Shown here: positions 1-64,000 of the stretch, piece after piece
Layout of the letters: every line of letters begins with the position of its first letter
Position numbering within the stretch: position 1 is the first letter of the stretch
Source: Halostagnicola sp. A-GB9-2
GTDB lineage: Archaea; Halobacteriota; Halobacteria; Halobacteriales; Natrialbaceae
NCBI RefSeq assembly: GCF_030068615.1
Contig: NZ_JASJOC010000001.1
Span: forward strand, 62,001-126,000
Direction of reading: 5' to 3'
Length of the DNA: 64,000 nt
Notes under the pieces: model-generated
Told to the model about the DNA's origin: nothing
Databases searched by the model: none
What the model saw: the letters and a program-made list of their open reading frames with translations, nothing else
Program-made: the position numbers and the translations under genes

Positions 1-395
1 TTCTGGATCGACTCGATCAGTTTGCCGACGACCACGGCTATACCGGGCGGAGCGAAGTCGTCAGAGAGGCCTCCCGAAACCTTCTCGGCGAGTTCGAGGA
101 CACGCGACTCGAGGGCCGGGAACTGATGGGGATCGTCACCGTTCTCTTCGACTACGAAACGACCAGCGTCGAAGAGCGGATGATGCACCTGCGTCACGAA
201 CACGAGGATCTCGTCGCGTCGAACTTCCACAGCCACGTCGGCGACCACCACTGTATGGAACTGTTCGTTCTCGAGGGAGCCCTCGAGGATATCTCGACGT
301 TCGTCGGCAAAATCCGTGCAACGCAGGACGCGCTCACCGTCGACTACTCGGTCATTCCGGTCGACAGTTTCGATCCGATTAGTCAAGAACACTGA
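1..395 (+). CDS. nikR: Nickel-responsive regulator NikR (5' end cut by window)
   Basis: Transcriptional regulator that binds nickel and DNA. The reading frame is open from base 3; about the first dozen residues (first beta strand of the ribbon-helix-helix domain) lie outside the window. What remains shows the two RHH helices, then an ACT-like metal-binding domain. The nickel ligands match the E. coli pattern: a His in [11 protein letters not shown] (equivalent of His76) and H-x-H-x5-C in HSHVGDHHC (equivalents of His87, His89, Cys95). An internal ATG at 126 is not the true start because the conserved RHH segment is upstream of it. In haloarchaea it usually represses nickel or cobalt uptake; the target is not visible here. 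A cobalamin operon sits 57 kb away, so linkage is weak. Confidence 0.9.
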
Positions 396-506
396 GACGA
401 GGCGCGTTTTCTCCGATCAGCCTGCCTCCACTGGAAGTAACCAATAGTTGCGAGATTCGCTTGGAGCGCGTACTTTTACTATTTCCCACTCGTAGGACTA
501 CTCGAA

Positions 507-884
507 ATGTCTTACACGAAGGTCAACTACGAGGAGGTCGACCAGGTCTCGAGTGCGATGCACTTTCTGAGCGACCCGCTCGAAACCGAGCGGGTCGGCG
601 TGACGGTTGCACGGTGTGACCCGCAGTGGAAGAGCCAGCCCCACGACCACGTCGATAACGACCACGAGGAGGTGTACGTGCTCATCGAAGGCGAGGCGGA
701 AGTGATCGTCGACGACGAACCGGTGGAGATGGCGACGGGCGATGCGCTGTGGATCCCGCCCGAGTCGACGCGCCAGATTCGCAACGGCGACACCGAAAGC
801 GCGTTCGTTCTCGTGAGCGCACCCTCGATCGCAGACGACGACGATACCGACGGCGAGTGGCTACTGAGCGGCTTTGCGGGATAG
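507..884 (+). CDS. Cupin-domain protein
   Basis: 125-residue single-domain cupin, a small beta barrel. The metal-site pattern is partly visible: PHDHVDNDHEEVYVLIEGEAEV carries the G(X)5HXH(X)3-4E-like motif 1 (His, His, Glu) and GDALWIPPESTRQIRNG is motif 2, in which the usual His is replaced by Arg (TRQIRN). Loss of that His makes a catalytic dioxygenase role less likely than a binding or isomerase role. A TATA-like tract (ACTTTTACT) about 30 bases before the ATG suggests its own promoter. Substrate unknown. It stands alone between nikR and an acyl-CoA dehydrogenase on the same strand. Confidence 0.85.
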   Translation: MSYTKVNYEEVDQVSSAMHFLSDPLETERVGVTVARCDPQWKSQPHDHVDNDHEEVYVLIEGEAEVIVDDEPVEMATGDALWIPPESTRQIRNGDTESAFVLVSAPSIADDDDTDGEWLLSGFAG

Positions 885-998
885 ACTGGCGTCTGTTTTT
901 GATATGACTCGAGAAGCGGTGTCGCCATCGGGGCCGGAATTCAAACGCCGGCGGCTTCTGCCCCGGAGTATATCCCGCTCGGTACTGACAAACGGCGT

Positions 999-2150
999 AT
1001 GAACCCGCTCGAGGACAGCATCGTTCCGGATCGCGCGCTCGACGTCAAGACCGAAGCAAGCGAGTTCGCTCGAGAACACATCGAGCCAAACGCGGCCGAA
1101 TACTACGAATCGGGTGACTATCCGTGGGATATCCTCGAGGCCGCACAGGAGGCGGGCCTCGCAGGGCAAGACATCCCGGAAACCTGGGGCGGGCGAGGGC
1201 TCGACCTTCCACAGCTCCTCGCGATCACGGAGGAGTTCTACCGGGCGGACGCCGGCATCGCGTTGACGATACAGTTGGCGAGTTTCGGCTGTGAAATCAC
1301 GTACGAATACGGGAGCGACGAACAGTGTGAGGAATACGTCCGACCCGTTGCCGAAGGCGATCAGCTATCCGGGCTTGCCGTCTCGGAGCCGGAAACGGGG
1401 AGCGATCTCGCGGGCATGCAAACCAGCGCGGAACAAGACGGGAACGAGTACGTCCTGAACGGGGAGAAGTACTGGATCGGAAACGGCGTCGAGGCCGATT
1501 GGGTGACCGTCTACGCCCGAACCGGTGATGACGGGAACAACCGGTACGGGAATCACTCGATGTTCATCGTGCCGACCGATACGGACGGCTACGAGGCCGA
1601 ACACATTCCCGAAAAGATGGCGATGCCCGCCTCGAAGCAGGCCCACATCACGTTCGACGACTGCACAATTCCCGAATCGAACCTGATCGGCCACGAGGGT
1701 GCCGGGTTCATGATGCTCGCGGACTTTTTCAACCACGGCCGGATCGTTGTTTCAGGGCACGGACTCGGACTCGCCGCGGCGGCTATCGAAGAGGCGTGGG
1801 AGTTTACCCACGAACGGGAGGAGTTTGGACGGACGATAAACGAGTTTCAGGCGGTCCAGCACGGACTGGCGGATATGCTCGTCGAGTTCGAAAGCGCTCG
1901 AGCGCTGGTCTGGCGAGCGTGTCGAAAGGTCGAAAGCGACGAAAACGCGGGTTACTGGGCCGCACTATCGAAGACGAAAGCGACGGAAACGGCGGTCGAC
2001 GTTGCAGAACAGGGAATGCAGTTTCACGGCGGTCGATCGATCCTCGACGAACGCCGGATCGCGCGCGTCTATCGTGACGTTCGGGTGCCGGTCATCTACG
2101 AAGGCGCGAACGAGGTCCAGCGAAATCTGATCTACGGACAGGCTCCCTGA
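999..2150 (+). CDS. Acyl-CoA dehydrogenase
   Basis: FAD-dependent acyl-CoA dehydrogenase (383 residues, standard length) that makes the 2,3-double bond in acyl-CoA during beta-oxidation or branched-chain amino-acid breakdown. Order of domains: N-terminal helices, middle beta domain with SEPETGSDLAGM, C-terminal helical domain with EREEFGRTINEFQAVQ. The catalytic base corresponds to Glu368 in VIYEGANEVQ. A second, divergent paralogue of identical length lies at 5067, and the next two steps of the pathway are encoded at 2972-4951, so this is a local acyl-CoA oxidation group, though the genes are on both strands. Chain-length preference cannot be read from the sequence. Confidence 0.95.
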   Translation: MNPLEDSIVPDRALDVKTEASEFAREHIEPNAAEYYESGDYPWDILEAAQEAGLAGQDIPETWGGRGLDLPQLLAITEEFYRADAGIALTIQLASFGCEITYEYGSDEQCEEYVRPVAEGDQLSGLAVSEPETGSDLAGMQTSAEQDGNEYVLNGEKYWIGNGVEADWVTVYARTGDDGNNRYGNHSMFIVPTDTDGYEAEHIPEKMAMPASKQAHITFDDCTIPESNLIGHEGAGFMMLADFFNHGRIVVSGHGLGLAAAAIEEAWEFTHEREEFGRTINEFQAVQHGLADMLVEFESARALVWRACRKVESDENAGYWAALSKTKATETAVDVAEQGMQFHGGRSILDERRIARVYRDVRVPVIYEGANEVQRNLIYGQAP

Positions 2151-2249
2151 ACTTGAGTCGAATCGAGATCCGCTCGGAAACGTCCCGCCACCGGGAGGTC
2201 GTCTAACGAAGAACACTGGTCGAGCAGGGTTACCTGTTGCCGATAGCGA

Positions 2250-2678
2250 TTAGTTAACTGTCGGATCGATCGATTCGGATGACTCGCCGAACGCCCCGTT
2301 AGTAATTTGACTCGAGACGGATTCGATCTGTTCGACGAGTTGTACTTTCGAGATGGGTTTGACGAGATATTCGTCGAAATCGGCGTTAGAAATCTCACTA
2401 GCCGGGTTTATTGCGGACACGATAATTACGGCACCGTCGTATCCGCTCGCTCTGAGCAACGATAGCACTTCGTCACCGGAGAGACCAGGCATTCGGCGAT
2501 CGAGCAGGACGACGTCCGTCGATTCGGTTACCTGCTCGAGCGCCTGTTCACCGTTGTAGGCTGTTGTTACGTTCCAGTTCGGCTCCAGCCACGCAGCGAA
2601 CAGATCGGCAAGCCGTGGTTCGTCGTCTACGACGAGTACATTGATCTTCGATTCCTCCGTTTCCCCCTGTCCCATCAT
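2250..2678 (-). CDS. Stand-alone response regulator receiver protein
   Basis: About 142 residues forming one CheY-like receiver domain. The acidic pair is in VLVVDDEPRLADLF, the phosphoacceptor Asp is in VVLLDRRMPGLSG, the Ser/Thr in IIVSA and the Lys in YLVKPI. After the domain only about 20 polar residues follow, so the HalX-type C-terminal helical domain is absent. ATG at 2678 (or 2675) was preferred to an in-frame GTG at 2687. Its partner kinase is not adjacent. The 284 bases upstream (2688-2971) contain no gene; they hold A+T-rich TATA-like tracts near 2754-2772 and a small inverted repeat (ATGACC-x3-TGTCAT) near 2724 that could serve this promoter. Confidence 0.88.
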   Translation of the reverse strand: MMGQGETEESKINVLVVDDEPRLADLFAAWLEPNWNVTTAYNGEQALEQVTESTDVVLLDRRMPGLSGDEVLSLLRASGYDGAVIIVSAINPASEISNADFDEYLVKPISKVQLVEQIESVSSQITNGAFGESSESIDPTVN

Positions 2679-2971
2679 CGAACACACCTACGGATAACCA
2701 ATGGTGCTTCCCTGTCATAAAGCTCATGACCAGGTGTCATACCGATTACTGGTTTATAGTCCTATAAAAAATAACTAACGGCAGATTTACTTCCAAAGTA
2801 CGGGACTGTGACGACGGACAACACAGATCAATCAACAGGATTGTTTTGTTCTACGAAAGAAAGATACTGCGATAGTATCAGCTGTGTGGGTCTTGATAGT
2901 ACCCGAAACCGAACACCCTTCGACCGGGATAGGATCGGCGGAATCACCGCAGCGCTATCGAAAAGCCCGTC

Positions 2972-4951
2972 TTACTGCCCTTCGAAGTCCGGATCGCCAT
3001 CGCCCATGAAGGCCGTGATTCCCTCCATGAGGTCGTCCGTTCCCATGAGCTGACCGAACGCGGCCGCTTCGTACTCGAGTCCGGCGTTCGTGTCGTTTCG
3101 ACCGGCGAGCATCGCCCGCTTGGTGTACTTCGACGCGATCGGTGGGCCACCGGCGAGGCTCGCCGCGAGTTCGAACGCGCGATCCTCGAGTTCGTCGTTC
3201 TCGTGGACCTCGTTGACGAAACCGTACGATTCCATCGTCTCGGCATCGAATCGGTCCGCGGTAAGGATGATCTCCTTTGCGCGGCCCTCGCCGACGATGT
3301 TCGGCAGTCGCTGGGTGCCGCCCCAGCCGGGGATCAAACCGAGGTCGAGTTCGGGTTGGCCAAATTCGGCACGTTCGCTGGCAACGCGCAAATCCGCACA
3401 CATCGACAGCTCCATCCCGCCGCCGAGACAGTAGCCGTCGATGCCGGCGACGACCGGGAGATCACTCGACTCGAGCGTTCCGAACGTCGACTGGCCCTTC
3501 TTCGACAGTTCGGTGCCGTGGAGGGGGTCCGCACCGCCCGCGGCCATGCTCTGGACATCCGCGCCCGCGGAGAAGGCCTTCTCGCCCTCGCCGGTGATAA
3601 GAATCGCGCGAACGTCGTCGTCGTCCTCGAACAGGTCGACGGCTTCGACGAGTTCGTCGAGGATCTGTTCGCTGATAGTGTTCATCCGGTGTGGTCGATC
3701 GAGGACGATGTGGCCGACCATTTCGCCGGGATACTCGACGCGGATCGCTTCGAAGTCGGCGGCGTCACCGTCGTCCTCGTCAACCGGGTCGTAGAACGTG
3801 CCGACTTCCGCGCGCTCTTTGAGGTAGGCCGCGGGCTCGTATCGCTCGTGACCCGTTATCTCGGCGGCATCCTCGAGCGTCTCGAGGGCATCGTCGAGGC
3901 CGAATTCATCGACGACAGTGACGGGGCCGTCGGGGAAGCCCGCTCCGAGCATGACGGCTTCGTCGATCGACTCGGGTGGAGCGACATCGTTCCCGATCAG
4001 TTTCGCGATTTCGTTGGCCATCGAGGCGATCAGTCGTCGCTTGACCAGTTCGGAGTGCTGGTCGGTCGGGATGTCGACGCCGTCTCCGTCCTCGTAGTCG
4101 TAGAACCCTTTGCCGGTCTTCCTGCCGAGCTCTTCGTTCTCGACTTTCTCCTCAAGCAACGGAGCCGGCTCGTAGGCGTCGCCGAGCACCTCGTGCATGT
4201 ACTCGAGGACGTGGTAGCTCACGTCGTTTCCGACCTGGTCGCCGAGTTCGAAGCTTCCCATCGGCAGTCCCATGTCGAATTTCGTGGTGGAGTCGACCTC
4301 CGCGATGGTCGCCTCGTCGTTGCTGACGAGCCACGACGCTTCGTTCATCAGCGGGACGAGAATGCGGTTGACGATGAAACCGGGCTCGTCTTTGTGCACG
4401 CGCACGGGCGACTTCCCGAAATCCTCCGCGAGTCCTTCGACGACCTCGAGGACGGAGTCGTCGGTGTGTTCCCCGGAGATAACCTCCACGAGGGGCATCC
4501 GGACCGGAGGATTGAAAAAGTGCATTCCGCAGAACCGTTCGGGTCGTTCGGTTACCTCCGAGAGGTCGGTAATCGAGAGGCTCGAGGTGTTCGTCGCGAA
4601 GATGGCATCGTCGGGAGCGACCTCCTCTACGTCGCCGTAGACATCCTTCTTGATCTCCATCTTCTCGGGAACCGCTTCGATGACGATATCGGCGTCGCCG
4701 ACCGCCTCGCTCATGTCAACCAGCGGCGTCACGCGCTCGAGCGCTCCGTCGGCTTCCTCCTGCGAGAGCTGGTCGTTTTCGGCGAGCTTGTTCAGCGACC
4801 ACTCGATTTGTTCGTAGCCGTCCTGGACGAACTCCTCGTTGATGTCGCGCATGTTCACGTCGTAGCCGGCCATCGCGGCGACCTCCGCGATACCGTGACC
4901 CATGTTACCCGCACCAAGAACTGCGACGGTGTTGATATCTTCCAGATCCAT
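2972..4951 (-). CDS. Bifunctional 3-hydroxyacyl-CoA dehydrogenase / enoyl-CoA hydratase
   Basis: 659-residue fusion for beta-oxidation steps two and three. The N-terminal NAD domain carries VLGAGNMGHGIAEVAA (GxGxxG near residues 13-18); the catalytic His is in GMHFFNPPVRMPL; the C-terminal dehydrogenase domain ends near residue 385. A crotonase domain follows from about 395, with oxyanion-hole regions AFSAGADVQSM and GYCLGGGMELSMCADLRVA. Domain order (dehydrogenase first, hydratase second) is the archaeal arrangement and is the reverse of bacterial FadB. It lies divergently from the acyl-CoA dehydrogenase at 5067 with a 115-base shared promoter region, which suggests co-regulation. Confidence 0.95.
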   Translation of the reverse strand: MDLEDINTVAVLGAGNMGHGIAEVAAMAGYDVNMRDINEEFVQDGYEQIEWSLNKLAENDQLSQEEADGALERVTPLVDMSEAVGDADIVIEAVPEKMEIKKDVYGDVEEVAPDDAIFATNTSSLSITDLSEVTERPERFCGMHFFNPPVRMPLVEVISGEHTDDSVLEVVEGLAEDFGKSPVRVHKDEPGFIVNRILVPLMNEASWLVSNDEATIAEVDSTTKFDMGLPMGSFELGDQVGNDVSYHVLEYMHEVLGDAYEPAPLLEEKVENEELGRKTGKGFYDYEDGDGVDIPTDQHSELVKRRLIASMANEIAKLIGNDVAPPESIDEAVMLGAGFPDGPVTVVDEFGLDDALETLEDAAEITGHERYEPAAYLKERAEVGTFYDPVDEDDGDAADFEAIRVEYPGEMVGHIVLDRPHRMNTISEQILDELVEAVDLFEDDDDVRAILITGEGEKAFSAGADVQSMAAGGADPLHGTELSKKGQSTFGTLESSDLPVVAGIDGYCLGGGMELSMCADLRVASERAEFGQPELDLGLIPGWGGTQRLPNIVGEGRAKEIILTADRFDAETMESYGFVNEVHENDELEDRAFELAASLAGGPPIASKYTKRAMLAGRNDTNAGLEYEAAAFGQLMGTDDLMEGITAFMGDGDPDFEGQ

Positions 4952-5066
4952 GGTTCATTGTGCAATCCGTACCGGTTTCAACGTTTCCCTCTCAAAGAAA
5001 AGAAACTACATTTGAGTTTACAGACGGTTACAAAGTTCTTTATCGTTCAGGCAGGAAAGATCCAAT

Positions 5067-6218
5067 ATGGAATTTGGATTATCCGACGAACAACAGCAAA
5101 TCCGCGAAGAGGTAACGCGGTTTGCAGAGAACGAAATCGTCCCGGTCGCCGAGGAGTACGACGTAGAAGAGAAGTACCCCCACGACGTCATCGACAAGGC
5201 CGCCGAGATGGGCCTAACCGGCTCGTACATCCCGATGGAGTACGGCGGAGCGGGCTACTCGATCCTCGATACGGCGATCATCACCGAGGAACTGTTCTCC
5301 TACGATCCCGGTATCGCGCTGTCGATCGTTTCGACTTCCTTCGGCTGTGAGGCGATCATGAACTTCGGGACCGAGGATCAGAAAGAACGCTTCCTCGAGC
5401 CCGTCGCGTACGGTGACAAGATTTCGGGCGCGGCAATCTCCGAGCCCGATACCGGCTCCGACGTCTCTTCGGTTTCGACGCAGGCCGAGAAAGACGGCGA
5501 CGAGTGGGTAATCAACGGGAACAAGATGTGGATCACCAACGGGACCGTCGGCGACTTCTTCGTCGTTCTCTGTAAGACGAACCCCGATGCGGAAGGGCGA
5601 TACAACGGCTTCAGCCAGATCATCGTCGAATCCGACCGCGACGGGTTCGAAGCTGACAAGATCACCGGCAAGCTCGGGATCCGTGCATCGGACACCGCCG
5701 AACTCATCTTCGACGACGTCCGCGTCCCCGAGGAGAACCTCGTCGGGACCAAAGACGCCGCGTTCATGCAACAGATGCAGTTCTTCGACGAAACCCGAAC
5801 CGCGGTCGCCGCCCAGGGCGTCGGTATCGCGAAAGGCGCGACGCGAGCGGCCCTCGAGTACGCACAGGACCGCGAGCAGTTCGGCCAGTCGATTTCGGAG
5901 TTCCAGGCGATCCAGCACAAACTCGCCGAGATGGCGACGAACACCGAAGCGGCTCGGAACCTGACCTACAAGTCCGCCTGGAACGTCGATCAGGGCGAGG
6001 ACATCACAAAACTCGCGTCGATGGCCAAGGAGTACGCCTCTCGCGTCGCCGTCGATGTCGCCGACGAGGCCGTCCAGATCCACGGCGGAGCCGGCTACGT
6101 CAACGACTTCCCGGTCGAGCGGTTCTACCGAGATGCGAAGATCACCCAGATCTACGAGGGAACGTCGGAAATCCAGAAGAACGTTATCGCTCGCGAACTG
6201 CTCGGCAAAGGGTTCTAA
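5067..6218 (+). CDS. Acyl-CoA dehydrogenase
   Basis: 383 residues, same length as the paralogue at 999 but clearly diverged. Middle-domain motif [16 protein letters not shown]-terminal [16 protein letters not shown], and catalytic Glu364 in [10 protein letters not shown]. It begins [16 protein letters not shown], a typical haloarchaeal/Bacillus-type short-chain or butyryl-CoA dehydrogenase start. A TTTATC tract about 27 bases upstream of the ATG is the likely TATA box, shared in a divergent region with the hydroxyacyl-CoA dehydrogenase fusion. No electron-transfer flavoprotein genes are near, so electrons must be passed to proteins encoded elsewhere. Confidence 0.95.
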
Positions 6219-6221
6219 ATC

Positions 6222-6255
6222 GGGCGTTTTCGCTTTTTTCGTCGCTTTCGTTTTC
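6222..6255 (+). terminator. T-tract terminator after acyl-CoA dehydrogenase
   Basis: Directly after the stop codon come three pyrimidine tracts (CGTTTTCGC, TTTTTTCG, GTTTTCGTTTC). Archaeal RNA polymerase terminates at T-rich stretches without needing a hairpin, so this is a good candidate 3' end for the preceding gene. Confidence 0.6.
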
Positions 6256-6390
6256 GTTTCAGATGCCCTTCCGGCACCACGTCTCCACTGGCACACCGCA
6301 TCTACCAGTGCCACGCTATTCACTGCTTTACACTCCCGGCCGGCATCATGACGTCGACAGCGCCCGAGGGACCACTACCGGTTTCGGTCA

Positions 6391-6442
6391 CTTACGGAGA
6401 ATCGAGGAGAAAGCCTCGCGCTTCAGCGCGGGGAGGATGTCG
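6391..6442 (+). mobile_element. IS200/IS605-type right-end scar (omega-RNA tail), no tnpB
   Basis: The segment GAGAAAGCCTCGCGC-TTCA-GCGCGGGGAGGATGTC is the hairpin-plus-tail found at the right end of haloarchaeal IS1341/IS605 elements, where it also forms the 3' part of the TnpB guide (omega) RNA. The stem CCTCGCGC/GCGCGGGG pairs completely around TTCA, allowing G-U. No tnpA or tnpB reading frame is next to it, so it is an orphan end left after deletion or decay. A second orphan copy sits at 33008. The bases on either side show no recognisable left end. Confidence 0.72.
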
Positions 6443-6474
6443 AGTTCACGGACAGCATCAAAAAAGCGAGGCGA

Positions 6475-7392
6475 TTACTCCGCCGGCTCCGCGACCCGCT
6501 GTCCGCTTCCCAACTCGAGGCCGCCCTCAAGCGTTCGGACGGGGTAGGGGATGTCGATTCCTTCTGCGTCAAAGCGTTGTTTGACGCTGGTGACGTACTC
6601 GCCACGAATTCGGACGAAGTCCGCTCGACCGGGATCCCCGATCCAAAACCGAGACTGCAGGCCGACGTCGGAGTCGCCAAGTTCGGTGAGACGGACCGAC
6701 GGGCCCGGCTCGTCCAGAATGTCGGGGTGGTCCTGTGCTTCTTCGACGATGATCTGGGTCGCTTGTTCGATATCGTCGCCGTACCCGATCCCGAAGACGA
6801 ATTTTAATCGTAGTTTGTTCCCGTCGACGGGATTTTTGAGAACGCCGTTCGTGAGTTCGGAGTTCGGCACCGTTAGCAGTTCGTTGTCGAACGTCCGAAC
6901 GCGGGTGACGCGCAGACTAATGTCCTCGACGGTGCCGGCGTGGTCGCCCCACTCGATCCAGTCGCCGATCTTGAACGGTTTGTCGGTGTAGATGAAGATG
7001 CCGGCAACGAAGTTCGAAATGACGTTCTGCGTTGCGAGCCCGAGCGCGAGCGCACCCGCCGCGGCGATACCGGCCATGGAGACGAGGAAGTTCCCGTAGT
7101 CCGCGAAGCCGAACGCGACTGCGATGGCGACGAACACGACGCCGAACTGCGTAATCAACAATAGCGGTTTCTGTGCGTGGGCGTCGAGGCTTCGACGATC
7201 CATCGCACGAGTGACCAGCGGCAAGACGACGAACCGGCCGATGAAGTAGATAGCCAGGAACGCCGCGACAAATCGGATCAGGCCCGCAGCGCTCTCTGCA
7301 ACTTCAGTTGATACGCCTTCGATGTTTTCGAGTCTCGCTCCGATCGGGCCGAGCGCTGGAGCCAACACGGCCGAGACTCCTCCCGCCGTCAT
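6475..7392 (-). CDS. Small-conductance mechanosensitive channel MscS family
   Basis: 305-residue membrane channel that opens under membrane tension and releases solutes on osmotic downshift. Three N-terminal transmembrane segments are visible (around VAESAAGLIRFVAAFLAIYF, PLLLITQFGVVFVAIAVAF and the Gly/Ala-rich pore helix AGIAAAGALALGLATQNVISN), followed by the beta domain with IYTDKPFKIGDWIEWG and the alpha/beta vestibule domain. The start at 7392 was chosen because its ATGA overlaps the stop of yhbY and gives a family-length protein; the longer frame upstream is Arg-rich shadow of yhbY. It is the last gene of the rnp4-yhbY-mscS operon. Confidence 0.92.
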   Translation of the reverse strand: MTAGGVSAVLAPALGPIGARLENIEGVSTEVAESAAGLIRFVAAFLAIYFIGRFVVLPLVTRAMDRRSLDAHAQKPLLLITQFGVVFVAIAVAFGFADYGNFLVSMAGIAAAGALALGLATQNVISNFVAGIFIYTDKPFKIGDWIEWGDHAGTVEDISLRVTRVRTFDNELLTVPNSELTNGVLKNPVDGNKLRLKFVFGIGYGDDIEQATQIIVEEAQDHPDILDEPGPSVRLTELGDSDVGLQSRFWIGDPGRADFVRIRGEYVTSVKQRFDAEGIDIPYPVRTLEGGLELGSGQRVAEPAE

Positions 7393-7637
7393 CGATACAT
7401 CACTGCCGTGTGACCTCGCGTGTCGAAGACTGTCGCGTTCACACGGTCTGCGAGATCCTCTGCCTTCTGTTCGGTCGAACTCCCGGCTCGAGCGGCGCGA
7501 AGGAATTTGACCTTGACGAGGTCCCGATCCGCGAGTTGGTCGTTGAGTTCGTCGACGACGGCGTCGATTCCACTTTTGCCGACCCACACTGTGACGTCGA
7601 GATCGTGCGCTTTGCGTTTCCGTTCCTGTTGATCCAT
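7389..7637 (-). CDS. YhbY-type (CRM domain) RNA-binding protein
   Basis: 82-residue protein with one CRS1-YhbY (CRM) domain, an IF3-C-like RNA-binding fold tied to ribosome assembly and RNA maturation. The GxxG-type loop reads VWVGKSGID, followed by LADRDLVKVKFLRAA and the terminal segment HTAVMYR. The start MDQQERKRKAHDLDV is the family's usual N terminus; longer in-frame extensions are Arg-rich and unlike the family. It overlaps mscS by 4 bases (ATGA) and lies 79 bases after rnp4, a pairing often seen in haloarchaea and consistent with a role in RNA processing. Confidence 0.9.
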   Translation of the reverse strand: MDQQERKRKAHDLDVTVWVGKSGIDAVVDELNDQLADRDLVKVKFLRAARAGSSTEQKAEDLADRVNATVFDTRGHTAVMYR

Positions 7638-7716
7638 AGCACCGCCTAGCGGGCCGATCGGTTTCAATCTTCGTGAACGGAGCCGACCATCTGATCTCTC
7701 TCTCGCGAGACCGGAA

Positions 7717-8031
7717 TCACTCCTCAGCGTTGGTTTCGTTCGCTTTGTCACCGGTCTCGTAGGGATATCGTGCGTGAGCCCCACAATCACAGGTAATCAC
7801 GACATGCCCGTCTTGGAGCCGGACGCGTGCGTTCGTTCCCGGGCGAAGATACCGATCACAGCGATCGCACGTGAACCGGCGAAACGTCCTGGGGAGCTGT
7901 AATCGATTGCGCTCGGCGACTCGACGGGCGAGTCTTACATATTCGCGAGAGCGGTCGTCGTCGGATGCCGAAGCCGCCGCTCGAGCGAGTTCGTGCAACC
8001 GTTCGATGCGCTCGGCGGCGACATCCATCAC
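7717..8031 (-). CDS. rnp4: Ribonuclease P protein component 4 (Rpp21/Rnp4)
   Basis: 104-residue archaeal Rnp4, a protein subunit of RNase P that removes 5' leaders from pre-tRNA. Two N-terminal helices (AAERIERLHELARAA, YVRLARRVAERNRLQLPR) pack with Rnp1-type partners in the known structures, followed by a zinc ribbon with CDRC and CDC (ligands in FTCDRCDRYLRPG and VITCDCGAHARYP). It heads the operon rnp4-yhbY-mscS. Start at 8031 or one codon later; both give the family length. Confidence 0.93.
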   Translation of the reverse strand: MMDVAAERIERLHELARAAASASDDDRSREYVRLARRVAERNRLQLPRTFRRFTCDRCDRYLRPGTNARVRLQDGHVVITCDCGAHARYPYETGDKANETNAEE

Positions 8032-8491
8032 TGGTCATTTTCGTCGGTTGGCCTATTGATGTTGCGCTCTCGCCCCGTCCTGTTTCGACCGGTGCGCTCA
8101 CAGGACAGAGTCCGAACAAAGACGATACTGCGGAGAGACGACAGGAACATGTACTATCGGTAACTTCGATGCGTTTTAAGCCAGTGACTTCGTTCTGCCG
8201 AAACGTGTACCCGATCGTAACAGCAAACCTCCCCTCCATCCTCTCGAGTGCGATTGCGTCGGTTAGCCGCGGGGATCGGTCTGCCAGCCGAATTCCGCGG
8301 ATTCGTTCGACAATGCGCTTCGGCGATTCCCGTTCTCACACCTGTAGCCCCTCCCTACCGCCCGAGCGGTCGGATGCATCAATTGCATCCGACCGGGTAG
8401 GCTGGTTCAACCGGATTGACGATACAGTTATAGCCAAACAAAGTACGCAATATTGTTATATATCGAACTCGAACAGGAGTAATAGAACACA
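8032..8491. other. 460-base non-coding region between divergent operons
   Basis: No convincing gene. Towards the left it must hold the rnp4 promoter on the minus strand. On the right a clear TATA box (TTATATAT, 8456-8463) lies 29 bases before the ATG of the binding-protein gene at 8492. Between them is the palindrome described separately at 8355-8400. A TTTTAAG tract at 8173 could be another promoter element. Confidence 0.6.
8355..8400. repeat. Long perfect inverted repeat upstream of SBP/PAP2 cassette
   Basis: CGGTCGGATGCA and TGCATCCGACCG form a perfect 12-bp stem around TCAAT (8367-8395). An outer pair, CCTACC on the left and GGTAGG on the right, can extend it across a bulge of seven bases. 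It lies about 60 bases upstream of the TATA box of the gene at 8492, so it could be an operator for a dimeric regulator or, if transcribed leftward or rightward, a structured RNA. No second copy was found before the paralogous cassette at 11391. Confidence 0.65.
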
Positions 8492-10417
8492 ATGACCGGA
8501 AGTTCGGATGGTCCCCCCGAACGGATCAGTCGTCGGTCGGTACTAGCCACAGGAACTGCCGGACTCGTCGCGGCGACAGCTGGCTGCGTTAACCAGGTCC
8601 AGAGCATGGTCAGCAGTAGCGGCGGTACCACTGACGATACCTCCCTTCGGATCATCACCGTCCCTGCCGATAATGATCGCCAAGCCGTCCAGATTGCACG
8701 AGAGCTCGAGGGAAACCTCGAGGCGCTCGACTTCAACGTTTCACTCGACCTCCGCACTAACACCGAATTTCAGCGATCGGTCATGCTCGAACACGATTTC
8801 GACATGTACGTCGGTTCCCTCCCAACAGAGCCGGATCCCGATTTCCTGTACGAACTGCTTCACTCATCGTACAAGAGCGAAACCGGGAAACAGAATCCGT
8901 TCCGATTCGAGGACATTACGACCATCGACGGAATGTTGAGAGAACAACGCGAGACGGAGGACGGCAGGGACGAGGTAGTCACCGACCTGCTCATCCAGAT
9001 CGCACGGGAGATGCCGTTCATTCCGATCTGTCTGCCAGAGGGACACCGAGCCGTACAACCCGAGATGGCGGATCTCTGGGAACGATTCCATCCGTACACG
9101 CGGTTAGGCTATTTCGGTAACGATGAAACACCGGCGGAACTGACATCGCTGATCATGGATTCGCGTCCGACACGGAACGTCAATCCGTTTTCGACGGAAC
9201 ATCGAAATCACGGAACCTACATCGATCTCCTGTATGATTCACTGGCGATCGATGACGCACTCGTCTACGGCGACGACGAACACATTACCGAGAGCTTTGA
9301 AGGAAGCGATCTCATTCCGTGGCTCGCAGAATCGATAGAATGGGGCGAATCCGAACTGACAATCCGAATCCGCGAGGACTGTACGTTCCACGACGGTGAA
9401 CCCCTCACCGCCGAAGACGTCGCGTTCACCTACGACTTTCTCGCAGACACCACGGGAGGACTAGGCGATTCACCGCTTCCGGCGACGAACTACCGTCGCC
9501 ACGCCTCTACCGTCGAATCGGTCACTGTCGTTGAGGACATCGACGATGAGACCGAATCAGGAGACGAGGAGAACCTCGAAGTGACACTATCGTTCAGTAC
9601 GAACCGAGCGGTAGCGGAGCAGGCACTTCTCATCCCCATTCTTCCGAAACACGTTTGGGGAACCGAAGAAGGTGCGCTTGCGGAGTTAGACGAAGATGAG
9701 ATTCCCGTACAACAGGGACGGTGGAGTCTGCTCGGTTCAGACGAAGAGGATCTCATCGTCGGCAGTGGTCCGTTCCAATTCGAGGAAAAGGCCGAACAGG
9801 ATAGTCTAACCCTCTCGCGGTTCGACGACCACTTCACTCGAGCTGACGACATCGGTTTGCCCGAAGTAACCGTCGAAGCGCTCGAGTTCCTCAACGATAC
9901 GAGTAGTGCGTCAGCGCTCCAGCAGGTCGAAGGCGGCGTCGCCGACGTCACGACCTCGCGGATCGAACCGCACGTCGTCGAAGATGTCTACGACGGCGAA
10001 AGCGATGAAACAGAGATACTCGTCGAGACGGATCCGTGGTCGTTCTATCACGTCGGGTTCAACACCGATAGCGGACTCTGCCAGAGCCCGAGCTTCCGGA
10101 ACGCCGTCGGACGGGTGATCGACAGGCAGTACGTTGCAGAAGAAATCTTCTCCGGATACGCGGAACCGATCTGGACGCCGGTCGCAAACGAGGAGTGGCT
10201 CCCGGAGGAGGACGAGCTCAGAGACGAGGCGATTTCGTGGATGAACGAGCGTAACATCGAACTCACGGACAAAGAGTGGGACGAACATCAGCCGTTCGCG
10301 CCGTTCTGTGAATTAGACGATAATCGCCTCGGCCAGGTCGATATCGAAGAGGCACAGCGGGCGTTCGAGAACGCCGGATTCCAATATAACGAAGACGGTC
10401 AAATCGTAGATTACTGA
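8492..10417 (+). CDS. Tat lipoprotein, family 5 solute-binding protein with permuted domain order
   Basis: 641 residues. A twin-Arg signal (RISRRSVLATG, Arg14-Arg15) and lipobox TAGC (Cys32) predict Tat export and lipid anchoring. Residues about 50-210 (LRIITVPADNDRQ, DPDFLYELLHSS, REMPFIPICLPEG) match the C-terminal lobe of DppA/OppA proteins, whereas what normally is the N terminus (NPFSTE, TIRIREDCTFHDGEPLTAED) begins near residue 225 and the protein ends at the VDIEEAQRAFENAGF segment that usually sits in the middle. The order is that of a circular permutation. Its stop overlaps the start of the PAP2 gene (TGATG). No permease or ATPase is nearby, so transport is doubtful. The peptide or lipid ligand is unknown. 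Confidence 0.88.
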   Translation: MTGSSDGPPERISRRSVLATGTAGLVAATAGCVNQVQSMVSSSGGTTDDTSLRIITVPADNDRQAVQIARELEGNLEALDFNVSLDLRTNTEFQRSVMLEHDFDMYVGSLPTEPDPDFLYELLHSSYKSETGKQNPFRFEDITTIDGMLREQRETEDGRDEVVTDLLIQIAREMPFIPICLPEGHRAVQPEMADLWERFHPYTRLGYFGNDETPAELTSLIMDSRPTRNVNPFSTEHRNHGTYIDLLYDSLAIDDALVYGDDEHITESFEGSDLIPWLAESIEWGESELTIRIREDCTFHDGEPLTAEDVAFTYDFLADTTGGLGDSPLPATNYRRHASTVESVTVVEDIDDETESGDEENLEVTLSFSTNRAVAEQALLIPILPKHVWGTEEGALAELDEDEIPVQQGRWSLLGSDEEDLIVGSGPFQFEEKAEQDSLTLSRFDDHFTRADDIGLPEVTVEALEFLNDTSSASALQQVEGGVADVTTSRIEPHVVEDVYDGESDETEILVETDPWSFYHVGFNTDSGLCQSPSFRNAVGRVIDRQYVAEEIFSGYAEPIWTPVANEEWLPEEDELRDEAISWMNERNIELTDKEWDEHQPFAPFCELDDNRLGQVDIEEAQRAFENAGFQYNEDGQIVDY

Positions 10418-11292
10418 TGTTACAGGAGGTTCTGACTGAGGTCGCTATCGTCGTCGGGGTTATGCTCGCGATTTCGATTCCGTTGTTCATCGGAGGGGAT
10501 CGTATTCGTGAGACAGGGTCCGAGTGGCGAGTACGGATTCGAACCTCTGTTCCGATTATCGCGATTCTACTGATTGTTCTATTGGTAAACCAACAGTACC
10601 GGCGCGAAATAGGGGATCTGTCCACTGAATACGGATGGTGGATGACTCGGACGTTCTACGAGATCGAGGGCGAACTCATCATCTGGTTCCAGTCCTACGA
10701 TTACACGATATTAATTCGATTTTTTTCGTTTATTTACATCTATGCGTACGTCTTCTTGCTGATTTTCCCCGTCCTCGCGTATTTCGCGCTCTCGGATACT
10801 CGCCCGTTTCGACAGCTTCTCACGGCCTATACGCTCAATTACGGGATCGGCCTGATCGTATACGTTCTCGTGATGGCGTTCGGTCCGAGAAACATCATGC
10901 CGGAGATGTTCGAAACCACACTTTATGACTTTCAGCCACGATACCAACACCTGACTCGAGAGGTAAACGAGTTCAGAAACGTCTTTCCGTCGTTACACAC
11001 CTCTCTGGCGATGACCGTCGGGATATTCGCAGTGCGGACAAGAGACGAGTATCCGAAGTGGACTCCGGTTGGTATCTTTCTCGGAATCAGCGTCGCCATC
11101 TCGACGATGTACCTGGGAATTCACTGGGCAATCGACGTCGTCGCAGGTATGATTCTGGCAGTCGTTTCAGTCGCCATCTCTGTTCTCGTAGTCAACCGCT
11201 GGGGGGTGTGGAAACGCAGCTCCGAGCGTCTGCCAACGCTCGCGGAGATCCGGGGCTGGATAGCCTCGGCCTGGCGTTCGATTCGCGAGTGA
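10417..11292 (+). CDS. PAP2-superfamily (AUR1/IPC synthase-like) membrane protein
   Basis: 291 residues with about six transmembrane helices. The phosphatase signature is split as in PAP2_3 proteins: FPSLHTSLAMTVG (PSLH, residues 191-194) and STMYLGIHWAIDVVAG (catalytic His236, Asp240). This family removes or transfers phosphate head groups of lipids such as polyprenyl or phosphatidyl phosphates at the membrane. It starts on the last base of the preceding stop (TGATG), so translation is coupled to the permuted binding protein. The same pair recurs at 11391-14047. The substrate cannot be deduced; a role in envelope lipid or glycan-carrier metabolism is inference. Confidence 0.88.
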   Translation: MLQEVLTEVAIVVGVMLAISIPLFIGGDRIRETGSEWRVRIRTSVPIIAILLIVLLVNQQYRREIGDLSTEYGWWMTRTFYEIEGELIIWFQSYDYTILIRFFSFIYIYAYVFLLIFPVLAYFALSDTRPFRQLLTAYTLNYGIGLIVYVLVMAFGPRNIMPEMFETTLYDFQPRYQHLTREVNEFRNVFPSLHTSLAMTVGIFAVRTRDEYPKWTPVGIFLGISVAISTMYLGIHWAIDVVAGMILAVVSVAISVLVVNRWGVWKRSSERLPTLAEIRGWIASAWRSIRE

Positions 11293-11390
11293 GCCGGGCG
11301 GTCTGACCAGTGGATCGTCGCGCCAGTTTCTCGCGAGTCCGTGGCGCAATACTGTTATACCGTGAGCGGCCAAGATTTCTGAAGGAACTA

Positions 11391-13211
11391 ATGAACGACA
11401 CTCCGGTCGGGCAAGTAAGTCGTCGCTCGCTCCTCGCGACGGGTGCGGCCGGCGCGTCTCTCTCGACAGCTGGCTGTGTTCGACAGCTCCGCAGTATCGT
11501 CAATAGGGACAGGCTAGAGCAACTCTCGTTGACGATAACGACGCTTCCCGCGGACGGTGACCGAGAAGGGATCCAACTGGCTCGACATCTCCGTGCAAAC
11601 CTGGAAGCGGCCGGTGTCGACGTCTCCCTCGAGATGCGCTCGCAGGAAGAATTCTTGCGGGCGATTCTGATCAATCACGACTTCGACTGTTATGTCGGAC
11701 GCCATCCCGGCTCGATGGATCCGGACTTTCTGTACGAAGCCCTCCACTCGTTGTACGCCGAGGAATCCGGCTGGCAGAACCCGTTCGGGTTCACGAATCT
11801 CGCGTTCGACGAATTACTCGAGGCCCAGCGCCGGGCAAACGACGACGGCCGACAGGACGCCGTAACCAGTGTTCTCGAGACGCTGGCGGTCGAGGTTCCG
11901 TTCGTCCCGGTCTGTGTCCCCGAAGAGTACCGACTCGTCAGGACGGACCGGTTCGACGGCTGGGGCGAGTACCACCCGGCGACCCGGCTCGGTCCGCTCG
12001 GCCTCGAGCCAACGACGGAGACGGACCAGTTACGGACGGTCGTCATCGACGCGCGACCGTCCCAGAATCTGAATCCGCTCGCCGCGGAGTATCGAAGCGG
12101 AGATACGTTCGTGGATCTGTTGTACGATTCTCTGGCGACCGAAAACTGGATCCAGAACGGAACCGAAACCGGTCAGAATGACACCGACGAGAACGAAGAC
12201 GACGATGACGCCACAACGACGACCGAACTGCTTCCGTGGCTGGCAGAATCCTGGGAGTGGAACGACGACACGCTCGAGGTGACGATCCGCGAGGACTGTA
12301 CCTTCCATGACGGGGAGCCCCTCACCGCCGAGGACGTCGAGTTTACGTATAACTTCCTCGCGGACACGTCGATGGGCGAAAGCGACGTACAATCCCCCGC
12401 GCCGATCTATCGCGGTCTCGTCTCCGTTGTCGACGAAATCAACGTCGAACCGGAGTCCGATCACCAACTGTCCTTTACGGTGGAGACGGGAGAAGCCGTA
12501 GCCGAATGGGCGCTAACCGTTCCGATTTTACCGAAACACGTCTGGGAAGAGCGCTCGAGTAGCGCGGATATTCCGGGCTATCGGGTCGCCGAGGGAACGA
12601 CCGATGCGCTCGTTACGGACAACATCCCTGCCGTCGGGAGTGGTCCGTTCGAGTTCGACGACCGAGCCGAGCGCGAGCACCTCACACTCGAGCGGTTCGA
12701 CGACCATTTCACCCGACGCGATTCAGTCGATCTTCCCGAAGCGAGTGTCGAGGAGTTGTACGCCGGAATCGACCCCCGAAGCACCTCGGCGATTTCGCTC
12801 GTCGAAAGCAACGACGCCGATATGACGCTCTCGACGCTCGAGACCTACGCAATCGAGGACGTGACCGAAGGGGATGGTGTCGAGCTGCGCGCCGACCGGT
12901 CGTGGTCGTTCTACCATCTCGGATTCAACACCCGAACCACGCCGTTTAGCAACCCCCGCTTTCGCCAGCTCTGTGCGCGACTGATCGACAGGGAGCGAGT
13001 CGTCGAAGAGATTTTCGAGGGGTACGCGCGGCCGGTCGAAGCACCGGTGACCGACGAGTGGATGTCCGAGAGTCTCGAGTGGGACGGAAGCGCACTCGAG
13101 ACCCCGTTTCTCGGCTCCGACGGGGAAGTCGATGTGGGTGCGGCTAGGCAGGCGTTCGCTGAAAACGGGTTTAGTCACAACGGAGACGGAGAACTGCTGG
13201 TGAGACGCTGA
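11391..13211 (+). CDS. Tat lipoprotein, permuted family 5 solute-binding protein (paralogue)
   Basis: 606 residues, paralogue of the gene at 8492. Twin Arg at 11-12 (VSRRSLLATG) and lipobox Cys29 (STAGC). As in its sister, the C-terminal-lobe segment comes first (LSLTITTLPADGDRE, DPDFLYEALHSLY, VEVPFVPVCVPEE), then the normal N-terminal part (LNPLAAEY, TIREDCTFHDGEPLTAED), and it ends with DVGAARQAFAENGF. An acidic Asp/Glu-Thr insert (about residues 255-280) is unique to this copy. ATG 11391 was chosen over an upstream in-frame start because it puts the Tat motif at the N terminus; TATA box GTTATACC lies at 11352-11359 and a GAAGGA Shine-Dalgarno just before the ATG. Confidence 0.88.
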   Translation: MNDTPVGQVSRRSLLATGAAGASLSTAGCVRQLRSIVNRDRLEQLSLTITTLPADGDREGIQLARHLRANLEAAGVDVSLEMRSQEEFLRAILINHDFDCYVGRHPGSMDPDFLYEALHSLYAEESGWQNPFGFTNLAFDELLEAQRRANDDGRQDAVTSVLETLAVEVPFVPVCVPEEYRLVRTDRFDGWGEYHPATRLGPLGLEPTTETDQLRTVVIDARPSQNLNPLAAEYRSGDTFVDLLYDSLATENWIQNGTETGQNDTDENEDDDDATTTTELLPWLAESWEWNDDTLEVTIREDCTFHDGEPLTAEDVEFTYNFLADTSMGESDVQSPAPIYRGLVSVVDEINVEPESDHQLSFTVETGEAVAEWALTVPILPKHVWEERSSSADIPGYRVAEGTTDALVTDNIPAVGSGPFEFDDRAEREHLTLERFDDHFTRRDSVDLPEASVEELYAGIDPRSTSAISLVESNDADMTLSTLETYAIEDVTEGDGVELRADRSWSFYHLGFNTRTTPFSNPRFRQLCARLIDRERVVEEIFEGYARPVEAPVTDEWMSESLEWDGSALETPFLGSDGEVDVGAARQAFAENGFSHNGDGELLVRR

Positions 13212-14047
13212 TGTTAACGCAAGTCCTCGTGCAACTGGTCGTGGTCGTGACACTGCTGAGTCTCCTCTCTATTGCGGTCTTCGTCGGACGAAATCGTCTC
13301 GGCGAAACCCGAGTCGAGTGGCGCTCTCGAGTCCGAGCAATGACACCGGTTACGGTCGTCCTTGCCATCGTTTTGGGATTCAACAGCGTTGCCAGACAGG
13401 TCGTTCCGGAGCTCTCGTGGATGATCGACTGGAATCTAACAACGCCGATTTACGAACTCGAGGGCCAGTTCATCCTCTGGATGCAGGACCAGGCGACGCC
13501 GGAGATCACCGCTTACTTCTCGTTCATCTACATCTACGGCTACGTCTTTTTGCTGGTGTTTCCTGTTATCGCGTACTTCGCACTCTCAGATACCAGATCG
13601 CTCCGCGAACTCCTCTCGGCGTACACGTTGAACTACACGCTCGGACTCGTCCTCTACACCTTCATCATCGCGTACGGGCCGCGAAACGTGATGCCGGAAC
13701 TCGTCGACGCGTTGCTATACGATACGTACCCGCGGTACCAACACCTCACTCGAGAGGTCAACCGAAACACGAACGTCTTCCCGTCGCTCCACACGTCCCT
13801 CGCCGCGACGGTCATGTTCATGGCCTATCGAACGCGCGACGCCTATCCGAAGTGGTTCGTGCTCGCACTCTTCCTTGGCATCAGCGTGGCGATTTCGACG
13901 ATGTACCTGGGAATTCACTGGGTAATCGACGTTATCGCAGGGATCGGCCTTGCGTATATCAGCGTCGTGCTCTCGAAACACCTCGTCGGCAGGTGGTCGC
14001 TCTCGGATTCGATCGGCGGCCATCTCTCGAGAATACGGAAGCGATAA
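13211..14047 (+). CDS. PAP2-superfamily membrane protein (paralogue)
   Basis: 278 residues, close paralogue of 10417-11292 and equal in the position of every signature: FPSLHTSLAATVM (PSLH 191-194), STMYLGIHWVIDVIAG (His236, Asp240), and the shared segments YFSFIYIYGYVFLLVFPVIAYF, GPRNVMPEL and PRYQHLTREVN. About six transmembrane helices; the C-terminal tail is shorter than in the sister. It is coupled to the preceding lipoprotein by the same TGATG overlap, so the two-gene cassette was duplicated as a unit. Confidence 0.88.
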   Translation: MLTQVLVQLVVVVTLLSLLSIAVFVGRNRLGETRVEWRSRVRAMTPVTVVLAIVLGFNSVARQVVPELSWMIDWNLTTPIYELEGQFILWMQDQATPEITAYFSFIYIYGYVFLLVFPVIAYFALSDTRSLRELLSAYTLNYTLGLVLYTFIIAYGPRNVMPELVDALLYDTYPRYQHLTREVNRNTNVFPSLHTSLAATVMFMAYRTRDAYPKWFVLALFLGISVAISTMYLGIHWVIDVIAGIGLAYISVVLSKHLVGRWSLSDSIGGHLSRIRKR

Positions 14048-14133
14048 GATAGTGTTATTGGGATTTTGAGGCGCTTGGATGTGACTGTGTGGAGAGTAAA
14101 CCTGCAAAAACGAAAGCCGAACGAGTCGCGTCG

Positions 14134-14538
14134 TTACTCGTCTTCGAGCGCGTCGGCGATTCGCTTGAGCGCTCGAGTCTGATCACGCATTTCATCGCGG
14201 AGCTGTCGGACCTCCTGGACGAGTTCCTCGTTACCGACTTCTTCGCCGCCGCGTCCGCCTGGGCCAGCACCTGGCGGGCCGCCGGGGCCGCCCGGGCCGC
14301 CGCCACCCATCATACCGCCCATCATCTGTGCGAATGGGTTACCGCCGCCACCCATCCCGCCGGGGCCGCCCGGGCCGCCACCGCCGCCACCGAAGGGACT
14401 CTCCGGCGGCTCTCCTTCGCCCTCGCCCTCCTCGGCTCGTTTTTCGCGAATTTCTTCGACGCGCTCGCGGAACGACTTCGATTCGTCGTCTGCCTCTGGG
14501 CCGTTGTCGTCAGCGTCGGGTTCGGGTTCGTCTGTCAT
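14134..14538 (-). CDS. Gly/Pro-rich haloarchaeal protein of unknown function
   Basis: 134 residues. An acidic N-terminal third with a charged helix (FRERVEEIREKRAEEGEG) is followed by a glycine-rich, low-complexity core (runs of GGP/GGM with two FAQMMGG-like motifs), then a C-terminal coiled-coil helix (NEELVQEVRQLRDEMRDQTRALKRIADAL). Such a core flanked by helices suggests a flexible scaffold or RNA/membrane-associated protein, but nothing catalytic is seen. It is recognisably coding by its acidic composition and a start at a clean ATG. Downstream partner at 14048 is convergent. Confidence 0.75.
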   Translation of the reverse strand: MTDEPEPDADDNGPEADDESKSFRERVEEIREKRAEEGEGEGEPPESPFGGGGGGPGGPGGMGGGGNPFAQMMGGMMGGGGPGGPGGPPGAGPGGRGGEEVGNEELVQEVRQLRDEMRDQTRALKRIADALEDE

Positions 14539-14610
14539 GAGTCTGAGTTCAGCCCGTGCTCGGAAAAGTATTGTGACCTATCGCCTGTCACCGAAGGAAA
14601 GTCGAGTCCC

Positions 14611-15399
14611 CTAGCCGAACGATCCAAGCGAGGATTGAAGCCTCCGTTCGGAGTCGCCGGTTTCGAGTTCGTATCCGACCAGATCTCGTAGGTCGACGAC
14701 GTAGGTCGTTCCACCTCGCTCGAGGACGAGGAGTCGCCCCTTCAGGCCGACGACGGTTCCGGTCGCGATCGTCTCTCGAACCGGTCGGCTCTCGAGGTCG
14801 ATCCCGTGGTCGAACGCGTAGCGGTCGATGACGTCGAACCGTTCGAGAAGGGTGTCCCAGGCGTCCGAATCGACCGACGCGGCGAGCGCCTCGACTTTCG
14901 TCGGCGTTCGGACCCGATCGACCAGCTCCTCGGCTATTTCGGCCTCGATCTCCCGGGCGATGCGACCGTTCGAAACCGTGTGGATGTGGGCCGCGCGATC
15001 GGCACCTTGTTCGCGCAGTCGCGTCTCGAGTCGCCGGCGTTTCGTGACGCCGACCTTGAACGTGTCCGGCGCGAATGCGGCGATATAGACGGCGTGTTCT
15101 TCGTAGCAGTCCATCTCGTCTTTGAGGCAGGTACCGGTACAGCGAGCACAGACCCACGTACTCGTGTGGAACTCACAGTGGGGGGCTTTGGGCCGATCGC
15201 ACGGAACGTGTTCGTCGACGTCGACGACCCCGGCACAGTGGCGAGCCCCGAGGGTGTACGACAGGGTGGTGCCGGGCTCGAGCGGCTGGTGGTTCACGGC
15301 GGTGCCGTCGCTGAGAACCAACGAAGAGCCGTTTCCCGTCCGTTTGTAGCCGACCACTTGCACGTGTTTACGTTCGAACCGATCTCGTATAGGCGTCAC
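14611..15399 (-). CDS. DUF2797 family protein
   Basis: 262 residues. Cysteine-rich N-terminal half typical of DUF2797 (ARHCAGVVDVDEHVPC, CEFHTSTWVCARCTGTC, MDCYEEHAVYIAAF) that probably binds zinc, then VYIAAFAPDTFKVGVTKRRRLETRLREQGAD, which resembles the GIY-YIG-type core used for nucleic-acid binding. The C-terminal 60 residues form a small beta-rich domain. Start is a GTG at 15399; no ATG lies upstream in frame before the divergent cbiX start, so the exact N terminus is uncertain. Function is unknown. Confidence 0.85.
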   Translation of the reverse strand: MTPIRDRFERKHVQVVGYKRTGNGSSLVLSDGTAVNHQPLEPGTTLSYTLGARHCAGVVDVDEHVPCDRPKAPHCEFHTSTWVCARCTGTCLKDEMDCYEEHAVYIAAFAPDTFKVGVTKRRRLETRLREQGADRAAHIHTVSNGRIAREIEAEIAEELVDRVRTPTKVEALAASVDSDAWDTLLERFDVIDRYAFDHGIDLESRPVRETIATGTVVGLKGRLLVLERGGTTYVVDLRDLVGYELETGDSERRLQSSLGSFG

Positions 15400-15501
15400 G
15401 CTCTCGCCGTCGAACGCGCGTGGTCGGCCGCCTCGTCACGGCCCGCGGCGACCGTCGCCGACAGCGAAGTAAATAACCCGTTCGACTCCTAACCGACGGC
15501 T

Positions 15502-16383
15502 ATGCAAGCGCTGGTCATCGCGGCACACGGGTCACACCTTAACCCGAACGCGTCGAATCCGACGTACGCCCACGCGGATGCGATCCGCGAGACGGGCGCG
15601 TTCGACGTCGTTCGCGAAACGTTCTGGAAGGAAGAGCCGCACTTTCGGGAGGTCGTTCGGACGATCGACGCCGACGAAATCTTCGTCGTCCCGCTCTTTA
15701 TCAGCGAGGGCTATTTTACGGAGCAGGTGATTCCTCGAGAGCTTCGCCTCGAGGGGTGGGACCCCGACCTGTGGGAGTCGGACGGGATCGATGCCTCGCA
15801 GGCGACGCTCGAGGCCACTGACGTCGACACGACCGTCCACTACTGCGGTCCGGTCGGAACGCACGACGCGATGACGGACGTGATTGTCGGTCGAGCCGAA
15901 CGCGTCACGGGCGATCCATCGGTCGGGGAGGGCTTCGGACTGGCGGTGGTCGGTCACGGGACCGAGCGAAACGAGAACTCGGCCAAAGCCGTCGAGTACC
16001 ACACCGAACGGATCTGCGAGATGGATCGGTTCGACGAGGTCGAGGCGCTGTTTATGGACGAGGAGCCGGAGGTCGACGACGTAACCGACTATTTCGACAG
16101 CGAAGACGTTGTCGTCGTTCCGCTGTTCATCGCCGACGGCTTTCACACGCAGGAGGACATTCCCGAGGATATGGGGCTCACCGACGACTATCGAACCGGC
16201 TGGGACGTGCCCGGCGAAGTCGACGGCCACCGGATCTGGTACACCGGTGCGGTCGGTACCGAGGACCTGCTGGCCGACGTCGTCCTCGAGCGAGCGGCAG
16301 ACGCCGGAGCCGATATCGAACAGGCGATCGATCACGACCGGAACGAAACAGGACCGACCAACGCCGACGTCGCGGGTGACTGA
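15502..16383 (+). CDS. cbiX: CbiX-type sirohydrochlorin cobaltochelatase, two-domain
   Basis: 293 residues made of two CbiX-like chelatase domains. The first begins ALVIAAHGSHLNP (metal-site His) with VPLFISEGYFTEQVIP; the second begins GLAVVGHGTERNENS with VPLFIADGFHTQEDIP. The enzyme inserts cobalt into sirohydrochlorin in the anaerobic cobalamin route, or may load another metal. It starts two-gene unit cbiX-DR2241 (4-base gap). A different CbiX fused to a ferredoxin lies inside the cobalamin operon at 58723, so this one may be the second chelatase or serve another tetrapyrrole. Confidence 0.9.
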   Translation: MQALVIAAHGSHLNPNASNPTYAHADAIRETGAFDVVRETFWKEEPHFREVVRTIDADEIFVVPLFISEGYFTEQVIPRELRLEGWDPDLWESDGIDASQATLEATDVDTTVHYCGPVGTHDAMTDVIVGRAERVTGDPSVGEGFGLAVVGHGTERNENSAKAVEYHTERICEMDRFDEVEALFMDEEPEVDDVTDYFDSEDVVVVPLFIADGFHTQEDIPEDMGLTDDYRTGWDVPGEVDGHRIWYTGAVGTEDLLADVVLERAADAGADIEQAIDHDRNETGPTNADVAGD

Positions 16384-16386
16384 GCC

Positions 16387-17508
16387 GTGGAACTTCGAGA
16401 CCACGAGTTCGAACGGCTCCGGGCGGCGAGCGAAGACGGCTTCGAGTTCGACGGACTCAAACTCGAGCGAACGCCCGACGGCTACGTCCTCGAGACGCCA
16501 GTCGAATCGGGTACCGAGCTAACGGAGACCGAATTCCGAACCGCACTCGAGGCGGTCGACGAGTACGTCACGAACTGGCGGTACTGGCAGGAAGCCGTCG
16601 ACGGCGACGGGACGGCCGGACGGGCGTTTCTCCGGTGGTGTGAACGAGCGCCGACCGAAGCGGACGGGAGTGACGCGTCCCTTCCGGTTCCGGGCCGATA
16701 CGAGGCGCTTCGAGATGGAATCGATCGAACGTGGGGCCAACTCCGAGTTACGGCTCGGTTCCTCGACGTCGACGAACCTGACGGCGAGCGCGTCTACGAC
16801 CTCTGGCACGTCGACGACGCCGACACGCCGCTGTCGGAACTCGAGGTGTACGACCAACCCCGCGAGGCTCGAGACATTTCGACTTACGACGAGGACGGCC
16901 AGTACCGCCCGCTGAAGACGGCGCCGACGCTCCGCTCGGGCTGGGCCTTTACGGGTCTCTCGGGGACGGAACTCGTCGATGCGGTCGACTTCTTCTATCC
17001 GGCGACGGTCGCCAACTGGCACCGGGAACGCGAAGGTGCACTCGACGTCGATCACTGGACCGAAACCGCCGAGCGCCAGACCGGTATCTACGACGTTATC
17101 GACGAACTCCCGCGCGAGGCCGTCGAGTGGATGGCCGAAGCCTGCTGTGTGGACTCGCAGTGTCTTCGACGGCGCGAGTGGCAGTACGAGGAGCGCGACC
17201 AGCTCGACGTCGACGGCGGAGACGGGAAATTCCCCTGTCGCGAGCCGTGCTCGCTGGTGATCGCCGCCGCTCGCAAGTGGGCGATCCTCGAGTCGGAATC
17301 GGAGAAAACCTACGAGCTCGAGCTGACGACCAGCGAACTCAATCAGCTCGAGGAACTGATCGACGCGGTCGCAGAGGGGCGAGTCGACGACGTTCGCGAA
17401 GCGGACGTTAACGAGGGAGCCAACCGCTACCGGGCGCGTTACCTTCGAGCGAAACGGTTCGAGGACGGCTCGTTGGACGCCGTCGAATCGAGCGAACCCG
17501 GTCAGTAG
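16387..17508 (+). CDS. DR2241 family protein
   Basis: 373 residues. The N-terminal 270 residues match DR2241, and the C-terminal third contains five cysteines (ACCVDSQCLRRREW and FPCREPC) that form the predicted Fe-S cluster site. The gene almost always follows cbiX in haloarchaea, as here, which suggests a role in the cobalt or siroheme branch, perhaps in electron supply or cluster sensing; this is inference. The start is a GTG at 16387, three bases after the cbiX stop. The end overlaps the convergent gene at 17502 by seven bases. Confidence 0.85.
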   Translation: MELRDHEFERLRAASEDGFEFDGLKLERTPDGYVLETPVESGTELTETEFRTALEAVDEYVTNWRYWQEAVDGDGTAGRAFLRWCERAPTEADGSDASLPVPGRYEALRDGIDRTWGQLRVTARFLDVDEPDGERVYDLWHVDDADTPLSELEVYDQPREARDISTYDEDGQYRPLKTAPTLRSGWAFTGLSGTELVDAVDFFYPATVANWHREREGALDVDHWTETAERQTGIYDVIDELPREAVEWMAEACCVDSQCLRRREWQYEERDQLDVDGGDGKFPCREPCSLVIAAARKWAILESESEKTYELELTTSELNQLEELIDAVAEGRVDDVREADVNEGANRYRARYLRAKRFEDGSLDAVESSEPGQ

Positions 17509-18086
17509 AGTAAGAGCCCTGCGGCGACCACGATCCCAACGGCGACCGTGAGAACGCCGACGAGTGCGATGGGGCCACCGATCGAGCCGGCAGTGAGGGC
17601 CGCGACGGCGAGCGCGACGATTGCGAGTGCGACGACCCCGAGTGTCGCCGGCTCGAACCCGCCAACGCTCGAGAACTCCTCGAGGGCGGACGGCTCGGGA
17701 TCAGGTCGTCGTGGCTCGCCGAGCGAGTCGTCGACATCGACTTCCGGCGGACTGGGAACGACTTCGACGTCGATCGCGACGGTTTCTGCGCCGTAGCCGA
17801 TCGAAACCTCGAGCGTTCCCGCTATCGGGTCGTCTATCTCTGGAACCGAAACTGGGACCGCTTTCTCCTCGCCCGGTTCTACGTAGTAGTTCGGTTGTTC
17901 GAGGGAAGCGATACGAGAGAGTTCGCCCTCGAGCCGACAGTGAGCGTGTGCGGGGACGTTGTGACCGCGGAGGAGGATTCCAAACGAGCCCTCCGTATCG
18001 ATCGTCGTCGAAGGCGCCTCGAGAGACTCTCCCGCCTCGCGGTTGATCTCGAGGGTGAGTACAGACCCGGACACGGTTTCGGTCAC
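17502..18086 (-). CDS. Haloarchaeal membrane protein, beta-rich extracellular domain plus two helices
   Basis: 194 residues, not assigned to a characterised family. Residues 1-115 are beta-strand rich with short Ig-like pieces (VLTLEINREAG, GTLEVSIGYGAETVAIDVEVV), then a Pro/Glu-rich linker (DSLGEPRRPDPEPSALEEF), then two adjacent C-terminal transmembrane helices (LGVVALAIVALAVAALTAG, IALVGVLTVAVGIVVAAGLLLY). Start is GTG at 18086, directly after the trm112 stop, so it is the second gene of a trm112-containing operon. Function unknown. Confidence 0.78.
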   Translation of the reverse strand: MTETVSGSVLTLEINREAGESLEAPSTTIDTEGSFGILLRGHNVPAHAHCRLEGELSRIASLEQPNYYVEPGEEKAVPVSVPEIDDPIAGTLEVSIGYGAETVAIDVEVVPSPPEVDVDDSLGEPRRPDPEPSALEEFSSVGGFEPATLGVVALAIVALAVAALTAGSIGGPIALVGVLTVAVGIVVAAGLLLY

Positions 18087-18281
18087 CTAGGCTGGCGTCT
18101 CTTCGCGCATATCTGGCGGCAAGAGGTTCGGAATCCCATCTTCGATCGGATAGCGTTGTCCACATTCTGAACAGACGAGTTCACCGGACACGATTTCGTC
18201 TCCGTCGTATTCGGCGTCCTCGAGTTCCAGGTCGTGTTTATCGAGCGGACAGCAGAGGATCTCAAGCAGCGACTCCTTCAT
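18087..18281 (-). CDS. trm112: Trm112-family methyltransferase activator
   Basis: 64-residue zinc-finger protein: LLEILCCPLDKHDLEL and LVCSECGQRYPIEDGIPNLLP give four Cys ligands and the IPNLLP end typical of Trm112/UPF0434. Archaeal Trm112 forms heterodimers with several SAM methyltransferases (known for Haloferax) that act on tRNA, rRNA and release factors. A Trm9-type partner is encoded at 26105 in this window. The stop of this gene and the GTG of the next abut, so they are co-transcribed. Confidence 0.92.
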   Translation of the reverse strand: MKESLLEILCCPLDKHDLELEDAEYDGDEIVSGELVCSECGQRYPIEDGIPNLLPPDMREETPA

Positions 18282-18492
18282 AGTTGAAGGCTATCGGCCG
18301 AGAGCAAAAGGTTTCGGGAAACCGATCGGTACACCTTCGAGACGGCAACCATCACCGTTAGTTCCGCGTACTGTCGACTGTAAGTCGTTCACGATTCTCA
18401 TCGCCTCGGAGGCGGGAATCGGCGCTTGATCCGCGGGATATCGTCGCCGGGTTCGACGAACCTTCTTGTGGGGTGAGTTACTGACCCTACCT

Positions 18493-18918
18493 GTGACAGT
18501 CAACACGACACATCACGTCGGAATCACCGTTCGCGATCTCGAGACGGTTCGTTCGTTCTACAGCAACGTACTCGGGCTATCGGTTGTCGACACGTTCGAC
18601 GTTTCCGGGACGGCTTTCGAAGACGCTGTCGACGTGTCGGACGCAGCCGGTTCGTTCGCACACCTCGAGTCCGACGACGGCGACGTTCGCATCGAACTTA
18701 TCGAGTACGAGCCAGAAGCGCGGGCGAGCCGAGCGGAGTCGATCAACCAGCCGGGGGCGACTCACGTCGGATTCGCGGTGGACGACCTCGAGACGTTCGC
18801 GGAGACGATTCCCGCGGATGTAGAGACCTTGAGCGAACCGAAAACCACCGCCAGCGGAACGACGATCATGTTCCTTCGCGATCCGGAGGGGAACCTGGTC
18901 GAGATTCTCGAGACGTAA
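18493..18918 (+). CDS. VOC/glyoxalase family protein
   Basis: 141-residue vicinal-oxygen-chelate domain of two beta-alpha-beta-beta-beta units. Metal-site residues are visible as His in THHVGITVRDLETV, Glu in RIELIEYEP, His in GATHVGFAVDDLE, and Glu in LRDPEGNLVEILE. The start is GTG at 18493, which puts VNTTHHVGI at the N terminus as in relatives; an in-frame upstream start would add an unlikely tail. Possible functions include methylmalonyl-CoA epimerase-like isomerase or dioxygenase, but none can be favoured. Confidence 0.88.
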   Translation: MTVNTTHHVGITVRDLETVRSFYSNVLGLSVVDTFDVSGTAFEDAVDVSDAAGSFAHLESDDGDVRIELIEYEPEARASRAESINQPGATHVGFAVDDLETFAETIPADVETLSEPKTTASGTTIMFLRDPEGNLVEILET

Positions 18919-18965
18919 GCGTCCGAAAAAGCTCCGCCGAAGTCATTCCTACTCGTACGGAGGCG

Positions 18966-20330
18966 TTACTCGTACGGGTCTTCGACGATGACGGTCTCTT
19001 CTCGCCCCGGGCCGACGCCGACGGCGTAAATCGGCGTCTCGAGTTCGTCAGCAATGTACTCCAGATAGGCTCGGGCGTTTTCCGGAATCGCGTCGTAGCC
19101 CTCGGCCGCGACGGCCTCCCAGTCGACGTTTGACCAGCCGTCGAACGTCTCGAGCGTCGCCTCACAGCGACCCCACGCTTCCGTCGTCGGAGGCATTGTC
19201 AGCGTTTCCTCGCCGTCGAGAACGTAACTGTGGCCCACCTTGACTTCCTCGAGGCCGGCAAGCACGTCGATGTGGTTTATTGCGAGCCCGGTGAAGCCGT
19301 TCGCACGCGCCGCGTGGCGCAACATCGGCATGTCGAGCCAGCCGACGCGGCGCGGGCGACCGGTGACGGTTCCGTACTCCCCACCTTCGTCGCGGATGTA
19401 TGTCGCCAGTTCTTCGGCGTCTCCATCCGCTCCGGCGGCCCCGTCGTAGTTCGGCGTCTGTCCCTCGACGCCGCCCAGCTCCGTCGGGAGCGGGCCGGTG
19501 CCGACGCGGGAGAGATACGCTTTGACGATCCCGATCACTTCACCCTGCCCGACGACCGTCGGGCCGAGACCGCTGCCGACCGTCGCGCCGCCCGCGGTCG
19601 GGTTCGAGGAGGTGACGTATGGATAGATCCCGTGGTCGATGTCGATCGAGGTTCCCTGTGCTCCCTCGAGCATGACGTTGTCTCCGCCGTCGATGCGACT
19701 CTGGAGGTAGGTTCCGCAGTCGACGGTCATCCCCTCGTTGGCGAGTCGCTCGCCGTATTCTCGGTAGGTTTCGAAGAGCTGATCGATGTCGAACGCCTTG
19801 CCGGTCTCTTTCCCGAAGACCTCCTCGGCGAGCGCTTTCTTTTGAGGAACGACGTACTCGAGTCGCTCGCGGAGCACGTCTGGTTCGAGGAGGTCGCCGA
19901 TACGGACGCCCCGGCGACCCGCCTTATCCTCGTAGGTCGGACCGATTCCGCGTTTGGTGGTCCCGGCCGCGAGGTCGTCTTTTTCGTCCTCCTCGATTCC
20001 GTCGAGTGCGCGGTGGTAAGGCAGAATCACGTGTGCCCGCTCGGCCACCCGAACGTCCGGGTCGAGACCGCGCTCGCGGAGCGTATCGATTTCGTCGAAT
20101 AGCGTTTCGGGGTTGACGACGCAGCCGTTCCCGAGAACGCCGATTTTCCCTCGGACCGCACCGGAGGGAACGAGTGAGAGTTTGTACTTCGTGCCGTCGT
20201 GAACGACGGTGTGTCCGGCATTGTCGCCACCCTGATACCGGGCGACGACGTCGACGGCGTCGCCGTAGATATCGACGACTCCGCCCTTGCCTTCGTCGCC
20301 GAGTTGCGACCCGACGATTGTGACGGTCAT
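18966..20330 (-). CDS. purA: Adenylosuccinate synthase
   Basis: 454 residues, full length. Catalyses GTP-dependent conversion of IMP and aspartate to adenylosuccinate, the first committed step of AMP synthesis. The P-loop-like start GSQLGDEGKGG and the nearby catalytic Asp, GDNAGHTVVHDGTKYKLSLVPSG (catalytic His), the IMP-binding TKRGIGPTYEDKAGRRG, TSIDIDHGIYPYVTSSNP, and the C-terminal GVGPGREETVIVEDPY are all conserved. Stand-alone gene; no other purine genes nearby. Confidence 0.97.
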   Translation of the reverse strand: MTVTIVGSQLGDEGKGGVVDIYGDAVDVVARYQGGDNAGHTVVHDGTKYKLSLVPSGAVRGKIGVLGNGCVVNPETLFDEIDTLRERGLDPDVRVAERAHVILPYHRALDGIEEDEKDDLAAGTTKRGIGPTYEDKAGRRGVRIGDLLEPDVLRERLEYVVPQKKALAEEVFGKETGKAFDIDQLFETYREYGERLANEGMTVDCGTYLQSRIDGGDNVMLEGAQGTSIDIDHGIYPYVTSSNPTAGGATVGSGLGPTVVGQGEVIGIVKAYLSRVGTGPLPTELGGVEGQTPNYDGAAGADGDAEELATYIRDEGGEYGTVTGRPRRVGWLDMPMLRHAARANGFTGLAINHIDVLAGLEEVKVGHSYVLDGEETLTMPPTTEAWGRCEATLETFDGWSNVDWEAVAAEGYDAIPENARAYLEYIADELETPIYAVGVGPGREETVIVEDPYE

Positions 20331-20678
20331 AACAGCGGCGGATTCTTGCCGGGCCGATAAACAGATTACGGTATTGCCGGGGGATCTCGGAAAAGCTGTG
20401 CACGAACGTGGATATACGCTCCTCGCTTCAACGGTGAGTTCAGCAGCTTAAGGCATTCAGCGACGAGACGACGAACGCGAACACGGTTCCCGCGCTCTCG
20501 GGTAGCCACGCGCTTTCAGTAGCCAAATTGATACGCTTGCGTCCCTGTGAATGTATCAGAGACAGGTTCCGAAATACGAACCGTTAACTACTCGCAAGAA
20601 CCATCATCGAATTGAAAGTGTTCCGTCCGGTTTCGGAGAGTAACTTTTAAAAGGCGGAAAGACAAGTTAACAAATGCC
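20331..20678. other. Non-coding region with promoter for the wHTH gene
   Basis: 348 bases with no supported gene. At 20643-20652 the strong TATA box ACTTTTAAAAG ends about 26 bases before the ATG at 20679, so the transcript of the downstream gene is expected to be leaderless. The remainder holds the purA promoter on the opposite strand and no repeat that I can see. Confidence 0.6.
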
Positions 20679-20984
20679 ATGATAGACCGACTTGAGAAGG
20701 AAGTCGATATGCTGGAACGACATCTACAGGTCCTGAAGATGGTTATCGAAAACGAACCGATCGGGATCGTCAAGATGTCGAACGAAACGGGCTACCCACA
20801 CCACAAAGTGCGCTACTCGCTACGCGTGCTTGAAGAAGAAAACCTCATCGAACCCTCGAGCCAGGGTGCGATCAAGACCGAGCGCACGGTCGAGTTCGTC
20901 GACGAACTCGACGGCAAAATGGACGAAATCGTCGAAAAGCTCGACGGAATGAAGATCGAAGACGCGACCGAAATCGAAGGATAA
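20679..20984 (+). CDS. Small winged-helix transcriptional regulator
   Basis: 101 residues. An N-terminal helix (RLEKEVDMLERHLQVLKMV) precedes a winged helix-turn-helix (EPIGIVKMSNETGYPHHKVRYSLRVLEEENLIEPSSQGAIKT), and a C-terminal helix (VEFVDELDGKMDEIVEKLDGM) probably dimerises. This is a short haloarchaeal family related to archaeal predicted regulators. The ATG at 20679 fits a leaderless start given the TATA box 26 bases upstream. The gene is convergent with the long gene at 21003, only 18 bases away. Confidence 0.85.
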   Translation: MIDRLEKEVDMLERHLQVLKMVIENEPIGIVKMSNETGYPHHKVRYSLRVLEEENLIEPSSQGAIKTERTVEFVDELDGKMDEIVEKLDGMKIEDATEIEG

Positions 20985-21002
20985 CGTAATTCTACTCCGT
21001 AC

Positions 21003-23573
21003 TTAGAGTTCTGGAACGTTCATATGGAAGCCGCTCGATCGTGACTCGACGAGCGCGAGATGATAGCCCTGTTTTCGCGAGAGGTTAACGTAGCTCAGCT
21101 TCGAGCCTCGGCTGAGAAAGCCGCTGCTCGTCGCCTGTTCGGTTACCTCGAGCGCACCGGGTTCGAAGTAACTCGAGGTGACGACCATCGCAGCGCCGAG
21201 ATCTTGGTAGTTCGCGGTGACGGCGGACGCCGCCTCCTCGAGTTCCGCGAGCATCTGTTCGGTCGCCGGGTCGCGCGAGTCGTTGAGATTCGCGACGATC
21301 AGCGGGTTCCCCATTTTGTCGAACGCGACGACGTCGAACGTCACCTCGTCCGGAACGTCGTCGGTCTCGTCGTCATCGAGTGAAATCGTCGCGTGGAGTT
21401 CGGCTCGGTCGACGTACGGGATAGCATCGTAGAGATCGGCGAGTCCGTTGGCGTGGCCCGTCTCCCGGATTTCAAACAGCAACGTCTCGACGAGCCAGTC
21501 GACGAACTTGTACTCGATCGTGTCGGTGAGAAACTCCTCGTAGGGCTGGCCCGCGACGGTCACGTCGGACGCGTCGAAGGACGTGTGTTGTTCGAGTTGG
21601 AGGTTCGAAGCCACCGATTCCTGATCACCGTCGCCGTCGTGAGCCGATTGGAGCGTCGAGTCGCTTTTCGACGCGTACCGGACGAACAGGTTCGTCCCTG
21701 CAAGCGCCTCGTGTGCTGAAAGCTGGCGACCCGAATTCGACCCGCCAAACCCAGTCGTCTCGCCAGCACCCGGTTCCGCGTTACGCAACTGTTCACATTC
21801 GGCTTCGAGGTCGTCGACTTTCGACCGGAGACGCTGGACCGTCGCAGTAAGCTCCTGATTTTCCGCCTGCAGCCGTTCGCGTTCGGCTTCGAGATTCGCG
21901 TTCTCCGTCTCGAGTGTCTCCTGCCGAGATTCGAGTTTTCGAGCGTGCTGGGTGAGCGCCTCGATTCGCTGTTCGTACTCGTCGATGGCCGCCTCGAGCG
22001 AGTCAGCCTCCGAGTCAAAGGCCTCTTGTTCGCTAACAGGCGAGCGCGTGCTGGATCGACTCGGTGCTTCCTGTTCGACCGTCGTGGTCGAGTCTTGGAC
22101 CGCTTCCGATGTCGTCGAGGGCTCCGTCGCCGATTGGTCGCGTGGTTCCGACGCGTTCGATTCACTATGCGCGGGACCGTCCGCCTGTGGGCGCTCGGGC
22201 GGTCGCTGTCCGGATTGTCGGCGAATCGCTTCGACGTGCTCAGACTTCTCGGGATCGATCGATGGAATGCTTCGCGTCTCGCGCCACTTTTCTTCTTGCT
22301 TGAGACGCGCATCGAGTTTGCCGTCCTCTTCGGACTCGGATACCGTTTCGTCGTGTTCTTCGTCCTCGTCGTACGTTACAGATTCTGATTGGGTCTGTTG
22401 TGTTTCTGGGGCGGACTGATCTTGTTCGCTTTCAGCTTGCACATCAGCTTCACTCTCGGGCGAGGAGTCGCCCGGCGTCGCGCTGGGATCAGACGAACGT
22501 CTCGCTTCGCCCGGAGCAGAATCGGACTCGGGAGATCGATCGGCGGACGAGGAACTCCGCGACGACTGCTGGTTCGGTGGTTCGTTGGTGCCGTCCGATT
22601 CGTCGGTTCGTCCGGCGTCAGTTTCGGTTGGCTCGGGATCGACCTGCGGCCGATCAGTCGGTGGTTGATCGGTCGCGTCTGTGGCAGGTTCCTGATCGGG
22701 CTGGGAATCGGTGCCTTCTGTCCCGGAGGGATCCGTCAGATCGGACGTCTCGCGAAGGTCTGATGCGGACGCCGGCCGAGTGGCGTCGTCCGAAACGACT
22801 GCTTCGCTCGAGTCGGCCCACTCGTCCGGATCCGAGCCGGCAGTCGCTTCCGTGCTCGCAGAACTCGAAGCGTCCGCCGTCGCGCCCGTCTCCGCCGCAT
22901 CGGTGGTTGTCGCTGAACCGTCAGTTGTAGACGGCGCCGGTTCCGCTACCGGCGCGCTGTCGGAATCGGCCGGTGGTTGCGGAGCCGAACTCCCCTGAGG
23001 ATCGTCAGCCGTCGATGCGGGTCGAGTACTACTGCCCTCCGGGACATCTGTGACGTTAATTTCGGCGTCGACCACTTCGTATATGCCGACCTCGTCGGCG
23101 GCGCGCTCGAACGCCTCGTCTCCCGTAAGCAGACGCTCTGCGTTTCCGATGTACGCGGCGGCCATCCGTCGACCGCCGTAGTAGACGGCGTAGTAGTCGC
23201 CGCTCAGCACTTGTTCGCTCAATTCGATATAGCCGGTGAACGAACCGTCCTGTAACGTCTGATCGACTTCGGAGAGCGGCGTCTCGTTCGTGTAGTAGTT
23301 TGCCCGTGTTTCTCCGCCCTGTGCGTGCATCGAACAAAGAAGTGGAAGCGAAGCGTGTGGAGCGGCGTAAATCGTGCCGGACGCCTGCTCGAACGCTTCA
23401 ATCTCGCCATCGACGACGCCAACGACTCGACCGTTGAGCATAAACAGCCACGTCTCGCTCGCGGTAACGACGCCAGAAAAGCCGTTATCAGCGAGTGTTG
23501 AAAGTTCGTTGTAACCGCCAGTGAAGGGACGAGAATCCCACCGTTCAACGCGCTCTTGCGTGCGCGAGTCCAT
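21003..23573 (-). CDS. Large haloarchaeal protein: N-terminal sensor-like domain, Ser/Asp linker, coiled coil, C-terminal nuclease-like domain
   Basis: 856 residues, no known function. Residues 1-175 form a globular domain (DSRPFTGGYNELSTLADNGFSGVVT, WLFMLNGRVVGVVDGEIEAF). From about 180 to 520 the chain is Ser/Thr/Asp/Glu/Pro-rich, low-complexity and disordered. A coiled coil (about 530-610) follows (LEAAIDEYEQRIEALTQHARKL). The last 240 residues are globular; the segment TFDVVAFDKMGNPLIVANL resembles the beta-beta strand of restriction-like folds, but without a clear PD-(D/E)xK set I do not call a nuclease. Lies 37 bases after the UPF0058 gene, so the two may be co-transcribed. Confidence 0.8.
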   Translation of the reverse strand: MDSRTQERVERWDSRPFTGGYNELSTLADNGFSGVVTASETWLFMLNGRVVGVVDGEIEAFEQASGTIYAAPHASLPLLCSMHAQGGETRANYYTNETPLSEVDQTLQDGSFTGYIELSEQVLSGDYYAVYYGGRRMAAAYIGNAERLLTGDEAFERAADEVGIYEVVDAEINVTDVPEGSSTRPASTADDPQGSSAPQPPADSDSAPVAEPAPSTTDGSATTTDAAETGATADASSSASTEATAGSDPDEWADSSEAVVSDDATRPASASDLRETSDLTDPSGTEGTDSQPDQEPATDATDQPPTDRPQVDPEPTETDAGRTDESDGTNEPPNQQSSRSSSSADRSPESDSAPGEARRSSDPSATPGDSSPESEADVQAESEQDQSAPETQQTQSESVTYDEDEEHDETVSESEEDGKLDARLKQEEKWRETRSIPSIDPEKSEHVEAIRRQSGQRPPERPQADGPAHSESNASEPRDQSATEPSTTSEAVQDSTTTVEQEAPSRSSTRSPVSEQEAFDSEADSLEAAIDEYEQRIEALTQHARKLESRQETLETENANLEAERERLQAENQELTATVQRLRSKVDDLEAECEQLRNAEPGAGETTGFGGSNSGRQLSAHEALAGTNLFVRYASKSDSTLQSAHDGDGDQESVASNLQLEQHTSFDASDVTVAGQPYEEFLTDTIEYKFVDWLVETLLFEIRETGHANGLADLYDAIPYVDRAELHATISLDDDETDDVPDEVTFDVVAFDKMGNPLIVANLNDSRDPATEQMLAELEEAASAVTANYQDLGAAMVVTSSYFEPGALEVTEQATSSGFLSRGSKLSYVNLSRKQGYHLALVESRSSGFHMNVPEL

Positions 23574-23610
23574 AGTCCAACATGCCGTAACCGGAACAAA
23601 TACGTTTCGC

Positions 23611-23889
23611 CTATATTTTTGATTCCGCGTCGTCGGCGAGCTCCGCCATTCGCTTTCCGATTCGACCGGCGCTCGAGAACTCGTCTTCGCTCATCGCACT
23701 CGCCAGGGCGTTACCGAGGACGAAGACCGCATGTTTGTGTTCGCTTTTCGATTTGTGGACGTGGGACGGATCGACATCCAGTTGTCGGTACGGGTCGAAA
23801 AGCTCCTCGTCGACGTTCTCACGCTGGGAAAAATACTCCATGATGACGACAAGTTCTTCGTGGAGGTCGAGGAGTTCGTCTTTGTGCAT
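23611..23889 (-). CDS. UPF0058 family protein
   Basis: 92 residues. The start MHKDELLDLHEELVVIMEYF is the family's hallmark N terminus, so it was preferred over a longer frame that adds 34 unrelated residues. TATA box TTTAAG at 23914-23919 is 25 bases upstream of this ATG, which supports a leaderless transcript starting exactly here. It is a small helical archaeal protein of unknown function found across haloarchaea and some methanogens. It lies upstream of the 856-residue gene. Confidence 0.9.
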   Translation of the reverse strand: MHKDELLDLHEELVVIMEYFSQRENVDEELFDPYRQLDVDPSHVHKSKSEHKHAVFVLGNALASAMSEDEFSSAGRIGKRMAELADDAESKI

Positions 23890-24124
23890 GGGCCACTGTA
23901 CGAACGGTTTCGATTTAAGAGTTTTGTGCAATTCGCTCCCAAAACCGTCACGAAAGGAGTATCGGGGCGGATACATCAGAAAATCACTCACGCTAAAATG
24001 AACCTGTTGGGGCGATCTCTACGGAAAAACGGGCCACGGCAGTTCAGCGAACGCGACCGGCTGTGATTGGGGGAATACGCGGTAACGATACAATATGCCA
24101 GTCTGGATCCTTCGACGCGTTCGA

Positions 24125-25294
24125 TCAGGTGTCGCGGAGAGGTTCGCCGGTCTGTTCTTCGGCCGACGTTCGCTGACCTGCCGGAAACCAGGCGAGTTCG
24201 TGTTCCGCCGTGACGCGGACGGCGACGCGCTCGTCGAGGTCGATGTGATCGGAGTGGTTGTGCATGCACTCGATGGTCTCGCCCGAATCGAGTTCGATCC
24301 GGTAGAGGACCGTCGGACCGAGATAGCGGCGGTAAACGACGGTTCCATTTGCCTCCTGCTCGGTCGCAGGGTAAGCGGTTACGTCGTCGGGTCGGACGAG
24401 CAAATCGATCCCCGTTCCGTCGTACTGGGTGGCGAGGCCGTGAACGTTGTCCCGAAGCACTCGCCCGACGGCCGTGTCGACGTGGTCGCCGTGGACTTCT
24501 CCGGAGAGAAAGCTCGCGTGGCCCAGAAAGCCGGCAACGAAACGCGACTCGGGTTGCTGGAAGATCTGTTCCGGCGTGTCGACCTGTTCGATATCGCCGT
24601 CGTTCATCACTGCCACCCGATCGGAAATCGAGAGCGCCTCCTCCTGATCGTGGGTGACCGAAACAGCCGTGACGCCAGCTTCCTTGATGATCTGGCGTAC
24701 CTCCTCACGCATCTCCACACGCAGGTCGACATCGAGGTTAGAGAACGGTTCGTCCAGCAACAACATTTCGGGTTCGGGTGCGAGCGAGCGTGCGAGCGCG
24801 ATCCGCTGTTGTTGACCGCCCGAAAGTTCCTCCGGCTGGTGGTCGCCGTGAGACTCGAGCCCGACGAGTTCGAGCAACGAAGCCACTCGAGCGTCGCGTT
24901 CTTCCTCGGCCCACTCTTGTAGTCCGAACGCGATGTTTTCGCGGGCCGTCATATGCGGAAAGAGTGCGAACTCCTGAAAAACGACACCGACACCGCGGTG
25001 CTCCGGCGGAACGAACTGTCCGTTCCCAGCGACTGCCTCGCCGTTCAATCGAACCGCTCCGTCGTTTGGCTTCTCGAGCCCTGCGATAAGCCTGAGCGTC
25101 GTCGTTTTTCCGCAGCCAGAGGGGCCGAGTAACGTCAAAATTTCCCCGTCTCGAACGGACAAGGAGAGATCGGTTATCACCTCTTCGCTCGCGTATTGCT
25201 TTGCGATCCCGTCCAGTTCGAGGACCGTCTCGGTCGTCGTGGGTTCTCGAGTACGTTCCTCACCCGTCGTTGTGACCAGTTGTCCGTTCGACAT
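24125..25294 (-). CDS. ABC transporter ATP-binding protein, iron/spermidine type
   Basis: 389 residues. ATPase domain with Walker A GPSGCGKTT, Q-loop FQEFALFPHMT, signature ELSGGQQQRIAL, Walker B MLLLDEPFSNLD and H-loop VTHDQEEA; a TOBE-type ligand-sensing domain fills the C-terminal 120 residues (GTVVYRRYLGPTVLYRIELDSGETI). The closest functional classes are FbpC (ferric iron) and PotA (polyamine). A DtxR-like operator overlapping its promoter points to iron. A GGGGGAG Shine-Dalgarno stands before ATG 25294. No permease or binding-protein gene is adjacent, so its partners must be encoded elsewhere. Confidence 0.92.
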   Translation of the reverse strand: MSNGQLVTTTGEERTREPTTTETVLELDGIAKQYASEEVITDLSLSVRDGEILTLLGPSGCGKTTTLRLIAGLEKPNDGAVRLNGEAVAGNGQFVPPEHRGVGVVFQEFALFPHMTARENIAFGLQEWAEEERDARVASLLELVGLESHGDHQPEELSGGQQQRIALARSLAPEPEMLLLDEPFSNLDVDLRVEMREEVRQIIKEAGVTAVSVTHDQEEALSISDRVAVMNDGDIEQVDTPEQIFQQPESRFVAGFLGHASFLSGEVHGDHVDTAVGRVLRDNVHGLATQYDGTGIDLLVRPDDVTAYPATEQEANGTVVYRRYLGPTVLYRIELDSGETIECMHNHSDHIDLDERVAVRVTAEHELAWFPAGQRTSAEEQTGEPLRDT

Positions 25295-25326
25295 TATCTC
25301 CCCCGGAAATACCGGAATCTACCTAG

Positions 25327-25342
25327 TTTAGGGGTGCCTAAA
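25327..25342 (-). promoter_or_regulatory. Predicted iron-regulator (DtxR/SirR/Idr-type) operator in ABC ATPase promoter
   Basis: TTTAGG-GGTG-CCTAAA is a perfect 6+4+6 inverted repeat resembling the DtxR/IdeR-family consensus (TTAGGxxxxCCTAA). It lies just downstream of a TATA-like tract (TTATAA in reverse at about 25346-25353) and about 35 bases before the ATG of the ATPase gene on the minus strand, where a bound repressor would block transcription. The sequence is direct; the identity of the regulator is inference. Confidence 0.75.
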
Positions 25343-25426
25343 ACACTTATAATTACCGATCCATCCGTTTTGCCGGAGTGATCGAAGGAACCGGCGGCCA
25401 GAATCGTCGAACGTGCGAAAACCGAG

Positions 25427-25903
25427 TTACAACTCGACGCCGCTCGGGATCAAACTATGCTGGCGTAGGAGACTCCCCTCGTCGTCGTAGACGAGGAACG
25501 TTCGTTTGTCGTAGCTGACGAACGGATCGCCGTCGATGCTGATCGCTACTTCGTAGCGACCCTCCTCGTCGGCCGTCCGTTCGCCGTACCCTCGCGCGGC
25601 CTGAATGAACTTCAGGACATCGGACGCATCCTCGTTGAGTTCGAGGATGAACTCGCCGGTCACCCTGTTCGTGACGCTGACGACCGCCGCCGCTTCGTCG
25701 TTCCCCCCGAGCGGCGACTGGAGCCGAAGCGACGCATCCGTTTCGTTCGCCTCGAGAAGATCGCCGGTCGGCCCTGTCAGGCGCTCGCGAAGATCCGTCG
25801 TCGGGCCGGTAAACTCGATCGATACCTGCGGCTTCCGCGGCTCGCTATCGGTCTCGATCCAGTCGACATTGCTGACATCTAATGTGAAGTGCTCGCGCCT
25901 CAT
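25427..25903 (-). CDS. DUF5793-like haloarchaeal protein
   Basis: 158 residues, mostly beta strand, beginning MRREHFTLDVSNVDW, which is the N terminus I associate with haloarchaeal DUF5793 proteins. Notable segments are VSIEFTGPTTDLRERL, GEFILELNEDASDVLKFIQAARGYG and PFVSYDKRTFLVYDDEGSLLRQHSLIPSGVEL. No membrane segment, signal or catalytic motif. The ORF lies alone on the minus strand, downstream of no obvious partner. Family name is from memory of the N terminus and should be checked. Confidence 0.75.
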   Translation of the reverse strand: MRREHFTLDVSNVDWIETDSEPRKPQVSIEFTGPTTDLRERLTGPTGDLLEANETDASLRLQSPLGGNDEAAAVVSVTNRVTGEFILELNEDASDVLKFIQAARGYGERTADEEGRYEVAISIDGDPFVSYDKRTFLVYDDEGSLLRQHSLIPSGVEL

Positions 25904-26104
25904 TCCGTGTCTATCGCTTGGACCTCACACGGTATGAACGTAACGCACGCAGTGTCTAACGGACTGGAACGATAACCGGCAGACGTGAGCGCGGTAATTC
26001 ACGTTTTCGTGAGTGATTCGCCCGTCGTGATACCCTCTCGAGATCGACGTTCCGCGACGGTTCGAACATCTTTTGCCCGTGCTGGTTAGAGTGATAGACA
26101 TCGA

Positions 26105-26740
26105 ATGAGCGATCGCGCCGAGGTTCGTGCCACGTACGATCGAATCGCCGATCACTTCGCTTCGACGCGCGAGTACGCCTGGCCCGAGGTCGAAGCCTTC
26201 GTCGAAGATGCACCATCCTCGAGCGTCGGCCTCGATCTCGGCTGTGGAAACTGCCGGCACGCGGAACTGCTCGCTGATCGAACCGATCGCGTGATCGGCC
26301 TCGACGCGAGTGGCGGGTTACTCGAGACGGCGCGTACGAGAGCGGCCGAACGCGGTTTTGACGTCGATTTACTCCAGGGAGATGCCGCTCGGCTCCCCCT
26401 CCGTGACGACGCGATCGATCTCGCGGTTTACGTCGCCACGATCCAGCACTTACCCACTGAAACGAGTCGACGAAACAGTCTGGACGAACTCACTCGAGTG
26501 CTTGCACCCGGCGCTCGAGCGCTGGTGAGCACGTGGTCGACCGCCCACGACAAGTTCGACGAAACCGAGTCCTTCGACACGACTGTCGAATGGACCCTCC
26601 CGGGCGGGGAGACGGTCGATCGATTCTATCACATTTACTCGCCGGCTGGGTTCGAAGCTACGCTCAAGGCCAGCGATCTTGAAATACTCGAGTTCGAACT
26701 CTCGAGTGGCAACTGCTATGCGACCGTCGGGCCGTCGTAG
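26105..26740 (+). CDS. Trm9-like SAM-dependent tRNA methyltransferase
   Basis: 211 residues. Begins RATYDRIADHFASTREYAWPEVEAF, matching the YDxIAxHFxxTRxxxWP start of yeast Trm9/ALKBH8, then SAM motif LDLGCGNCRHAELL, acidic loop IGLDASGGLLETA, motif LPLRDDAIDLAVYVATIQHLPTETSRRNSLDELTRVL. Trm9 methylates the carboxymethyl group on wobble uridine of tRNAs and needs Trm112 for activity. Archaeal Trm112 is encoded 8 kb away at 18087. The His-His pair typical of Trm9 (HHLST) reads QHLPT here. Stand-alone gene between a DUF gene and tRNA-Gly. Confidence 0.88.
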   Translation: MSDRAEVRATYDRIADHFASTREYAWPEVEAFVEDAPSSSVGLDLGCGNCRHAELLADRTDRVIGLDASGGLLETARTRAAERGFDVDLLQGDAARLPLRDDAIDLAVYVATIQHLPTETSRRNSLDELTRVLAPGARALVSTWSTAHDKFDETESFDTTVEWTLPGGETVDRFYHIYSPAGFEATLKASDLEILEFELSSGNCYATVGPS

Positions 26741-26806
26741 CACCCACTCGAGCGAACAATCGAAAAAGGAAGGCACTTAAGGAAGTATCTCCAATCGCCT
26801 GATAGA

Positions 26807-26877
26807 GCGCGGATGGTCTAGTGGTAGGACCTGAGCCTTCCAAGCTCATGGCCCGGGTTCAAATCCCGGTCCGCGCA
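26807..26877 (+). tRNA. tRNA-Gly (TCC anticodon)
   Basis: 71-base cloverleaf. The acceptor stem GCGCGGA/TCCGCGC pairs fully with discriminator A at 26877; D arm TGGTCTAGTGGTAGGA; anticodon loop CTTCCAA gives anticodon UCC (codons GGA/GGG); T arm CCGGGTTCAAATCCCGG. A TATA-like CTTAAGG at 26776-26782 lies about 27 bases before the 5' end. It is followed by a hairpin and a copy of its T-arm (see 26877-26997). Confidence 0.95.
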
Positions 26878-26997
26878 TTCCTTCGGCGAACAAATCCGTG
26901 AGCCGAAGGAATCGTCCGAGGGATTTGAATCATACGAGTCGCAGCGTCCGAACGTAGTGAGGACGACCGTCTCGCAGTCGGGTTCAAATCCCGGTCC
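26877..26997 (+). repeat. Trailer of tRNA-Gly: hairpin with GAAC...GTGA loop, inverted T-arm, duplicated T-arm
   Basis: Right after the tRNA comes an 11-bp stem (ATTCCTTCGGC/GCCGAAGGAAT) around the loop GAACAAATCCGTGA. Then GGATTTGAATCA (26921-26932), which is the reverse complement of the T-loop region; a second hairpin CGTCC/GGACG around GAACGTAGTGA (26945-26965); and finally CGGGTTCAAATCCCGGTCC (26979-26997), a perfect 19-base copy of the tRNA T arm. The T-arm copy is 125 bases after the original. The same architecture follows tRNA-Arg at 40030, with a different stem and the same loop. Confidence 0.8.
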
Positions 26998-27095
26998 ACA
27001 AATTCTAGTAGCGAACGACAGTAGTCATTCGGGGGAATAGACTACTCGTTGCCATGTAGCGGCGAAGTTTTCACACTTCGATTGCATGTATAGCT

Positions 27096-27566
27096 ATGAC
27101 TCCGGCTGACGAAACGAGTGATGATAGCGGTGAAATAATAGACCTCTTACTTATCGAACCCAATCACGGCGATGTTCGTCTCTTTGAGGAGAACTTCAAG
27201 GAGGGGAAAATATTCAACTCCATTCACGCTGTCTCTGATGGTGAGGAAGCGCTTGCGTTCATCAATCAACACGGTGAATACGAAGAGGCGCCACAGCCGG
27301 ACATAATCTTACTCGAGCCACAGTTACCCGGAAAAAGCGGCATGGAAGTTCTCTCGGAACTAAATAACACACCAAAAGTAACGGACATCCCCATCGTCGT
27401 CCTCACGAGTTCAGAACTCGGGAAGGATATCGTAAAGTCGCACGATCTCGAGGCGGACGAGTATATCCGAAAACCGGTCGGAGCCGAAGAGTTCATTGAG
27501 TTCGTTCAAGAAGTCGAGAACTTTTGGCTCGCCGTTGTTCGAAACAACGGTAACTCGGGTGGCTGA
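27096..27566 (+). CDS. Degenerate response regulator (phosphoacceptor Asp replaced by Glu)
   Basis: 156-residue receiver domain of the Rcp1-like group. Comparison with the family shows the phosphoacceptor Asp replaced by Glu74 (IILLEPQLPGKSG, normally LLDLNLPG), and the second acidic residue of LLLIEPNHGD replaced by Pro. The signalling Thr/Ser (VVLTSS) and Lys (YIRKPV) remain. It may be permanently active in a Glu-mimic form or a partner-binding adaptor. Lacks an output domain. Convergent with the DICT gene at 27623. Confidence 0.88.
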   Translation: MTPADETSDDSGEIIDLLLIEPNHGDVRLFEENFKEGKIFNSIHAVSDGEEALAFINQHGEYEEAPQPDIILLEPQLPGKSGMEVLSELNNTPKVTDIPIVVLTSSELGKDIVKSHDLEADEYIRKPVGAEEFIEFVQEVENFWLAVVRNNGNSGG

Positions 27567-27622
27567 TGGCCAGAGTAGTTCTGTTTCTCACTACGTAGTG
27601 TAGAGGGCCAGGTGGGGAGGAC

Positions 27623-28336
27623 TCACCCGTAGGTCTCGAGAAGGTACGCATCGAGATCCGCGACCAGTATTGGGTCCGAACTCCAAAAGCCGGTAAACTC
27701 GCCGTATGATCCCTCTTTGGCGAGCAACGCGTACGAGCCGCGGGGGTCGTCGCCACCGTCGTAAACGAGAAACCAGAACTCGCCGATTTCCTCGGCCGTC
27801 TCGGTGTGGATCGTCGGTGCCAACGCGATCGGAGCGGTCCAGTCGGACTGTCCGTACACGTGAATCTCGAGGTCCGTTTCGCGTCCGAGTCGATCGTAGA
27901 CTGTGAGCTGGTGGTCGAACGCGGAGAACTGCTGGAAGCCAGCCCGAAGGGTGCCAGTCCCGATATGCCAGGCGCGGTGTTCGATATCTCGCGCGGTCGC
28001 GAGCAATTGCCGCCTGCTGAGCGGGTGCGTGAGCGTGTTCTCGAGAATTTCGAGCAAGCGACTGTACTCGGCTCCGACGAAGTGATCGTTCCACGGTTCG
28101 GGGATCGGTGGCTCAAGGAACTCGCGAACGGCGGACAGCCCGATCGATGCGTGGAACGTACCGTTTTCGTGAACGATGAGGAACCCGTCGTCGCTGGCGT
28201 CCGGAAGCGACCGATACTCGGTGGTGATGTTTCGGTGTTCGAACTGGTCGACGAGTTCCATTTGTGGCTGCGGCGCGTAGATTTCGATCGATCGGTTGGT
28301 CTCTTCGACGCGCTCGAGAAAGTCTGCAAGTCTCAT
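27623..28336 (-). CDS. DICT sensory-domain protein
   Basis: 237 residues. N-terminal segment MRLADFLERVEETNRSIEIYAPQP and later region YDRLGRETDLEIHVYGQSDW / EIGEFWFLVYDGGDDPRGSYALLAKEG match the DICT domain linked to light or signal transduction in haloarchaea and cyanobacteria. No kinase or DNA-binding domain. It lies 56 bases from a receiver protein on the opposite strand and 61 bases from a winged-helix gene upstream; the neighbourhood looks like a small signalling set, though gene-to-gene links are inference. Confidence 0.85.
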   Translation of the reverse strand: MRLADFLERVEETNRSIEIYAPQPQMELVDQFEHRNITTEYRSLPDASDDGFLIVHENGTFHASIGLSAVREFLEPPIPEPWNDHFVGAEYSRLLEILENTLTHPLSRRQLLATARDIEHRAWHIGTGTLRAGFQQFSAFDHQLTVYDRLGRETDLEIHVYGQSDWTAPIALAPTIHTETAEEIGEFWFLVYDGGDDPRGSYALLAKEGSYGEFTGFWSSDPILVADLDAYLLETYG

Positions 28337-28397
28337 CGATCTCGAGTGGTTCGGTCTGGGGTTTTCGGAACGTGTGCTGGTTCGGGCTGTGCCATCC

Positions 28398-28766
28398 TCA
28401 GGACCCGGTTTCTTCGCTACAAGCGCGTTCGATAATCGCTCGAATCGGCTCTGGACACGGCGCGAGCGAGACCGATTCCGTCGACCGATCGTAGTCGACG
28501 AGACTCGATTCGATCAGCACCGGAAGGTGACGGTGCCGAAGGTCGGTGGCAATGGCGTCCCGATCGTCTTTGTCCGCCATCTCGGACGAATTCGCGTTCA
28601 CCCACCCGGTAACGACGTTTGCAATATCTTGGACCGTAACACGGTCGTGCTCGAGGAGAAAGTAGAGTACGTACCGACGATCACGTTCCTGAAGGATATC
28701 GAAAACGCTATCGATCGCGCCGGGATCAACAGCTTCTCGGTCGGAGTGCTGTGAGTTGTTGATCAT
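28398..28766 (-). CDS. Haloarchaeal DUF7344-type winged-helix protein
   Basis: 122 residues. IDSVFDILQERDRRYVLYFLLEHDRVTVQDIANVVTGWV is the start of the haloarchaeal winged-helix family that often sits beside DICT and HalOD1 signalling genes. The second half (DLRHRHLPVLIESSLVDYDRSTESVSL) completes the wing. No sensor domain. Upstream of, and in the same direction as, the DICT gene at 27623, so likely its partner. DNA target unknown. Confidence 0.83.
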   Translation of the reverse strand: MINNSQHSDREAVDPGAIDSVFDILQERDRRYVLYFLLEHDRVTVQDIANVVTGWVNANSSEMADKDDRDAIATDLRHRHLPVLIESSLVDYDRSTESVSLAPCPEPIRAIIERACSEETGS

Positions 28767-28889
28767 CGGTCGCCACTATCTAATGTAGAATATCCGCTCA
28801 AGTCACTCTTTGGCTTGCAGAAGGGACGTCTTTTCGAGCAATTGGAACAACAATCCATTCACGATTTAACAGACACACAAACAACTCCG

Positions 28890-29441
28890 TTATTCATCGA
28901 GGGGCGAATCCGCGGGTTGTTGATACACGTCGATCATGATGGCGAAGACGGCACCGAGGACGAGTCCGAACAGCGCGTGACCGGCGAGGCTTTCGACGGC
29001 AGTTCCCGGGAACTCGGCAGCGGCCTCACCACCGACTTGACCGGCCAGGGTTGGCAACACGATCAACGGAAGGATTGCCCAGACCGCCAACCCGAACGCG
29101 AATCCAGCACCGACGACTCGAAGCATGATGCCGGTTTCCGAGAGGACTTCCGTTTCGGGGTTCGTCCGAATAATACCGAGGACCATCTCCCTGGTGACGA
29201 TAAATCCGAACAGCAGTCCCAGGACGGCACCATGAGCGATGTGAATCGCCCAGCCGACGACGCCGCCCGCCTCGAGACCGTAAAAGGCGGGAATCGCGAC
29301 CTGCAGAATACCCGGGTCGAACAACCACATAACGAGGCCGAGGGTGGCCGCGCCGATCGCGCCGGCGATCGCACCGCCGATTGGCCAGCCGAGGCGACTC
29401 TCGATTCCGTACGTGGACGTCTCTTCAGACTCAGCGCTCAT
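28890..29441 (-). CDS. Haloarchaeal membrane protein, four to five helices
   Basis: 183 residues. The start MSAESEETSTYGIESRLGWP at 29441 was chosen; the upstream in-frame stretch from a GTG is Arg/Ser-rich and lacks conservation signs. Hydrophobic helices are at GGAIAGAIGAATLGLVMWLF, GVVGWAIHIAHGAVLGLLFGFI, IMLRVVGAGFAFGLAVWAILPLIVLP and VESLAGHALFGLVLGAVFAIMI. A His within the second helix (HIAHG) and small-residue packing are notable. No motif assigns a function; it is of the DUF6789-like class by general appearance only. Confidence 0.75.
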   Translation of the reverse strand: MSAESEETSTYGIESRLGWPIGGAIAGAIGAATLGLVMWLFDPGILQVAIPAFYGLEAGGVVGWAIHIAHGAVLGLLFGFIVTREMVLGIIRTNPETEVLSETGIMLRVVGAGFAFGLAVWAILPLIVLPTLAGQVGGEAAAEFPGTAVESLAGHALFGLVLGAVFAIMIDVYQQPADSPLDE

Positions 29442-29570
29442 ACTGTCGGGCCCTACCACGAACTGCCCCAAAAGCGTTCGTCCGGCATCAGTTACTCGAG
29501 AACGATCCGGGTGCCGATCCGTCGGACGAAACGAGGACCTTTGTGGCTCCACAAACGAGTCGGGGCTACC

Positions 29571-30134
29571 GTGGAACTCGAGTTACTGGGCTGGCCGCCG
29601 GACGGGCCGAAGCTCCGGTTGGATTACAGGCGGTTTAGCTACGCCGGGAAGTTCGTTATGACGAATACGGGCAAGGCAGTTGCCAGAGCGAGCGACGACG
29701 AGGGCGACGATGTGCTCGCAGCAGCATCGTTCAACGAGGACAGGACCGACGCAGACACGCTCTGGATTCGTTACGTTACTGTCGCGAAGTCGCGACGGGG
29801 AGGAGGGATCGGCCCGAGGTTACTCGGATTCGTTCGCGATAGGGCGATTGAACGCGGATACGATCGAGTGCGTATCGCGGTCAACAATCCCTTCGCGTAT
29901 GAAGCGCTCTATCGCACCGGGTTTCGGTTTACCGGCGAGACAACGGGGTTGGCAGAACTCGTCCTCGAGTACAGCGCTGAAGGGGGGACCAACGGGGGCA
30001 AAGTGGACGACAGTTCAGAAACAACCGCTTATTCCTATCAAGAAACGGCGGACTATCATGACGGACTCGATCTGTTTCGAGAGCGCGAGCTGTCCTCAAA
30101 GGAGGAGTCGTTTCTGGACGACCGACTCGAGTGA
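29571..30134 (+). CDS. GNAT-family N-acetyltransferase
   Basis: 187 residues. The acetyl-CoA motif A is visible as IRYVTVAKSRRGGGIGPRLLGFVRDRAIERGYDRVRIAVNNPFAYEALYRTGFRFTG (pyrophosphate loop RGGGIG, then beta5 and the bulge NP.AYEALYRTGF). The start is GTG at 29571 (MELELLGWPPDGP), since the longer frame upstream is antisense to the membrane-protein gene. The C-terminal 50 residues are acidic and probably flexible. Substrate (amino group on protein or small molecule) cannot be told. Confidence 0.85.
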   Translation: MELELLGWPPDGPKLRLDYRRFSYAGKFVMTNTGKAVARASDDEGDDVLAAASFNEDRTDADTLWIRYVTVAKSRRGGGIGPRLLGFVRDRAIERGYDRVRIAVNNPFAYEALYRTGFRFTGETTGLAELVLEYSAEGGTNGGKVDDSSETTAYSYQETADYHDGLDLFRERELSSKEESFLDDRLE

Positions 30135-30223
30135 GAGTTTCCGTCCAGTGAGCGCCAACGCAGAGGGTGCTCCGCTATGGGGAAACACAACGATTCAAAC
30201 CCCGGGACCTCAATACAAGAGTA

Positions 30224-31201
30224 ATGGGAAACGCAGCATTACGGGATATCGCTGTCATCGACGACGTTCCCTTCGAGGATATCGAGGGAGTCGTCGCGGT
30301 CGACGCGCACAACTGGTTGTACCGGTACCTGACGACGACGGTTAAGTGGACCTCGAGCGGGAAGTACACGACGACAGACGGGACGGAGGTCGCGAACTTG
30401 CTCGGCATCGTTCAGGGCGTTCCGAAGTTTTTCGAGAACGATATCGTCCCCGTGATGGTCTTCGACGGCGGACCCTCGGAACTCAAATCGGACGAGATCG
30501 AATCCCGACGGGAGCAGCGCCAGACCTACGAGGACCAACTGGAAGTCGCGCGCGAAGAAGGCGATCAGGTTGCTATCGCACAACTCGAGTCGCGCACCCA
30601 GCGGCTCACGGAGACGATACAGGAGACGAGCCGCGAACTCTTCGAGCGTCTGGACGTTCCCGTGGTCGAAGCGCCTGCAGAAGGGGAAGCACAGGCGGCA
30701 CACATGGTTCGTCGCGGCGACGCCGACTACGTCGGCTCAGAGGATTACGACGCGTTGCTGTTCGGGTCGCCCCTGACGCTCCGTCAACTGACGAGCAAGG
30801 GCGACCCCGAACTGATGGACCTCGATGCGACGCTCGCACATCACGACCTGACCCTCGAGCAACTCATCGACGCCGCGATTCTCATCGGGACGGACTTCAA
30901 CGAAGGGGTTCGCGGGATCGGTCCGAAGACGGCGCTCAAAGCGATCGGCGAACACGGCGACATGTGGAGCGTCCTCGAAGCGCGCGGCGAGAGCGTCGAG
31001 TACGGCGACCGGGTCCGCCAGCTGTTCCGAGAACCGAACGTCACCGACGACTACGAGTTCGAGACGAGTCTCGAGCCAGACATCGAGGCCGCTCGAGCGT
31101 ACGTCGTCGATGAATGGGGGGTGGATGCGGACGAAGTCGAGCGCGGTTTCGAACGAATCGAAGAAAGCGCCGTGCAGTCGGGGCTCGACCGCTGGACATA
31201 A
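30224..31201 (+). CDS. fen: Flap endonuclease 1
   Basis: 325 residues. Structure-specific nuclease removing 5' flaps in Okazaki-fragment maturation and repair. Metal-site residues are in [60 protein letters not shown] and [18 protein letters not shown]. The C terminus QSGLDRWT is a PCNA-binding (PIP) box variant. The first Met with conserved MGNAALRDI is at 30224; a longer frame would add 19 residues without support. Stand-alone gene. Confidence 0.95.
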
Positions 31202-31773
31202 GAGTGCTTGCGGAACGTGATAGCGGCCGCTGGACGTAATAGCAGCCGTTGGCCGAATTGGTGAGTCGATAATCGGGGGAGCTGCGACGACGGCCTGTTG
31301 TGCGTGAACTACTTTTTGATCGGTGTCCCTGAGAGACAGTTCCTTCGACTACCGACTGTTCAAATGTATGTGAAAAATGCGTTTTACCAACATGCCAGGA
31401 TACATATGATATGGGAAATGCTATAGCCGATATGATTAATTAACTACAGTTGAACTGAACGGGGGCCGAATTATCTCAAACGAACCACCGGCTCCGTGTC
31501 AAACATCTATTTCGCGTGGAATCGATACGGGAAAACGCACGAGGGAAGCGGGTTAATACGGACTTGTGTGCTGAATAGTCTGCGACAGTGATAAAGCGAA
31601 TGTCTCGGATAGCGGACTTGATCCATCTGAAACGACGGATGGTACTGGATGACGTGAATCAATTCGGCCCAAATTCCCCCATAGTCAAAAATCAATCACT
31701 AACATCCAGTTTCATTATGGTGAAGACATTTATACGAAATCCGTTCTTACTCGTCCATCTCTACCACGTTTCA
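31202..31773. other. 572-base non-coding region
   Basis: No supported gene. Near 31219-31262 two imperfect tandem copies of a 20-base unit (GTGATAGCGGCCGCTGGACG and GTAATAGCAGCCGTTGGCCG) are seen just after the fen stop. The right half is A+T-rich compared with its neighbours and contains the TATA-like TTTATA at about 31729-31734 upstream of the Cys-rich gene. Whether the middle part is transcribed is unknown. Confidence 0.5.
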
Positions 31774-32127
31774 ATGGATCAAATCATGAACTGTGTACGC
31801 TGCGGAAACGATGCTGGATACAATCGACTGGTTGCCGAACTGTACGGTGGGGCCGAGATCGGGGGGTTGTGTATGAACTGTGAGAAAGAACACTACGGGG
31901 AGTGTCTCTCCTACGTGTCTCGAAACGAGCTACGTCGATGTGCCTTTTGCGAACGTGACGGACATTTTTCCCTCCCGCGATGGATGCCGTCGCTCGAAAA
32001 AAGGGGTAACAAAGCCGTCTCGTCCGTCTCACTCGAAAAGACGGACACTGCAGTGAAACTATGCGACGAACACGCCCAACCAGTTGTGAACGAACCGACG
32101 ACCGACAAACGACTCGTCACACGATGA
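31774..32127 (+). CDS. Cys-rich zinc-finger protein of unknown function
   Basis: 117 residues. Zinc-ligand pairs CVRCGNDAG, CMNCEKEHYG, CAFCERDG, then CDEH, give two possible treble-clef or ribbon sites. The ATG at 31774 (MDQIMNCVRCG) was chosen; a later Met (31786) gives the shorter MNCVRCG start. It overlaps the following regulator gene by four bases (ATGA), so the two form an operon. No catalytic or membrane motif. Related short haloarchaeal Cys-rich proteins are common; I cannot place it in a named family. Confidence 0.78.
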   Translation: MDQIMNCVRCGNDAGYNRLVAELYGGAEIGGLCMNCEKEHYGECLSYVSRNELRRCAFCERDGHFSLPRWMPSLEKRGNKAVSSVSLEKTDTAVKLCDEHAQPVVNEPTTDKRLVTR

Positions 32128-32417
32128 TGGTACCGTTGCGAACGCATGCGTCTTGGATGTCGAAAAACGACGACCGGATACTCGAGCATCTCGCTCGACA
32201 CGGCGCTCGTCGACCGCGCCAACTTCGCTCCGAATTGGCCGAACGAAGCGCGGCGCTCGACCTGCGCGCTGCGTATCTCCAGAAGCGTCTCGGGATACTC
32301 GTCGACGCGGGGTTGCTCGAAAACGACGGATTCAGATATTCGGTTTCTGCGCGGGGAGTAGCGTATCTCGAGGGCGAACTCGATGCGAGCGCATTGGACC
32401 GGAGCAACCCTCAATAA
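32124..32417 (+). CDS. PhiH1-repressor-like winged-helix protein
   Basis: 97 residues. The segment HASWMSKNDDRILEHLARHGARRPRQLRSELAERSAALDLRAAYLQKRLGILVDAGLLEND is the start and winged helix of the haloarchaeal PhiH1 repressor family. ATG at 32124 overlaps the stop of the Cys-rich gene, so co-translation is likely. The wing (GFRYSVSARGVAYLEGELD) is normal. Target unknown; family members often sit next to Cys-rich genes of phage or signalling origin. Confidence 0.83.
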   Translation: MMVPLRTHASWMSKNDDRILEHLARHGARRPRQLRSELAERSAALDLRAAYLQKRLGILVDAGLLENDGFRYSVSARGVAYLEGELDASALDRSNPQ

Positions 32418-32480
32418 GGACGAACAGCGGCTATGGGAATCACCTGCGATGAGCCGTCGGATCTGATCGGTTCGTGGGCA

Positions 32481-32795
32481 TCAGTTCAACCGCCGGATGA
32501 TCACGAACCCATTTCCGTAGATGGTGATCCCGAATCCCTCGTAGGCGAACCAGATGTGGTTGTTATCGCGGCGGGATTGTGCCGACCGCGGTTCGAAAAT
32601 CGTCTCGAGACTGTCTGAATCCACCACGTTGTGGATCGACTCGAGTGCTTCGGGTGACTTGTCGGATATCTCGGCGACCGTCGTCACGATTTCGACTGCG
32701 AGCGAATCGTGTTCATCCCAGTCGTACTGGAAGAACGTCATTCCCGCTCCCGGCGTTGATGCGTCTATCGGAGTGTGCTCTCTTGATGCAGTCAT
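32481..32795 (-). CDS. HalOD1 output-domain protein
   Basis: 104 residues. HalOD1 is a haloarchaeal output domain of unknown action, often stand-alone. FFQYDWDEHDSLAVEIVTTVAEISDKSPEALESIHNVVDSDSLETIF and the C-terminal IWFAYEGFGITIYGNGFVIIRRLN match its strand-helix pattern. Start MTASREHTP at 32795 has a GGGGAAC Shine-Dalgarno upstream; a GTG 48 bases before it would add 16 residues. Convergent with the PhiH1-like gene. Confidence 0.85.
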   Translation of the reverse strand: MTASREHTPIDASTPGAGMTFFQYDWDEHDSLAVEIVTTVAEISDKSPEALESIHNVVDSDSLETIFEPRSAQSRRDNNHIWFAYEGFGITIYGNGFVIIRRLN

Positions 32796-33007
32796 GCGTT
32801 CGTTCCCCTTCAGTTGACCGTCTTGGACACTGATAGGGATCACAGTCTATACCGGGGAATAGTATAAATCCCTGTCAGACAAATTACGGGATTTTGTACG
32901 ACGAAATTAATTTGGTAGGGGGTACCGTTGGGTGAATCGCGTCTTCCGGAATTGTCTTACGCCGCTCCGTCTGCCGATTTTGCGTGTTTCCCGTCCTCGT
33001 ACGGCGG

Positions 33008-33059
33008 TTTTACGAAAATCGGGGAGAAAGCCTCGCACTTCAGCGTGGGGAGGATGTCA
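33008..33059 (+). mobile_element. Second IS200/IS605-type right-end scar, no tnpB
   Basis: TTTACGAAAATCGGGGAGAAAGCCTCGCAC-TTCA-GCGTGGGGAGGATGTC aligns along its length with the scar at 6391 (TTACGGAGAATCGAGGAGAAAGCC...). The stem is the same position but one pair is changed (GCAC versus GCGTG), so it is diverged rather than identical. It lies in the 420-base gap between the HalOD1 gene and the SRP RNA, without tnpA or tnpB. Confidence 0.7.
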
Positions 33060-33217
33060 ATCGGGGGTGCCGGTGAAGTCCGACCCCGAAGGAGGCCCGG
33101 CAGGCTCGAGATGGTTCGTTGTGACTCCGCCCGATGGGAGAGAACGCAGTTTGGCCGGATTCAAGGAAAAACAGTGCCACCGCTCGAAACTGTGAGTGTG
33201 ACGAATGAAGATATGAG

Positions 33218-33527
33218 TGTGGACACCCGTGGTTGCCCGGCGTTCCGACCGGGGGAATCCCAGTTGCCTCCTCCACCCCGCGACCCGTCGAGCGACAGGT
33301 GTCCGGCGGTCCACTGCTCGCTTCCGCGCCTGATGGGCTGTCGCCGATTAGCCACGATGGGACGTCCCTGCGGACGGCCATCGTGGCCCGCTGTCCCCGA
33401 CGGACGAGGCTTCTCTGTTGGCTCCCGGGGCCCCGGTCGGTCTGACCGGACGCCCACGGGGATCGGCCCCCGCTAAAGACCATAGTGCGGGTAACGAGCA
33501 GGGCCTAACTGCCCGACCTAGTCCACT
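33218..33527 (-). ncRNA. ffs: SRP RNA (7S RNA)
   Basis: About 310 bases on the minus strand. The reverse complement starts GTGGACTAGGTCGGGCAGTT and contains the S-domain motif GGCGCGGAAGCGAGCAGT (helix 8 GGAA loop with the AGCAG symmetric loop), and the helix 6 hairpin with GGGCCACGATGGCCG. The 3' end GTCCAC pairs with the 5' GTGGAC to close helix 1. A TATA-like TTAAGG lies 22-27 bases before the 5' end (33548-33554). This RNA, with SRP54 and SRP19, targets secretory and membrane proteins. End points are set by helix pairing and may be off by a few bases. Confidence 0.93.
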
Positions 33528-33593
33528 TCTTTCTAGGTTCCATTGGCTTAAGGGCCTTTCGCTCCGTCCGTTCGAAGACGGTTTCGCTTTCGG

Positions 33594-34292
33594 TCACTCG
33601 AGCTCGCCGTGATCCGCCTCGCCGGATTCGCCGCGTTCTTTCGACGACAGCGGGATCGCGAACACGAGCAACGCCGCGTAGTAGAGTCCGACTGCACTGA
33701 CGACGACCGTCCCCTCGATACCGGGGAGCGAGGCGCTCTCGACGAACGTATCGTCCGGGTTGAACGCCCAGAGGTGAAACACCCACCCCATCAACATTGC
33801 CGAGATCAGCGGAAGGTAGACTCGGCGCAGGCGATGGCTGAGGGCACCGCGATAACTGATCTTCGCTACCGGCTCCCGGTAATCTCGACTCAACTCGGCG
33901 CGCCAAGCGTCGGTTTCGACGCCCTGTGACGGGTCCAATGCGTTCGCGAAGAGATTTTCCTGAAGCGTCCGGACTCTCGAGCGCCAGATATCGTAGTCAC
34001 AAAATCGTCGCGCCTCGATAAAGAGAAAGATAGTCCCCATGATGAGCCCCGCGAGAATCACCGCGTGGGATACCTCGCCGGAGAACGAGTACGCGACGAT
34101 CGCGCTCATTACCGTAACCGCCCAGTTAGTGGTCGTATCCAGCCGATCGCGCCATCCGACGGTTCGCTCCATCTCGCCGCGATACAGGTGCGCCACGACG
34201 GAACCGAGACCGGTGCTCTGATCGATCATCTCGCGACCGATCTCTTTCTCCGATGGGTCCTCGGGGTCGAAGTCAGTCGTTCCGTCGCTCAT
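33594..34292 (-). CDS. DUF2270 membrane protein
   Basis: 232 residues. Start MSDGTTDFDPEDPSEKEIG was chosen as the shortest start keeping a family-like N terminus; longer frames lack conserved features. GSVVAHLYRGEMERTVGWRDRLDTTTNWAVTV is the DUF2270 signature, then helices TVMSAIVAYSF, VILAGLIMGTIFLFIEARRF, a cytosolic loop YDIWRSRVRTLQENLFANALDP, and helices LISAMLMGWVFHLWAF and VVVSAVGLYYAALLVFAI. Function unknown. It lies beside the SRP RNA and convergent with no gene. Confidence 0.88.
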   Translation of the reverse strand: MSDGTTDFDPEDPSEKEIGREMIDQSTGLGSVVAHLYRGEMERTVGWRDRLDTTTNWAVTVMSAIVAYSFSGEVSHAVILAGLIMGTIFLFIEARRFCDYDIWRSRVRTLQENLFANALDPSQGVETDAWRAELSRDYREPVAKISYRGALSHRLRRVYLPLISAMLMGWVFHLWAFNPDDTFVESASLPGIEGTVVVSAVGLYYAALLVFAIPLSSKERGESGEADHGELE

Positions 34293-34460
34293 GCCGACTA
34301 ATACGGGTTCTACGAACGAATTGCTTTCCATGGGTCGGAATTTCGGACTGTGAAGCGACCAGACCACAGCGGGCGAGGGTTGGCGACCCAACCAGATTGA
34401 ATCCGTCTCCTCGAGTCCCACGTGAACACTGTCTCGATCGGGCGGCTCCGTCGTGGTATC

Positions 34461-36116
34461 CTACTCGAGAAGGTCGGCGACGGCAGTTTCCGTACCGGCG
34501 ATAACGAGGGCGTCAATCCGCTCGAGCGACCGGTCTTCGATGTGCGTGACGAGCTCTCCCTCGTCTTCGAGTGCGACAATCGAACAGTTGGTCCGAGCGC
34601 GGAACGCTTCGGGATCGAGTTGCTCGAGTTCGTCGGTCTCGAGCGTCGACGTCTCGATCCGCGTCAGCGTTACTCGCTCACCGAGCGTCATAATTTCCCG
34701 ATCGAACACTCGAAGCGTGATCATTCGTCCGGCAACGTTCGGGAGGCTAAGGACGTCATCGGCGCCAGCCGTTTGGAGTCGGCTCACGCTCTCTTCCCGG
34801 TCACTCGCGACGATGAGTTCGAGTTGGTCGGTAAGCGAGCGTGCGACGAGCGTCGTCAGTATCGCATCGTCGTCATCGTCGAGCGCGACGAGCATGGTCT
34901 TTGCATCCTCGATATTCGCCTCGGTAAGAGTCTCCACGGTCGTTGCGTCACCGACGACATCGACGAAAGGACCATCCTCTTGGTCAACGAGTCTGGTCTC
35001 GACGCCGGCACGCTCTAACGTCCCCATGGCCGTTCTGCCGACGATACCGGCACCGACGATTACGACGGGCCCGCGAACGGTGTTGTACCGATAGCTGGTT
35101 GAACCGACGATTTCTTCGGCGGTCTCGAGGTCATCGCTGTTGCCGACGACGAGTAGAGTCGTATTCTCGTCGGCGTGTACATCCGCCGGCAGCGACGCGA
35201 GGAAATCACCGCGGACCCATGCGCCGAGCACCGTTACCCCGATCCGTTCGAGACGGCGGGAAGCGTCGAGCGTTTCTCCGTAGAGGTCACCGTCGGGACC
35301 GACCGGAAGTTCGATTATCTCGAGTTCCTCGCCGCGCTCGAAGGTGTCCTCGGGGAGCTCTATTACGTTCCGGACTTTATCCCCGAGTGACTTTCCGAGA
35401 CGATGTTTCGGCGACAACACCTCGTCTGCACCGGCGTATCGGAGGTACTGAGCGCGAGAGGGGTCGGTAACGAGCGCAAGGATGCTCGCTTCGATATCGC
35501 GCTCTTTGGCTGCGAGCACCACGCGAATGTATTCGTCCGCCGACGCATCGACGAGTACCGTCTCTGCGGCGTCGACCCGTGCATTGTCGAGCGTTTCCTC
35601 GGACGACGGGTCGCCATAGAGAACCGTGTAGCCGCGTTCGTGGAGTCGCTGGGCTCGGTCCGACGACGGGTCAACGATTACGTACGGCGTTTCGCCCGAC
35701 TCGAGCGCTTCGATCAGGGACTGATACAGTTCGGTGTAGCCCACGATAATGACGTGGTCTTCGACCTCGTCGATCTGTCGGGGCGGTGTGGGCTCGATGA
35801 GATCCGCGACCCACGGAACGACGAGTACGGGAAACGCGACGAAGATGTACGCGATTCCGGTTATTTGAATCAGGATCATCAGCGCCGTCATCTCAAGGGT
35901 CTGCCAGGGCGCGTCTTGCCCGTAGCCAGTGGTGGTCATCGACTGAACAACGATTTCGAACGCCTGTACCCAGTTCCGTGGCTCGCCCTCGATCGAGGCC
36001 ATCCCGAACCGATACGCGGCAGTGTACGCCACCAGAAACACGAGAAGTGACCCGACGTAGATGCCGAGTCGCCGTCTCAAGTTGAGCACGGTCGACCACC
36101 GAGCCTGGTGTTCCAT
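34461..36116 (-). CDS. Potassium channel with tandem TrkA-N/TrkA-C (RCK-like) domains
   Basis: 551 residues. The N-terminal ion-channel part has a first membrane helix (YVGSLLVFLVAYTAAYRFGM), a pore loop with the filter QSMTTTGYGQDAPW, and a second helix (ALMILIQITGIAYIFVAFPVLVVPW). Two NAD-binding RCK domains (HVIIVGYTELYQSLIEAL and VVIVGAGIVGRTAMGTL) each are followed by TrkA-C-type domains (GPDGDLYGETLDASRRLE, ETDELEQLDPEAF). It should conduct K+ under cytosolic gating. The MEHQARWS start at 36116 was preferred, but an ATG at 36269 would add 51 polar residues and is possible; divergent promoter with the 36321 gene. Confidence 0.86.
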   Translation of the reverse strand: MEHQARWSTVLNLRRRLGIYVGSLLVFLVAYTAAYRFGMASIEGEPRNWVQAFEIVVQSMTTTGYGQDAPWQTLEMTALMILIQITGIAYIFVAFPVLVVPWVADLIEPTPPRQIDEVEDHVIIVGYTELYQSLIEALESGETPYVIVDPSSDRAQRLHERGYTVLYGDPSSEETLDNARVDAAETVLVDASADEYIRVVLAAKERDIEASILALVTDPSRAQYLRYAGADEVLSPKHRLGKSLGDKVRNVIELPEDTFERGEELEIIELPVGPDGDLYGETLDASRRLERIGVTVLGAWVRGDFLASLPADVHADENTTLLVVGNSDDLETAEEIVGSTSYRYNTVRGPVVIVGAGIVGRTAMGTLERAGVETRLVDQEDGPFVDVVGDATTVETLTEANIEDAKTMLVALDDDDDAILTTLVARSLTDQLELIVASDREESVSRLQTAGADDVLSLPNVAGRMITLRVFDREIMTLGERVTLTRIETSTLETDELEQLDPEAFRARTNCSIVALEDEGELVTHIEDRSLERIDALVIAGTETAVADLLE

Positions 36117-36320
36117 CCGCCGTGAAGTTGTGTCGGATTCATCGGGCTCGAGTGCTGTCTCCGACGCCGACGATAATCGTTCTTGGCCGCGCGAGCTACT
36201 TTCTCTGCACTGTTTGAGAAACCGATATCGGCAGTTCGTTTTCGGCAAGCTGACCGGCATTTTCGTCATCGGGGGATATGAGAGGAAAAGAACAACTAGG
36301 TAGGGCCCAAATACGCGACT

Positions 36321-36665
36321 ATGGGACTCGGAAGCACTGCAAAGAAGATCCAGATGATGTCGGACAAGGCCGAACAGATGTACAAACAGGTACAGCAGCT
36401 CCAGAATCGGATTATTCACCTCGAGGAAGAGGTTGACGACACCCACGATACCGTCAAAAACCTCGACCACCAACTGGATGAGCAACGCGAACTGTTGCTC
36501 GCGATCGCCGACGAACGGGGGATCGACGGCGAGGAGATCCTGGCCGAAGCCGCCATCGACGAGGCAGAGGAGACTGCGGACGGAGAAACCGAATCGGAAG
36601 CGAATAGCGTCGAAACGGCCGAAAGCAAATCAGCCGAAGGAACCGCAACGCCAACCGAGCAATAA
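36321..36665 (+). CDS. DUF5798-like coiled-coil protein
   Basis: 114 residues. Residues 1-60 (MGLGSTAKKIQMMSDKAEQMYKQVQQLQNRIIHLEEEVDDTHDTVKNLDHQLDEQRELLLAIADERGID) form a heptad coiled coil; the C-terminal 45 residues are Glu/Ser/Ala-rich and disordered. This matches a short haloarchaeal family. Probably an adaptor or cytoskeletal-like protein. It is divergent from the channel and upstream of the cysteine synthase gene, with 77 bases between. Confidence 0.8.
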   Translation: MGLGSTAKKIQMMSDKAEQMYKQVQQLQNRIIHLEEEVDDTHDTVKNLDHQLDEQRELLLAIADERGIDGEEILAEAAIDEAEETADGETESEANSVETAESKSAEGTATPTEQ

Positions 36666-36742
36666 CGACGGTATTCGCCACCGCTTGTCCGGCGCGTCTT
36701 TTGTCGACAACACTAACAACAGGGGCAACATTTGCCAAGACG

Positions 36743-37723
36743 ATGACGACCCACGGGAAACCGTTGGACTCGGTGCTCGAGACGATCGGAGAAACGCCAC
36801 TGGTTCGGATTCACGACGCCCCCAGCGGCGTTCCGATCTACGCGAAACTCGAGTCGTTCAATCCCGGCGCGAGCGTCAAAGACCGCATCGGACAGTACAT
36901 GCTCGAACGGATGCTCGAGCGCGGTGACGTTTCAGCGGGCGGCACCGTGATCGAACCCACCGCGGGCAATACGGGAATCGGGTTCGCCATCGCGGCCGAG
37001 CAACTCGGGCTAGACGCTATTTTCGTCGTCCCCGAACGGTTCAGTCTCGAGAAACAGCAACTGATGGACGCGCTCGGCGCGAGGGTCATCAACACGCCGA
37101 CCGAGGACGGCATGGACGGTGCGATCGAACGAGCGCACCAACTCGCGGACGAACTCGACGACGCGGTCGTTCCACAGCAGTTCTCGAACCCGCTGAACGC
37201 GGAGGCCCACTACGCGACGACGGGGCCGGAAATTTACGACGCGCTCGAAGGCGAAGTCGGTGCGATCGTCGCGGGCTGTGGCACCGCGGGGACGCTGATG
37301 GGAATCGCGTCGTATGCACGCGAGCAAAACCCGGAGACCTACGTCGCGGCCGTCGAACCCGAAGGCTCCCTCTACGGCGAATTTATCGAGGAGGAACGCG
37401 AGGAAGGGGAGTACAAAACTGAAGGGATCGGCACGCACAACACGGAAACGAACGAACTCTTCGATCCCGAACTGGTCGACGACATCCACGCCGTTCCCGA
37501 CCGAGACGCACACGAGGAGCTTCGGCGACTCGCTCGCGAAGAGGGACATCTCGTCGCCTCGAGTTCGGGTGCGGCGAGCGCCGCCGCGAAAGCCGTTGCA
37601 CGCGATATCGCCACTGGCGAAATCGACGTTCCGTACGATTCCGTCGTCACGGTGTTTCCCGACTCGAGCGAGCGATACCTCTCGAAGGGAATCTACCGGG
37701 ATTTCGAGGAGTGGGAGAACTAA
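36743..37723 (+). CDS. Cysteine synthase (O-acetylserine/O-phosphoserine sulfhydrylase)
   Basis: 326-residue PLP enzyme forming L-cysteine from an activated serine and sulfide. The PLP Lys is in NPGASVKDRIGQYM; the substrate loop is EPTAGNTGIGFAIAA; the phosphate-binding loop GCGTAGTLMG. The acetate/phosphate Ser loop PTEDGMDGAIERA and C-terminal VVTVFPDSSERYLSKGIY are normal. ATG 36743 (MTTHGKPLDSVLETIGETPLVRIHD) fits the family start. No serine acetyltransferase gene is adjacent. Confidence 0.93.
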   Translation: MTTHGKPLDSVLETIGETPLVRIHDAPSGVPIYAKLESFNPGASVKDRIGQYMLERMLERGDVSAGGTVIEPTAGNTGIGFAIAAEQLGLDAIFVVPERFSLEKQQLMDALGARVINTPTEDGMDGAIERAHQLADELDDAVVPQQFSNPLNAEAHYATTGPEIYDALEGEVGAIVAGCGTAGTLMGIASYAREQNPETYVAAVEPEGSLYGEFIEEEREEGEYKTEGIGTHNTETNELFDPELVDDIHAVPDRDAHEELRRLAREEGHLVASSSGAASAAAKAVARDIATGEIDVPYDSVVTVFPDSSERYLSKGIYRDFEEWEN

Positions 37724-37851
37724 CGGGAGTCCTCGATGCAGGTTTGGCGAGTGAACCTCCGTACGGATCCGAAGGCGCTCAGCTCCGACTGGCCGGTCCA
37801 CCCCGCAAGTGTCTGCTGGTCACTTATTCGCGCTCGCGATGTTCTCGACGT

Positions 37852-38112
37852 ATGGCAACCGAACGCACGTGGGCGCGACGGACCGTCCTCCGAATCACCG
37901 GCGCGTCGGCGACGATAGCGCTCGTCGCCGGCTGTGGCGGCGACGAAGAGCCTGAATCCGAAGAAGGGACTGGAAACGGCCAAGAGCGCGAGGAGGACGA
38001 AGCAGACGACGACGGCGCGGTCAACGACGACGATGGCACAGGAGATGATGCGGAAGATGACAACGGTGGAGCCGGTGATGGCACAGACGGCGACGACGAA
38101 GGCGGCGAATGA
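37852..38112 (+). CDS. Short acidic Tat lipoprotein without a globular domain
   Basis: 86 residues. MATERTWARRTVLRITGASATIALVAGCGG has a twin Arg and lipobox Cys at 28, then an acidic Glu/Asp/Gly linker (EEGTGNGQEREEDEADDDGA...) that ends the protein. Haloarchaeal halocyanin-type lipoproteins use such a linker before a copper domain; here the domain is missing. It may be a truncated gene or a real short acidic surface lipoprotein. No frameshift continuation is seen downstream before 38199. Confidence 0.7.
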   Translation: MATERTWARRTVLRITGASATIALVAGCGGDEEPESEEGTGNGQEREEDEADDDGAVNDDDGTGDDAEDDNGGAGDGTDGDDEGGE

Positions 38113-38198
38113 CCCAGCTACCGAAACTACCTGCACGAGCGCCGAGGACCGCGGTCGATCACACTGCTCCCGCTGAGCGGAGACGATCGATTTCGAAG

Positions 38199-38609
38199 CT
38201 ACTCGAGGAGCCGCCGGTGCTCCACTTTCATACACCGGTCCTGGACGACCTGCCTGCCAGCATCTTCGACGCGGGCCGCGGCGTCGTCGTCGCTAATTCC
38301 TAACTGCGTCCAGACCGCGTCGACGTCATCGCGTTCGAGGACCTCGTCGACGATTCCGTCGACCTCGTCGCTCGGTCGAAAGACGCAGACGACGTCGATT
38401 TCCGACTCGAGGCCGGCCAGCGAATCGGCTACAGGGCGGTCGAATATCTCTTCGGCAAACGGGTTGATCGGGTGGACGTCGTAGCCGTGCTCGAGCAAAT
38501 ACGCCGGCACGTCGTGAGCCGCCTTGCCCGGCGAACTCGAGCAGCCGACGACGGCGATAGACTCGTTCTCGAGAATAGTCCGAAGTTCTTCGTCAGTCTC
38601 GACTGGCAT
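38199..38609 (-). CDS. CoA-binding domain protein
   Basis: 136 residues with the Rossmann-like CoA-binding fold: SIAVVGCSSSPGKAAHDVPAYLLEHGYDVHPINPFAEEIF, PVADSLAGLESEIDVVCVFRPSDEVDGIVDEVL, VDAVWTQLGISDDDAAARVEDAGRQVVQDRCMKVEHRRL. Single-domain proteins of this type (YccU-like) bind CoA without known catalysis. It precedes no clear partner; the upstream gene on the same strand is the UbiA prenyltransferase. Confidence 0.92.
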   Translation of the reverse strand: MPVETDEELRTILENESIAVVGCSSSPGKAAHDVPAYLLEHGYDVHPINPFAEEIFDRPVADSLAGLESEIDVVCVFRPSDEVDGIVDEVLERDDVDAVWTQLGISDDDAAARVEDAGRQVVQDRCMKVEHRRLLE

Positions 38610-38670
38610 ACATCGGTGTAGAACCCCCGTTAGTAAACGTCTGTGGGACTGTCGTCCGGGCGGCTCTTTT

Positions 38671-39522
38671 TCAGAAGACGGTCAACAACTCGTCTGCGCG
38701 CCCGACGATAAAGGCCAACGCGGCGAGGAACATTCCGTATTTAAGCGACGATTGGCCGCTCGTCGGGTCCTCGAAGCTCTTCACGCCGGCATAAAGCATG
38801 AACAGGTCCGCCGGAATTACGACGACGAGGTAGGCGACCCCGAAGTATCCCAGCAGATACGGGAGCGGACTCGCGAGAATACCAATTATGAGTAACCCGA
38901 GCGAGATCAACAATGCCCGTCGTTCGCCGACCGCGATCGGCAACGTGTTCAGCCCTTCGGCTCGATCACCCTCGATGTCCTCGACGTCTTTGACGATCTC
39001 TCTCGTCAGGGTCGCGATCGCCGCGAGCACGAAGAGCACTATCGCCGACTCGATATCGCCGACCGCCGCACTCCCGAACAAAAACGTGCTTCCGACGAGG
39101 TAAGCGACGAGCGCGTTGCCGATACCCGGCAGCCCCTTGAACACTTCCGTGTACGCGACCAACGCGAGCAGATTTATCCCTGCGATGGCAATCGCGAGCG
39201 GCGGGAGCAACAGCGCTAACCCGACCGCAACCACGAACAACACGATACTGAAGATCAACGCTCCGCGTGGACTCACCGCGCCTCGTGGAATCGCCCGCTC
39301 GGGCTGGTTGATCCGGTCGATTTCCCTGTCGAAGTAATCGTTTATCGCGTTGCCGGCACCGACGGCCAATGCGGTCGCCCCGACGGCCGCGGCGACCGCT
39401 ATCGGCTCTCCGGTCATCCCACCCGCGACGAACGCACCGATAAACGTGAGCACGCTGGCCGCGATCACGTTCACGGGACGCGTTAGCTCGAGTAACCCAC
39501 GTGTCGTCTCCACCGCTGTCAT
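38671..39522 (-). CDS. Digeranylgeranylglyceryl phosphate synthase (UbiA family)
   Basis: 283 residues, eight to nine helices. Attaches the second geranylgeranyl chain in archaeol lipid synthesis. Aspartate-rich motifs for Mg-diphosphate binding are NAINDYFDREIDRINQPERAIPRG (motif 1) and IVKDVEDIEGDRAEGLNTLPI (motif 2). The start MTAVETTRGLLELTRPVNVIAASVLTFIGAFVAGG is family-typical. The CoA-binding gene lies 61 bases downstream. Confidence 0.92.
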   Translation of the reverse strand: MTAVETTRGLLELTRPVNVIAASVLTFIGAFVAGGMTGEPIAVAAAVGATALAVGAGNAINDYFDREIDRINQPERAIPRGAVSPRGALIFSIVLFVVAVGLALLLPPLAIAIAGINLLALVAYTEVFKGLPGIGNALVAYLVGSTFLFGSAAVGDIESAIVLFVLAAIATLTREIVKDVEDIEGDRAEGLNTLPIAVGERRALLISLGLLIIGILASPLPYLLGYFGVAYLVVVIPADLFMLYAGVKSFEDPTSGQSSLKYGMFLAALAFIVGRADELLTVF

Positions 39523-39617
39523 ATCCCGGGATGGTCAGGCCCGGGAGATAAACAATCCGATACCGCCTCGCCGGTCGCTATCCACTCACTGGTCGCCCGC
39601 CGAGGAATGGCTCCCAC

Positions 39618-39800
39618 TCACTGCCAATTCTCGAGATCACAGAGCGAATCGGGTGCCACGGAGATCCACTGCCCCTCGTTCTCGTCGTCGTTGGATCGTC
39701 CCGGCACTGCGGTCCAGGTCTCGTCTTCGTCGGTCAACAACTCGAGGACATCGCTGGCGAGCTCATCCGCATCTGGGATGGAGGGTTCGTTCGTCATCAT
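39618..39800 (-). CDS. DUF7511-like small haloarchaeal protein
   Basis: 60 residues. PDADELASDVLELLTDEDETWTAVPGRSNDDENEGQWISVAPDSLCDLENWQ matches a short haloarchaeal family with a Trp-rich core and terminal WISV...DLENWQ. Codon use and acidity look coding. The initial ATG is doubled (MMTNEP). Function unknown; it sits between a UbiA gene and tRNA-Arg, not obviously in an operon. Confidence 0.75.
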   Translation of the reverse strand: MMTNEPSIPDADELASDVLELLTDEDETWTAVPGRSNDDENEGQWISVAPDSLCDLENWQ

Positions 39801-39950
39801 GACTCGTCCCTGTCTTCGAACGCCTCGCTAATGACCCGTCTGAAAATTTTCACCGACTGAGAACTACCGATACTTCGGGGTGGTCGGGGAGTGCTCGAGG
39901 CCGGTTCAAATCGAGTAACTTATACGGAGCCGTCGGGAACAAACAGGTGA

Positions 39951-40025
39951 GGGCGCTTAGCTCAGTCTGGACAGAGTGCTTGGCTTCGGACCAAACCGTC
40001 GCGGGTTCAAATCCTGCAGCGCCCA
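39951..40025 (+). tRNA. tRNA-Arg (TCG anticodon)
   Basis: 75-base cloverleaf. Acceptor stem GGGCGCT/AGCGCCC with discriminator A; D arm TAGCTCAGTCTGGACAGAG; anticodon loop CTTCGGA gives UCG (codon CGA); T arm GCGGGTTCAAATCCTGC. The anticodon stem carries one mismatch at the outer pair (C-A). TATA box CTTATA at 39919-39924, 27 bases upstream. The 3' half is the integration target for the island downstream, which contains four copies of its end. Confidence 0.94.
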
Positions 40026-40026
40026 T
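40013..40026 (+). repeat. attachment site copy 1 (in tRNA-Arg)
   Basis: CCTGCAGCGCCCAT is the 3' end of the tRNA-Arg gene. It is repeated identically at 45661-45674 and in degenerate form at 40118 and 49284. The site would be attL of the first integrated element. Confidence 0.75.
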
Positions 40027-40029
40027 ATT

Positions 40030-40131
40030 TCTGTCGCGAACAAATCCGTGAGCGACAGATACTGGACCGCGAAGGATTTGAATCAGGGAGCAACTTCGTT
40101 GCGACCGTGGTTCAAATCCTGTAGCGCCTAT
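40030..40131 (+). repeat. Trailer of tRNA-Arg: hairpin with GAAC...GTGA loop, inverted T-arm, degenerate att copy
   Basis: Same plan as after tRNA-Gly. Stem TCTGTCGC/GCGACAGA (8 bp, 40030-40059) around the identical loop GAACAAATCCGTGA; then GGATTTGAATCA (40074-40085); then a hairpin GCAAC/GTTGC with TTC loop (40090-40102); then a degraded tRNA end GGTTCAAATCCTGTAGCGCC (40109-40128), 105 bases after the original. The stem differs in sequence from the Gly one but pairs, so it covaries while the loop stays fixed. Confidence 0.8.
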
Positions 40132-40387
40132 CCTGATTCACCACGCTTAGAATCACAGGACAGCGGAGGGTTACTTATAAATTCAACCCCATCTGCGCGC
40201 TAGAGTTCGTGATTATCCATAACGGGGATTGATTCGGTCGTGCGATTAGCCAAGAGCCAATGGTTTGCGCACCCACAGAACCCTGTGCGTCAGCTACCTA
40301 TGATTAGATATAGGTATTATGACATTCATAGTCAGGTCACGACCGTTAGGATGGATGTGTAAATTGTGTTCGGAGAATGAATATAAA

Positions 40388-41132
40388 GGGCACTGCCTAA
40401 TTGAGTCAGTTTGAGAAGTGAGCAGGTCGTTAGTTGATTTGGACAAATGCTCTCAGACCTGATCAGTGAGAGCTACGACGCGGATTTAGAAGAAGCTTGG
40501 GAGAACGAGCGGACGGCGACGCCCGTTAGGGCGTTCGCCGTCCGCCTCCACGCAACTGGATGTTCGCTTCAGGAGACAACAACGGTTCTCGCCGAATTAG
40601 GCGCTAAACGCTCTCATGGAGTGGTTTGGAATTGAATACATCGGCTGGCTGACAGCGTTCCAGACCCGCGACGGCTTTGCCGTCGCGGGTCGCGGTTGAT
40701 GAGACTGCTGTCAAGATCAACGGCGAATGATCTCGGTTATACGCTGCAATAGACCTTGACACGAAGTTAATTCTTGATGCCCAGTTGTTCGGACGCCACG
40801 GCACCGATCTGGCAGCTGTGTTCCTGCATGGACTCCGCGAGAAATACGATTTCTCCGAGGCGTTATTTCTCGTCGATCAGTTTGGGTATCGGACTACCCT
40901 CGCTCGACTCGGATTGAACGGTCGGGTTGACTATACCGATCGAAACCTCATCGAAAAGTGGTTTCACACGCTCAAAATGAGACTTGACCGTTTCCATAAC
41001 TCGTGGGTGGGCAGTCGGGCGAGCGCACGCGAATGGATTGAACAGTTCGTTCATTACTACAACCATCAAAGACCCCATCAATCGCTCGATGGACGAACAC
41101 CAGCTGACGAGGTGCTAAACTAGACAGTGCCC
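40388..41132 (+). mobile_element. IS6-family insertion sequence, inactivated
   Basis: 745-base element bounded by near-perfect inverted repeats: GGGCACTGCCTA at 40388-40399 and TAGACAGTGCCC at 41121-41132 (one mismatch). Length and ends fit the haloarchaeal ISH14/ISH15-like IS6 group. The flanking 8 bases do not match, so no target duplication remains. It is the first item inside the island after the tRNA-Arg trailer and lies just upstream of the McrB-like gene. Confidence 0.82.
40447..41123 (+). pseudogene. IS6-type transposase, broken
   Basis: Opens as MLSDLISESYDADLEEAWENERTATP, through RSHGVVWN, where the next codon expected as Trp is TGA (40633). A second Trp-to-TGA stop follows in INGE-stop-SRLYAAIDLDTK. 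Between them a 12-bp perfect palindrome (ACCCGCGACGGC-TTT-GCCGTCGCGGGT, 40664-40690) also shifts the frame relative to the usual VPDP...RVAVDE. The C-terminal half is intact (FLVDQFGYRTTLARLGLNGRVDYTDRNLIEKWFHTLKMRLDRFHNSW) with the DDE-domain Glu in place. A second hairpin (GCGGACGGCGA arms, 40509-40545) is in the normal coding part. Confidence 0.85.
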
Positions 41133-41193
41133 TATCTACTAATTCTAATTTGATCAGATGATTTATTGTCACTCAATATAATATTCATACACA

Positions 41194-42462
41194 ATGTCTT
41201 CAGGCCGAGGATCTCAGTCTATTTCTCTCAAAGATGCGAAAGACAAAGCACCAACACTCTACCGCCACTACGATGATGCGGTTCGTACGGCCCAAAACGC
41301 AGAAAATGCCGACGTCATCCATTTTTTGACCAGCGATCGCATCGTCAAGTTCCTTGACGAGGATGAATACACACAACCCTTAGACACTCACCATGAAGAT
41401 GGGTTAGGCGAGATCAGGCAAGCTGTCCTGTTTTCAGATTGTAACCCAGAACACAAGAAGGCAATCCACTTTCGCGCTGATGATACGCCGCAGAACATCC
41501 GCGTTCCACAAGACGTACAAGATAATGCGTTTGGCGCGCTCGAAGCAGGCAAACCGGTTGTCCTCTATGGACCTACAGGAACCGGGAAAACGACGTTCGC
41601 CAAGCAGCTTGCGAATGAACACAAAAACAATATTGGATACGAAATACACACTGCAACACCATCCTGGACGGCCGAAGATATCATCGGCCGAATTGAACCA
41701 AAGCTCACCGACAAAGAAGAAGGGCTGAGCTATCACAAGCGGCTGGGTGCAGTTACACAGGCGGTTGACCAAGCGCGAAAAATCTGTGATGAGGGCTACA
41801 CCTATACCGTGATCTTGGATGAGATTACACGCGCCGATATTTCGCGGATCTTTGGACCATTATACTCTGCGATCGAAAATCCACAGCAGACAATCTTTGA
41901 AGTTGATGATCAGAATAGCATTCAATTAGATAATAATGTGAATATTATCTGTACAATGAATATCTCTGACCGGACAGTCAACGAACTGGATGATGCGATC
42001 ACCCGCCGCTTCGCCATGGTAGACGTTGACCACTTCACAGATGAGGGACGACAGCAACTGTTCAATGATTGGATTGAGTCGATGGATTTGCCGATCAATG
42101 GTAAAATGTTACGAAAATTATTTGAACGAGATCATGATCAGCTCAACAACCGTGATGGCGACACACGAACACCCATCCAGCAGTTTGGGCCGATGCATTA
42201 CAGGGACGTACTCTCTTTCTTAGAAGCCACCTGTATGGAGGACGGGCGTTACGAACAAAGACCGTACGAGGCTGTCGGACAGGCGTACCGGACCTATATT
42301 ATTCCGCGGCTGCTCAACACAGCCTCGTACGACCAAATGGCTCGTATTCACGACCATTATACAGATTTGAATAGTAGATTTGACTTTGATCTCTCTCCCG
42401 CTATTGACTTGGTTGAACGCCGACAGCAGAATACCCGACAACAGTTAGGAATCAATGAGTAG
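41194..42462 (+). CDS. McrB-like AAA+ GTPase of a type IV restriction system
   Basis: 422 residues. Walker A GPTGTGKTT (126-134), Walker B VILDEITRAD (206-), and the McrB signature TMNISDRTVNELDDAITRRF, in which NxxD (Asn256-Asp259) predicts GTP specificity and the tandem Arg is the finger. The first 110 residues are not the EVE or DUF3578 modified-base sensor of E. coli McrB and match nothing I recognise. The gene is A+T-rich compared with the surrounding chromosome, which suggests transfer. Overlaps mcrC by 8 bases, so the pair is co-translated. Confidence 0.88.
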   Translation: MSSGRGSQSISLKDAKDKAPTLYRHYDDAVRTAQNAENADVIHFLTSDRIVKFLDEDEYTQPLDTHHEDGLGEIRQAVLFSDCNPEHKKAIHFRADDTPQNIRVPQDVQDNAFGALEAGKPVVLYGPTGTGKTTFAKQLANEHKNNIGYEIHTATPSWTAEDIIGRIEPKLTDKEEGLSYHKRLGAVTQAVDQARKICDEGYTYTVILDEITRADISRIFGPLYSAIENPQQTIFEVDDQNSIQLDNNVNIICTMNISDRTVNELDDAITRRFAMVDVDHFTDEGRQQLFNDWIESMDLPINGKMLRKLFERDHDQLNNRDGDTRTPIQQFGPMHYRDVLSFLEATCMEDGRYEQRPYEAVGQAYRTYIIPRLLNTASYDQMARIHDHYTDLNSRFDFDLSPAIDLVERRQQNTRQQLGINE

Positions 42463-44224
42463 TGCCAATCTTCCGTCCACGCTCAGTATCTCCGAGCACG
42501 GAAGCTATACACATGAAGTTGAAGACCCTGATTTAGTGGCAAAGCAACTCGAAGAAGCAGCATTCGAGTCAACCGGTCCGAACACATTCGAGAAACGCCG
42601 ACAATCCAGGTTTGACGAAGATAATCCAGTCGTTGCTACTGCCACGATTGATGAGAGTTCAAGCGAAGTCGAAATTGAGGCTCGTGACCATGTCGGAATT
42701 ACACCACTCACTCCTTCTTCATCACTGGAGATTGAACCGAAGATTGATTGGGAGCAGGTTTCGAACGTCTTCTTCAAAGTAAGACGGTACAAGCGTACAT
42801 TCGACTATCATGGTGTCCCAATCGAGAACTTCCTCGCTGAGGACAAAGATTTAAATGATATTTATCTTATTGTCGCTGCGAATTATATCCGAAATCTTGA
42901 ACCGATTTTTCGAAGGGGATTGATACGGAGTTTTGAAAGCCGCCGTGTGGATGCTGTTGATGCACACGGACGAATCGATATCAAGAGGAGCATCTGGAAT
43001 TACAAGTCCGGAACCCCAAAACAGCATTTTATTACAAAAGAAACAGACTATAATATTCCTGTAAACAGTTTACTCCATGCGGCCGGAAAGTATCTTCTCA
43101 CCTTATTCCGACAAAATGCACCCGCAGACGTTCACCAAGGATACTATAGCATTTTCTCCGATCTCCGTGACAAGGTTGAGGAACTGGAAGAGCGAAACAT
43201 TTCGAGTAAAGAGTCAGAAATAGAAACATATCGAGGAATAACGGTTGGGATGCTGCCGCCACAGCGCGGCTATTACGGGGAGGCGATCGAAATCTCGAAG
43301 ACGATTCTCTCTTCGGCGATGGGTCGCCCATTAAGCGGGGGTGATGAACAGCTCACGATGGATTATTTGATCAATATGAACTCGCTCTTTGAGGATTATT
43401 CCCAACTTGTATTAGAGGAACAGGCGGCGAAAATCACGGAACAATCTTTAGATGAGGAGTTAGATATCGAGATTTTAGATAAGCCATCATATTCACCGTT
43501 CAACAATATACGGACTAATATTGAACCAGATCATATTCTTCAGAAGAACGGAGAGAATATTGCAATTTTGGATACAAAATATTATTCCGACGGTCGAGAT
43601 CCAACTAGGAATTTAGCAAACCGGAAGCAGATGTACCGTTACTCAGCTGTTCTTGGCATTGATGTAATGACATTTATTTGCCCGGAAACGAAACCTCAGA
43701 GTCGGAAAATCGATCCAAGTGGGAAAGTAATTAATGTAATTTCTCCTGTGGACTTCAGTACAGAACAGTATGAGATCTGTGTGAAGGAATATTTGGAAGA
43801 GGCTCTTGGTGCATCTACGCTACAGACGGAGTTGGCCCGTGAAGTACAGAACGGTCGTCTTGCGATGAGCGGGTTGAACGACACCTCTCTTTCGGATATC
43901 TTAGAGAATGATACGTTTTCACATCCTCTCAGCGGAATATACTATAGGGACGTTCAGGAATACGTGGCTGATACGGGGGTCTCTGTTCCTAGTTATAGTT
44001 ATGTTCAACGCCGAATCGGAGAGTTAACCAATCCAGTATACAAACAGATCAAAAAGCAATCAAATGCAAATTCTGAGTGGGCAGATGTCGTATTACCGAT
44101 TTTCTCAACCATTGAAACTGATGATGGTGAAGAAGACTGTCTCCGTTTCTACCACTTGGAGGTCGTGAGTGGTGAAATCAAACAGATTGAGTCTGAAACG
44201 ATAGGTATTGAAAAGTGGGAGTAG
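42455..44224 (+). CDS. McrC-like PD-(D/E)xK nuclease with C-terminal extension
   Basis: 589 residues, longer than E. coli McrC (348). Residues 80-290 resemble the McrC finger and core (EIEPKIDWEQVSNVFFKVRRYKRT, LIVAANYIRNLEPIFRRGLI). The nuclease motif is PDH (Asp359), then DTK (Asp373, Lys375) in AILDTKYYSDG. Residues 480-589 form an extra domain (RDVQEYVADTGVSVPSYSYVQRRIGELTNP...) not found in standard McrC. McrC joins GTP-driven McrB rings to cut modified foreign DNA. Intact, A+T-rich, within the island. Confidence 0.87.
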   Translation: MSSANLPSTLSISEHGSYTHEVEDPDLVAKQLEEAAFESTGPNTFEKRRQSRFDEDNPVVATATIDESSSEVEIEARDHVGITPLTPSSSLEIEPKIDWEQVSNVFFKVRRYKRTFDYHGVPIENFLAEDKDLNDIYLIVAANYIRNLEPIFRRGLIRSFESRRVDAVDAHGRIDIKRSIWNYKSGTPKQHFITKETDYNIPVNSLLHAAGKYLLTLFRQNAPADVHQGYYSIFSDLRDKVEELEERNISSKESEIETYRGITVGMLPPQRGYYGEAIEISKTILSSAMGRPLSGGDEQLTMDYLINMNSLFEDYSQLVLEEQAAKITEQSLDEELDIEILDKPSYSPFNNIRTNIEPDHILQKNGENIAILDTKYYSDGRDPTRNLANRKQMYRYSAVLGIDVMTFICPETKPQSRKIDPSGKVINVISPVDFSTEQYEICVKEYLEEALGASTLQTELAREVQNGRLAMSGLNDTSLSDILENDTFSHPLSGIYYRDVQEYVADTGVSVPSYSYVQRRIGELTNPVYKQIKKQSNANSEWADVVLPIFSTIETDDGEEDCLRFYHLEVVSGEIKQIESETIGIEKWE

Positions 44225-44553
44225 ATAATTAGCCGATTGAGCACGCCCTTTCGGCAACCTATCGCTTTGTTATGGTCATCCAATAGTGAATTATATGTAC
44301 TTTCATAATAATATATGTTAGGCGTTTCTCGATCTGAAACTAACAACAAATAAACAAAATCTGATGGCAACCAAACCACATGTTGGATTGCATCAGACAG
44401 TTGAATTAACTCCATTCACCACGTGTTTGAATTTTTCTTCTAATTCCTTGTGTTAACTAATTCATTCTGTCACTCAAAATAAAACGAAAAAGTAACACGT
44501 GGAACGATTGGTAGAGGATTCTGATTTCCCTAGGTTGATCCGTCTGAATCGAA
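44225..44553. other. A+T-rich gene-free stretch in the island
   Basis: About 330 bases, visibly richer in A+T than anywhere else in the window and devoid of a credible frame. It separates the McrBC pair from the integrase remnant. I see no repeat or RNA motif in it; T-rich tracts around 44430-44480 could terminate mcrC. Confidence 0.5.
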
Positions 44554-45557
44554 TTAGAGATCGTCTAGATACTCTCCCCGCTGTTCCATTTTCTCCTCTT
44601 CCGAGCGGGAATCGGAGTGCATTTCCAGCACCGTCTCAGAGACGTTCGCCCGATCCCCAACCGCGTTCATTGGCCAGTCTTTCGAGAGCGCGTGTGTAAT
44701 GCCGCCCCGACGGAGGGCATGAGGACTCACAGAGGACGGACACTCCGAAGCGCCGTCGTAGTCCGCCGCTGAACACGCCTTGATATCACGCCCGTGTGGG
44801 AATTCTCTCGTCGGGACATACGGCCGGGTGTACCGATAGCAGTCTCCACGAAGAGTCGTCGTGTGAGAGCGCCCTTCCGACGTTGTCACGAGCGGTTCTC
44901 GGCCGTGTTCATCGATAACTGCAAGTCGTCGATGTTCGATCCAGTCGTCCAGCACCTCACAGACATCTTCCGAGAGTGCGACGAATCGCTGGCCTGTTTC
45001 ACCGTTCTTCAATGGAGTCCTGTCTCTGATCGGTGGACTCCTTCGAGTGACTAATTCGCAGAATCATAGTCCGCACAATCAAGGGGGTGAACTGCACCGA
45101 CCCGTATCATCGTGTCCCACATCAACTTCAGCGCCACATGCGGTCGTGATGCGTATTCATGGGGTTGGAGATAGTCCAAGATTTGTCCAGCGCGTTCGGA
45201 GTCCAGCATTAGTCTCGGATCTTGTCGTTCCCGGTCAGCGTCGGTGACAGCACCTTCGTGTGCAAATCCTGTTCGACGCTATCGATAGATTCTAGCCACT
45301 TGATGAAGACTCGTGTCCATCTGTGTCTTTTCAGTAGCTGGTGCAAGGTCGCCTTCGACGCGTCGCCAGATGCGGAACTCGTGAAGCTGGCGGCCGGACA
45401 GCTTGTTCGGGTTCTCGATTTCTTCCTCGTTGCACCACCGGATGAAGTGGCCAAGTCGTGAACGGTGTGAATAGATCGTCGCTTGGGTTACACTGTTTTC
45501 ACGGTCGGCTAAGTACAGTTCGAGTGCGTTTTCGGGGGTGATTGGTTCGAGACTCAT
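44554..45557 (-). pseudogene. Tyrosine recombinase (integrase), frameshifted, Tyr to Ser
   Basis: Read from 45557: MSLEPITPENALELYLADREN...NKLSGRQLHEFRIWRRVEG (core-binding domain) goes out of frame near 45310, continues as RVFIKWLESIDSVEQDLHTKVLSP in another frame, then MLDSERAGQILDYLQPHEYASRPHVALKLMWDTMIRVGAVHP (first catalytic Arg), stops and restarts at KNGETGQRFVALSEDV. The C-terminal part has HALRRGG (His, second Arg), but the terminal box reads LEMHSDSRSEEEKMEQR where relatives have HYD, so the nucleophile Tyr is Ser. At least three frame breaks. It sits next to the attachment-site copy at 45661. Confidence 0.85.
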
Positions 45558-45674
45558 TGGTCGTCTCCACGCGAGCCCCCGTCAGAAACACCGTTTTGAG
45601 ACGGCCTATTTCGGCCGCCTCACACCTGAAAGGTCGATTCGTTCGACACTCGAACTAGAGCCTGCAGCGCCCAT
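45558..45674 (-). repeat. att-flanking segment ending in tRNA-Arg 3' copy (copy 3)
   Basis: Between the integrase start and CCTGCAGCGCCCAT (45661-45674) is a 115-base flank whose features (GGCCGCCTCAC, CTGAAAGGTCGATTCGTTCGACA, GAACT-x-GAGCCTG) recur at 49181-49297. The 14-base end is identical to tRNA-Arg, so this marks the distal boundary of the first integrated element (attR). Confidence 0.8.
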
Positions 45675-45856
45675 TCATTTGAGGTAGAATAATCGCCGGA
45701 CAGCACGGAGGTTGTCGGTCGAACGTGCCGGTTCGTTGCTTTCGTTCGATGGCCGAACAAGCAAGTCGGTGTCACGGAAATCCGCGCACATCCGAACTGA
45801 TTGCAGCCGAGAAAATCGATCGCCGATTGACGTACGATTATCGTTAGAGATTTTCG

Positions 45857-46207
45857 GCTCTGTTGAAATTCGTAGTGAGTTACAGATTTAGTCGGTAGTT
45901 TGAGTAGATGCAGACCCTCCTAAAGTCTCGGTTGCTCCGATTTGTCGAGGAAGTATTTCAGTTAGCGCAACGGGCCGTGGCTCAATACTCCTTGAAGTTC
46001 TCGAAACAACGCTACACGCTTCATCAGCACATCGTTCTCCTGTGTCTCAACGTTCGGAAGAACACGACCAATCGAACACTCCTCGACAAACTTATTGATA
46101 TGTCTCGCATTCGGAACGCAATCAACCTCACCGAATTCCCTGCACCGTCAACGTTGTGTAACGCTCTTGTTACGGAGATTGTTGGTGACCGAAGGACTGG
46201 TCAGTAG
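45857..46207 (+). pseudogene. Truncated IS5-type transposase fragment
   Basis: Starts with GGCTCTGTTGAAATT, the usual IS terminal repeat of haloarchaeal IS5-group elements, then QTLLKSRLLRFVEEVFQLAQRAVAQYSLKFSKQRYTLHQHIVLLCLNVRKNTTNRTLLDKLIDMSRIRNAINL, the N-terminal third of the transposase. It ends soon after PSTLCNALV. No DDE motif or right end follows, so only the 5' part remains. Confidence 0.75.
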
Positions 46208-46558
46208 TAGGCAGAAAATCGGTTCTATTGCCGCTCTGATCGACGAATCGATCCCTATTTCAGACGCTATCCGATCTGCTGAAACCACCCGAAGACTCTC
46301 TACCAACAATCTGCTTTAGAAGAGCGTTCGGAGTATTTGATGCGATGCCGGTGGGTGTCTTCCTTTGACAGTGTCTTAGGTGGCCTCTTTGATCCTGAAC
46401 TCGTACTACTTTCAGCGGTCGGGACTGCCAAGTAATGGACCTTCGAGGTGCGCGGAGAAACACTGTGGAAGATCCTTGACCGACTGAAATTGGCGTGACC
46501 GAAATATAGTTTGTATTCATCACGAACCGTTATCGATACACGGTCCGAAGTATGAACG
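46208..46558. other. 351-base degenerate gap in second island element
   Basis: No gene can be supported. Small frames on both strands lack conservation or acidity. It may hold decayed bits of the IS5 element. The alpha/beta hydrolase promoter must lie at its right end (TATCGATACACGG before 46559), with no clear TATA box. Confidence 0.45.
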
Positions 46559-47356
46559 ATGCCGTACATCCAGTGTGAGGGGGCTGACCTCTACTACGAA
46601 GACCGCGGCGAGGGCGAGCCGATCCTGTTCCTTCACGGTGTGTTGCACGGTCTCCGGTTCTTCGAGCCGCAGTTGGCCGGGCTCTCGGACGACTATCGGA
46701 CGATTGCATTCGATTTCAGGGGGCACGGCCGGTCGGAGAAGACGGAACTCGGCCACACGGTCCCTCAATATGCCCGAGATCTCCACGCGTTCGTCAAACA
46801 GCTAGACCTCAAGGACGTCACCATCGTCGGTTGGTCAATGGGTGCATTCGTCTCGTGGGACTACGTGGATCAGTTTGGTACTGACCGGATTCGTGGATTG
46901 GTCAATGTCGACATCGAAGCCACCCGGTTCCAGTGGGACGACTACGACTACGGGCTCGCTCGGCTAGGGGACATTCAGAGCCTGCTCGAACTGGCCCAGT
47001 CCGACCAGCTCGGTCTCGTCGACCGATTCACGGAACAGGTCTTCGCCGAACCAACGGCTGAAGCGAAAACGTTACAGTACGACGAAATCACCCGGACACC
47101 ACCCCCAATCCAGAGCGCCATCCTGTTCGACACGCACACCCGAGACTATCGATCCGTCCTCCCTGAGATGGATGTCCCGATGCTGGTCTGTGCCGGCACC
47201 GCCGAAACGAGAGGCTCAGTCGACGCCGTTCGAAACGTCGCGGAACTCGTTCCCAACGCGAGAGTAGAACCCTTCGAGGCGAGTGGCCACTGCCCGCCGT
47301 TTGAGGAGCCCGAGCGATTCAATCGAGTACTGGGCCGGTTCGTAGACTCGCTGTGA
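46559..47356 (+). CDS. Alpha/beta-fold hydrolase
   Basis: 265 residues. Nucleophile elbow VGWSMGAFVSWDYV (Ser), acid and His parts in PMLVCAGTAETRGSVDAVRNVAELVPNARVEPFEASGHCPPFEEPERFN. Oxyanion region FLHGVLHGLRFFEPQ. It resembles esterases and haloalkane dehalogenase-like hydrolases; the substrate is not predictable. GC content is that of the chromosome, unlike the McrBC pair, so this cargo may have a halophilic origin. Confidence 0.88.
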   Translation: MPYIQCEGADLYYEDRGEGEPILFLHGVLHGLRFFEPQLAGLSDDYRTIAFDFRGHGRSEKTELGHTVPQYARDLHAFVKQLDLKDVTIVGWSMGAFVSWDYVDQFGTDRIRGLVNVDIEATRFQWDDYDYGLARLGDIQSLLELAQSDQLGLVDRFTEQVFAEPTAEAKTLQYDEITRTPPPIQSAILFDTHTRDYRSVLPEMDVPMLVCAGTAETRGSVDAVRNVAELVPNARVEPFEASGHCPPFEEPERFNRVLGRFVDSL

Positions 47357-47470
47357 GCGATGCGCACCCTGGAGTCATCACGGCAAGTTGGATTGTTCAT
47401 AGAATCTGAGTCAAACTGCCAGTTCGGGTGGAGTGTATACGAACCGCAGCCGAAACGAATACTCGATTCG

Positions 47471-48307
47471 TTAGTTCGATTCACGGGTGAACGCAAGCAC
47501 CTCGTCGATGAAGCGGTCTGTCGCGGTGAGAATCGCAACGTGTGCATGCCCATCGAAGGTAACGATCCGGCTGTTCGGGAGTGCTTTGTTGAGCGCCTCT
47601 ATCCCGTCTTTGTAGAGCGGGGGGCTCTCGCTGCCGGACAATAACAAGGTCGGCGTGGTTAGGCCGGCGAACCGAGAGGCATCGAACTCGTACTCGTCGG
47701 CCGCTTGTAATCCGCGGGGTATTATGTGGGCGACGTCCACTCGATCCTGCCAGGTTGGGGCCGAGCAGAGCGCGTCGAGTTCTTCCGGGGACAGTCCGCC
47801 GACTGCTTGCAAGAACAGAACGAGCGCCTGCTCCTTCTCGCCATCGTTAAGCAGCGTCTCGATTTCCGTGACCACCTCTTCCACGCCGAGTTCATGGTCG
47901 CCGACTGCGATGGGGGGTTCGTATAGAATCAGTTTGCCGAGATTGTCAGTTCGCAGGGCCGCCTCCAGCGGGTAGAGAGCGCCGACGGAGTGACCAAGGA
48001 GCGTTACTGGACCGTCAACCGCATCGACGACTGCGGTCACGTCCTCGACCTCGCGTTCAAGGGCGTACTCGTCGGCGTCGCCGCTTTCGCCGCGTCCACG
48101 GCCATCCATCGCATAGACCGTACAGTGTTCCGCGAAGGTAGGGCGGACGCCAGCCTGTTCCCATCGTGTATGGTCATTGGTAGCTCCCCCGGTGATGAGC
48201 ACAAGCGGTGGCCCACTCCCCGTCCGTTCGAATGCGATCTCAGTCCCATCTGCTGACGTGATCGTTTCCATTTCCTGACCGGTATCTGGTGTTGTTGCTT
48301 TTGTCAT
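47471..48307 (-). CDS. Alpha/beta-fold hydrolase
   Basis: 278 residues. PLVLITGGATNDHTRWEQAGVRPTFAEHCTVYAMDGRGRGES, nucleophile LLGHSVGALYPLEAA (Ser), and C-terminal His in FDGHAHVAILTATDRF. The ITGG oxyanion loop is typical of a small-substrate esterase or peroxidase-type hydrolase. Different subfamily from the 46559 protein (low identity by eye), so not a tandem copy. Convergent with it, 114 bases apart. Confidence 0.88.
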   Translation of the reverse strand: MTKATTPDTGQEMETITSADGTEIAFERTGSGPPLVLITGGATNDHTRWEQAGVRPTFAEHCTVYAMDGRGRGESGDADEYALEREVEDVTAVVDAVDGPVTLLGHSVGALYPLEAALRTDNLGKLILYEPPIAVGDHELGVEEVVTEIETLLNDGEKEQALVLFLQAVGGLSPEELDALCSAPTWQDRVDVAHIIPRGLQAADEYEFDASRFAGLTTPTLLLSGSESPPLYKDGIEALNKALPNSRIVTFDGHAHVAILTATDRFIDEVLAFTRESN

Positions 48308-48622
48308 GACTGGGCCTTATTTCGGTGAGAACTCGTCGGCACAGTACACAGTGACTGCCCGCCGAACCGAAGAACGCTCACCGCCCTTAGACCATGGTGA
48401 AAGTTAACGGTTCTCATTCCGAAGACGGTTAGCGCTATTTCCGTCGCAAACGGGTAAGAGACGCTGCAATGGACGAGTTGATTCTGATCTGTTCGAGTCT
48501 GGGTTAATGAATAAGCGCGTGTCTCTCGAATAGACATTCTAATAGGTTCCAGGTAGAATACGGACGAGTGTAGGAGTTCTTTTGCTAATCCCTATTAGTT
48601 CCATCTGCGTGCCACAATATGC
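48308..48622. other. Gene-free stretch between hydrolase and second integrase relic
   Basis: 315 bases with no supported gene. The hydrolase promoter is probably on the minus strand here; a GTAAGAG-type tract is seen but no strong TATA. Nothing repeated. Confidence 0.45.
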
Positions 48623-49180
48623 TCAGAGATCGTCTAAGTAGTCCCTCCGCTGTTCCATTTTCTCTTTCTCTGAACGTGAATCGTAGTGCATTGAAAGTAC
48701 CGTTTCTGAAACATTCGCACGATCCTCAACTGCCTTCATCGGCCATCCCTCTTGAAGTGCGTGAGTGATTCCTCCTCTACGAAGTGCATGAGGGCTCTCC
48801 ACAGACGGGCATTCAAAAGCTCCGTCATACGCTGTTGATCACATTGTTCGATCTCACGGCCATGTGGACACTCACCGGTTACTACACAAGGCCTTGTGTA
48901 CCGATAGCAGTCACCGCGCAACGTAGTCGTATGAGCATGCCCCTGGAATGTCGCAATTAGCGGCTCTCGGCCGTGCTCATCAGTCGCCGACGGTCGAGTG
49001 TGCTCCACAGCTGTCGTCCGGACAGCTCATTCAGGTTCGTTATCTCTTCGTCGTTAGACTACCTGATGAAATGACCCAGTCGTGAGCGATGGGAGTAGAT
49101 GGTTGCTTGGGTGACGCTGTTTTCGCGGTCAGCGATGTACAGTTCGAGTGCGCGGTCGGTTCGGTGGGTTCGAGACTCAT
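48623..49180 (-). pseudogene. Second tyrosine recombinase relic with internal deletion
   Basis: Homologue of the 44554 integrase. The N terminus (MS... RLGHFIR, NELSGRQL) runs straight into the C-terminal EHTRPSATDEHGREPLIATFQGHAHTTTLRGDCYRYTRP, so some 140 central residues are gone and the frame is broken. The final part ALRRGGITHALQEGWPMKAVEDRANVSETVLSMHYDSRSEKEKMEQRRDYLDDL retains the nucleophile Tyr. Flanked by the 49181-49297 att segment. Confidence 0.82.
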
Positions 49181-49297
49181 TGGTCATTCCCACGCGGACC
49201 CCGTTGGAACCACTGTTTTCAACCCCTCGAATTCGGACGCCTCACGCTTGAAAGGTCGATTCGTTCGACAGTTGAACTGGAGCCTGTAGCGGCCATA
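49181..49297 (-). repeat. Second att-flanking segment ending in degraded tRNA-Arg 3' copy
   Basis: Matches 45558-45674 in GCCTCACGCTTGAAAGGTCG, ATTCGTTCGACAGTTGAACTGGAGCCTG, and ends CCTGTAGCGGCCAT (49284-49297), two changes from the tRNA-Arg end. Marks the right boundary of the second integrated element, about 3.6 kb after the first. Confidence 0.75.
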
Positions 49298-49379
49298 GTT
49301 TTTGAGCACCAAAGTCAAGTGACTGTGAGGAACGTCGATACGAAATCGCCGAGAAGATTATTGCGTGTCAGCAAGTACC

Positions 49380-50234
49380 ATGAACATGGCTAAAGCACTC
49401 GAGGATGTCGAGTTCCTCGTCAGCTCGAGCCATCGCGTCGGGGTGTTGAACGCGCTGATGGAGCACCCTCGTGACCGGAACGAGCTGCGCGAAACGACGG
49501 GGGCGTCCTCACCGACTATGGGTCGAATTCTCTCCGACTTCGAAACTCGCCGCTGGATCGAACGAGAGGGGCACACGTACCGACTGACTGGTTCGGGCGA
49601 GTTCGTCGCCGATCGGTTGGCGGAGTTCCTTGAGGCGATGGCACTTGAGCGTCGGCTCCGGGATATCTCACCGTGGTTGCCTTACGAACTCGACGGATTC
49701 TGCGTAGATTTGCTCACCGATGCAGTGGTCTCGTATCCGGGACCGGGGTATCCCTACGAACCCCTCGAGCGGAACGAACACCTGCTCGAGGAAACGGAGA
49801 CGATTCGGGGTTTCGGGATGGTGCTTTTAAAAGCGAGCGTCCTCGAGGACTTCTTCGACCGCGTGTTCGATGGATTGGAAGTCGAGATGATCTATCCGCC
49901 CCACGTGTTCGAAGCGATTCTGAACTGGAATTCGGAGGTGGTTTGCGAGGCAGTCGAGCTGGATACCCACACCGTCTACTTGCACGACGATCTCCCCAGC
50001 AGCGAGTGGTGTGGTATCTGTCTCTCCGACACCCGCCTCAGTATCTGTTGTTACGAACCGGACACGGGCACGTTACGGTCGCTCGTGGATACGGACACGG
50101 CGAGAGCGTACGAGTGGGGGGAATCGATCATCGAACGGTACCGCACGGAGGCTCAGCCGCTCGACGACGCGGAGGACCTTCGTTCCGTGGACTTGCCACC
50201 CTCGTCGCCGAATTCTGAGTCGAAATCGCGCTAA
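49380..50234 (+). CDS. HTH regulator with DUF1724-like C-terminal domain
   Basis: 284 residues. Winged-helix N terminus DVEFLVSSSHRVGVLNALMEHPRDRNELRETTGASSPTMGRILSDFETRRWIEREGHTYRLTGSGEFV, then a domain of 200 residues (GFCVDLLTDAVVSYPGPGYPYEPLERNEHLLEETETIRGFGMVLLKASVLEDFF, WCGICLSDTRLSICCYEPDTGTLRSLVDTD) of the DUF1724 type. Start ATG 49380; a GTG 15 bases upstream is an alternative. First gene beyond the island; upstream region contains the degraded att site. Confidence 0.85.
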   Translation: MNMAKALEDVEFLVSSSHRVGVLNALMEHPRDRNELRETTGASSPTMGRILSDFETRRWIEREGHTYRLTGSGEFVADRLAEFLEAMALERRLRDISPWLPYELDGFCVDLLTDAVVSYPGPGYPYEPLERNEHLLEETETIRGFGMVLLKASVLEDFFDRVFDGLEVEMIYPPHVFEAILNWNSEVVCEAVELDTHTVYLHDDLPSSEWCGICLSDTRLSICCYEPDTGTLRSLVDTDTARAYEWGESIIERYRTEAQPLDDAEDLRSVDLPPSSPNSESKSR

Positions 50235-50315
50235 CGGTCCGGCGTTCACCGCGTGAAATCGTTTCACTCGAGAGTTATACGCTAGCTCGCGGCGTAGTCG
50301 CGTTCGTGGTAAATC

Positions 50316-51137
50316 ATGGACGAACACGCACACCACTCAACCGGCTGGCAACTCGACCGAAGTGCCCCCGAAGCCTACGAACAGTACCTCGTCCCGGCGA
50401 TTTTCGTGCCGTGGACGGAACGACTACTCGAGCGCGCCACTGTACGGGAGGGCGATCGGGTGCTCGACGTCGCCTGCGGGACCGGGGTCGTGGCACGCCA
50501 CGCAGTCCACAGCGTCGGCGATTCTGGATCCGTGACCGGAATCGACATCAACGAGGGGATGCTCGAGGTGGCAGAACAAACAGCCGCTGATTCTCATTCC
50601 GAAATCGAGTGGCACCAGGGTGACGTGACCGACCTTCCGTTTTCCGACGGAGGCTTCGACGTCGCCGTCTGCCAACAGGCGATCCAGTTCTTCGACGACC
50701 CCGAAACGGCGCTCGGGGAGATACGCCGTGTACTCGCTCCAGGCGGGCAGGCACTCAGTAGCGTCTGGAGACCGCTGACCTATCAGCCTGGGTACGTCGC
50801 GTTGGCTGATGCTCTGGAGCGCCATGTCGGCGACGAGGCGGGAGTAATGATGCGGTCCCCGTTTCCGACGTGGGATATGGACTACCTTCGAACGCTCGTC
50901 CGTAAGGCGGGTTTCGATGACGTGTCGATCACCATTGAAATCGGTTCGGTCCGGTATCCCTCGATCGAGGAGTTCGTTCGCCGGGAAGTTGCCAGTTCGC
51001 CGTTGGCCGAGTCGATCAGAACCGTAGAACAGGAGATCCGAGATGCTCTCGTTCAGGATGTCGCTGACGAACTCGAAGGGTACACTGACGATGATGGGGT
51101 CGTCTTTCCCATGGAATCGTACACCGTTTGCTGTTAG
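50316..51137 (+). CDS. Class I SAM-dependent methyltransferase
   Basis: 273 residues. Motif I VLDVACGTGVVARHAV, motif II GIDINEGMLEVAEQTAADS, motif IV VTDLPFSDGGFDVAVCQQAIQFFDDPETALGEIRRVLAPGG. Start MDEHAHHSTGWQLDRSAPEAYEQYLVPAIF resembles UbiE-like and menaquinone or phospholipid methyltransferases. C-terminal tail ends EEFVRREVASSPLAESIRT. Substrate unknown. Confidence 0.88.
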   Translation: MDEHAHHSTGWQLDRSAPEAYEQYLVPAIFVPWTERLLERATVREGDRVLDVACGTGVVARHAVHSVGDSGSVTGIDINEGMLEVAEQTAADSHSEIEWHQGDVTDLPFSDGGFDVAVCQQAIQFFDDPETALGEIRRVLAPGGQALSSVWRPLTYQPGYVALADALERHVGDEAGVMMRSPFPTWDMDYLRTLVRKAGFDDVSITIEIGSVRYPSIEEFVRREVASSPLAESIRTVEQEIRDALVQDVADELEGYTDDDGVVFPMESYTVCC

Positions 51138-51194
51138 CTGATCGTCTAGTGAGCGAGCCGGATCGCTTCTGCAAACTTCGTCTGTCGTTTTAGA

Positions 51195-51481
51195 ACGCAT
51201 CGGACGAGTTATTCACGTCACTCATCGAGTACGTCTCTCCCATGTTCTTCGGCGCGTACCTCGTCGGAATCAGCGTGTTGCTGTGGCTCTACAACATGAT
51301 CTGGTCGCACTGGGCCGGACCGCCGGTCGAAGACGCCGACGTCTGGAACTTAACGGGGACCGAACAGTTCACGCACGAACGGGAGTGGTTCGAACGTCAC
51401 CTCGAGACGAAATACGGGATCGAGCCGACCGAACCGACGCGAACGCGACCGTCTTCGACGCCCGACCCCGAAGTCGGGAGT
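51195..51481 (+). pseudogene. Detached C-terminal fragment of cytochrome oxidase subunit I
   Basis: In one frame after a TAG stop at 51192: ELFTSLIEYVSPMFFGAYLVGISVLLWLYNM is the last transmembrane helix and IWSHWAGPPVEDADVWNLTGTEQFTHEREWFERHLETKYG the cytosolic tail of haloarchaeal cytochrome c oxidase polypeptide I. The remaining roughly 500 residues of subunit I, with all heme and copper ligands, are absent upstream. Past about 51480 the frame becomes arbitrary. A left-over from deletion or recombination of an oxidase operon. Confidence 0.82.
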
Positions 51482-51762
51482 CAGGCCGTCTCGCTACAGA
51501 TCGTCCCGGTCGCCCGTGGCGATCGACGATCCCCAGCGCCGTCTCCCGATTGGGGCGGCGCTCGAGGAACGCCTGAAACAACACCCGAAAAGGCCGAGAA
51601 CTCCGATGAGCCGCCGACAACCGCGACGTCACCGCCGAGAACTGACGGGGCGGTTCCCGCCGAGTACGCGAGCGAGATCAGTGCGAGCCCGATATCCAGT
51701 CCCGCCGCACCGAGCGCGCTCGGAAAGAAAAGGAGCCCCACTTCGAGCGGAATCGAGGGTGC
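51482..51762. other. Degenerate stretch between cox fragment and SDR gene
   Basis: The minus strand has an 86-residue open frame (MGLLFFPSALGAAGLDIGLALISLAYSAG...) with a hydrophobic first half, and the plus strand another; neither is continuous with known genes. The minus-strand piece could be the remnant of a small membrane protein of an oxidase cluster, but I cannot show it. Not annotated as a gene. Confidence 0.4.
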
Positions 51763-52521
51763 CTACTGCGCGAGATAGCCGCCTTCGACGGGGAGGGTAA
51801 CTCCCGTGACTCGAGAGGACATGTCCGATCCGAGGAACAGAACGGCGTTCGCGATCTCCTCGGGGTCGGCCAGTCCGGGCATCGGTTCCGTCTCGAGGAA
51901 CTGCGCTTCCATTTCTGGGTGTTCCTCGACCGTCCGTTCGATCATCTCAGTTCGGACGATTCCCGGCGCGACCGCGTTCGCGCGGATCCCGTCCTCCGCG
52001 TACTCGAGTGCGGCGTACTTCGTCAGTTGGCCGACAGCCGCCTTCGCGGCACCGTAGCCGCTGTACTGGGGAACGGCGACTTCGCCGCCGATCGAGGAGG
52101 CGCTGATGATCGAGCCGCCGTCGTCCGCAAGCATTGCTTCGATTCCGTATTTCATGCCGTACCAGACGCCCTTCAGGTTGACGTCGATCACTTGCTCGAA
52201 GGCGTCGTTGTCGTACTCTCCGAGTCGCGCAACGGGGCCTTCAATCGCCGCGTTGTTGAAGAGCACGTCCAATCCCCCGTACTCGCTGACAGCGGTTTCG
52301 ATCATCCGCTTTGCATCGTCGGAATCGGAAATATCCGTTCGGACGAACGTCGCCTCGCCGCCGTTCTCTGTGATATCGGCCACTGTTTTCGCACCGCCTT
52401 CTTCGTCCACGTCCGCGACCACGACCGACGCCCCGTGGTTGGCGAAGACCTTCGCCGTCGTTCGACCGATTCCGGATGCTGCACCCGTAATGACTGCAAC
52501 GTCGTTTTCGACTAGCTTCAT
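51763..52521 (-). CDS. Short-chain dehydrogenase/reductase
   Basis: 252 residues, classical SDR. NAD(P) motif ITGAASGIGRTTAKVF, the adenine pocket VVVADVDEEGG (Asp after strand 2 favours NAD over NADP), NNAAIEGP, catalytic Ser in ISASSIGGEV, YSGYGAAKAAV (Tyr-x3-Lys), and the C-terminal GVTLPVEGGYLAQ. The substrate (alcohol, hydroxy-acyl or sugar) is not deducible. Stand-alone gene; upstream gap 52522-52764 is A+T-rich with a possible hairpin GAGGTG...CACCTC. Confidence 0.92.
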   Translation of the reverse strand: MKLVENDVAVITGAASGIGRTTAKVFANHGASVVVADVDEEGGAKTVADITENGGEATFVRTDISDSDDAKRMIETAVSEYGGLDVLFNNAAIEGPVARLGEYDNDAFEQVIDVNLKGVWYGMKYGIEAMLADDGGSIISASSIGGEVAVPQYSGYGAAKAAVGQLTKYAALEYAEDGIRANAVAPGIVRTEMIERTVEEHPEMEAQFLETEPMPGLADPEEIANAVLFLGSDMSSRVTGVTLPVEGGYLAQ

Positions 52522-52764
52522 AGACTATCGCTTCGGCCCACAACAGATAGCGATTCTGGTTGGCGTTCGTAGTTGTATGTAAATGACCCACATAATACAT
52601 ATCTATATAGATGATATTTCTTCCTTAGTTAGTGATTTGCTATGACAATAGAGGTGAGGGTGTCAGCGCTAAACACACCTCATTGAGTCGTTTGTGAAAT
52701 TCAGGTTGGCATACCTGACACTTGGCAAGAACGCTTATGTAGAACTCAACTCAACTATTTGAGT

Positions 52765-53157
52765 ATGAGTTATTACGAATCAGATGCGCTGACGATCGAA
52801 TGGGAGTCAACGATCGATGCCGTCGTGATGGACTGGCACAACTTCGCGAAAGGTGACCAATACCGGGAGGGACTCGAGAAGGGTCTGGAGTTAGTCGAAG
52901 AAAAACGAGCCGAGAACTGGCTCGCCGATCTCCGGGATCTCGGGACCGTGACCCAGGAGGACCAGGAGTGGACACAAGAAGAGTGGCATCCTCGAGCGTT
53001 CGAAACCTCACTCTCGACTATCGCGGTGATTCAGCCGGAAAGCGTCGTCGCAAACATGTCCGTTGAAAACCTCGTCCAGGAGTTCGGCTCCAACGAGAAC
53101 AAATCGCGGATATTCAGCGATCGAGATGAGGCAGAGTCGTGGCTCAAAAACCAGTAA
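52765..53157 (+). CDS. STAS-like small protein
   Basis: 130 residues. Beginning MSYYESDALTIEWESTIDAVVMDWHNFAKGDQYREGLEKGLELVEEKRAENWLADLRDLGTVTQEDQEW, matching the SpoIIAA/STAS-like fold (alternating strands and helices) seen in bacterial and haloarchaeal stand-alone proteins. C-terminal DRDEAESWLKNQ is a frequent STAS-like ending (helix 4). Binding partner unknown. ATG 52765 preferred over TTG 52759; CTTATG at 52729 about 30 bases upstream may be TATA. Confidence 0.78.
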   Translation: MSYYESDALTIEWESTIDAVVMDWHNFAKGDQYREGLEKGLELVEEKRAENWLADLRDLGTVTQEDQEWTQEEWHPRAFETSLSTIAVIQPESVVANMSVENLVQEFGSNENKSRIFSDRDEAESWLKNQ

Positions 53158-53309
53158 GGCTCCGGACTAACTTCGCAGAAATGGCGAGTAGTATTGTCAT
53201 TAACCGCTACTTTCCGTCTCTCAGTATCGATATGTTCTCGAAGAGACAGCCGAGCAGGAGATGAGCAGACGAGTTGAGTTAATTCCAACCCCAATCGGAC
53301 GAATTTATC

Positions 53310-54296
53310 TTAGTTCCGATCCGGCATCGTCGACAGCCGAGCGACGGCGTTCATATCCGGCCGATCCGAGGACGGCATCGTCGAATGCCTTGTCGAGCGA
53401 CCCGGAGAAGAGTCCTCATCACTGCCGCCAACCAACCCCCCGCCGAGTAACCCGTCTTCGTCCTCCTTCTGGTCTGATTCCTCGCGTTCGGCCTCCTCGT
53501 CGTCAGCTTCCCGGTCGCCGTCGTCTTCGTCGGTGCTTCTGTCTGTCTCACCGCCACGAAGCCCCTCGAGTCGATCCCGAAGCGATTCGAGTTCGTCGCT
53601 AAATCCCTCAACATCGGTTCCGGCGACGGATTCGAGCGTCGATCCGAGCATCGACTCGTCTTCCGAATCGGTCTCATCACTCGAGTCGGCCTCCCCATCC
53701 GACTCACCGTTTGAGTCGACCTCATCATTCGACCCGTCCTTGGAGTCGACCTCATCATCCGACCCGTCCTTGGAGTCGACCTCGGTACTTGATTCGTCGT
53801 CAGAATCTGGTGCTGATTCAGTGTCTCGCTGACTGTCGTCCCCGCCCACTTGAAGCGTTTGCCGGAGGTCGTGCAAGTTCTCCTCGAGTGTCGCTCGCCG
53901 GTCGTCTTCGCCCTCATCACTGTCGCTATCGGCACCACTCTCCTCGAGGAGATCCGCGACGGTTGCCAGCGTGACCAGCGCGTGGAGTTTTCGAAGCTCG
54001 TCTTCGGGAGCCTTCGCGATCGCTTCGGGAATCGATGCTGGTTCGCTTCCGTCGGGGAGTTCGGCGAGCCCGACCGCCTCGAGAACCGCTTCCGGATCGT
54101 TCGTCTCGATGATCTCCCGCGCGTCCGCGGCGTTCTCGAGAAGCGGGCTCGAATCGTCCGGTTCGATCAGCTCGTCCTGTTCGCCGAGCTCCTCGAGCGG
54201 GACATTGAGGACGTCCTCGAGAGCGTCGTCGGCCTCGAGTTCGTCCCGTGACGAGGAGAGCAGTTCCGAGAGGCGATCGCCGATATCGTTGCTCAT
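53310..54296 (-). CDS. Acidic low-complexity protein, operon member 4
   Basis: 328 residues. Residues 1-120 are an ordinary acidic helical domain (NDIGDRLSELLSSSRDELEADDALEDVLNVPLEEL, AREIIETNDPEAVLEAVGLAELP, DELRKLHALVTLATVADLLEES). The rest is Ser/Asp/Glu-rich with repeats of DSKDGSDDEV and NGESDGEADSSDET. Near 250 a short coiled stretch ELESLRDRLEGLRGG appears, followed by a Glu-rich end and a GGGLVGGS tail. Start MSNDIGDRL at 54296 (earlier frame is not conserved). Function unknown; last gene of the minus-strand operon beginning at 56842. Confidence 0.8.
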   Translation of the reverse strand: MSNDIGDRLSELLSSSRDELEADDALEDVLNVPLEELGEQDELIEPDDSSPLLENAADAREIIETNDPEAVLEAVGLAELPDGSEPASIPEAIAKAPEDELRKLHALVTLATVADLLEESGADSDSDEGEDDRRATLEENLHDLRQTLQVGGDDSQRDTESAPDSDDESSTEVDSKDGSDDEVDSKDGSNDEVDSNGESDGEADSSDETDSEDESMLGSTLESVAGTDVEGFSDELESLRDRLEGLRGGETDRSTDEDDGDREADDEEAEREESDQKEDEDGLLGGGLVGGSDEDSSPGRSTRHSTMPSSDRPDMNAVARLSTMPDRN

Positions 54297-54360
54297 TATC
54301 TTTTCACCCGATGTTTCAGTATGGTTTGTGTTGGTCGTGGGTTCGTGCCGAGGTCCGTAC

Positions 54361-55110
54361 TTAGCCCCCGTTCGACACCGTCGCAAACTCGTCGTCCGAT
54401 TCGGACACGGTCTCGACGATCCGTTCGGTCATCTCCTCGCGACTGAGGTTGGCTTTCACGCCGACGTCTTTGGCAACCGACTGGAGATCCGAATACGACA
54501 TGATCTCGAGGAACTGCTCGAGAGTCTCTTTGCGAAGCCCCTCGAGGTCGCCAGCATCGGGTTCATCACCCTCGTCGCTATCCTGTTCATCGTCGGTCGT
54601 TGAGTCTTCGTCCGCTACTTTACCGTCCTCTTCACTCTCGTCAACTGCATCGTCCTCATCCATCTCTTCCGTCTCACCATTCCCGCCATCCTCATCCATC
54701 TCTTCCGTCTCACCATTCCCGCCGTCCTCATCCTCCTCGCTCTCGAGGACATCCTCGAGACTACTCCCTTCGGAGATTCCCTTCGCCAGTGAGGCCACAG
54801 AATCACTGGCTTCGAGATCCTCGAGAGCTTCGGTGAAGGCGTCTTTGATCGCCGACGTGAGCTCGGAGCGGAGTTCCGAACGGTCTTTTTCTTCCTCGAG
54901 TCCCTCGCTGATCGTTTCGTGAACCTCGCGGCCAATCGCACCGCCGAGTTCGCGGCCGATTCTGTCGCCGAACTCGCGACCGACGGATGCCCCGATCTCG
55001 TCGCCGTTGATACTGTCCTCGAGCGACCCGCCGCCGATTAGATCGGCAACATCGATCTGTTCGCTGACTTCGTCGGCGACGAGCTGTTTCAGATCCGACC
55101 CGTCACTCAT
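54361..55110 (-). CDS. Acidic protein with glycine-zipper, operon member 3
   Basis: 249 residues. DLKQLVADEVSEQIDVADLIGGGSLEDS is followed by a glycine-zipper-like array GASVGREFGDRIGRELGGAIGREVHETISEGLEE, in which G or A recurs every four residues, typical of membrane or self-associating helices. Then a helix (SELTSAIKDAFTEALEDLEASDS), an acidic zone with two copies of EDGGNGETEEMD in tandem, and a C-terminal helical domain (LEQFLEIMSYSDLQSVAKDVGVKANLSREEMTERIVETVSES). Start MSDGSDLKQLV at 55110. Confidence 0.82.
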   Translation of the reverse strand: MSDGSDLKQLVADEVSEQIDVADLIGGGSLEDSINGDEIGASVGREFGDRIGRELGGAIGREVHETISEGLEEEKDRSELRSELTSAIKDAFTEALEDLEASDSVASLAKGISEGSSLEDVLESEEDEDGGNGETEEMDEDGGNGETEEMDEDDAVDESEEDGKVADEDSTTDDEQDSDEGDEPDAGDLEGLRKETLEQFLEIMSYSDLQSVAKDVGVKANLSREEMTERIVETVSESDDEFATVSNGG

Positions 55111-55163
55111 CCGGACCACCCCGATACTTTCCGATCGCGGCTGGGTGATCCACTCCCATCGGG

Positions 55164-55682
55164 CTACTCCTCCTCGGACTCCTGATCATTCTCACTTTCC
55201 TCTTCGTCGTCACCGGTTTCCTCGTCCGTTTGCTGGTTCTCGTCTTCTTGCTCGTCCTCATCCTCGTCGCCCGATTGCTCGCTTTCGGATTCTGCGTCCT
55301 CGTCTTCAGATTCCCCATTGCCTTCGCTCTCCGCTCCGGATTCCTCCTCATCCTCGGCGGCTTCCTCATCATCGCTTTCCTCGTCTTCAGCTTCATCCTC
55401 GTCATCGCTCTCCCCATCGTCCGCTTCCTCCTCGGCGTCTTCTTCCTCCGCCTCGTCGGAACTCACCAACTGCTCGACGACGAGTCCACCGATTGTCCGA
55501 CCGACGGACTCTCCGATTTTTCGTCCGACGAACGCACCGATCTGTCTTCCCAGCGCCTCGCCGAGCGGTTCGTCCTCGCCGATTTCGCCTTCCCACTGGG
55601 TTCCCTCGAGAAGTTCCTGAATATCGATGTTTTCCGTGATTTTCTCGTAGTCGATTCGCTCGGTTACTGATTGTTCACTCAT
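55164..55682 (-). CDS. Acidic protein with glycine-zipper, operon member 2
   Basis: 172 residues. After a short helix (IDYEKITENIDIQELLEGTQWEGEIGEDEPL) comes GEALGRQIGAFVGRKIGESVGRTIGGLVVEQL, a glycine-zipper array like that of the next gene, so the two are paralogous in their N-terminal halves. The rest is pure Asp/Glu/Ser-rich tail. Start overlaps the stop of the upstream gene by 4 bases (ATGA, 55679-55682). Function unknown. Confidence 0.82.
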   Translation of the reverse strand: MSEQSVTERIDYEKITENIDIQELLEGTQWEGEIGEDEPLGEALGRQIGAFVGRKIGESVGRTIGGLVVEQLVSSDEAEEEDAEEEADDGESDDEDEAEDEESDDEEAAEDEEESGAESEGNGESEDEDAESESEQSGDEDEDEQEDENQQTDEETGDDEEESENDQESEEE

Positions 55683-56842
55683 GATTGGGATTCTGCTTGC
55701 GCTGGTGATTCGGACTGGGACTGTTCACTCGAGTCGTCCTGACTGTTCTGGGGTTCGATCTGTTCGGCCAGTTGCCGGATGATTTCGCTGACGATCGTCG
55801 CAACGAGGTCCTCGATCGGGAGACCTGGAACGAGTCCGACGAGTTTCTCCTTCAGCCACTTGCCAGCGGCCGCGAGCCGACCGCCGGACGCTTCGTCCTC
55901 GCTTGGTTCGTCTTCGTCGCTCTCCTCGCCGTCATCCTCCTGCTCGCCGTCATCCCCGGTACCGAATAAACTGCCGAATAGACTACTGAAGAAGGCCTTC
56001 GGCTTCCCGAGCAGACTTTTGAGCCGTTTCGTCACCTTCCCGTAGAGGCTACCGAGATACTGTTTGGGCTTCTTGAGCAACGACCCGAGCAGCGCCTTTG
56101 GTTTTTCGAGTAGCGATTTCGCTTTGTCGAGAATCCCACTCAGCATCGCCTTGGGACCGTCGAGGAGCCCCGTTACGGCGGATAACAGGTTCCCTAACAG
56201 GTTGTTCTCGCCTGGGCGAGCCGACACGTCGAGCGTGACCGGATTCAGGTTGACCTCGAGGCCGAGCAGGTCGAGAAACAGGCCGTCGAGATCGAGGTGG
56301 AGAACGCCGGAGGCGTCGTCGCCTTCGTACACGTCATCGGCGTCCTCGACGTGGTATTCGTCCTCCTCGTCCCCCTCGCCGGAATCGCCTTCACCCTCAT
56401 CCTCGTCGGAATCGTTCCCACCCGCGTCCTCGCCGGAATCGCCTTCACCCTCATCCTCGTCGGAGTCGTCCGCATCAGTAGATTCGTCGTCGTCAGTCTC
56501 ACTCTCTTCACTCTCGTCTCCCGGCTCCGCCGTCGCTTCGTCGTCCAACTCTCCGTCTGCACCGTCTGACTCGTCTGCTTGTGTATCCTCTTGGCCGCCG
56601 TCCTCGGATTCGTCGTCCGCTGTTGTGGATGTCTCTTCTGACTCAGTCGATGACTCGGCGGTCTCTCCATCGGTTTCCGATCCTTCGTTTTTGTCGCCTT
56701 CTTGGGAAATTTCCGCCTGACCGCCATCGGTCATCACTCTCCTCGCCGGTTGTCGTTCGTCGTGGTGATGGCTCGAGGTGGCACCGACGCATCCGGAGTC
56801 CGGACGATCCTCGAAGCCATCACCGGTTAACCCGTCTGTCAT
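55679..56842 (-). CDS. Acidic protein with LGLxVNLNPV...LLGNLL domain, operon member 1
   Basis: 387 residues. Acidic tail-like region (1-200) including DDSDEDEGEGDSGED repeats, then a domain with LHLDLDGLFLDLLGLEVNLNPVTLDVSARPGENNLLGNLLSAVTGLLDG, which I recognise as a conserved motif of unknown function in haloarchaea and some bacteria. Lys-rich helical repeats follow (DKAKSLLEKPKALLGSLLKKPKQYLGSLYGK, TKRLKSLLGKPKAFFSSLFGSLFG), in which the unit K-P-K-x-L/F-x-S-L recurs four times. Start 56842 was preferred; ATG 56734 would shorten it by 36 residues. Confidence 0.83.
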   Translation of the reverse strand: MTDGLTGDGFEDRPDSGCVGATSSHHHDERQPARRVMTDGGQAEISQEGDKNEGSETDGETAESSTESEETSTTADDESEDGGQEDTQADESDGADGELDDEATAEPGDESEESETDDDESTDADDSDEDEGEGDSGEDAGGNDSDEDEGEGDSGEGDEEDEYHVEDADDVYEGDDASGVLHLDLDGLFLDLLGLEVNLNPVTLDVSARPGENNLLGNLLSAVTGLLDGPKAMLSGILDKAKSLLEKPKALLGSLLKKPKQYLGSLYGKVTKRLKSLLGKPKAFFSSLFGSLFGTGDDGEQEDDGEESDEDEPSEDEASGGRLAAAGKWLKEKLVGLVPGLPIEDLVATIVSEIIRQLAEQIEPQNSQDDSSEQSQSESPAQAESQS

Positions 56843-57058
56843 TATACGAGAACATACACGAGAAAGATCGTTGTGGTGGTTTCCCTTGCGTGTGCGTCCG
56901 TTGGGGCCACTCGGACGAACGCCATAATCTAGCGATGTCGATAGGTAATGAGATCGTGAACGGGTACTCGTAGCGGACGAAACGAATCTGTCTCCGATCG
57001 ACGGATCCCTTCAGGTAACTTCACTCTGCTCGAATCCCATTTCTGCCACACACTGTCG

Positions 57059-58339
57059 TTACTCGAGTGAACCAACGCGAAGGGCGTACTCCCCTCGCGT
57101 TCGGTCTTCGTCGTGATATTCGACAGGTTCCTCGATTGCGCCGATAATTCCTTCCTGAAGGGTTGCCGCGGTCGCGATCCCTTCGAACTGCTCGAGGCTC
57201 TGCTCGCCGTCATCGAGCGAAAAGCATCGAACACCGTGTGTGTCCGGCTCTCGAACTCGGAAGTTCTGGGCACAGGGTGCAACCATCGTCTCGCCGACCG
57301 CCTCGAGGCCGTGGATGAACCCGCCGACGTTCGCATCCCAGAGCGAGTTCCCATCGGCGTCGAAGGCGGCGATCCGGTGTTCGTTCGGATGGCGATTTTC
57401 TGTCTCTCGACTCTCGATCGCGTAGGTGTTCCCCGTCACGAACGCGACGCGGCCGTCGTTCGCGTGGGCGTGGTTCGGATAGGCGTACAGCGTCTCGCCG
57501 TCGATTTCGGTCTCGGTCGCGAGGTCGACGCGCCACAGTTCGGCACCGCCGGGTCCCAGAAGGTACCCCCGTTTGTCGCCGTGACTCGAGACGGCGATCC
57601 GGTCGCCGTCGAACGAAACGTCTCCGACGCGTCGGTCGCCTTCGGTCCCGGGATCCCAGGTCCAACTCGGCGACCCGGTATCGGTCTCGAGCACGACCAG
57701 TCCGTTGTCGTGTACACCCATACACCGGTTGTAGCCGACGGCGAGTCGCTCTCCCGCGTCGTCGAGGTCGATCGAAATCGGCGACGCGTCGGTTTCGTAG
57801 CGCCAACGAACCGTTCCGTCGGCGTCGAACGCGTAGACGGTGCTGTACCATTCGCGGTGCTCTCCGTCGCGTTCGTAGCGCCGCGCGGCCGCGTACAGCG
57901 CGGGCTCCGTCTGATCGGCGACTGCGCCTTCGTCGTTTCCTACGGAACCCGACTCGAGGCCGACGACGTAGGGAAGGTAGAAGATACTCTCCCTCGAAGC
58001 CTCTCCGACGTCTTCGCGCGTGTCGTAGGACCACTCCCGCTCGCCCGTCTCGAGGTCGTAGGATGCGATCGTTCCCGTTTCGCCGCGTCCGGCGACGACG
58101 AGCGAATCGCCGAGCGTCTCGAGGCCGACCGCGTGTTCGGGGTGGTCGACCGACCACTGCGCCTCGAGCGTGTCGCGGTCGAACGCGGTGACGGTACCGT
58201 CCCACTCGCCCGCAATGACGAGTGAGCCTGTCGCGTGAACGCTCGATCGAGTCCACATATGCCGACTCCGGGCGCTCTCGATGTCTCCCAGTGGTTGCGT
58301 TTCGAAGGTCCCCGACCCTTTCTGTTTGTTTGCCGCCAT
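57059..58339 (-). CDS. PQQ-like beta-propeller protein of the cobalamin operon
   Basis: 426 residues. Repeats containing WDGTVTAFDRDTLEAQWSV, GTIASYDLETGEREWSYD, DADGTVRWRYETDA, DADGNSLWDANVGG fit a seven- or eight-bladed propeller like PQQ-binding proteins. The ATG 58339 was chosen because a GGAGG Shine-Dalgarno is 8 bases upstream (58347-58351); a GTG at 58345 overlaps it. No signal peptide, so it is cytosolic. Likely a scaffold or metal/tetrapyrrole-binding role; last gene of the operon from 63987. Confidence 0.88.
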   Translation of the reverse strand: MAANKQKGSGTFETQPLGDIESARSRHMWTRSSVHATGSLVIAGEWDGTVTAFDRDTLEAQWSVDHPEHAVGLETLGDSLVVAGRGETGTIASYDLETGEREWSYDTREDVGEASRESIFYLPYVVGLESGSVGNDEGAVADQTEPALYAAARRYERDGEHREWYSTVYAFDADGTVRWRYETDASPISIDLDDAGERLAVGYNRCMGVHDNGLVVLETDTGSPSWTWDPGTEGDRRVGDVSFDGDRIAVSSHGDKRGYLLGPGGAELWRVDLATETEIDGETLYAYPNHAHANDGRVAFVTGNTYAIESRETENRHPNEHRIAAFDADGNSLWDANVGGFIHGLEAVGETMVAPCAQNFRVREPDTHGVRCFSLDDGEQSLEQFEGIATAATLQEGIIGAIEEPVEYHDEDRTRGEYALRVGSLE

Positions 58340-58341
58340 AC

Positions 58342-58710
58342 TCACTCCTCCGGGAACGTTTCGTGGAGCAAGTCGTGGGCGTCCTTGAGTCCCTCGAAGA
58401 TGCTCTCGCCCTGCTCAGTTAGTCGGTGAACGGCGCGCTCGGCGTCGCGAACGGCCAGCAGACGGCCCCGCGTATAGTTGTATTCGGGATCGTCCTCGTC
58501 CATCGTCGCGACCGTCTCCTCCAAATCGACGAGCGCGGCGTCGAGATGGCGTTCGATCTCGGTGAGGCTTTCGGCTTCGGTCAGCGCCTCGATGGGTCCC
58601 TCGAGGTGGCCTTCGAGGTCTTTCTCCGCGTGTTCGCGGGCGTGTCGGTCCCCGACGCCGAGGACGTTCATCAATCCGAGTTTCAGCGCTTCGATTTCGT
58701 AACAGCTCAT
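58342..58710 (-). CDS. DUF3209 family protein
   Basis: 122 residues. SCYEIEALKLGLMNVLGVGDRHAREHAEKDLEGHLEGPIEALTEAESLTEIERHLDAALVDLEETVATM is the DUF3209 signature, a haloarchaeal family found only within cobalamin operons. Two-helix bundle, no metal motif apart from His pairs (DRHAREH). Function not known. It overlaps or abuts the beta-propeller gene, consistent with one transcript. Confidence 0.88.
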   Translation of the reverse strand: MSCYEIEALKLGLMNVLGVGDRHAREHAEKDLEGHLEGPIEALTEAESLTEIERHLDAALVDLEETVATMDEDDPEYNYTRGRLLAVRDAERAVHRLTEQGESIFEGLKDAHDLLHETFPEE

Positions 58711-58722
58711 GATATGAATAGA

Positions 58723-59943
58723 TTACAACGTCTGATCGACGAGATCGCTCACGATGCGATCCCTGTCTAAGTGGTCGGAAACGATTCGATCCGCGTCGCT
58801 CGCGTCGACATCGCCGTACCAGATTCCGTCGGGATAGACGGCGACCATCGGCCCGTCGCCACAGCGCCCGAGACACGACGATCTGGTTATCCGGGCGTCG
58901 CAGTGCTCGGAGTCTCGAGCCTCCTGTCGAAGGCGCTCGAGGACGGCCGGCGAGCCCATCTCCGAGCAGGTTCGATTCGTGCAGACGGCGACGTGTTTTC
59001 CCGGCGCATTGTGGCTGTGCGGGTCGTCGTCGACGTTCTCGCGGTCCGCGTGACTCTCTTGGTGGGCCAGCGCCCGCAACATCGCTCGAGCGCCGCCCCG
59101 GTCCTCCTCGTAGCCCTCGAGATCAACTTTGTACTTGCACGTATCGCAGGACATTTCGACGCTGTCCGTTCTGGCTTCCTGCCAGCGATCCGCGAAGACG
59201 TCCAGCAGTCTCGAGTCCGTGCCGAGCGGGTCGCCAGCGGCCGCCTCGACGTAGGGATAGTCCGCGTCGAACTCGTCGGTCCAGTCGCGTACGCGCTGGG
59301 TCAACACACCGTCGCCGAGCATGTACGGGAGGACCACGACGGCATCGGGTCGGTGCTTCGAAAGCCCATGGAGGGATTCCTCGAGTCGCGGTTCCGTCAC
59401 GCCGACGAACGACGCTTCGACTCTCGAGAACTCCCGACCTTCGTAGAGCAGTCGGGCCAGCTTGTGTACGTCGCCGTTGGCGTCCGGATCGCTCGAACCC
59501 CGCGCACAGAGGACGACCGCGACGTCGTCCGCGGCGCGATCGACGCCCAGCTCGCGTTCGACGGCCCCAGCGCGGTCCTCGAGCAGATCGAGAATCGCCG
59601 GGTGAATCCCCAGATGCGCGCCGTTGTTGATCCCGATATCGTGGGCGGCTCGAGCCTGATCGATCGCCAGCGGTACGTCGTTTTTGACGTGACTCGCGGC
59701 GAACAGCGAGCAGTGGACGACGGTGATCTGACTCGTCACCGCGGATAACGTCTCGAACGCCTCGTCGATGGCCGGCTCGGCCAACTCGAGAAACGCCGCG
59801 TCGACGGGGATCCCGAGCCGTGACTCGAGGTCGGCCGCCAGTTCGCGAACCTGTTCGTTCGAGCGCTCGCGCCTCGAGCCGTGGCCGACCAGCAGGACGG
59901 CCTCGTCGTCGAAGGCGAACGCGGTGTCGTCGGTTTTGCTCAT
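58723..59943 (-). CDS. cbiX: CbiX-type cobaltochelatase fused to [2Fe-2S] ferredoxin
   Basis: 406 residues. Two chelatase halves: LLVGHGSRRERSNEQVRELA and VVLCARGSSDPDANGDVHKL. After DSVEMSCDTCKYKVDLEGYE (a CxxC) comes a thioredoxin-like ferredoxin domain: HVAVCTNRTCSEMGSPAVLERLRQEARD, ITRSSCLGRCGDGPMVAVYPDGIWYG, with four ligand Cys (CTNRTC...CLGRC). The fusion is the anaerobic-path chelatase with its electron-carrier domain. Its CbiX partner without ferredoxin is at 15502, so the genome has at least two chelatases. Confidence 0.9.
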   Translation of the reverse strand: MSKTDDTAFAFDDEAVLLVGHGSRRERSNEQVRELAADLESRLGIPVDAAFLELAEPAIDEAFETLSAVTSQITVVHCSLFAASHVKNDVPLAIDQARAAHDIGINNGAHLGIHPAILDLLEDRAGAVERELGVDRAADDVAVVLCARGSSDPDANGDVHKLARLLYEGREFSRVEASFVGVTEPRLEESLHGLSKHRPDAVVVLPYMLGDGVLTQRVRDWTDEFDADYPYVEAAAGDPLGTDSRLLDVFADRWQEARTDSVEMSCDTCKYKVDLEGYEEDRGGARAMLRALAHQESHADRENVDDDPHSHNAPGKHVAVCTNRTCSEMGSPAVLERLRQEARDSEHCDARITRSSCLGRCGDGPMVAVYPDGIWYGDVDASDADRIVSDHLDRDRIVSDLVDQTL

Positions 59944-59997
59944 AGGTGGTGCGTTCCGGATGAGTCGTCGGTCAACCCCTGTCGCGTATCGCAGTCC

Positions 59998-60732
59998 TCA
60001 GTCGTATGATTCGGCCTGCTCGAGGCTCTTCCGTAACTTTCGCTCGCGACTCGGCGCGTAGAGTCCGGTCTCCTCGCAGTCCTCGTAGAGCCACGTGCCG
60101 AACTCGGGAGCGGCGGCGTCGTCGACGCCGAACCAGTAGCCGCCCGAAGAAGTCTCGGAGAGCTCGCCCATCGGTGCCTCAATCGGGCAGTCCTCGATCA
60201 GCTCTCGAGTCAACTCGAGAAGCGCCTCGTCGTCGTGAACGAACGAGATACCTACAGTCTCGCTCTTCGATTTGAAACAGATCGTTCCACAACCCTCGAG
60301 AATGCCCCGAAGCAGTTCCCGCTCGTGACTCGAGAACGCCGAGAAGCGGTAGTTTCCGCGCCCGTCGACGGGAAGGCCGAGCGTCGAACGCCGTCCGAAG
60401 AGGGCGTCGTCCGTCTCCCTAACAGTGTCACCGGAGGCCGTCTCGCTCGAGCCGATCTCGAGCGTGTACTCGTCTTCGGTTCTGGTGATCGACGCGTCGT
60501 GGGCGTACTCGCGGCTGTTCGTTTCGTGATCGATTTCGCCGCCAGCAATGGCTGCGAGAACGTTCGCGGACGCCTCGTCGTTGGTCACGACTTCGACGGT
60601 GTCGTCACCGACGTCTCCGCTGCCGGCGATATGGCCCCAGAGGTACGCCGACGCGGGATGGCTCGCGAGGGGGTCGGCGGGAACCTCGATCTCGAGCGAT
60701 TGGCCGTCGGATCCGGAGACGGCGTCGCTCAT
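59998..60732 (-). CDS. LAGLIDADG-like protein in cobalamin operon
   Basis: 244 residues. Two helix-like blocks PASAYLWGHIAGSGDVGDDTVEVVTNDEASANVL and ELLRGILEGCGTICFKSKSETVGISFVHDDEALLELTRELIEDCP resemble the paired LAGLIDADG helices followed by strands, but without the acidic catalytic pair expected of active homing enzymes. It always occurs inside haloarchaeal cobalamin clusters. Its role there is unknown; probably a binding protein that keeps only the fold. Overlaps the ferredoxin gene by 4 bases. Confidence 0.78.
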   Translation of the reverse strand: MSDAVSGSDGQSLEIEVPADPLASHPASAYLWGHIAGSGDVGDDTVEVVTNDEASANVLAAIAGGEIDHETNSREYAHDASITRTEDEYTLEIGSSETASGDTVRETDDALFGRRSTLGLPVDGRGNYRFSAFSSHERELLRGILEGCGTICFKSKSETVGISFVHDDEALLELTRELIEDCPIEAPMGELSETSSGGYWFGVDDAAAPEFGTWLYEDCEETGLYAPSRERKLRKSLEQAESYD

Positions 60733-60995
60733 TCGCCCACCTCGCGAACGATGATGGCGTCGGTTGGGCAGGCCGCGGCGGCCTGCTGGGCCTCGTCGAT
60801 CCGGTCGTCGTCGAACGTCGCGACGACGCGCTCGTCCGTGTCGGTCACCTCGCCCTCGCAGTCGTAGATTGGATCCGCGTCGGGATCGATCGTCGCCAGC
60901 CCGTCTTCGCCCTCGACGAATCGCGGATCGCGGGTCAGGCAGGCGAAGATGCCGTCGCAGGCGTCCTTCTCGATGGTGATCTCGTAGGCCGGCAT
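60729..60995 (-). CDS. 4Fe-4S ferredoxin-like protein
   Basis: 88 residues. Ligand Cys in YEITIEKDACDGIFACLTRDPRF and AQQAAAACPTDAIIVREV give a single 4Fe-4S site plus a lone Cys in YDCEGEV. The CxxxxxC spacing in the first motif is wider than the usual CxxCxxC. It would supply electrons for cobalamin-ring methylation or chelation steps. It sits 2 bases after the CbiH gene and overlaps the next. Confidence 0.85.
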   Translation of the reverse strand: MPAYEITIEKDACDGIFACLTRDPRFVEGEDGLATIDPDADPIYDCEGEVTDTDERVVATFDDDRIDEAQQAAAACPTDAIIVREVGE

Positions 60996-60997
60996 GG

Positions 60998-62062
60998 TCA
61001 GTAGTCGTATTTCGTCTCGTAGCCGCGAGGCGTGACCATCCGGTCGTCCCAGACGTAGGTTTCCTCGTTGCCGACGACGATGGTCGTCGTCATGTCGATG
61101 ATCTCGCTTTCGCCTAGCTCTTCGAGTTCGCCCAGTTCGGTGATCATCACCTGCTCGTCCTCGCGGCCCGCGCCGTGGACGATGCCGACGGGCGTGTCGG
61201 AGTCGCGGTGGGTGAGCAAGATCTCACAGCACTTCTGGAAGTTCTCGCGGCGCTTGCGACTCCACGGATTGTAGATTGTGATCGTGAAGCTCTCGCTCGC
61301 GACCGAGTGCAGTCGCGACTCGATTTCGGGCATCGGAACCAGATGATCCGAGAGCGAAACCGAGACGGTGTCGTTCACGAGGGGAGCACCGAGACGGGCT
61401 CCACAGGACTGGGCCGCTGGAACGCCGGGGACGACCTCGAAGTTAAGCATCGACGCCGTCGCACCCTTGGACTCGATGATCTCGAGGGCGAGCCCCGCCA
61501 GCGCGTAGACGTTGGGGTCACCGCTGCCGACGATCGCCACGTCGTTGCCCGCGAGCGTGCGGTCGATCGCCTCCTCCGTGCGCGAGACTTCGCCGCACAT
61601 CGGCGTGTCGTACAGCTCGTCGGCCTCCTCGGTAATCTCGTCGGGGATCAGGTCGATGTAAGTCGTGTAGCCGACGATGTGCTCGGCCTCGAGCAGCGCG
61701 GTCTTCGCTCGTTCGGTCATCCCCTCCGGATGGCCAGGGCCGAGCCCGACCGCGATCAGCTGGCCGGGATCGCCCTCGAAGTCCTCGACCGTCGAGCCGA
61801 CCTTTTCGTCCGTTTTCTCCTGCTTGCTCGAAGAGTTCGAGCTTGCGCCGCACTTGGAACTCGAGCCCGATGACGAGGAGTCGGATGATGAGCCGCTCGA
61901 GGAAGACGAAGACGCCCCGCATTTCGAGCTTGAGGCGGATTCGGAGTCGCTCGAGGATTCGGAACTCGCGCCGCACTTCGAGGACGTCTCTTCGGTCTCG
62001 GTTGTCGATGCGCCGCAGTTGGATGCCGATTCGGTTTCGTCCGCGTTGGTGTCAGTACTCAT
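60998..62062 (-). CDS. cbiH: CbiH/CobJ precorrin-3B C17-methyltransferase, with CGAS-repeat N terminus
   Basis: 354 residues. The catalytic domain (from about 95) has LIAVGLGPGHPEGMTERAKTALLEAEHIVGYTTYI, SGDPNVYALAGLALEII, FEVVPGVPAAQSCGARLGAPLVND, and the SAM motif NPWSRKRRENFQ. It moves a methyl to C17 with ring contraction. Residues 1-90 are unusual: Ser/Glu-rich with four copies of (S)-(N/K)-C-G-A-S (SNCGAST, SKCGASSE, SKCGASSS, SKCGASSN). Such Cys repeats may bind metal (Co, Fe-S) but that is inference. The second CbiH paralogue is at 62075. Confidence 0.9.
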   Translation of the reverse strand: MSTDTNADETESASNCGASTTETEETSSKCGASSESSSDSESASSSKCGASSSSSSGSSSDSSSSGSSSKCGASSNSSSKQEKTDEKVGSTVEDFEGDPGQLIAVGLGPGHPEGMTERAKTALLEAEHIVGYTTYIDLIPDEITEEADELYDTPMCGEVSRTEEAIDRTLAGNDVAIVGSGDPNVYALAGLALEIIESKGATASMLNFEVVPGVPAAQSCGARLGAPLVNDTVSVSLSDHLVPMPEIESRLHSVASESFTITIYNPWSRKRRENFQKCCEILLTHRDSDTPVGIVHGAGREDEQVMITELGELEELGESEIIDMTTTIVVGNEETYVWDDRMVTPRGYETKYDY

Positions 62063-62074
62063 TGGCTGTTAGTG

Positions 62075-62989
62075 TTAGAAGTTGTCGACGTCACGCCCGC
62101 CGCGGGGGGTGACGAGGTACGTTCGGTCGTCGTTCTCCCAGGTCTTGGTCTCGTGATTGCCGATGATTAGCGAGGTTCCCATGCCCGAGACCTTGTCGTC
62201 GTGAGCCGTCGCCTCGCCGAGGCTGGTGATGAAGTGGTCCTCGCCGTTCCGGCCGGCGTCTTCGCGGCCGGCGTCGTTGACGATGGCCACGTAGGCGTCG
62301 TCGGTCCGCTCCTCGCGGACGATATCGACCGCCTTCTCGTAGTTTCGCCAGCAGTTGTAGAGGACGATCACGAAGCCGCTGATCGCCGCGGCCCGGAGCT
62401 TCTCCTCGATTTCGTCCCAGCCGCGCCACTTATCCGAAAGCGAAATCGTACAGAAGTCGTTACACAGCGGCGCGCCGACGTTTGCTGCGCCGCCGAGCGC
62501 TGCGGTCAGCCCCGGGACGATTTCGACGGGGATGTCGTTCGCGTCTTCCTCTTCGGCCATCAGGAAGATCAGGTCCGACTTGCCGTAGACCGACGGGTCG
62601 CCACCCGACACGTGGGCGACGTCCTCGCCGTCTCGAACGCGATCGAACGCCTCCTTCGCCAGCTCGATCTGGCGGCCCATCGTCGAGCGGACGATCTGCT
62701 GTTCGAAGCCATCCTCGCGATCGTCTTCGGCTCGCGCTGCGGTGCCATCTTCACGAGTCGCGATTCCGTCGTCGTCCACCGCTTCCTCCGGCGGAAGCGT
62801 TCCGTCGTCCCGGAGGAACGCTTGGTAGAGATCGGAGGCGATCACGCAGTCGGCGGACTCGATCACCGCCTTGGCCTTCGCGGTCATGTGATCCGGCAGG
62901 CCGGGACCGATACCGACCACGTAGAGGGTCCCGTACTCGTCAGGGGTTCCCGAACCCGCTTCGTCCGCAGTGCTCTCAGCGCCGCTCAT
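62075..62989 (-). CDS. cbiH: CbiH/CobJ-type precorrin-3B C17-methyltransferase, paralogue
   Basis: 304 residues. LYVVGIGPGLPDHMTAKAKAVIESADCVIASDLYQ, HVSGGDPSVYGKSDLIFL, VEIVPGLTAALGGAANVGAPLCNDFCTISLSDKWRGWDEI and VIVLYNCWRNYEKAVDIV give the standard SAM-dependent tetrapyrrole methyltransferase core. An acidic insertion (EAVDDDGIATREDGTAARAEDDREDGFEQQ) follows the first SAM-helix and is missing in the paralogue. It overlaps cbiG by 4 bases (62986-62989). Only one enzyme is needed for this step; the two may split precorrin steps. Confidence 0.9.
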   Translation of the reverse strand: MSGAESTADEAGSGTPDEYGTLYVVGIGPGLPDHMTAKAKAVIESADCVIASDLYQAFLRDDGTLPPEEAVDDDGIATREDGTAARAEDDREDGFEQQIVRSTMGRQIELAKEAFDRVRDGEDVAHVSGGDPSVYGKSDLIFLMAEEEDANDIPVEIVPGLTAALGGAANVGAPLCNDFCTISLSDKWRGWDEIEEKLRAAAISGFVIVLYNCWRNYEKAVDIVREERTDDAYVAIVNDAGREDAGRNGEDHFITSLGEATAHDDKVSGMGTSLIIGNHETKTWENDDRTYLVTPRGGRDVDNF

Positions 62990-63987
62990 CTGCCGATCGC
63001 CACCGTGACTTCGTTCTCGTAGCCGAGCTTCTCGAGGACGAGTTCGTTCTCGGCTCCGCCGGCGATCGCACTGGCCTCGGAGACGCCCGGCCAGCCGATC
63101 AGGTCCTTCGAGCGCGAAGGCGTCGGCCCCTCGTGCTCGAGGAGCGTCTCCTTGTCGAAGACGACCACGCCGAGATCGAGTTCGTCCGCGGCCTCGAGCA
63201 GTCCTTCTTCGTCTTCCTTTCGAGTGGCCGTGCCGACGAACTCGACGTCCTCAAAGTCGTAGTCGGTCTCCTCGAGCGCCTGCTCCCAAGCGGCGAGGAA
63301 CGCATCTTTGCTCGCGCCCGAGACGCTTCCGGTGCCCAGCACGATGCCGTCGTCCTTGTTGCGCTTGAGAACCGTCACATCGTCGCCGACGAGGACGGCC
63401 TTCGGCCCCTCGAGCCGTGCGACGGGACCGAGATTGTCGTCGAGCACGGCGAGGTTGGTCTTCACCGTCGAGTCGCCGTTGACCACGTGGGCGTCCATCG
63501 CCTTCGCGCGGGATTCGACGCCCTGCTTGCCGGCGGCCTCGCTCGCGGTGGTCATCGCCGGAACCGCGCCCATCGTCGCCAGATCCTGTGCGACCTGATT
63601 CGCGCCGTGGTGACCGCCCGTGATCGGGATGGCCCAGGTAAGTTCCTCGTCGACGACGCAGATCGCGGGATCCTCCCACTTGTCGTCGAGCAGGTGGGCC
63701 GTCTTTCGCATCGCGATCCCGGAAGCCATCAGGCCGATGAAGCAGTCGTACTCGCCCCATTGCTCCTCGAAGACGTCGCCGTGGTACTCGATGATGTCGA
63801 TGCTCTCGTAGCGGTCGCCGATCTCCGCCTCGATTTCCTCTGCGGTCTCCATCTTCCGACCGAAGGAGATAATCGCGATCTCCTCGGCGACCTCGCCGTC
63901 CGAATCGGCCGTCGAACAGTGACCGCCGGAATCTGTACTCGAACTCGAGTCGTCCGTCCCGTCCGCGTTCTCAGTTCCTGAACTCAT
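62986..63987 (-). CDS. cbiG: Cobalt-precorrin-5A hydrolase CbiG
   Basis: 333 residues. Removes C2 fragment from cobalt-precorrin-5A in the anaerobic route. N-terminal domain EEIAIISFGRKMETAEEIEAEIGDRYESIDIIEYHGDVFEEQWGEYDCFIGLMASGIAMRKTAHLLDDKWEDPAICVVDEELTWAIPITGGHHGANQ and C-terminal GIVLGTGSVSGASKDAFLAAWEQALEETDYDFEDVEFVGTATRKEDE match CbiG. A Ser-rich acidic N terminus (SSSSTDSGGHCSTADSDGE) precedes it. Start ATG 63987; further upstream genes lie outside the window. Confidence 0.93.
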   Translation of the reverse strand: MSSGTENADGTDDSSSSTDSGGHCSTADSDGEVAEEIAIISFGRKMETAEEIEAEIGDRYESIDIIEYHGDVFEEQWGEYDCFIGLMASGIAMRKTAHLLDDKWEDPAICVVDEELTWAIPITGGHHGANQVAQDLATMGAVPAMTTASEAAGKQGVESRAKAMDAHVVNGDSTVKTNLAVLDDNLGPVARLEGPKAVLVGDDVTVLKRNKDDGIVLGTGSVSGASKDAFLAAWEQALEETDYDFEDVEFVGTATRKEDEEGLLEAADELDLGVVVFDKETLLEHEGPTPSRSKDLIGWPGVSEASAIAGGAENELVLEKLGYENEVTVAIGR

Positions 63988-64000
63988 ATTAAAACCTCTC

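Follow-up and report, generated by a model that had tools for sequence, protein, structure and literature searches.

Most haloarchaea possess a conserved gene pair in which a solute-binding lipoprotein of family 5 (SBP, PF00496) with circularly permuted lobes is followed by a PAP2_3-type membrane enzyme. Halostagnicola sp. A-GB9-2 carries two such cassettes in tandem at 8492-14047 of the window, the whole stretch of 64,000 nucleotides that was analysed, each encoding a Tat lipoprotein and then the polytopic enzyme. We put at roughly 0.5 the probability that the cassette is an enzyme unit at the cell surface serving isoprenoid phospholipids or glycolipids, the SBP being its dedicated subunit for substrate or regulation. 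Since the SBP is encoded beside a lipid-phosphatase-type enzyme and not an import pump, the pair suggests a lipid or sugar pathway at the cell surface that has yet to be studied. A literature search turned up neither a permuted family-5 SBP nor the SBP-PAP2 pair, which is weak evidence on this point, most subscription papers lying outside it.

Organisation of the cassettes

The duplicated two-gene cassette had been recognised in a preliminary description of this DNA, and its reading frames and coordinates were right (Table 1). As also described there, both SBP genes end in TGATG, so that at either junction the PAP2 start lies inside the SBP stop with a 1-bp overlap. The best start of SBP2 is the ATG at 11391, the GTG at 11310 being an over-extension. 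SBP2 is 48% identical to SBP1 and PAP2-2 about 54% identical to PAP2-1. The reported lack of permease and ATPase genes holds within about 10 kb of either cassette in the window; the closest gene seen for an ABC ATPase, a separate one of TOBE type, lies farther away (24125-25294). The window neighbours of the two cassettes encode an acyl-CoA dehydrogenase, MscS, DUF2797 and CbiX proteins, and no glycan cluster was present among the genes inspected around either of them.

Table 1. Features of the two cassettes, in window coordinates
Feature	Position	Strand	Basis
Putative promoter element, 14 bp, GCAATATTGTTATA, 31 bp 5' of SBP1 start codon	8447..8460	+	motif count
SBP1 (P0001), circularly permuted family-5 solute-binding lipoprotein, 641 aa	8492..10417	+	ORF, profile comparison
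SBP1 Tat signal peptide and lipobox, SRRS...ATAGC, Cys32	8492..8587	+	sequence
SBP1 residues 47-195, canonical C-terminal lobe placed first	8630..9076	+	canonical HMM 367-512, iE 2e-12; Pfam fragment
SBP1 residues 214-641, canonical N-terminal and middle part placed last	9131..10414	+	PF00496 2-285; canonical HMM 37-404
PAP2-1 (P0003), PAP2_3-type polytopic membrane enzyme, 291 aa	10417..11292	+	PF14378, model
PAP2-1 GPRN motif, residues 156-159, C1-like	10882..10893	+	invariant in 68 homologues
PAP2-1 PSLH motif, residues 191-194, predicted catalytic His194	10987..10998	+	invariant in 68 homologues
PAP2-1 TMYLGIHWAID, residues 230-240, predicted catalytic His236 and Asp240	11104..11136	+	motif
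Putative promoter element, 14 bp, GCAATACTGTTATA, 31 bp 5' of SBP2 start codon (cassette 2)	11346..11359	+	motif count
SBP2 (P0002), paralogous permuted lipoprotein, 606 aa	11391..13211	+	ORF, profiles, model
SBP2 residues 47-191, canonical C-terminal lobe placed first	11529..11963	+	canonical HMM 372-512, iE 4e-13; hhalign 98.5%
SBP2 residues 212-606, canonical N-terminal and middle part placed last	12024..13208	+	PF00496 2-285; structure alignment
PAP2-2 (P0004), PAP2_3-type membrane enzyme, 278 aa	13211..14047	+	PF14378

The putative promoter element is a CAATATTG palindrome leading into a TATA-like TTATA. It has only two matches in the 64 kb at up to two mismatches, against 0.07 expected, and with the same tolerance it is found upstream of 52 of 95 homologous genes. 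A wider regulon under this element was considered for this genome and rejected, as the only exact copies in the whole genome are those at the two cassettes.

Permuted solute-binding lipoproteins

SBP1 and SBP2 match PF00496 with 135.5 and 155.0 bits (Pfam cut-off 32.4), and both carry the Tat-type motif SRRS together with a lipobox, ATAGC in SBP1 and STAGC in SBP2. Among 75 homologues neither the R-R of the Tat motif nor the G-C of the lipobox varies. The proteins are truly circularly permuted, with the canonical C-terminal lobe first, as the preliminary description had claimed. Their C-terminal parts align with positions 2-285 of the PF00496 profile, while the N-terminal fragments, taken on their own, align farther along the profile, at 292-364 (E 0.0034) and at 289-359 (E 0.0064), and SBP1 ends at an AxxxFxxAGF segment. 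Single-sequence searches with the N-terminal lobe against the PDB and NCBIfam gave nothing useful, so a family profile was needed for its assignment. Compared by HHalign with 15 canonical family-5 SBPs, this profile aligns with canonical residues 356-502 of 515 (probability 98.5%, E 2e-15), and the remaining part of the SBP aligns with residues 36-344. An HMM of the canonical proteins finds the two pieces in reversed order in 94/94 haloarchaeal homologues and gives a single collinear match on every canonical control.

The AlphaFold2 model of SBP2 (pLDDT 89.9, pTM 0.87) agrees with the profiles. Residues 204-606 superpose on the first ~350 residues of NikZ, AppA, OppA and DppA with Z scores of 20-23, which is expected of a permuted chain. 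The model has the bilobed type II / cluster C fold, with the structural match covering residues 204-606 and the N-terminal lobe assigned by profile. In homology over both lobes, bilobed fold and lipoprotein signal the cassette SBPs resemble the PF00496 proteins of ABC importers (AppA, DppA, OppA, NikA, AccA), but they depart from the canonical lobe order and have a PAP2 partner instead of an ABC permease and ATPase. Natural circular permutation of a membrane-tethered SBP is also seen in TpMglB-2 of Treponema pallidum, which differs in its type I / cluster B sugar-binding fold and is thought to serve an ABC transporter (PMC4990184).

The PAP2 enzyme

PAP2-1 and PAP2-2 score 71.0 and 69.7 bits against PF14378 (PAP2_3, cut-off 27). 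Invariant among 68 homologues are T230, H236, W237 and D240 of PAP2-1 and, together with H194, the His-His-Asp triad of the PAP2 superfamily. The PAP2-1 model (pLDDT 90.7) is closest in fold to AUR1 (9vj4, Z 18.3; 9ivc, Z 18.0), followed by LpxE (15.6) and PgpB (12.6), whereas a sequence profile of the short catalytic stretch matches the phosphatase PgpB (E 7e-6) better than AUR1 (E 3e-3). The enzyme, with its PSLH and HxxxD residues, had been called a PAP2 phosphatase. Its PAP2 identity stands, but the term phosphatase is too narrow because the nearest solved enzyme by fold, AUR1, is a phosphodiester transferase. Like the AUR1 inositol-phosphorylceramide synthase, LpxE and PgpB, PAP2-1 is a PAP2_3 family member with a catalytic His-His-Asp (best fold Z 18). 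The cassette enzymes differ from AUR1 in being archaeal, with about 16% identity, in implying no ceramide or inositol substrate, and in being encoded with a solute-binding lipoprotein. The charges of the PAP2 loops fit an active site on the outer side, and the site probably opens outside the membrane.

Distribution and joint duplication of the pair

A PAP2 gene lies directly downstream of 79 of 95 SBP genes (65 loci), in 44 cases with a 1- or 4-bp overlap. Among about 80 sampled haloarchaeal genomes the two genes are present in exactly the same 50; PAP2 adjoins 64 of the 73 SBPs of this sample, and all nine SBPs standing apart belong to genomes with an unlinked PAP2. The search for the pair that the preliminary description had proposed gave 264 of 391 Halobacteria genomes that have it, spread over 69 of 86 genera. 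Distances among the SBPs correlate with those among the PAP2 enzymes (r = 0.93), a value inflated by shared species history. At all 17 two-cassette loci both trees place the upstream cassette apart from the downstream one, the split in the SBP tree being without branch support, and both genes were duplicated jointly before the radiation of the Natrialbaceae. The described tie between lipoprotein and PAP2 enzyme is thus borne out by adjacency, identical presence and joint duplication.

In the Halostagnicola genome all three PAP2_3 genes above the cut-off sit after a permuted SBP. The third of these cassettes lies near a gene that is CetZ-like by sequence. The sampled haloarchaeal genomes further contain 21 PAP2 paralogues that stand without an SBP, so the enzyme can work alone; these paralogues share no informative common neighbourhood.

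The SBPs are labelled in databases as ABC transporter substrate-binding proteins, and they could in principle be ordinary oligopeptide-binding proteins that have come to lie beside an unrelated phosphatase by accident. The co-occurrence makes this very improbable, as the pairing is kept across most haloarchaeal genera, with identical presence in 50 genomes and joint duplication. Moreover, the cassette SBPs have G, A or E at position three before the DPD motif, which we take to be the site of the peptide-amine Asp in DppA and OppA.

Permuted relatives in ABC operons

The permuted family-5 subtype is also found in alphaproteobacteria, Thermomicrobiales and haloarchaea, often beside complete Opp-type ABC transporters. 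The nearest tree relatives of the PAP2-linked SBPs are such proteins, for example those from Halalkalicoccus (L162), Nitratireductor (L163) and the Halostagnicola genome itself (L111), which have the same breakpoint and lobe order. They retain two permeases and one or more ATPases downstream, whereas the PAP2-linked SBPs, which form one clade (SH-aLRT 99), have none. Permutation as a mark of a lipid-linked group was rejected, as many permuted SBPs accompany ABC operons, one of them in this genome, and the permutation says nothing about lipids. It is not specific to the PAP2 pair, and the pairing is the real finding.

These relatives, the closest permuted ones whose neighbours are known, lend some weight to a scavenging role. 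In it PAP2 would dephosphorylate a compound that is extracellular or bound to the membrane, and the SBP would pass what is released to an Opp-type ABC permease with genes elsewhere. Other Opp-type systems are encoded in this genome, and sugar phosphodiesters are ligands of related SBPs such as AccA. We nevertheless regard scavenging as unlikely, since no ABC gene adjoins the cassettes in the loci examined and their operons lack the cognate permease and ATPase of an importer. In addition, a soluble substrate would be odd for a membrane-embedded AUR1-like enzyme, and it would be unusual for an SBP to be tied so strictly to a single enzyme while its permease is in trans in every case.

Proposed function

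The lipid or polyprenyl-phosphate role, as opposed to peptide import, that was suggested earlier is supported indirectly by the AUR1-like fold, the gene neighbourhoods and the missing ABC genes, although the permutation has lost its value as a hallmark. A PMT_2-like membrane protein and/or an arylsulfotransferase is encoded close to the cassette at 11 haloarchaeal loci, in some cases with glmM/glmS. PAP2 relatives of other archaeal classes that stand without an SBP adjoin GT-B glycosyltransferase and LPG_synthase_TM genes, and no permuted SBP was present beside them at five loci inspected.

In the favoured surface enzyme unit, each cassette would provide two parts. The permuted SBP would be exported by Tat and lipid-anchored on the outer face of the membrane, next to an AUR1/LpxE-type enzyme whose His-His-Asp site would face the same side. 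Having departed from ABC transport, the SBP would now present substrate to the PAP2 enzyme, or gate it, as a dedicated subunit in a physical complex. The enzyme would act on an isoprenoid lipid, such as an archaetidyl lipid or a polyprenyl/dolichyl phosphate carrier, and move or remove its phosphate-linked head group as part of surface glycolipid or glycan assembly. Points that speak against this unit are the lack of a glycan cluster around the two cassettes of the window, the position of the third near the CetZ-like gene, the PAP2 paralogues that stand without an SBP, and the better profile match to PgpB.

Alternatively, the SBP may deliver no substrate and instead be a sensor or stabilising subunit that switches PAP2 on or off upon ligand binding. 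By analogy, LpqW steers mannoside lipid synthesis and Kei1 accompanies Aur1, with which it has been solved. LpqW is a mycobacterial SBP-5-like lipoprotein that functions in envelope lipid and glycan synthesis and not in import (PMC3229680), regulating PIM/lipomannan synthesis (PMC3229680, PMC12421883). The predicted SBP fold and the missing ABC partner would fit an LpqW-like regulator, and the solved LpqW chain 2grv is matched by the N-lobe profile; the match, at residues 407-473 of 621, reflects a lobe order that is canonical, unlike that of the cassette SBPs. We know of no PAP2 partner gene of LpqW. A purely regulatory SBP is considered rather doubtful; none of the computed results tells gating from substrate delivery.

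A broader form of the favoured reading, which we hold tentatively and with slightly less than even confidence, is that the SBP was recruited once, in haloarchaeal ancestry, as an obligate extracytoplasmic subunit of an AUR1-like enzyme. The resulting ABC-independent machine would build or recycle phosphate-linked isoprenoid surface glycolipids, an unrecognised step of archaeal envelope synthesis. If this is correct, archaeal lipid and glycan biology would gain a specific pair of genes for phosphate transfer outside the cytoplasm, an SBP would be seen to work as part of an enzyme, and a permuted family-5 subtype hidden by standard annotation would come to light. About two thirds of the haloarchaeal genomes sampled contain the pair, but annotation assigns it to nutrient uptake. 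Among the groups that have relatives of the cassette are Haloferax, Haloarcula and Natrinema, for which gene-deletion methods are in use.

Circular permutation and its distribution

The region 8492-14047 carries two two-gene cassettes in tandem and in the same orientation, each comprising a family 5 solute-binding lipoprotein (SBP, PF00496) gene and a downstream gene for a PAP2_3-type membrane protein (PAP2). As the preliminary description had stated, the lipoprotein stop and PAP2 start codons overlap as TGATG in both. The paralogous lipoproteins are 48% identical and the PAP2 proteins about 54%; a third, more distant cassette of the same genome lies on another contig, with a CetZ tubulin-like gene, recognised by sequence only, in divergent orientation.

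The swapped lobe order proposed for both lipoproteins is borne out by profile, homologue and model comparisons. PF00496 positions 2-285 match the C-terminal part of both proteins, and the N-terminal fragments, tested separately, give matches to positions 292-364 and 289-359 that are weak and in the right place. The permutation is settled by a profile of 75 homologues, which aligns the first lobe (N-lobe, equivalent to the canonical C-terminal lobe) to canonical residues 356-502 of 515 with a probability of 98.5% (E 2e-15) and the remainder to residues 36-344. Against solved family members the N-lobe profile matches the C-terminal part only, e.g. AppA residues 363-499 of 520 (E 1.6e-7), and in an AlphaFold2 model of the second lipoprotein (pLDDT 89.9, pTM 0.87) residues 204-606 superimpose onto the first ~350 residues of NikZ, AppA, OppA and DppA with Z scores of 20-23. 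The reversed order occurs in all 94 homologues tested and is absent from canonical controls. Both the circular permutation and the pairing with PAP2 are real, to a degree that verges on certainty. Natural circular permutation of an SBP is also known from the sugar-binding protein TpMglB-2, which is of type I (PMC4990184).

That the permutation marks a lipid-linked group does not hold, as SBPs of ABC transporter operons share the same order. It is found in homologues from alphaproteobacteria (six) and Thermomicrobiales (one), and the Aliiroseovarius and Nitratireductor operons encode permeases and an ATPase further along. The genome studied here itself has one permuted SBP beside two permeases and two ATPases, its reversed order established by direct test, and the ABC-operon SBPs of Halalkalicoccus, Natrononativus and Halobaculum appear to follow suit, judging from their collinear alignment to the permuted query. 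Permuted SBPs in ABC operons are a hidden subtype common to alphaproteobacteria and haloarchaea; those in the table are annotated as ordinary substrate-binding proteins. A fifth permuted SBP of the same genome has reversed pieces and a long branch. A gamma-glutamyltranspeptidase gene lies 3' of one bacterial operon, a hint that the bacterial branch may bind gamma-glutamyl or glutathione-type substrates.

Features of the cassettes and of related loci (L-numbers denote sampled loci)
Feature	Location	Details
14-bp element GCAATAYTGTTATA	8447-8460; 11346-11359	31 bp upstream of the start codon of either SBP
Lipoprotein genes	8492-10417; 11391-13211 (+)	641 and 606 aa; Tat-exported
PAP2-type membrane protein genes	10417-11292; 13211-14047 (+)	291 and 278 aa
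CetZ tubulin-like gene	L175:11089-12366	own genome, third cassette
Permuted SBPs in complete Opp-type ABC operons	L111 (own genome C6:45000-62000), L072, L162, L163, L166, L167	
Fifth permuted SBP	L120/L176 (own genome C1:690000-709000)	654 aa
Gamma-glutamyltranspeptidase gene	L072:12083-12817	
Natrinema-type second SBP without adjacent PAP2	L011, L012, L021-L024, L026, L028-L032, L034, L036	
Arylsulfotransferase and PMT_2-like genes side by side near cassette or its SBP	L169, L170, L173, L174; L037, L040, L041, L048, L063	

Pairing with PAP2

It is the pairing with PAP2, rather than the permutation, that sets these cassettes apart. Across haloarchaea PAP2 lies directly downstream of 79 of 95 SBPs (65 named loci), with a 1- or 4-bp gene overlap in 44 of the 79, and, of 391 Halobacteria genomes, 264 carry homologues, spread over 69 of 86 genera. 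In a second draw of 393 genomes of the phylum, about 80 of them haloarchaeal, strong SBP and strong PAP2 matches fall in an identical set of 50 genomes and PAP2 adjoins 64 of 73 SBPs; the other nine, representing only about four lineages, each have an unlinked PAP2 in the genome. These co-occurrence and neighbourhood results are correlations. In Natrinema-type loci the second tandem SBP is kept and its PAP2 neighbour lost, and unlinked PAP2 genes occur elsewhere in those genomes of this type that were sampled.

SBP and PAP2 tree distances correlate (r = 0.93) and upstream and downstream cassettes separate in both trees at 17/17 two-cassette loci (support 0.98 in the PAP2 tree, the split not being well supported in the SBP tree), so the two genes of the cassette were duplicated together. 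When 41 permuted SBPs are placed in one tree, those linked to PAP2 group as a single clade (SH-aLRT 99), nested among ABC-linked SBPs with alphaproteobacterial SBPs as outgroup. Recruitment to PAP2 therefore looks like a single later event, under a root that is assumed and with three long-branched sequences on the ABC side.

The GCAATAYTGTTATA element occurs twice in the 64-kb window (0.07 expected) and, as an exact match, nowhere else in the genome; with up to two mismatches it precedes 52 of 95 homologous SBP genes, all at Natrialbaceae-type loci. It can be read as a palindrome that leads into a TATA box, which makes it probably a private promoter or operator of each cassette, and it supports the ATG at 11391 as the predicted start of the second SBP.

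PAP2 enzyme and proposed function

The PAP2 proteins match PF14378 above cut-off, and the GPRN, PSLH and TxxLxxHWxxD motifs are invariant across 68 sequences. Loop charges and the positive-inside rule fit an active site on the outside, the same side as the exported lipoprotein. The PAP2 model (pLDDT 90.7) has its closest fold in the inositol phosphorylceramide synthase AUR1 (Z 18.3 and 18.0), with LpxE (15.6), SMSr (14.0) and PgpB (12.6) scoring lower; by sequence, PgpB is the best solved match. The name PAP2 phosphatase is too narrow, phosphatase and head-group transferase both being possible as predicted activities. A review of archaeal lipids lists an archaetidylglycerol phosphatase activity and describes the inositol-lipid phosphatase as unidentified; PAP2 is not mentioned in it (PMC9385802).

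In the most likely mechanism, to which we give a probability of roughly one half, the outward-facing PAP2 enzyme would receive a substrate from the lipid-anchored SBP or be gated by it, and would act on a phosphate-linked isoprenoid lipid during surface glycolipid or glycan assembly. Precedents are Aur1, solved together with its partner Kei1, and the lipoprotein LpqW of mycobacteria, which directs the synthesis of PIM/lipomannan (PMC3229680, PMC12421883); the solved chain of LpqW is also matched by the N-lobe profile.

No SBP was found beside PAP2 relatives at the loci examined outside Halobacteria, where in several genomes the relative adjoins a GT-B glycosyltransferase and an LPG_synthase_TM protein. 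PMT_2 is the dolichyl-phosphate-mannose mannosyltransferase family. In several haloarchaeal families a PMT_2-related polytopic protein (above the profile cut-off for the Haloarcula copy only) and/or an arylsulfotransferase is encoded near the cassette, at five plasmid and six chromosomal loci, some of which also carry phosphoglucosamine mutase; these neighbours are absent from loci in the window's own family. Where they stand side by side, the arylsulfotransferase and PMT_2-like genes may form a sulfated surface-glycan module.
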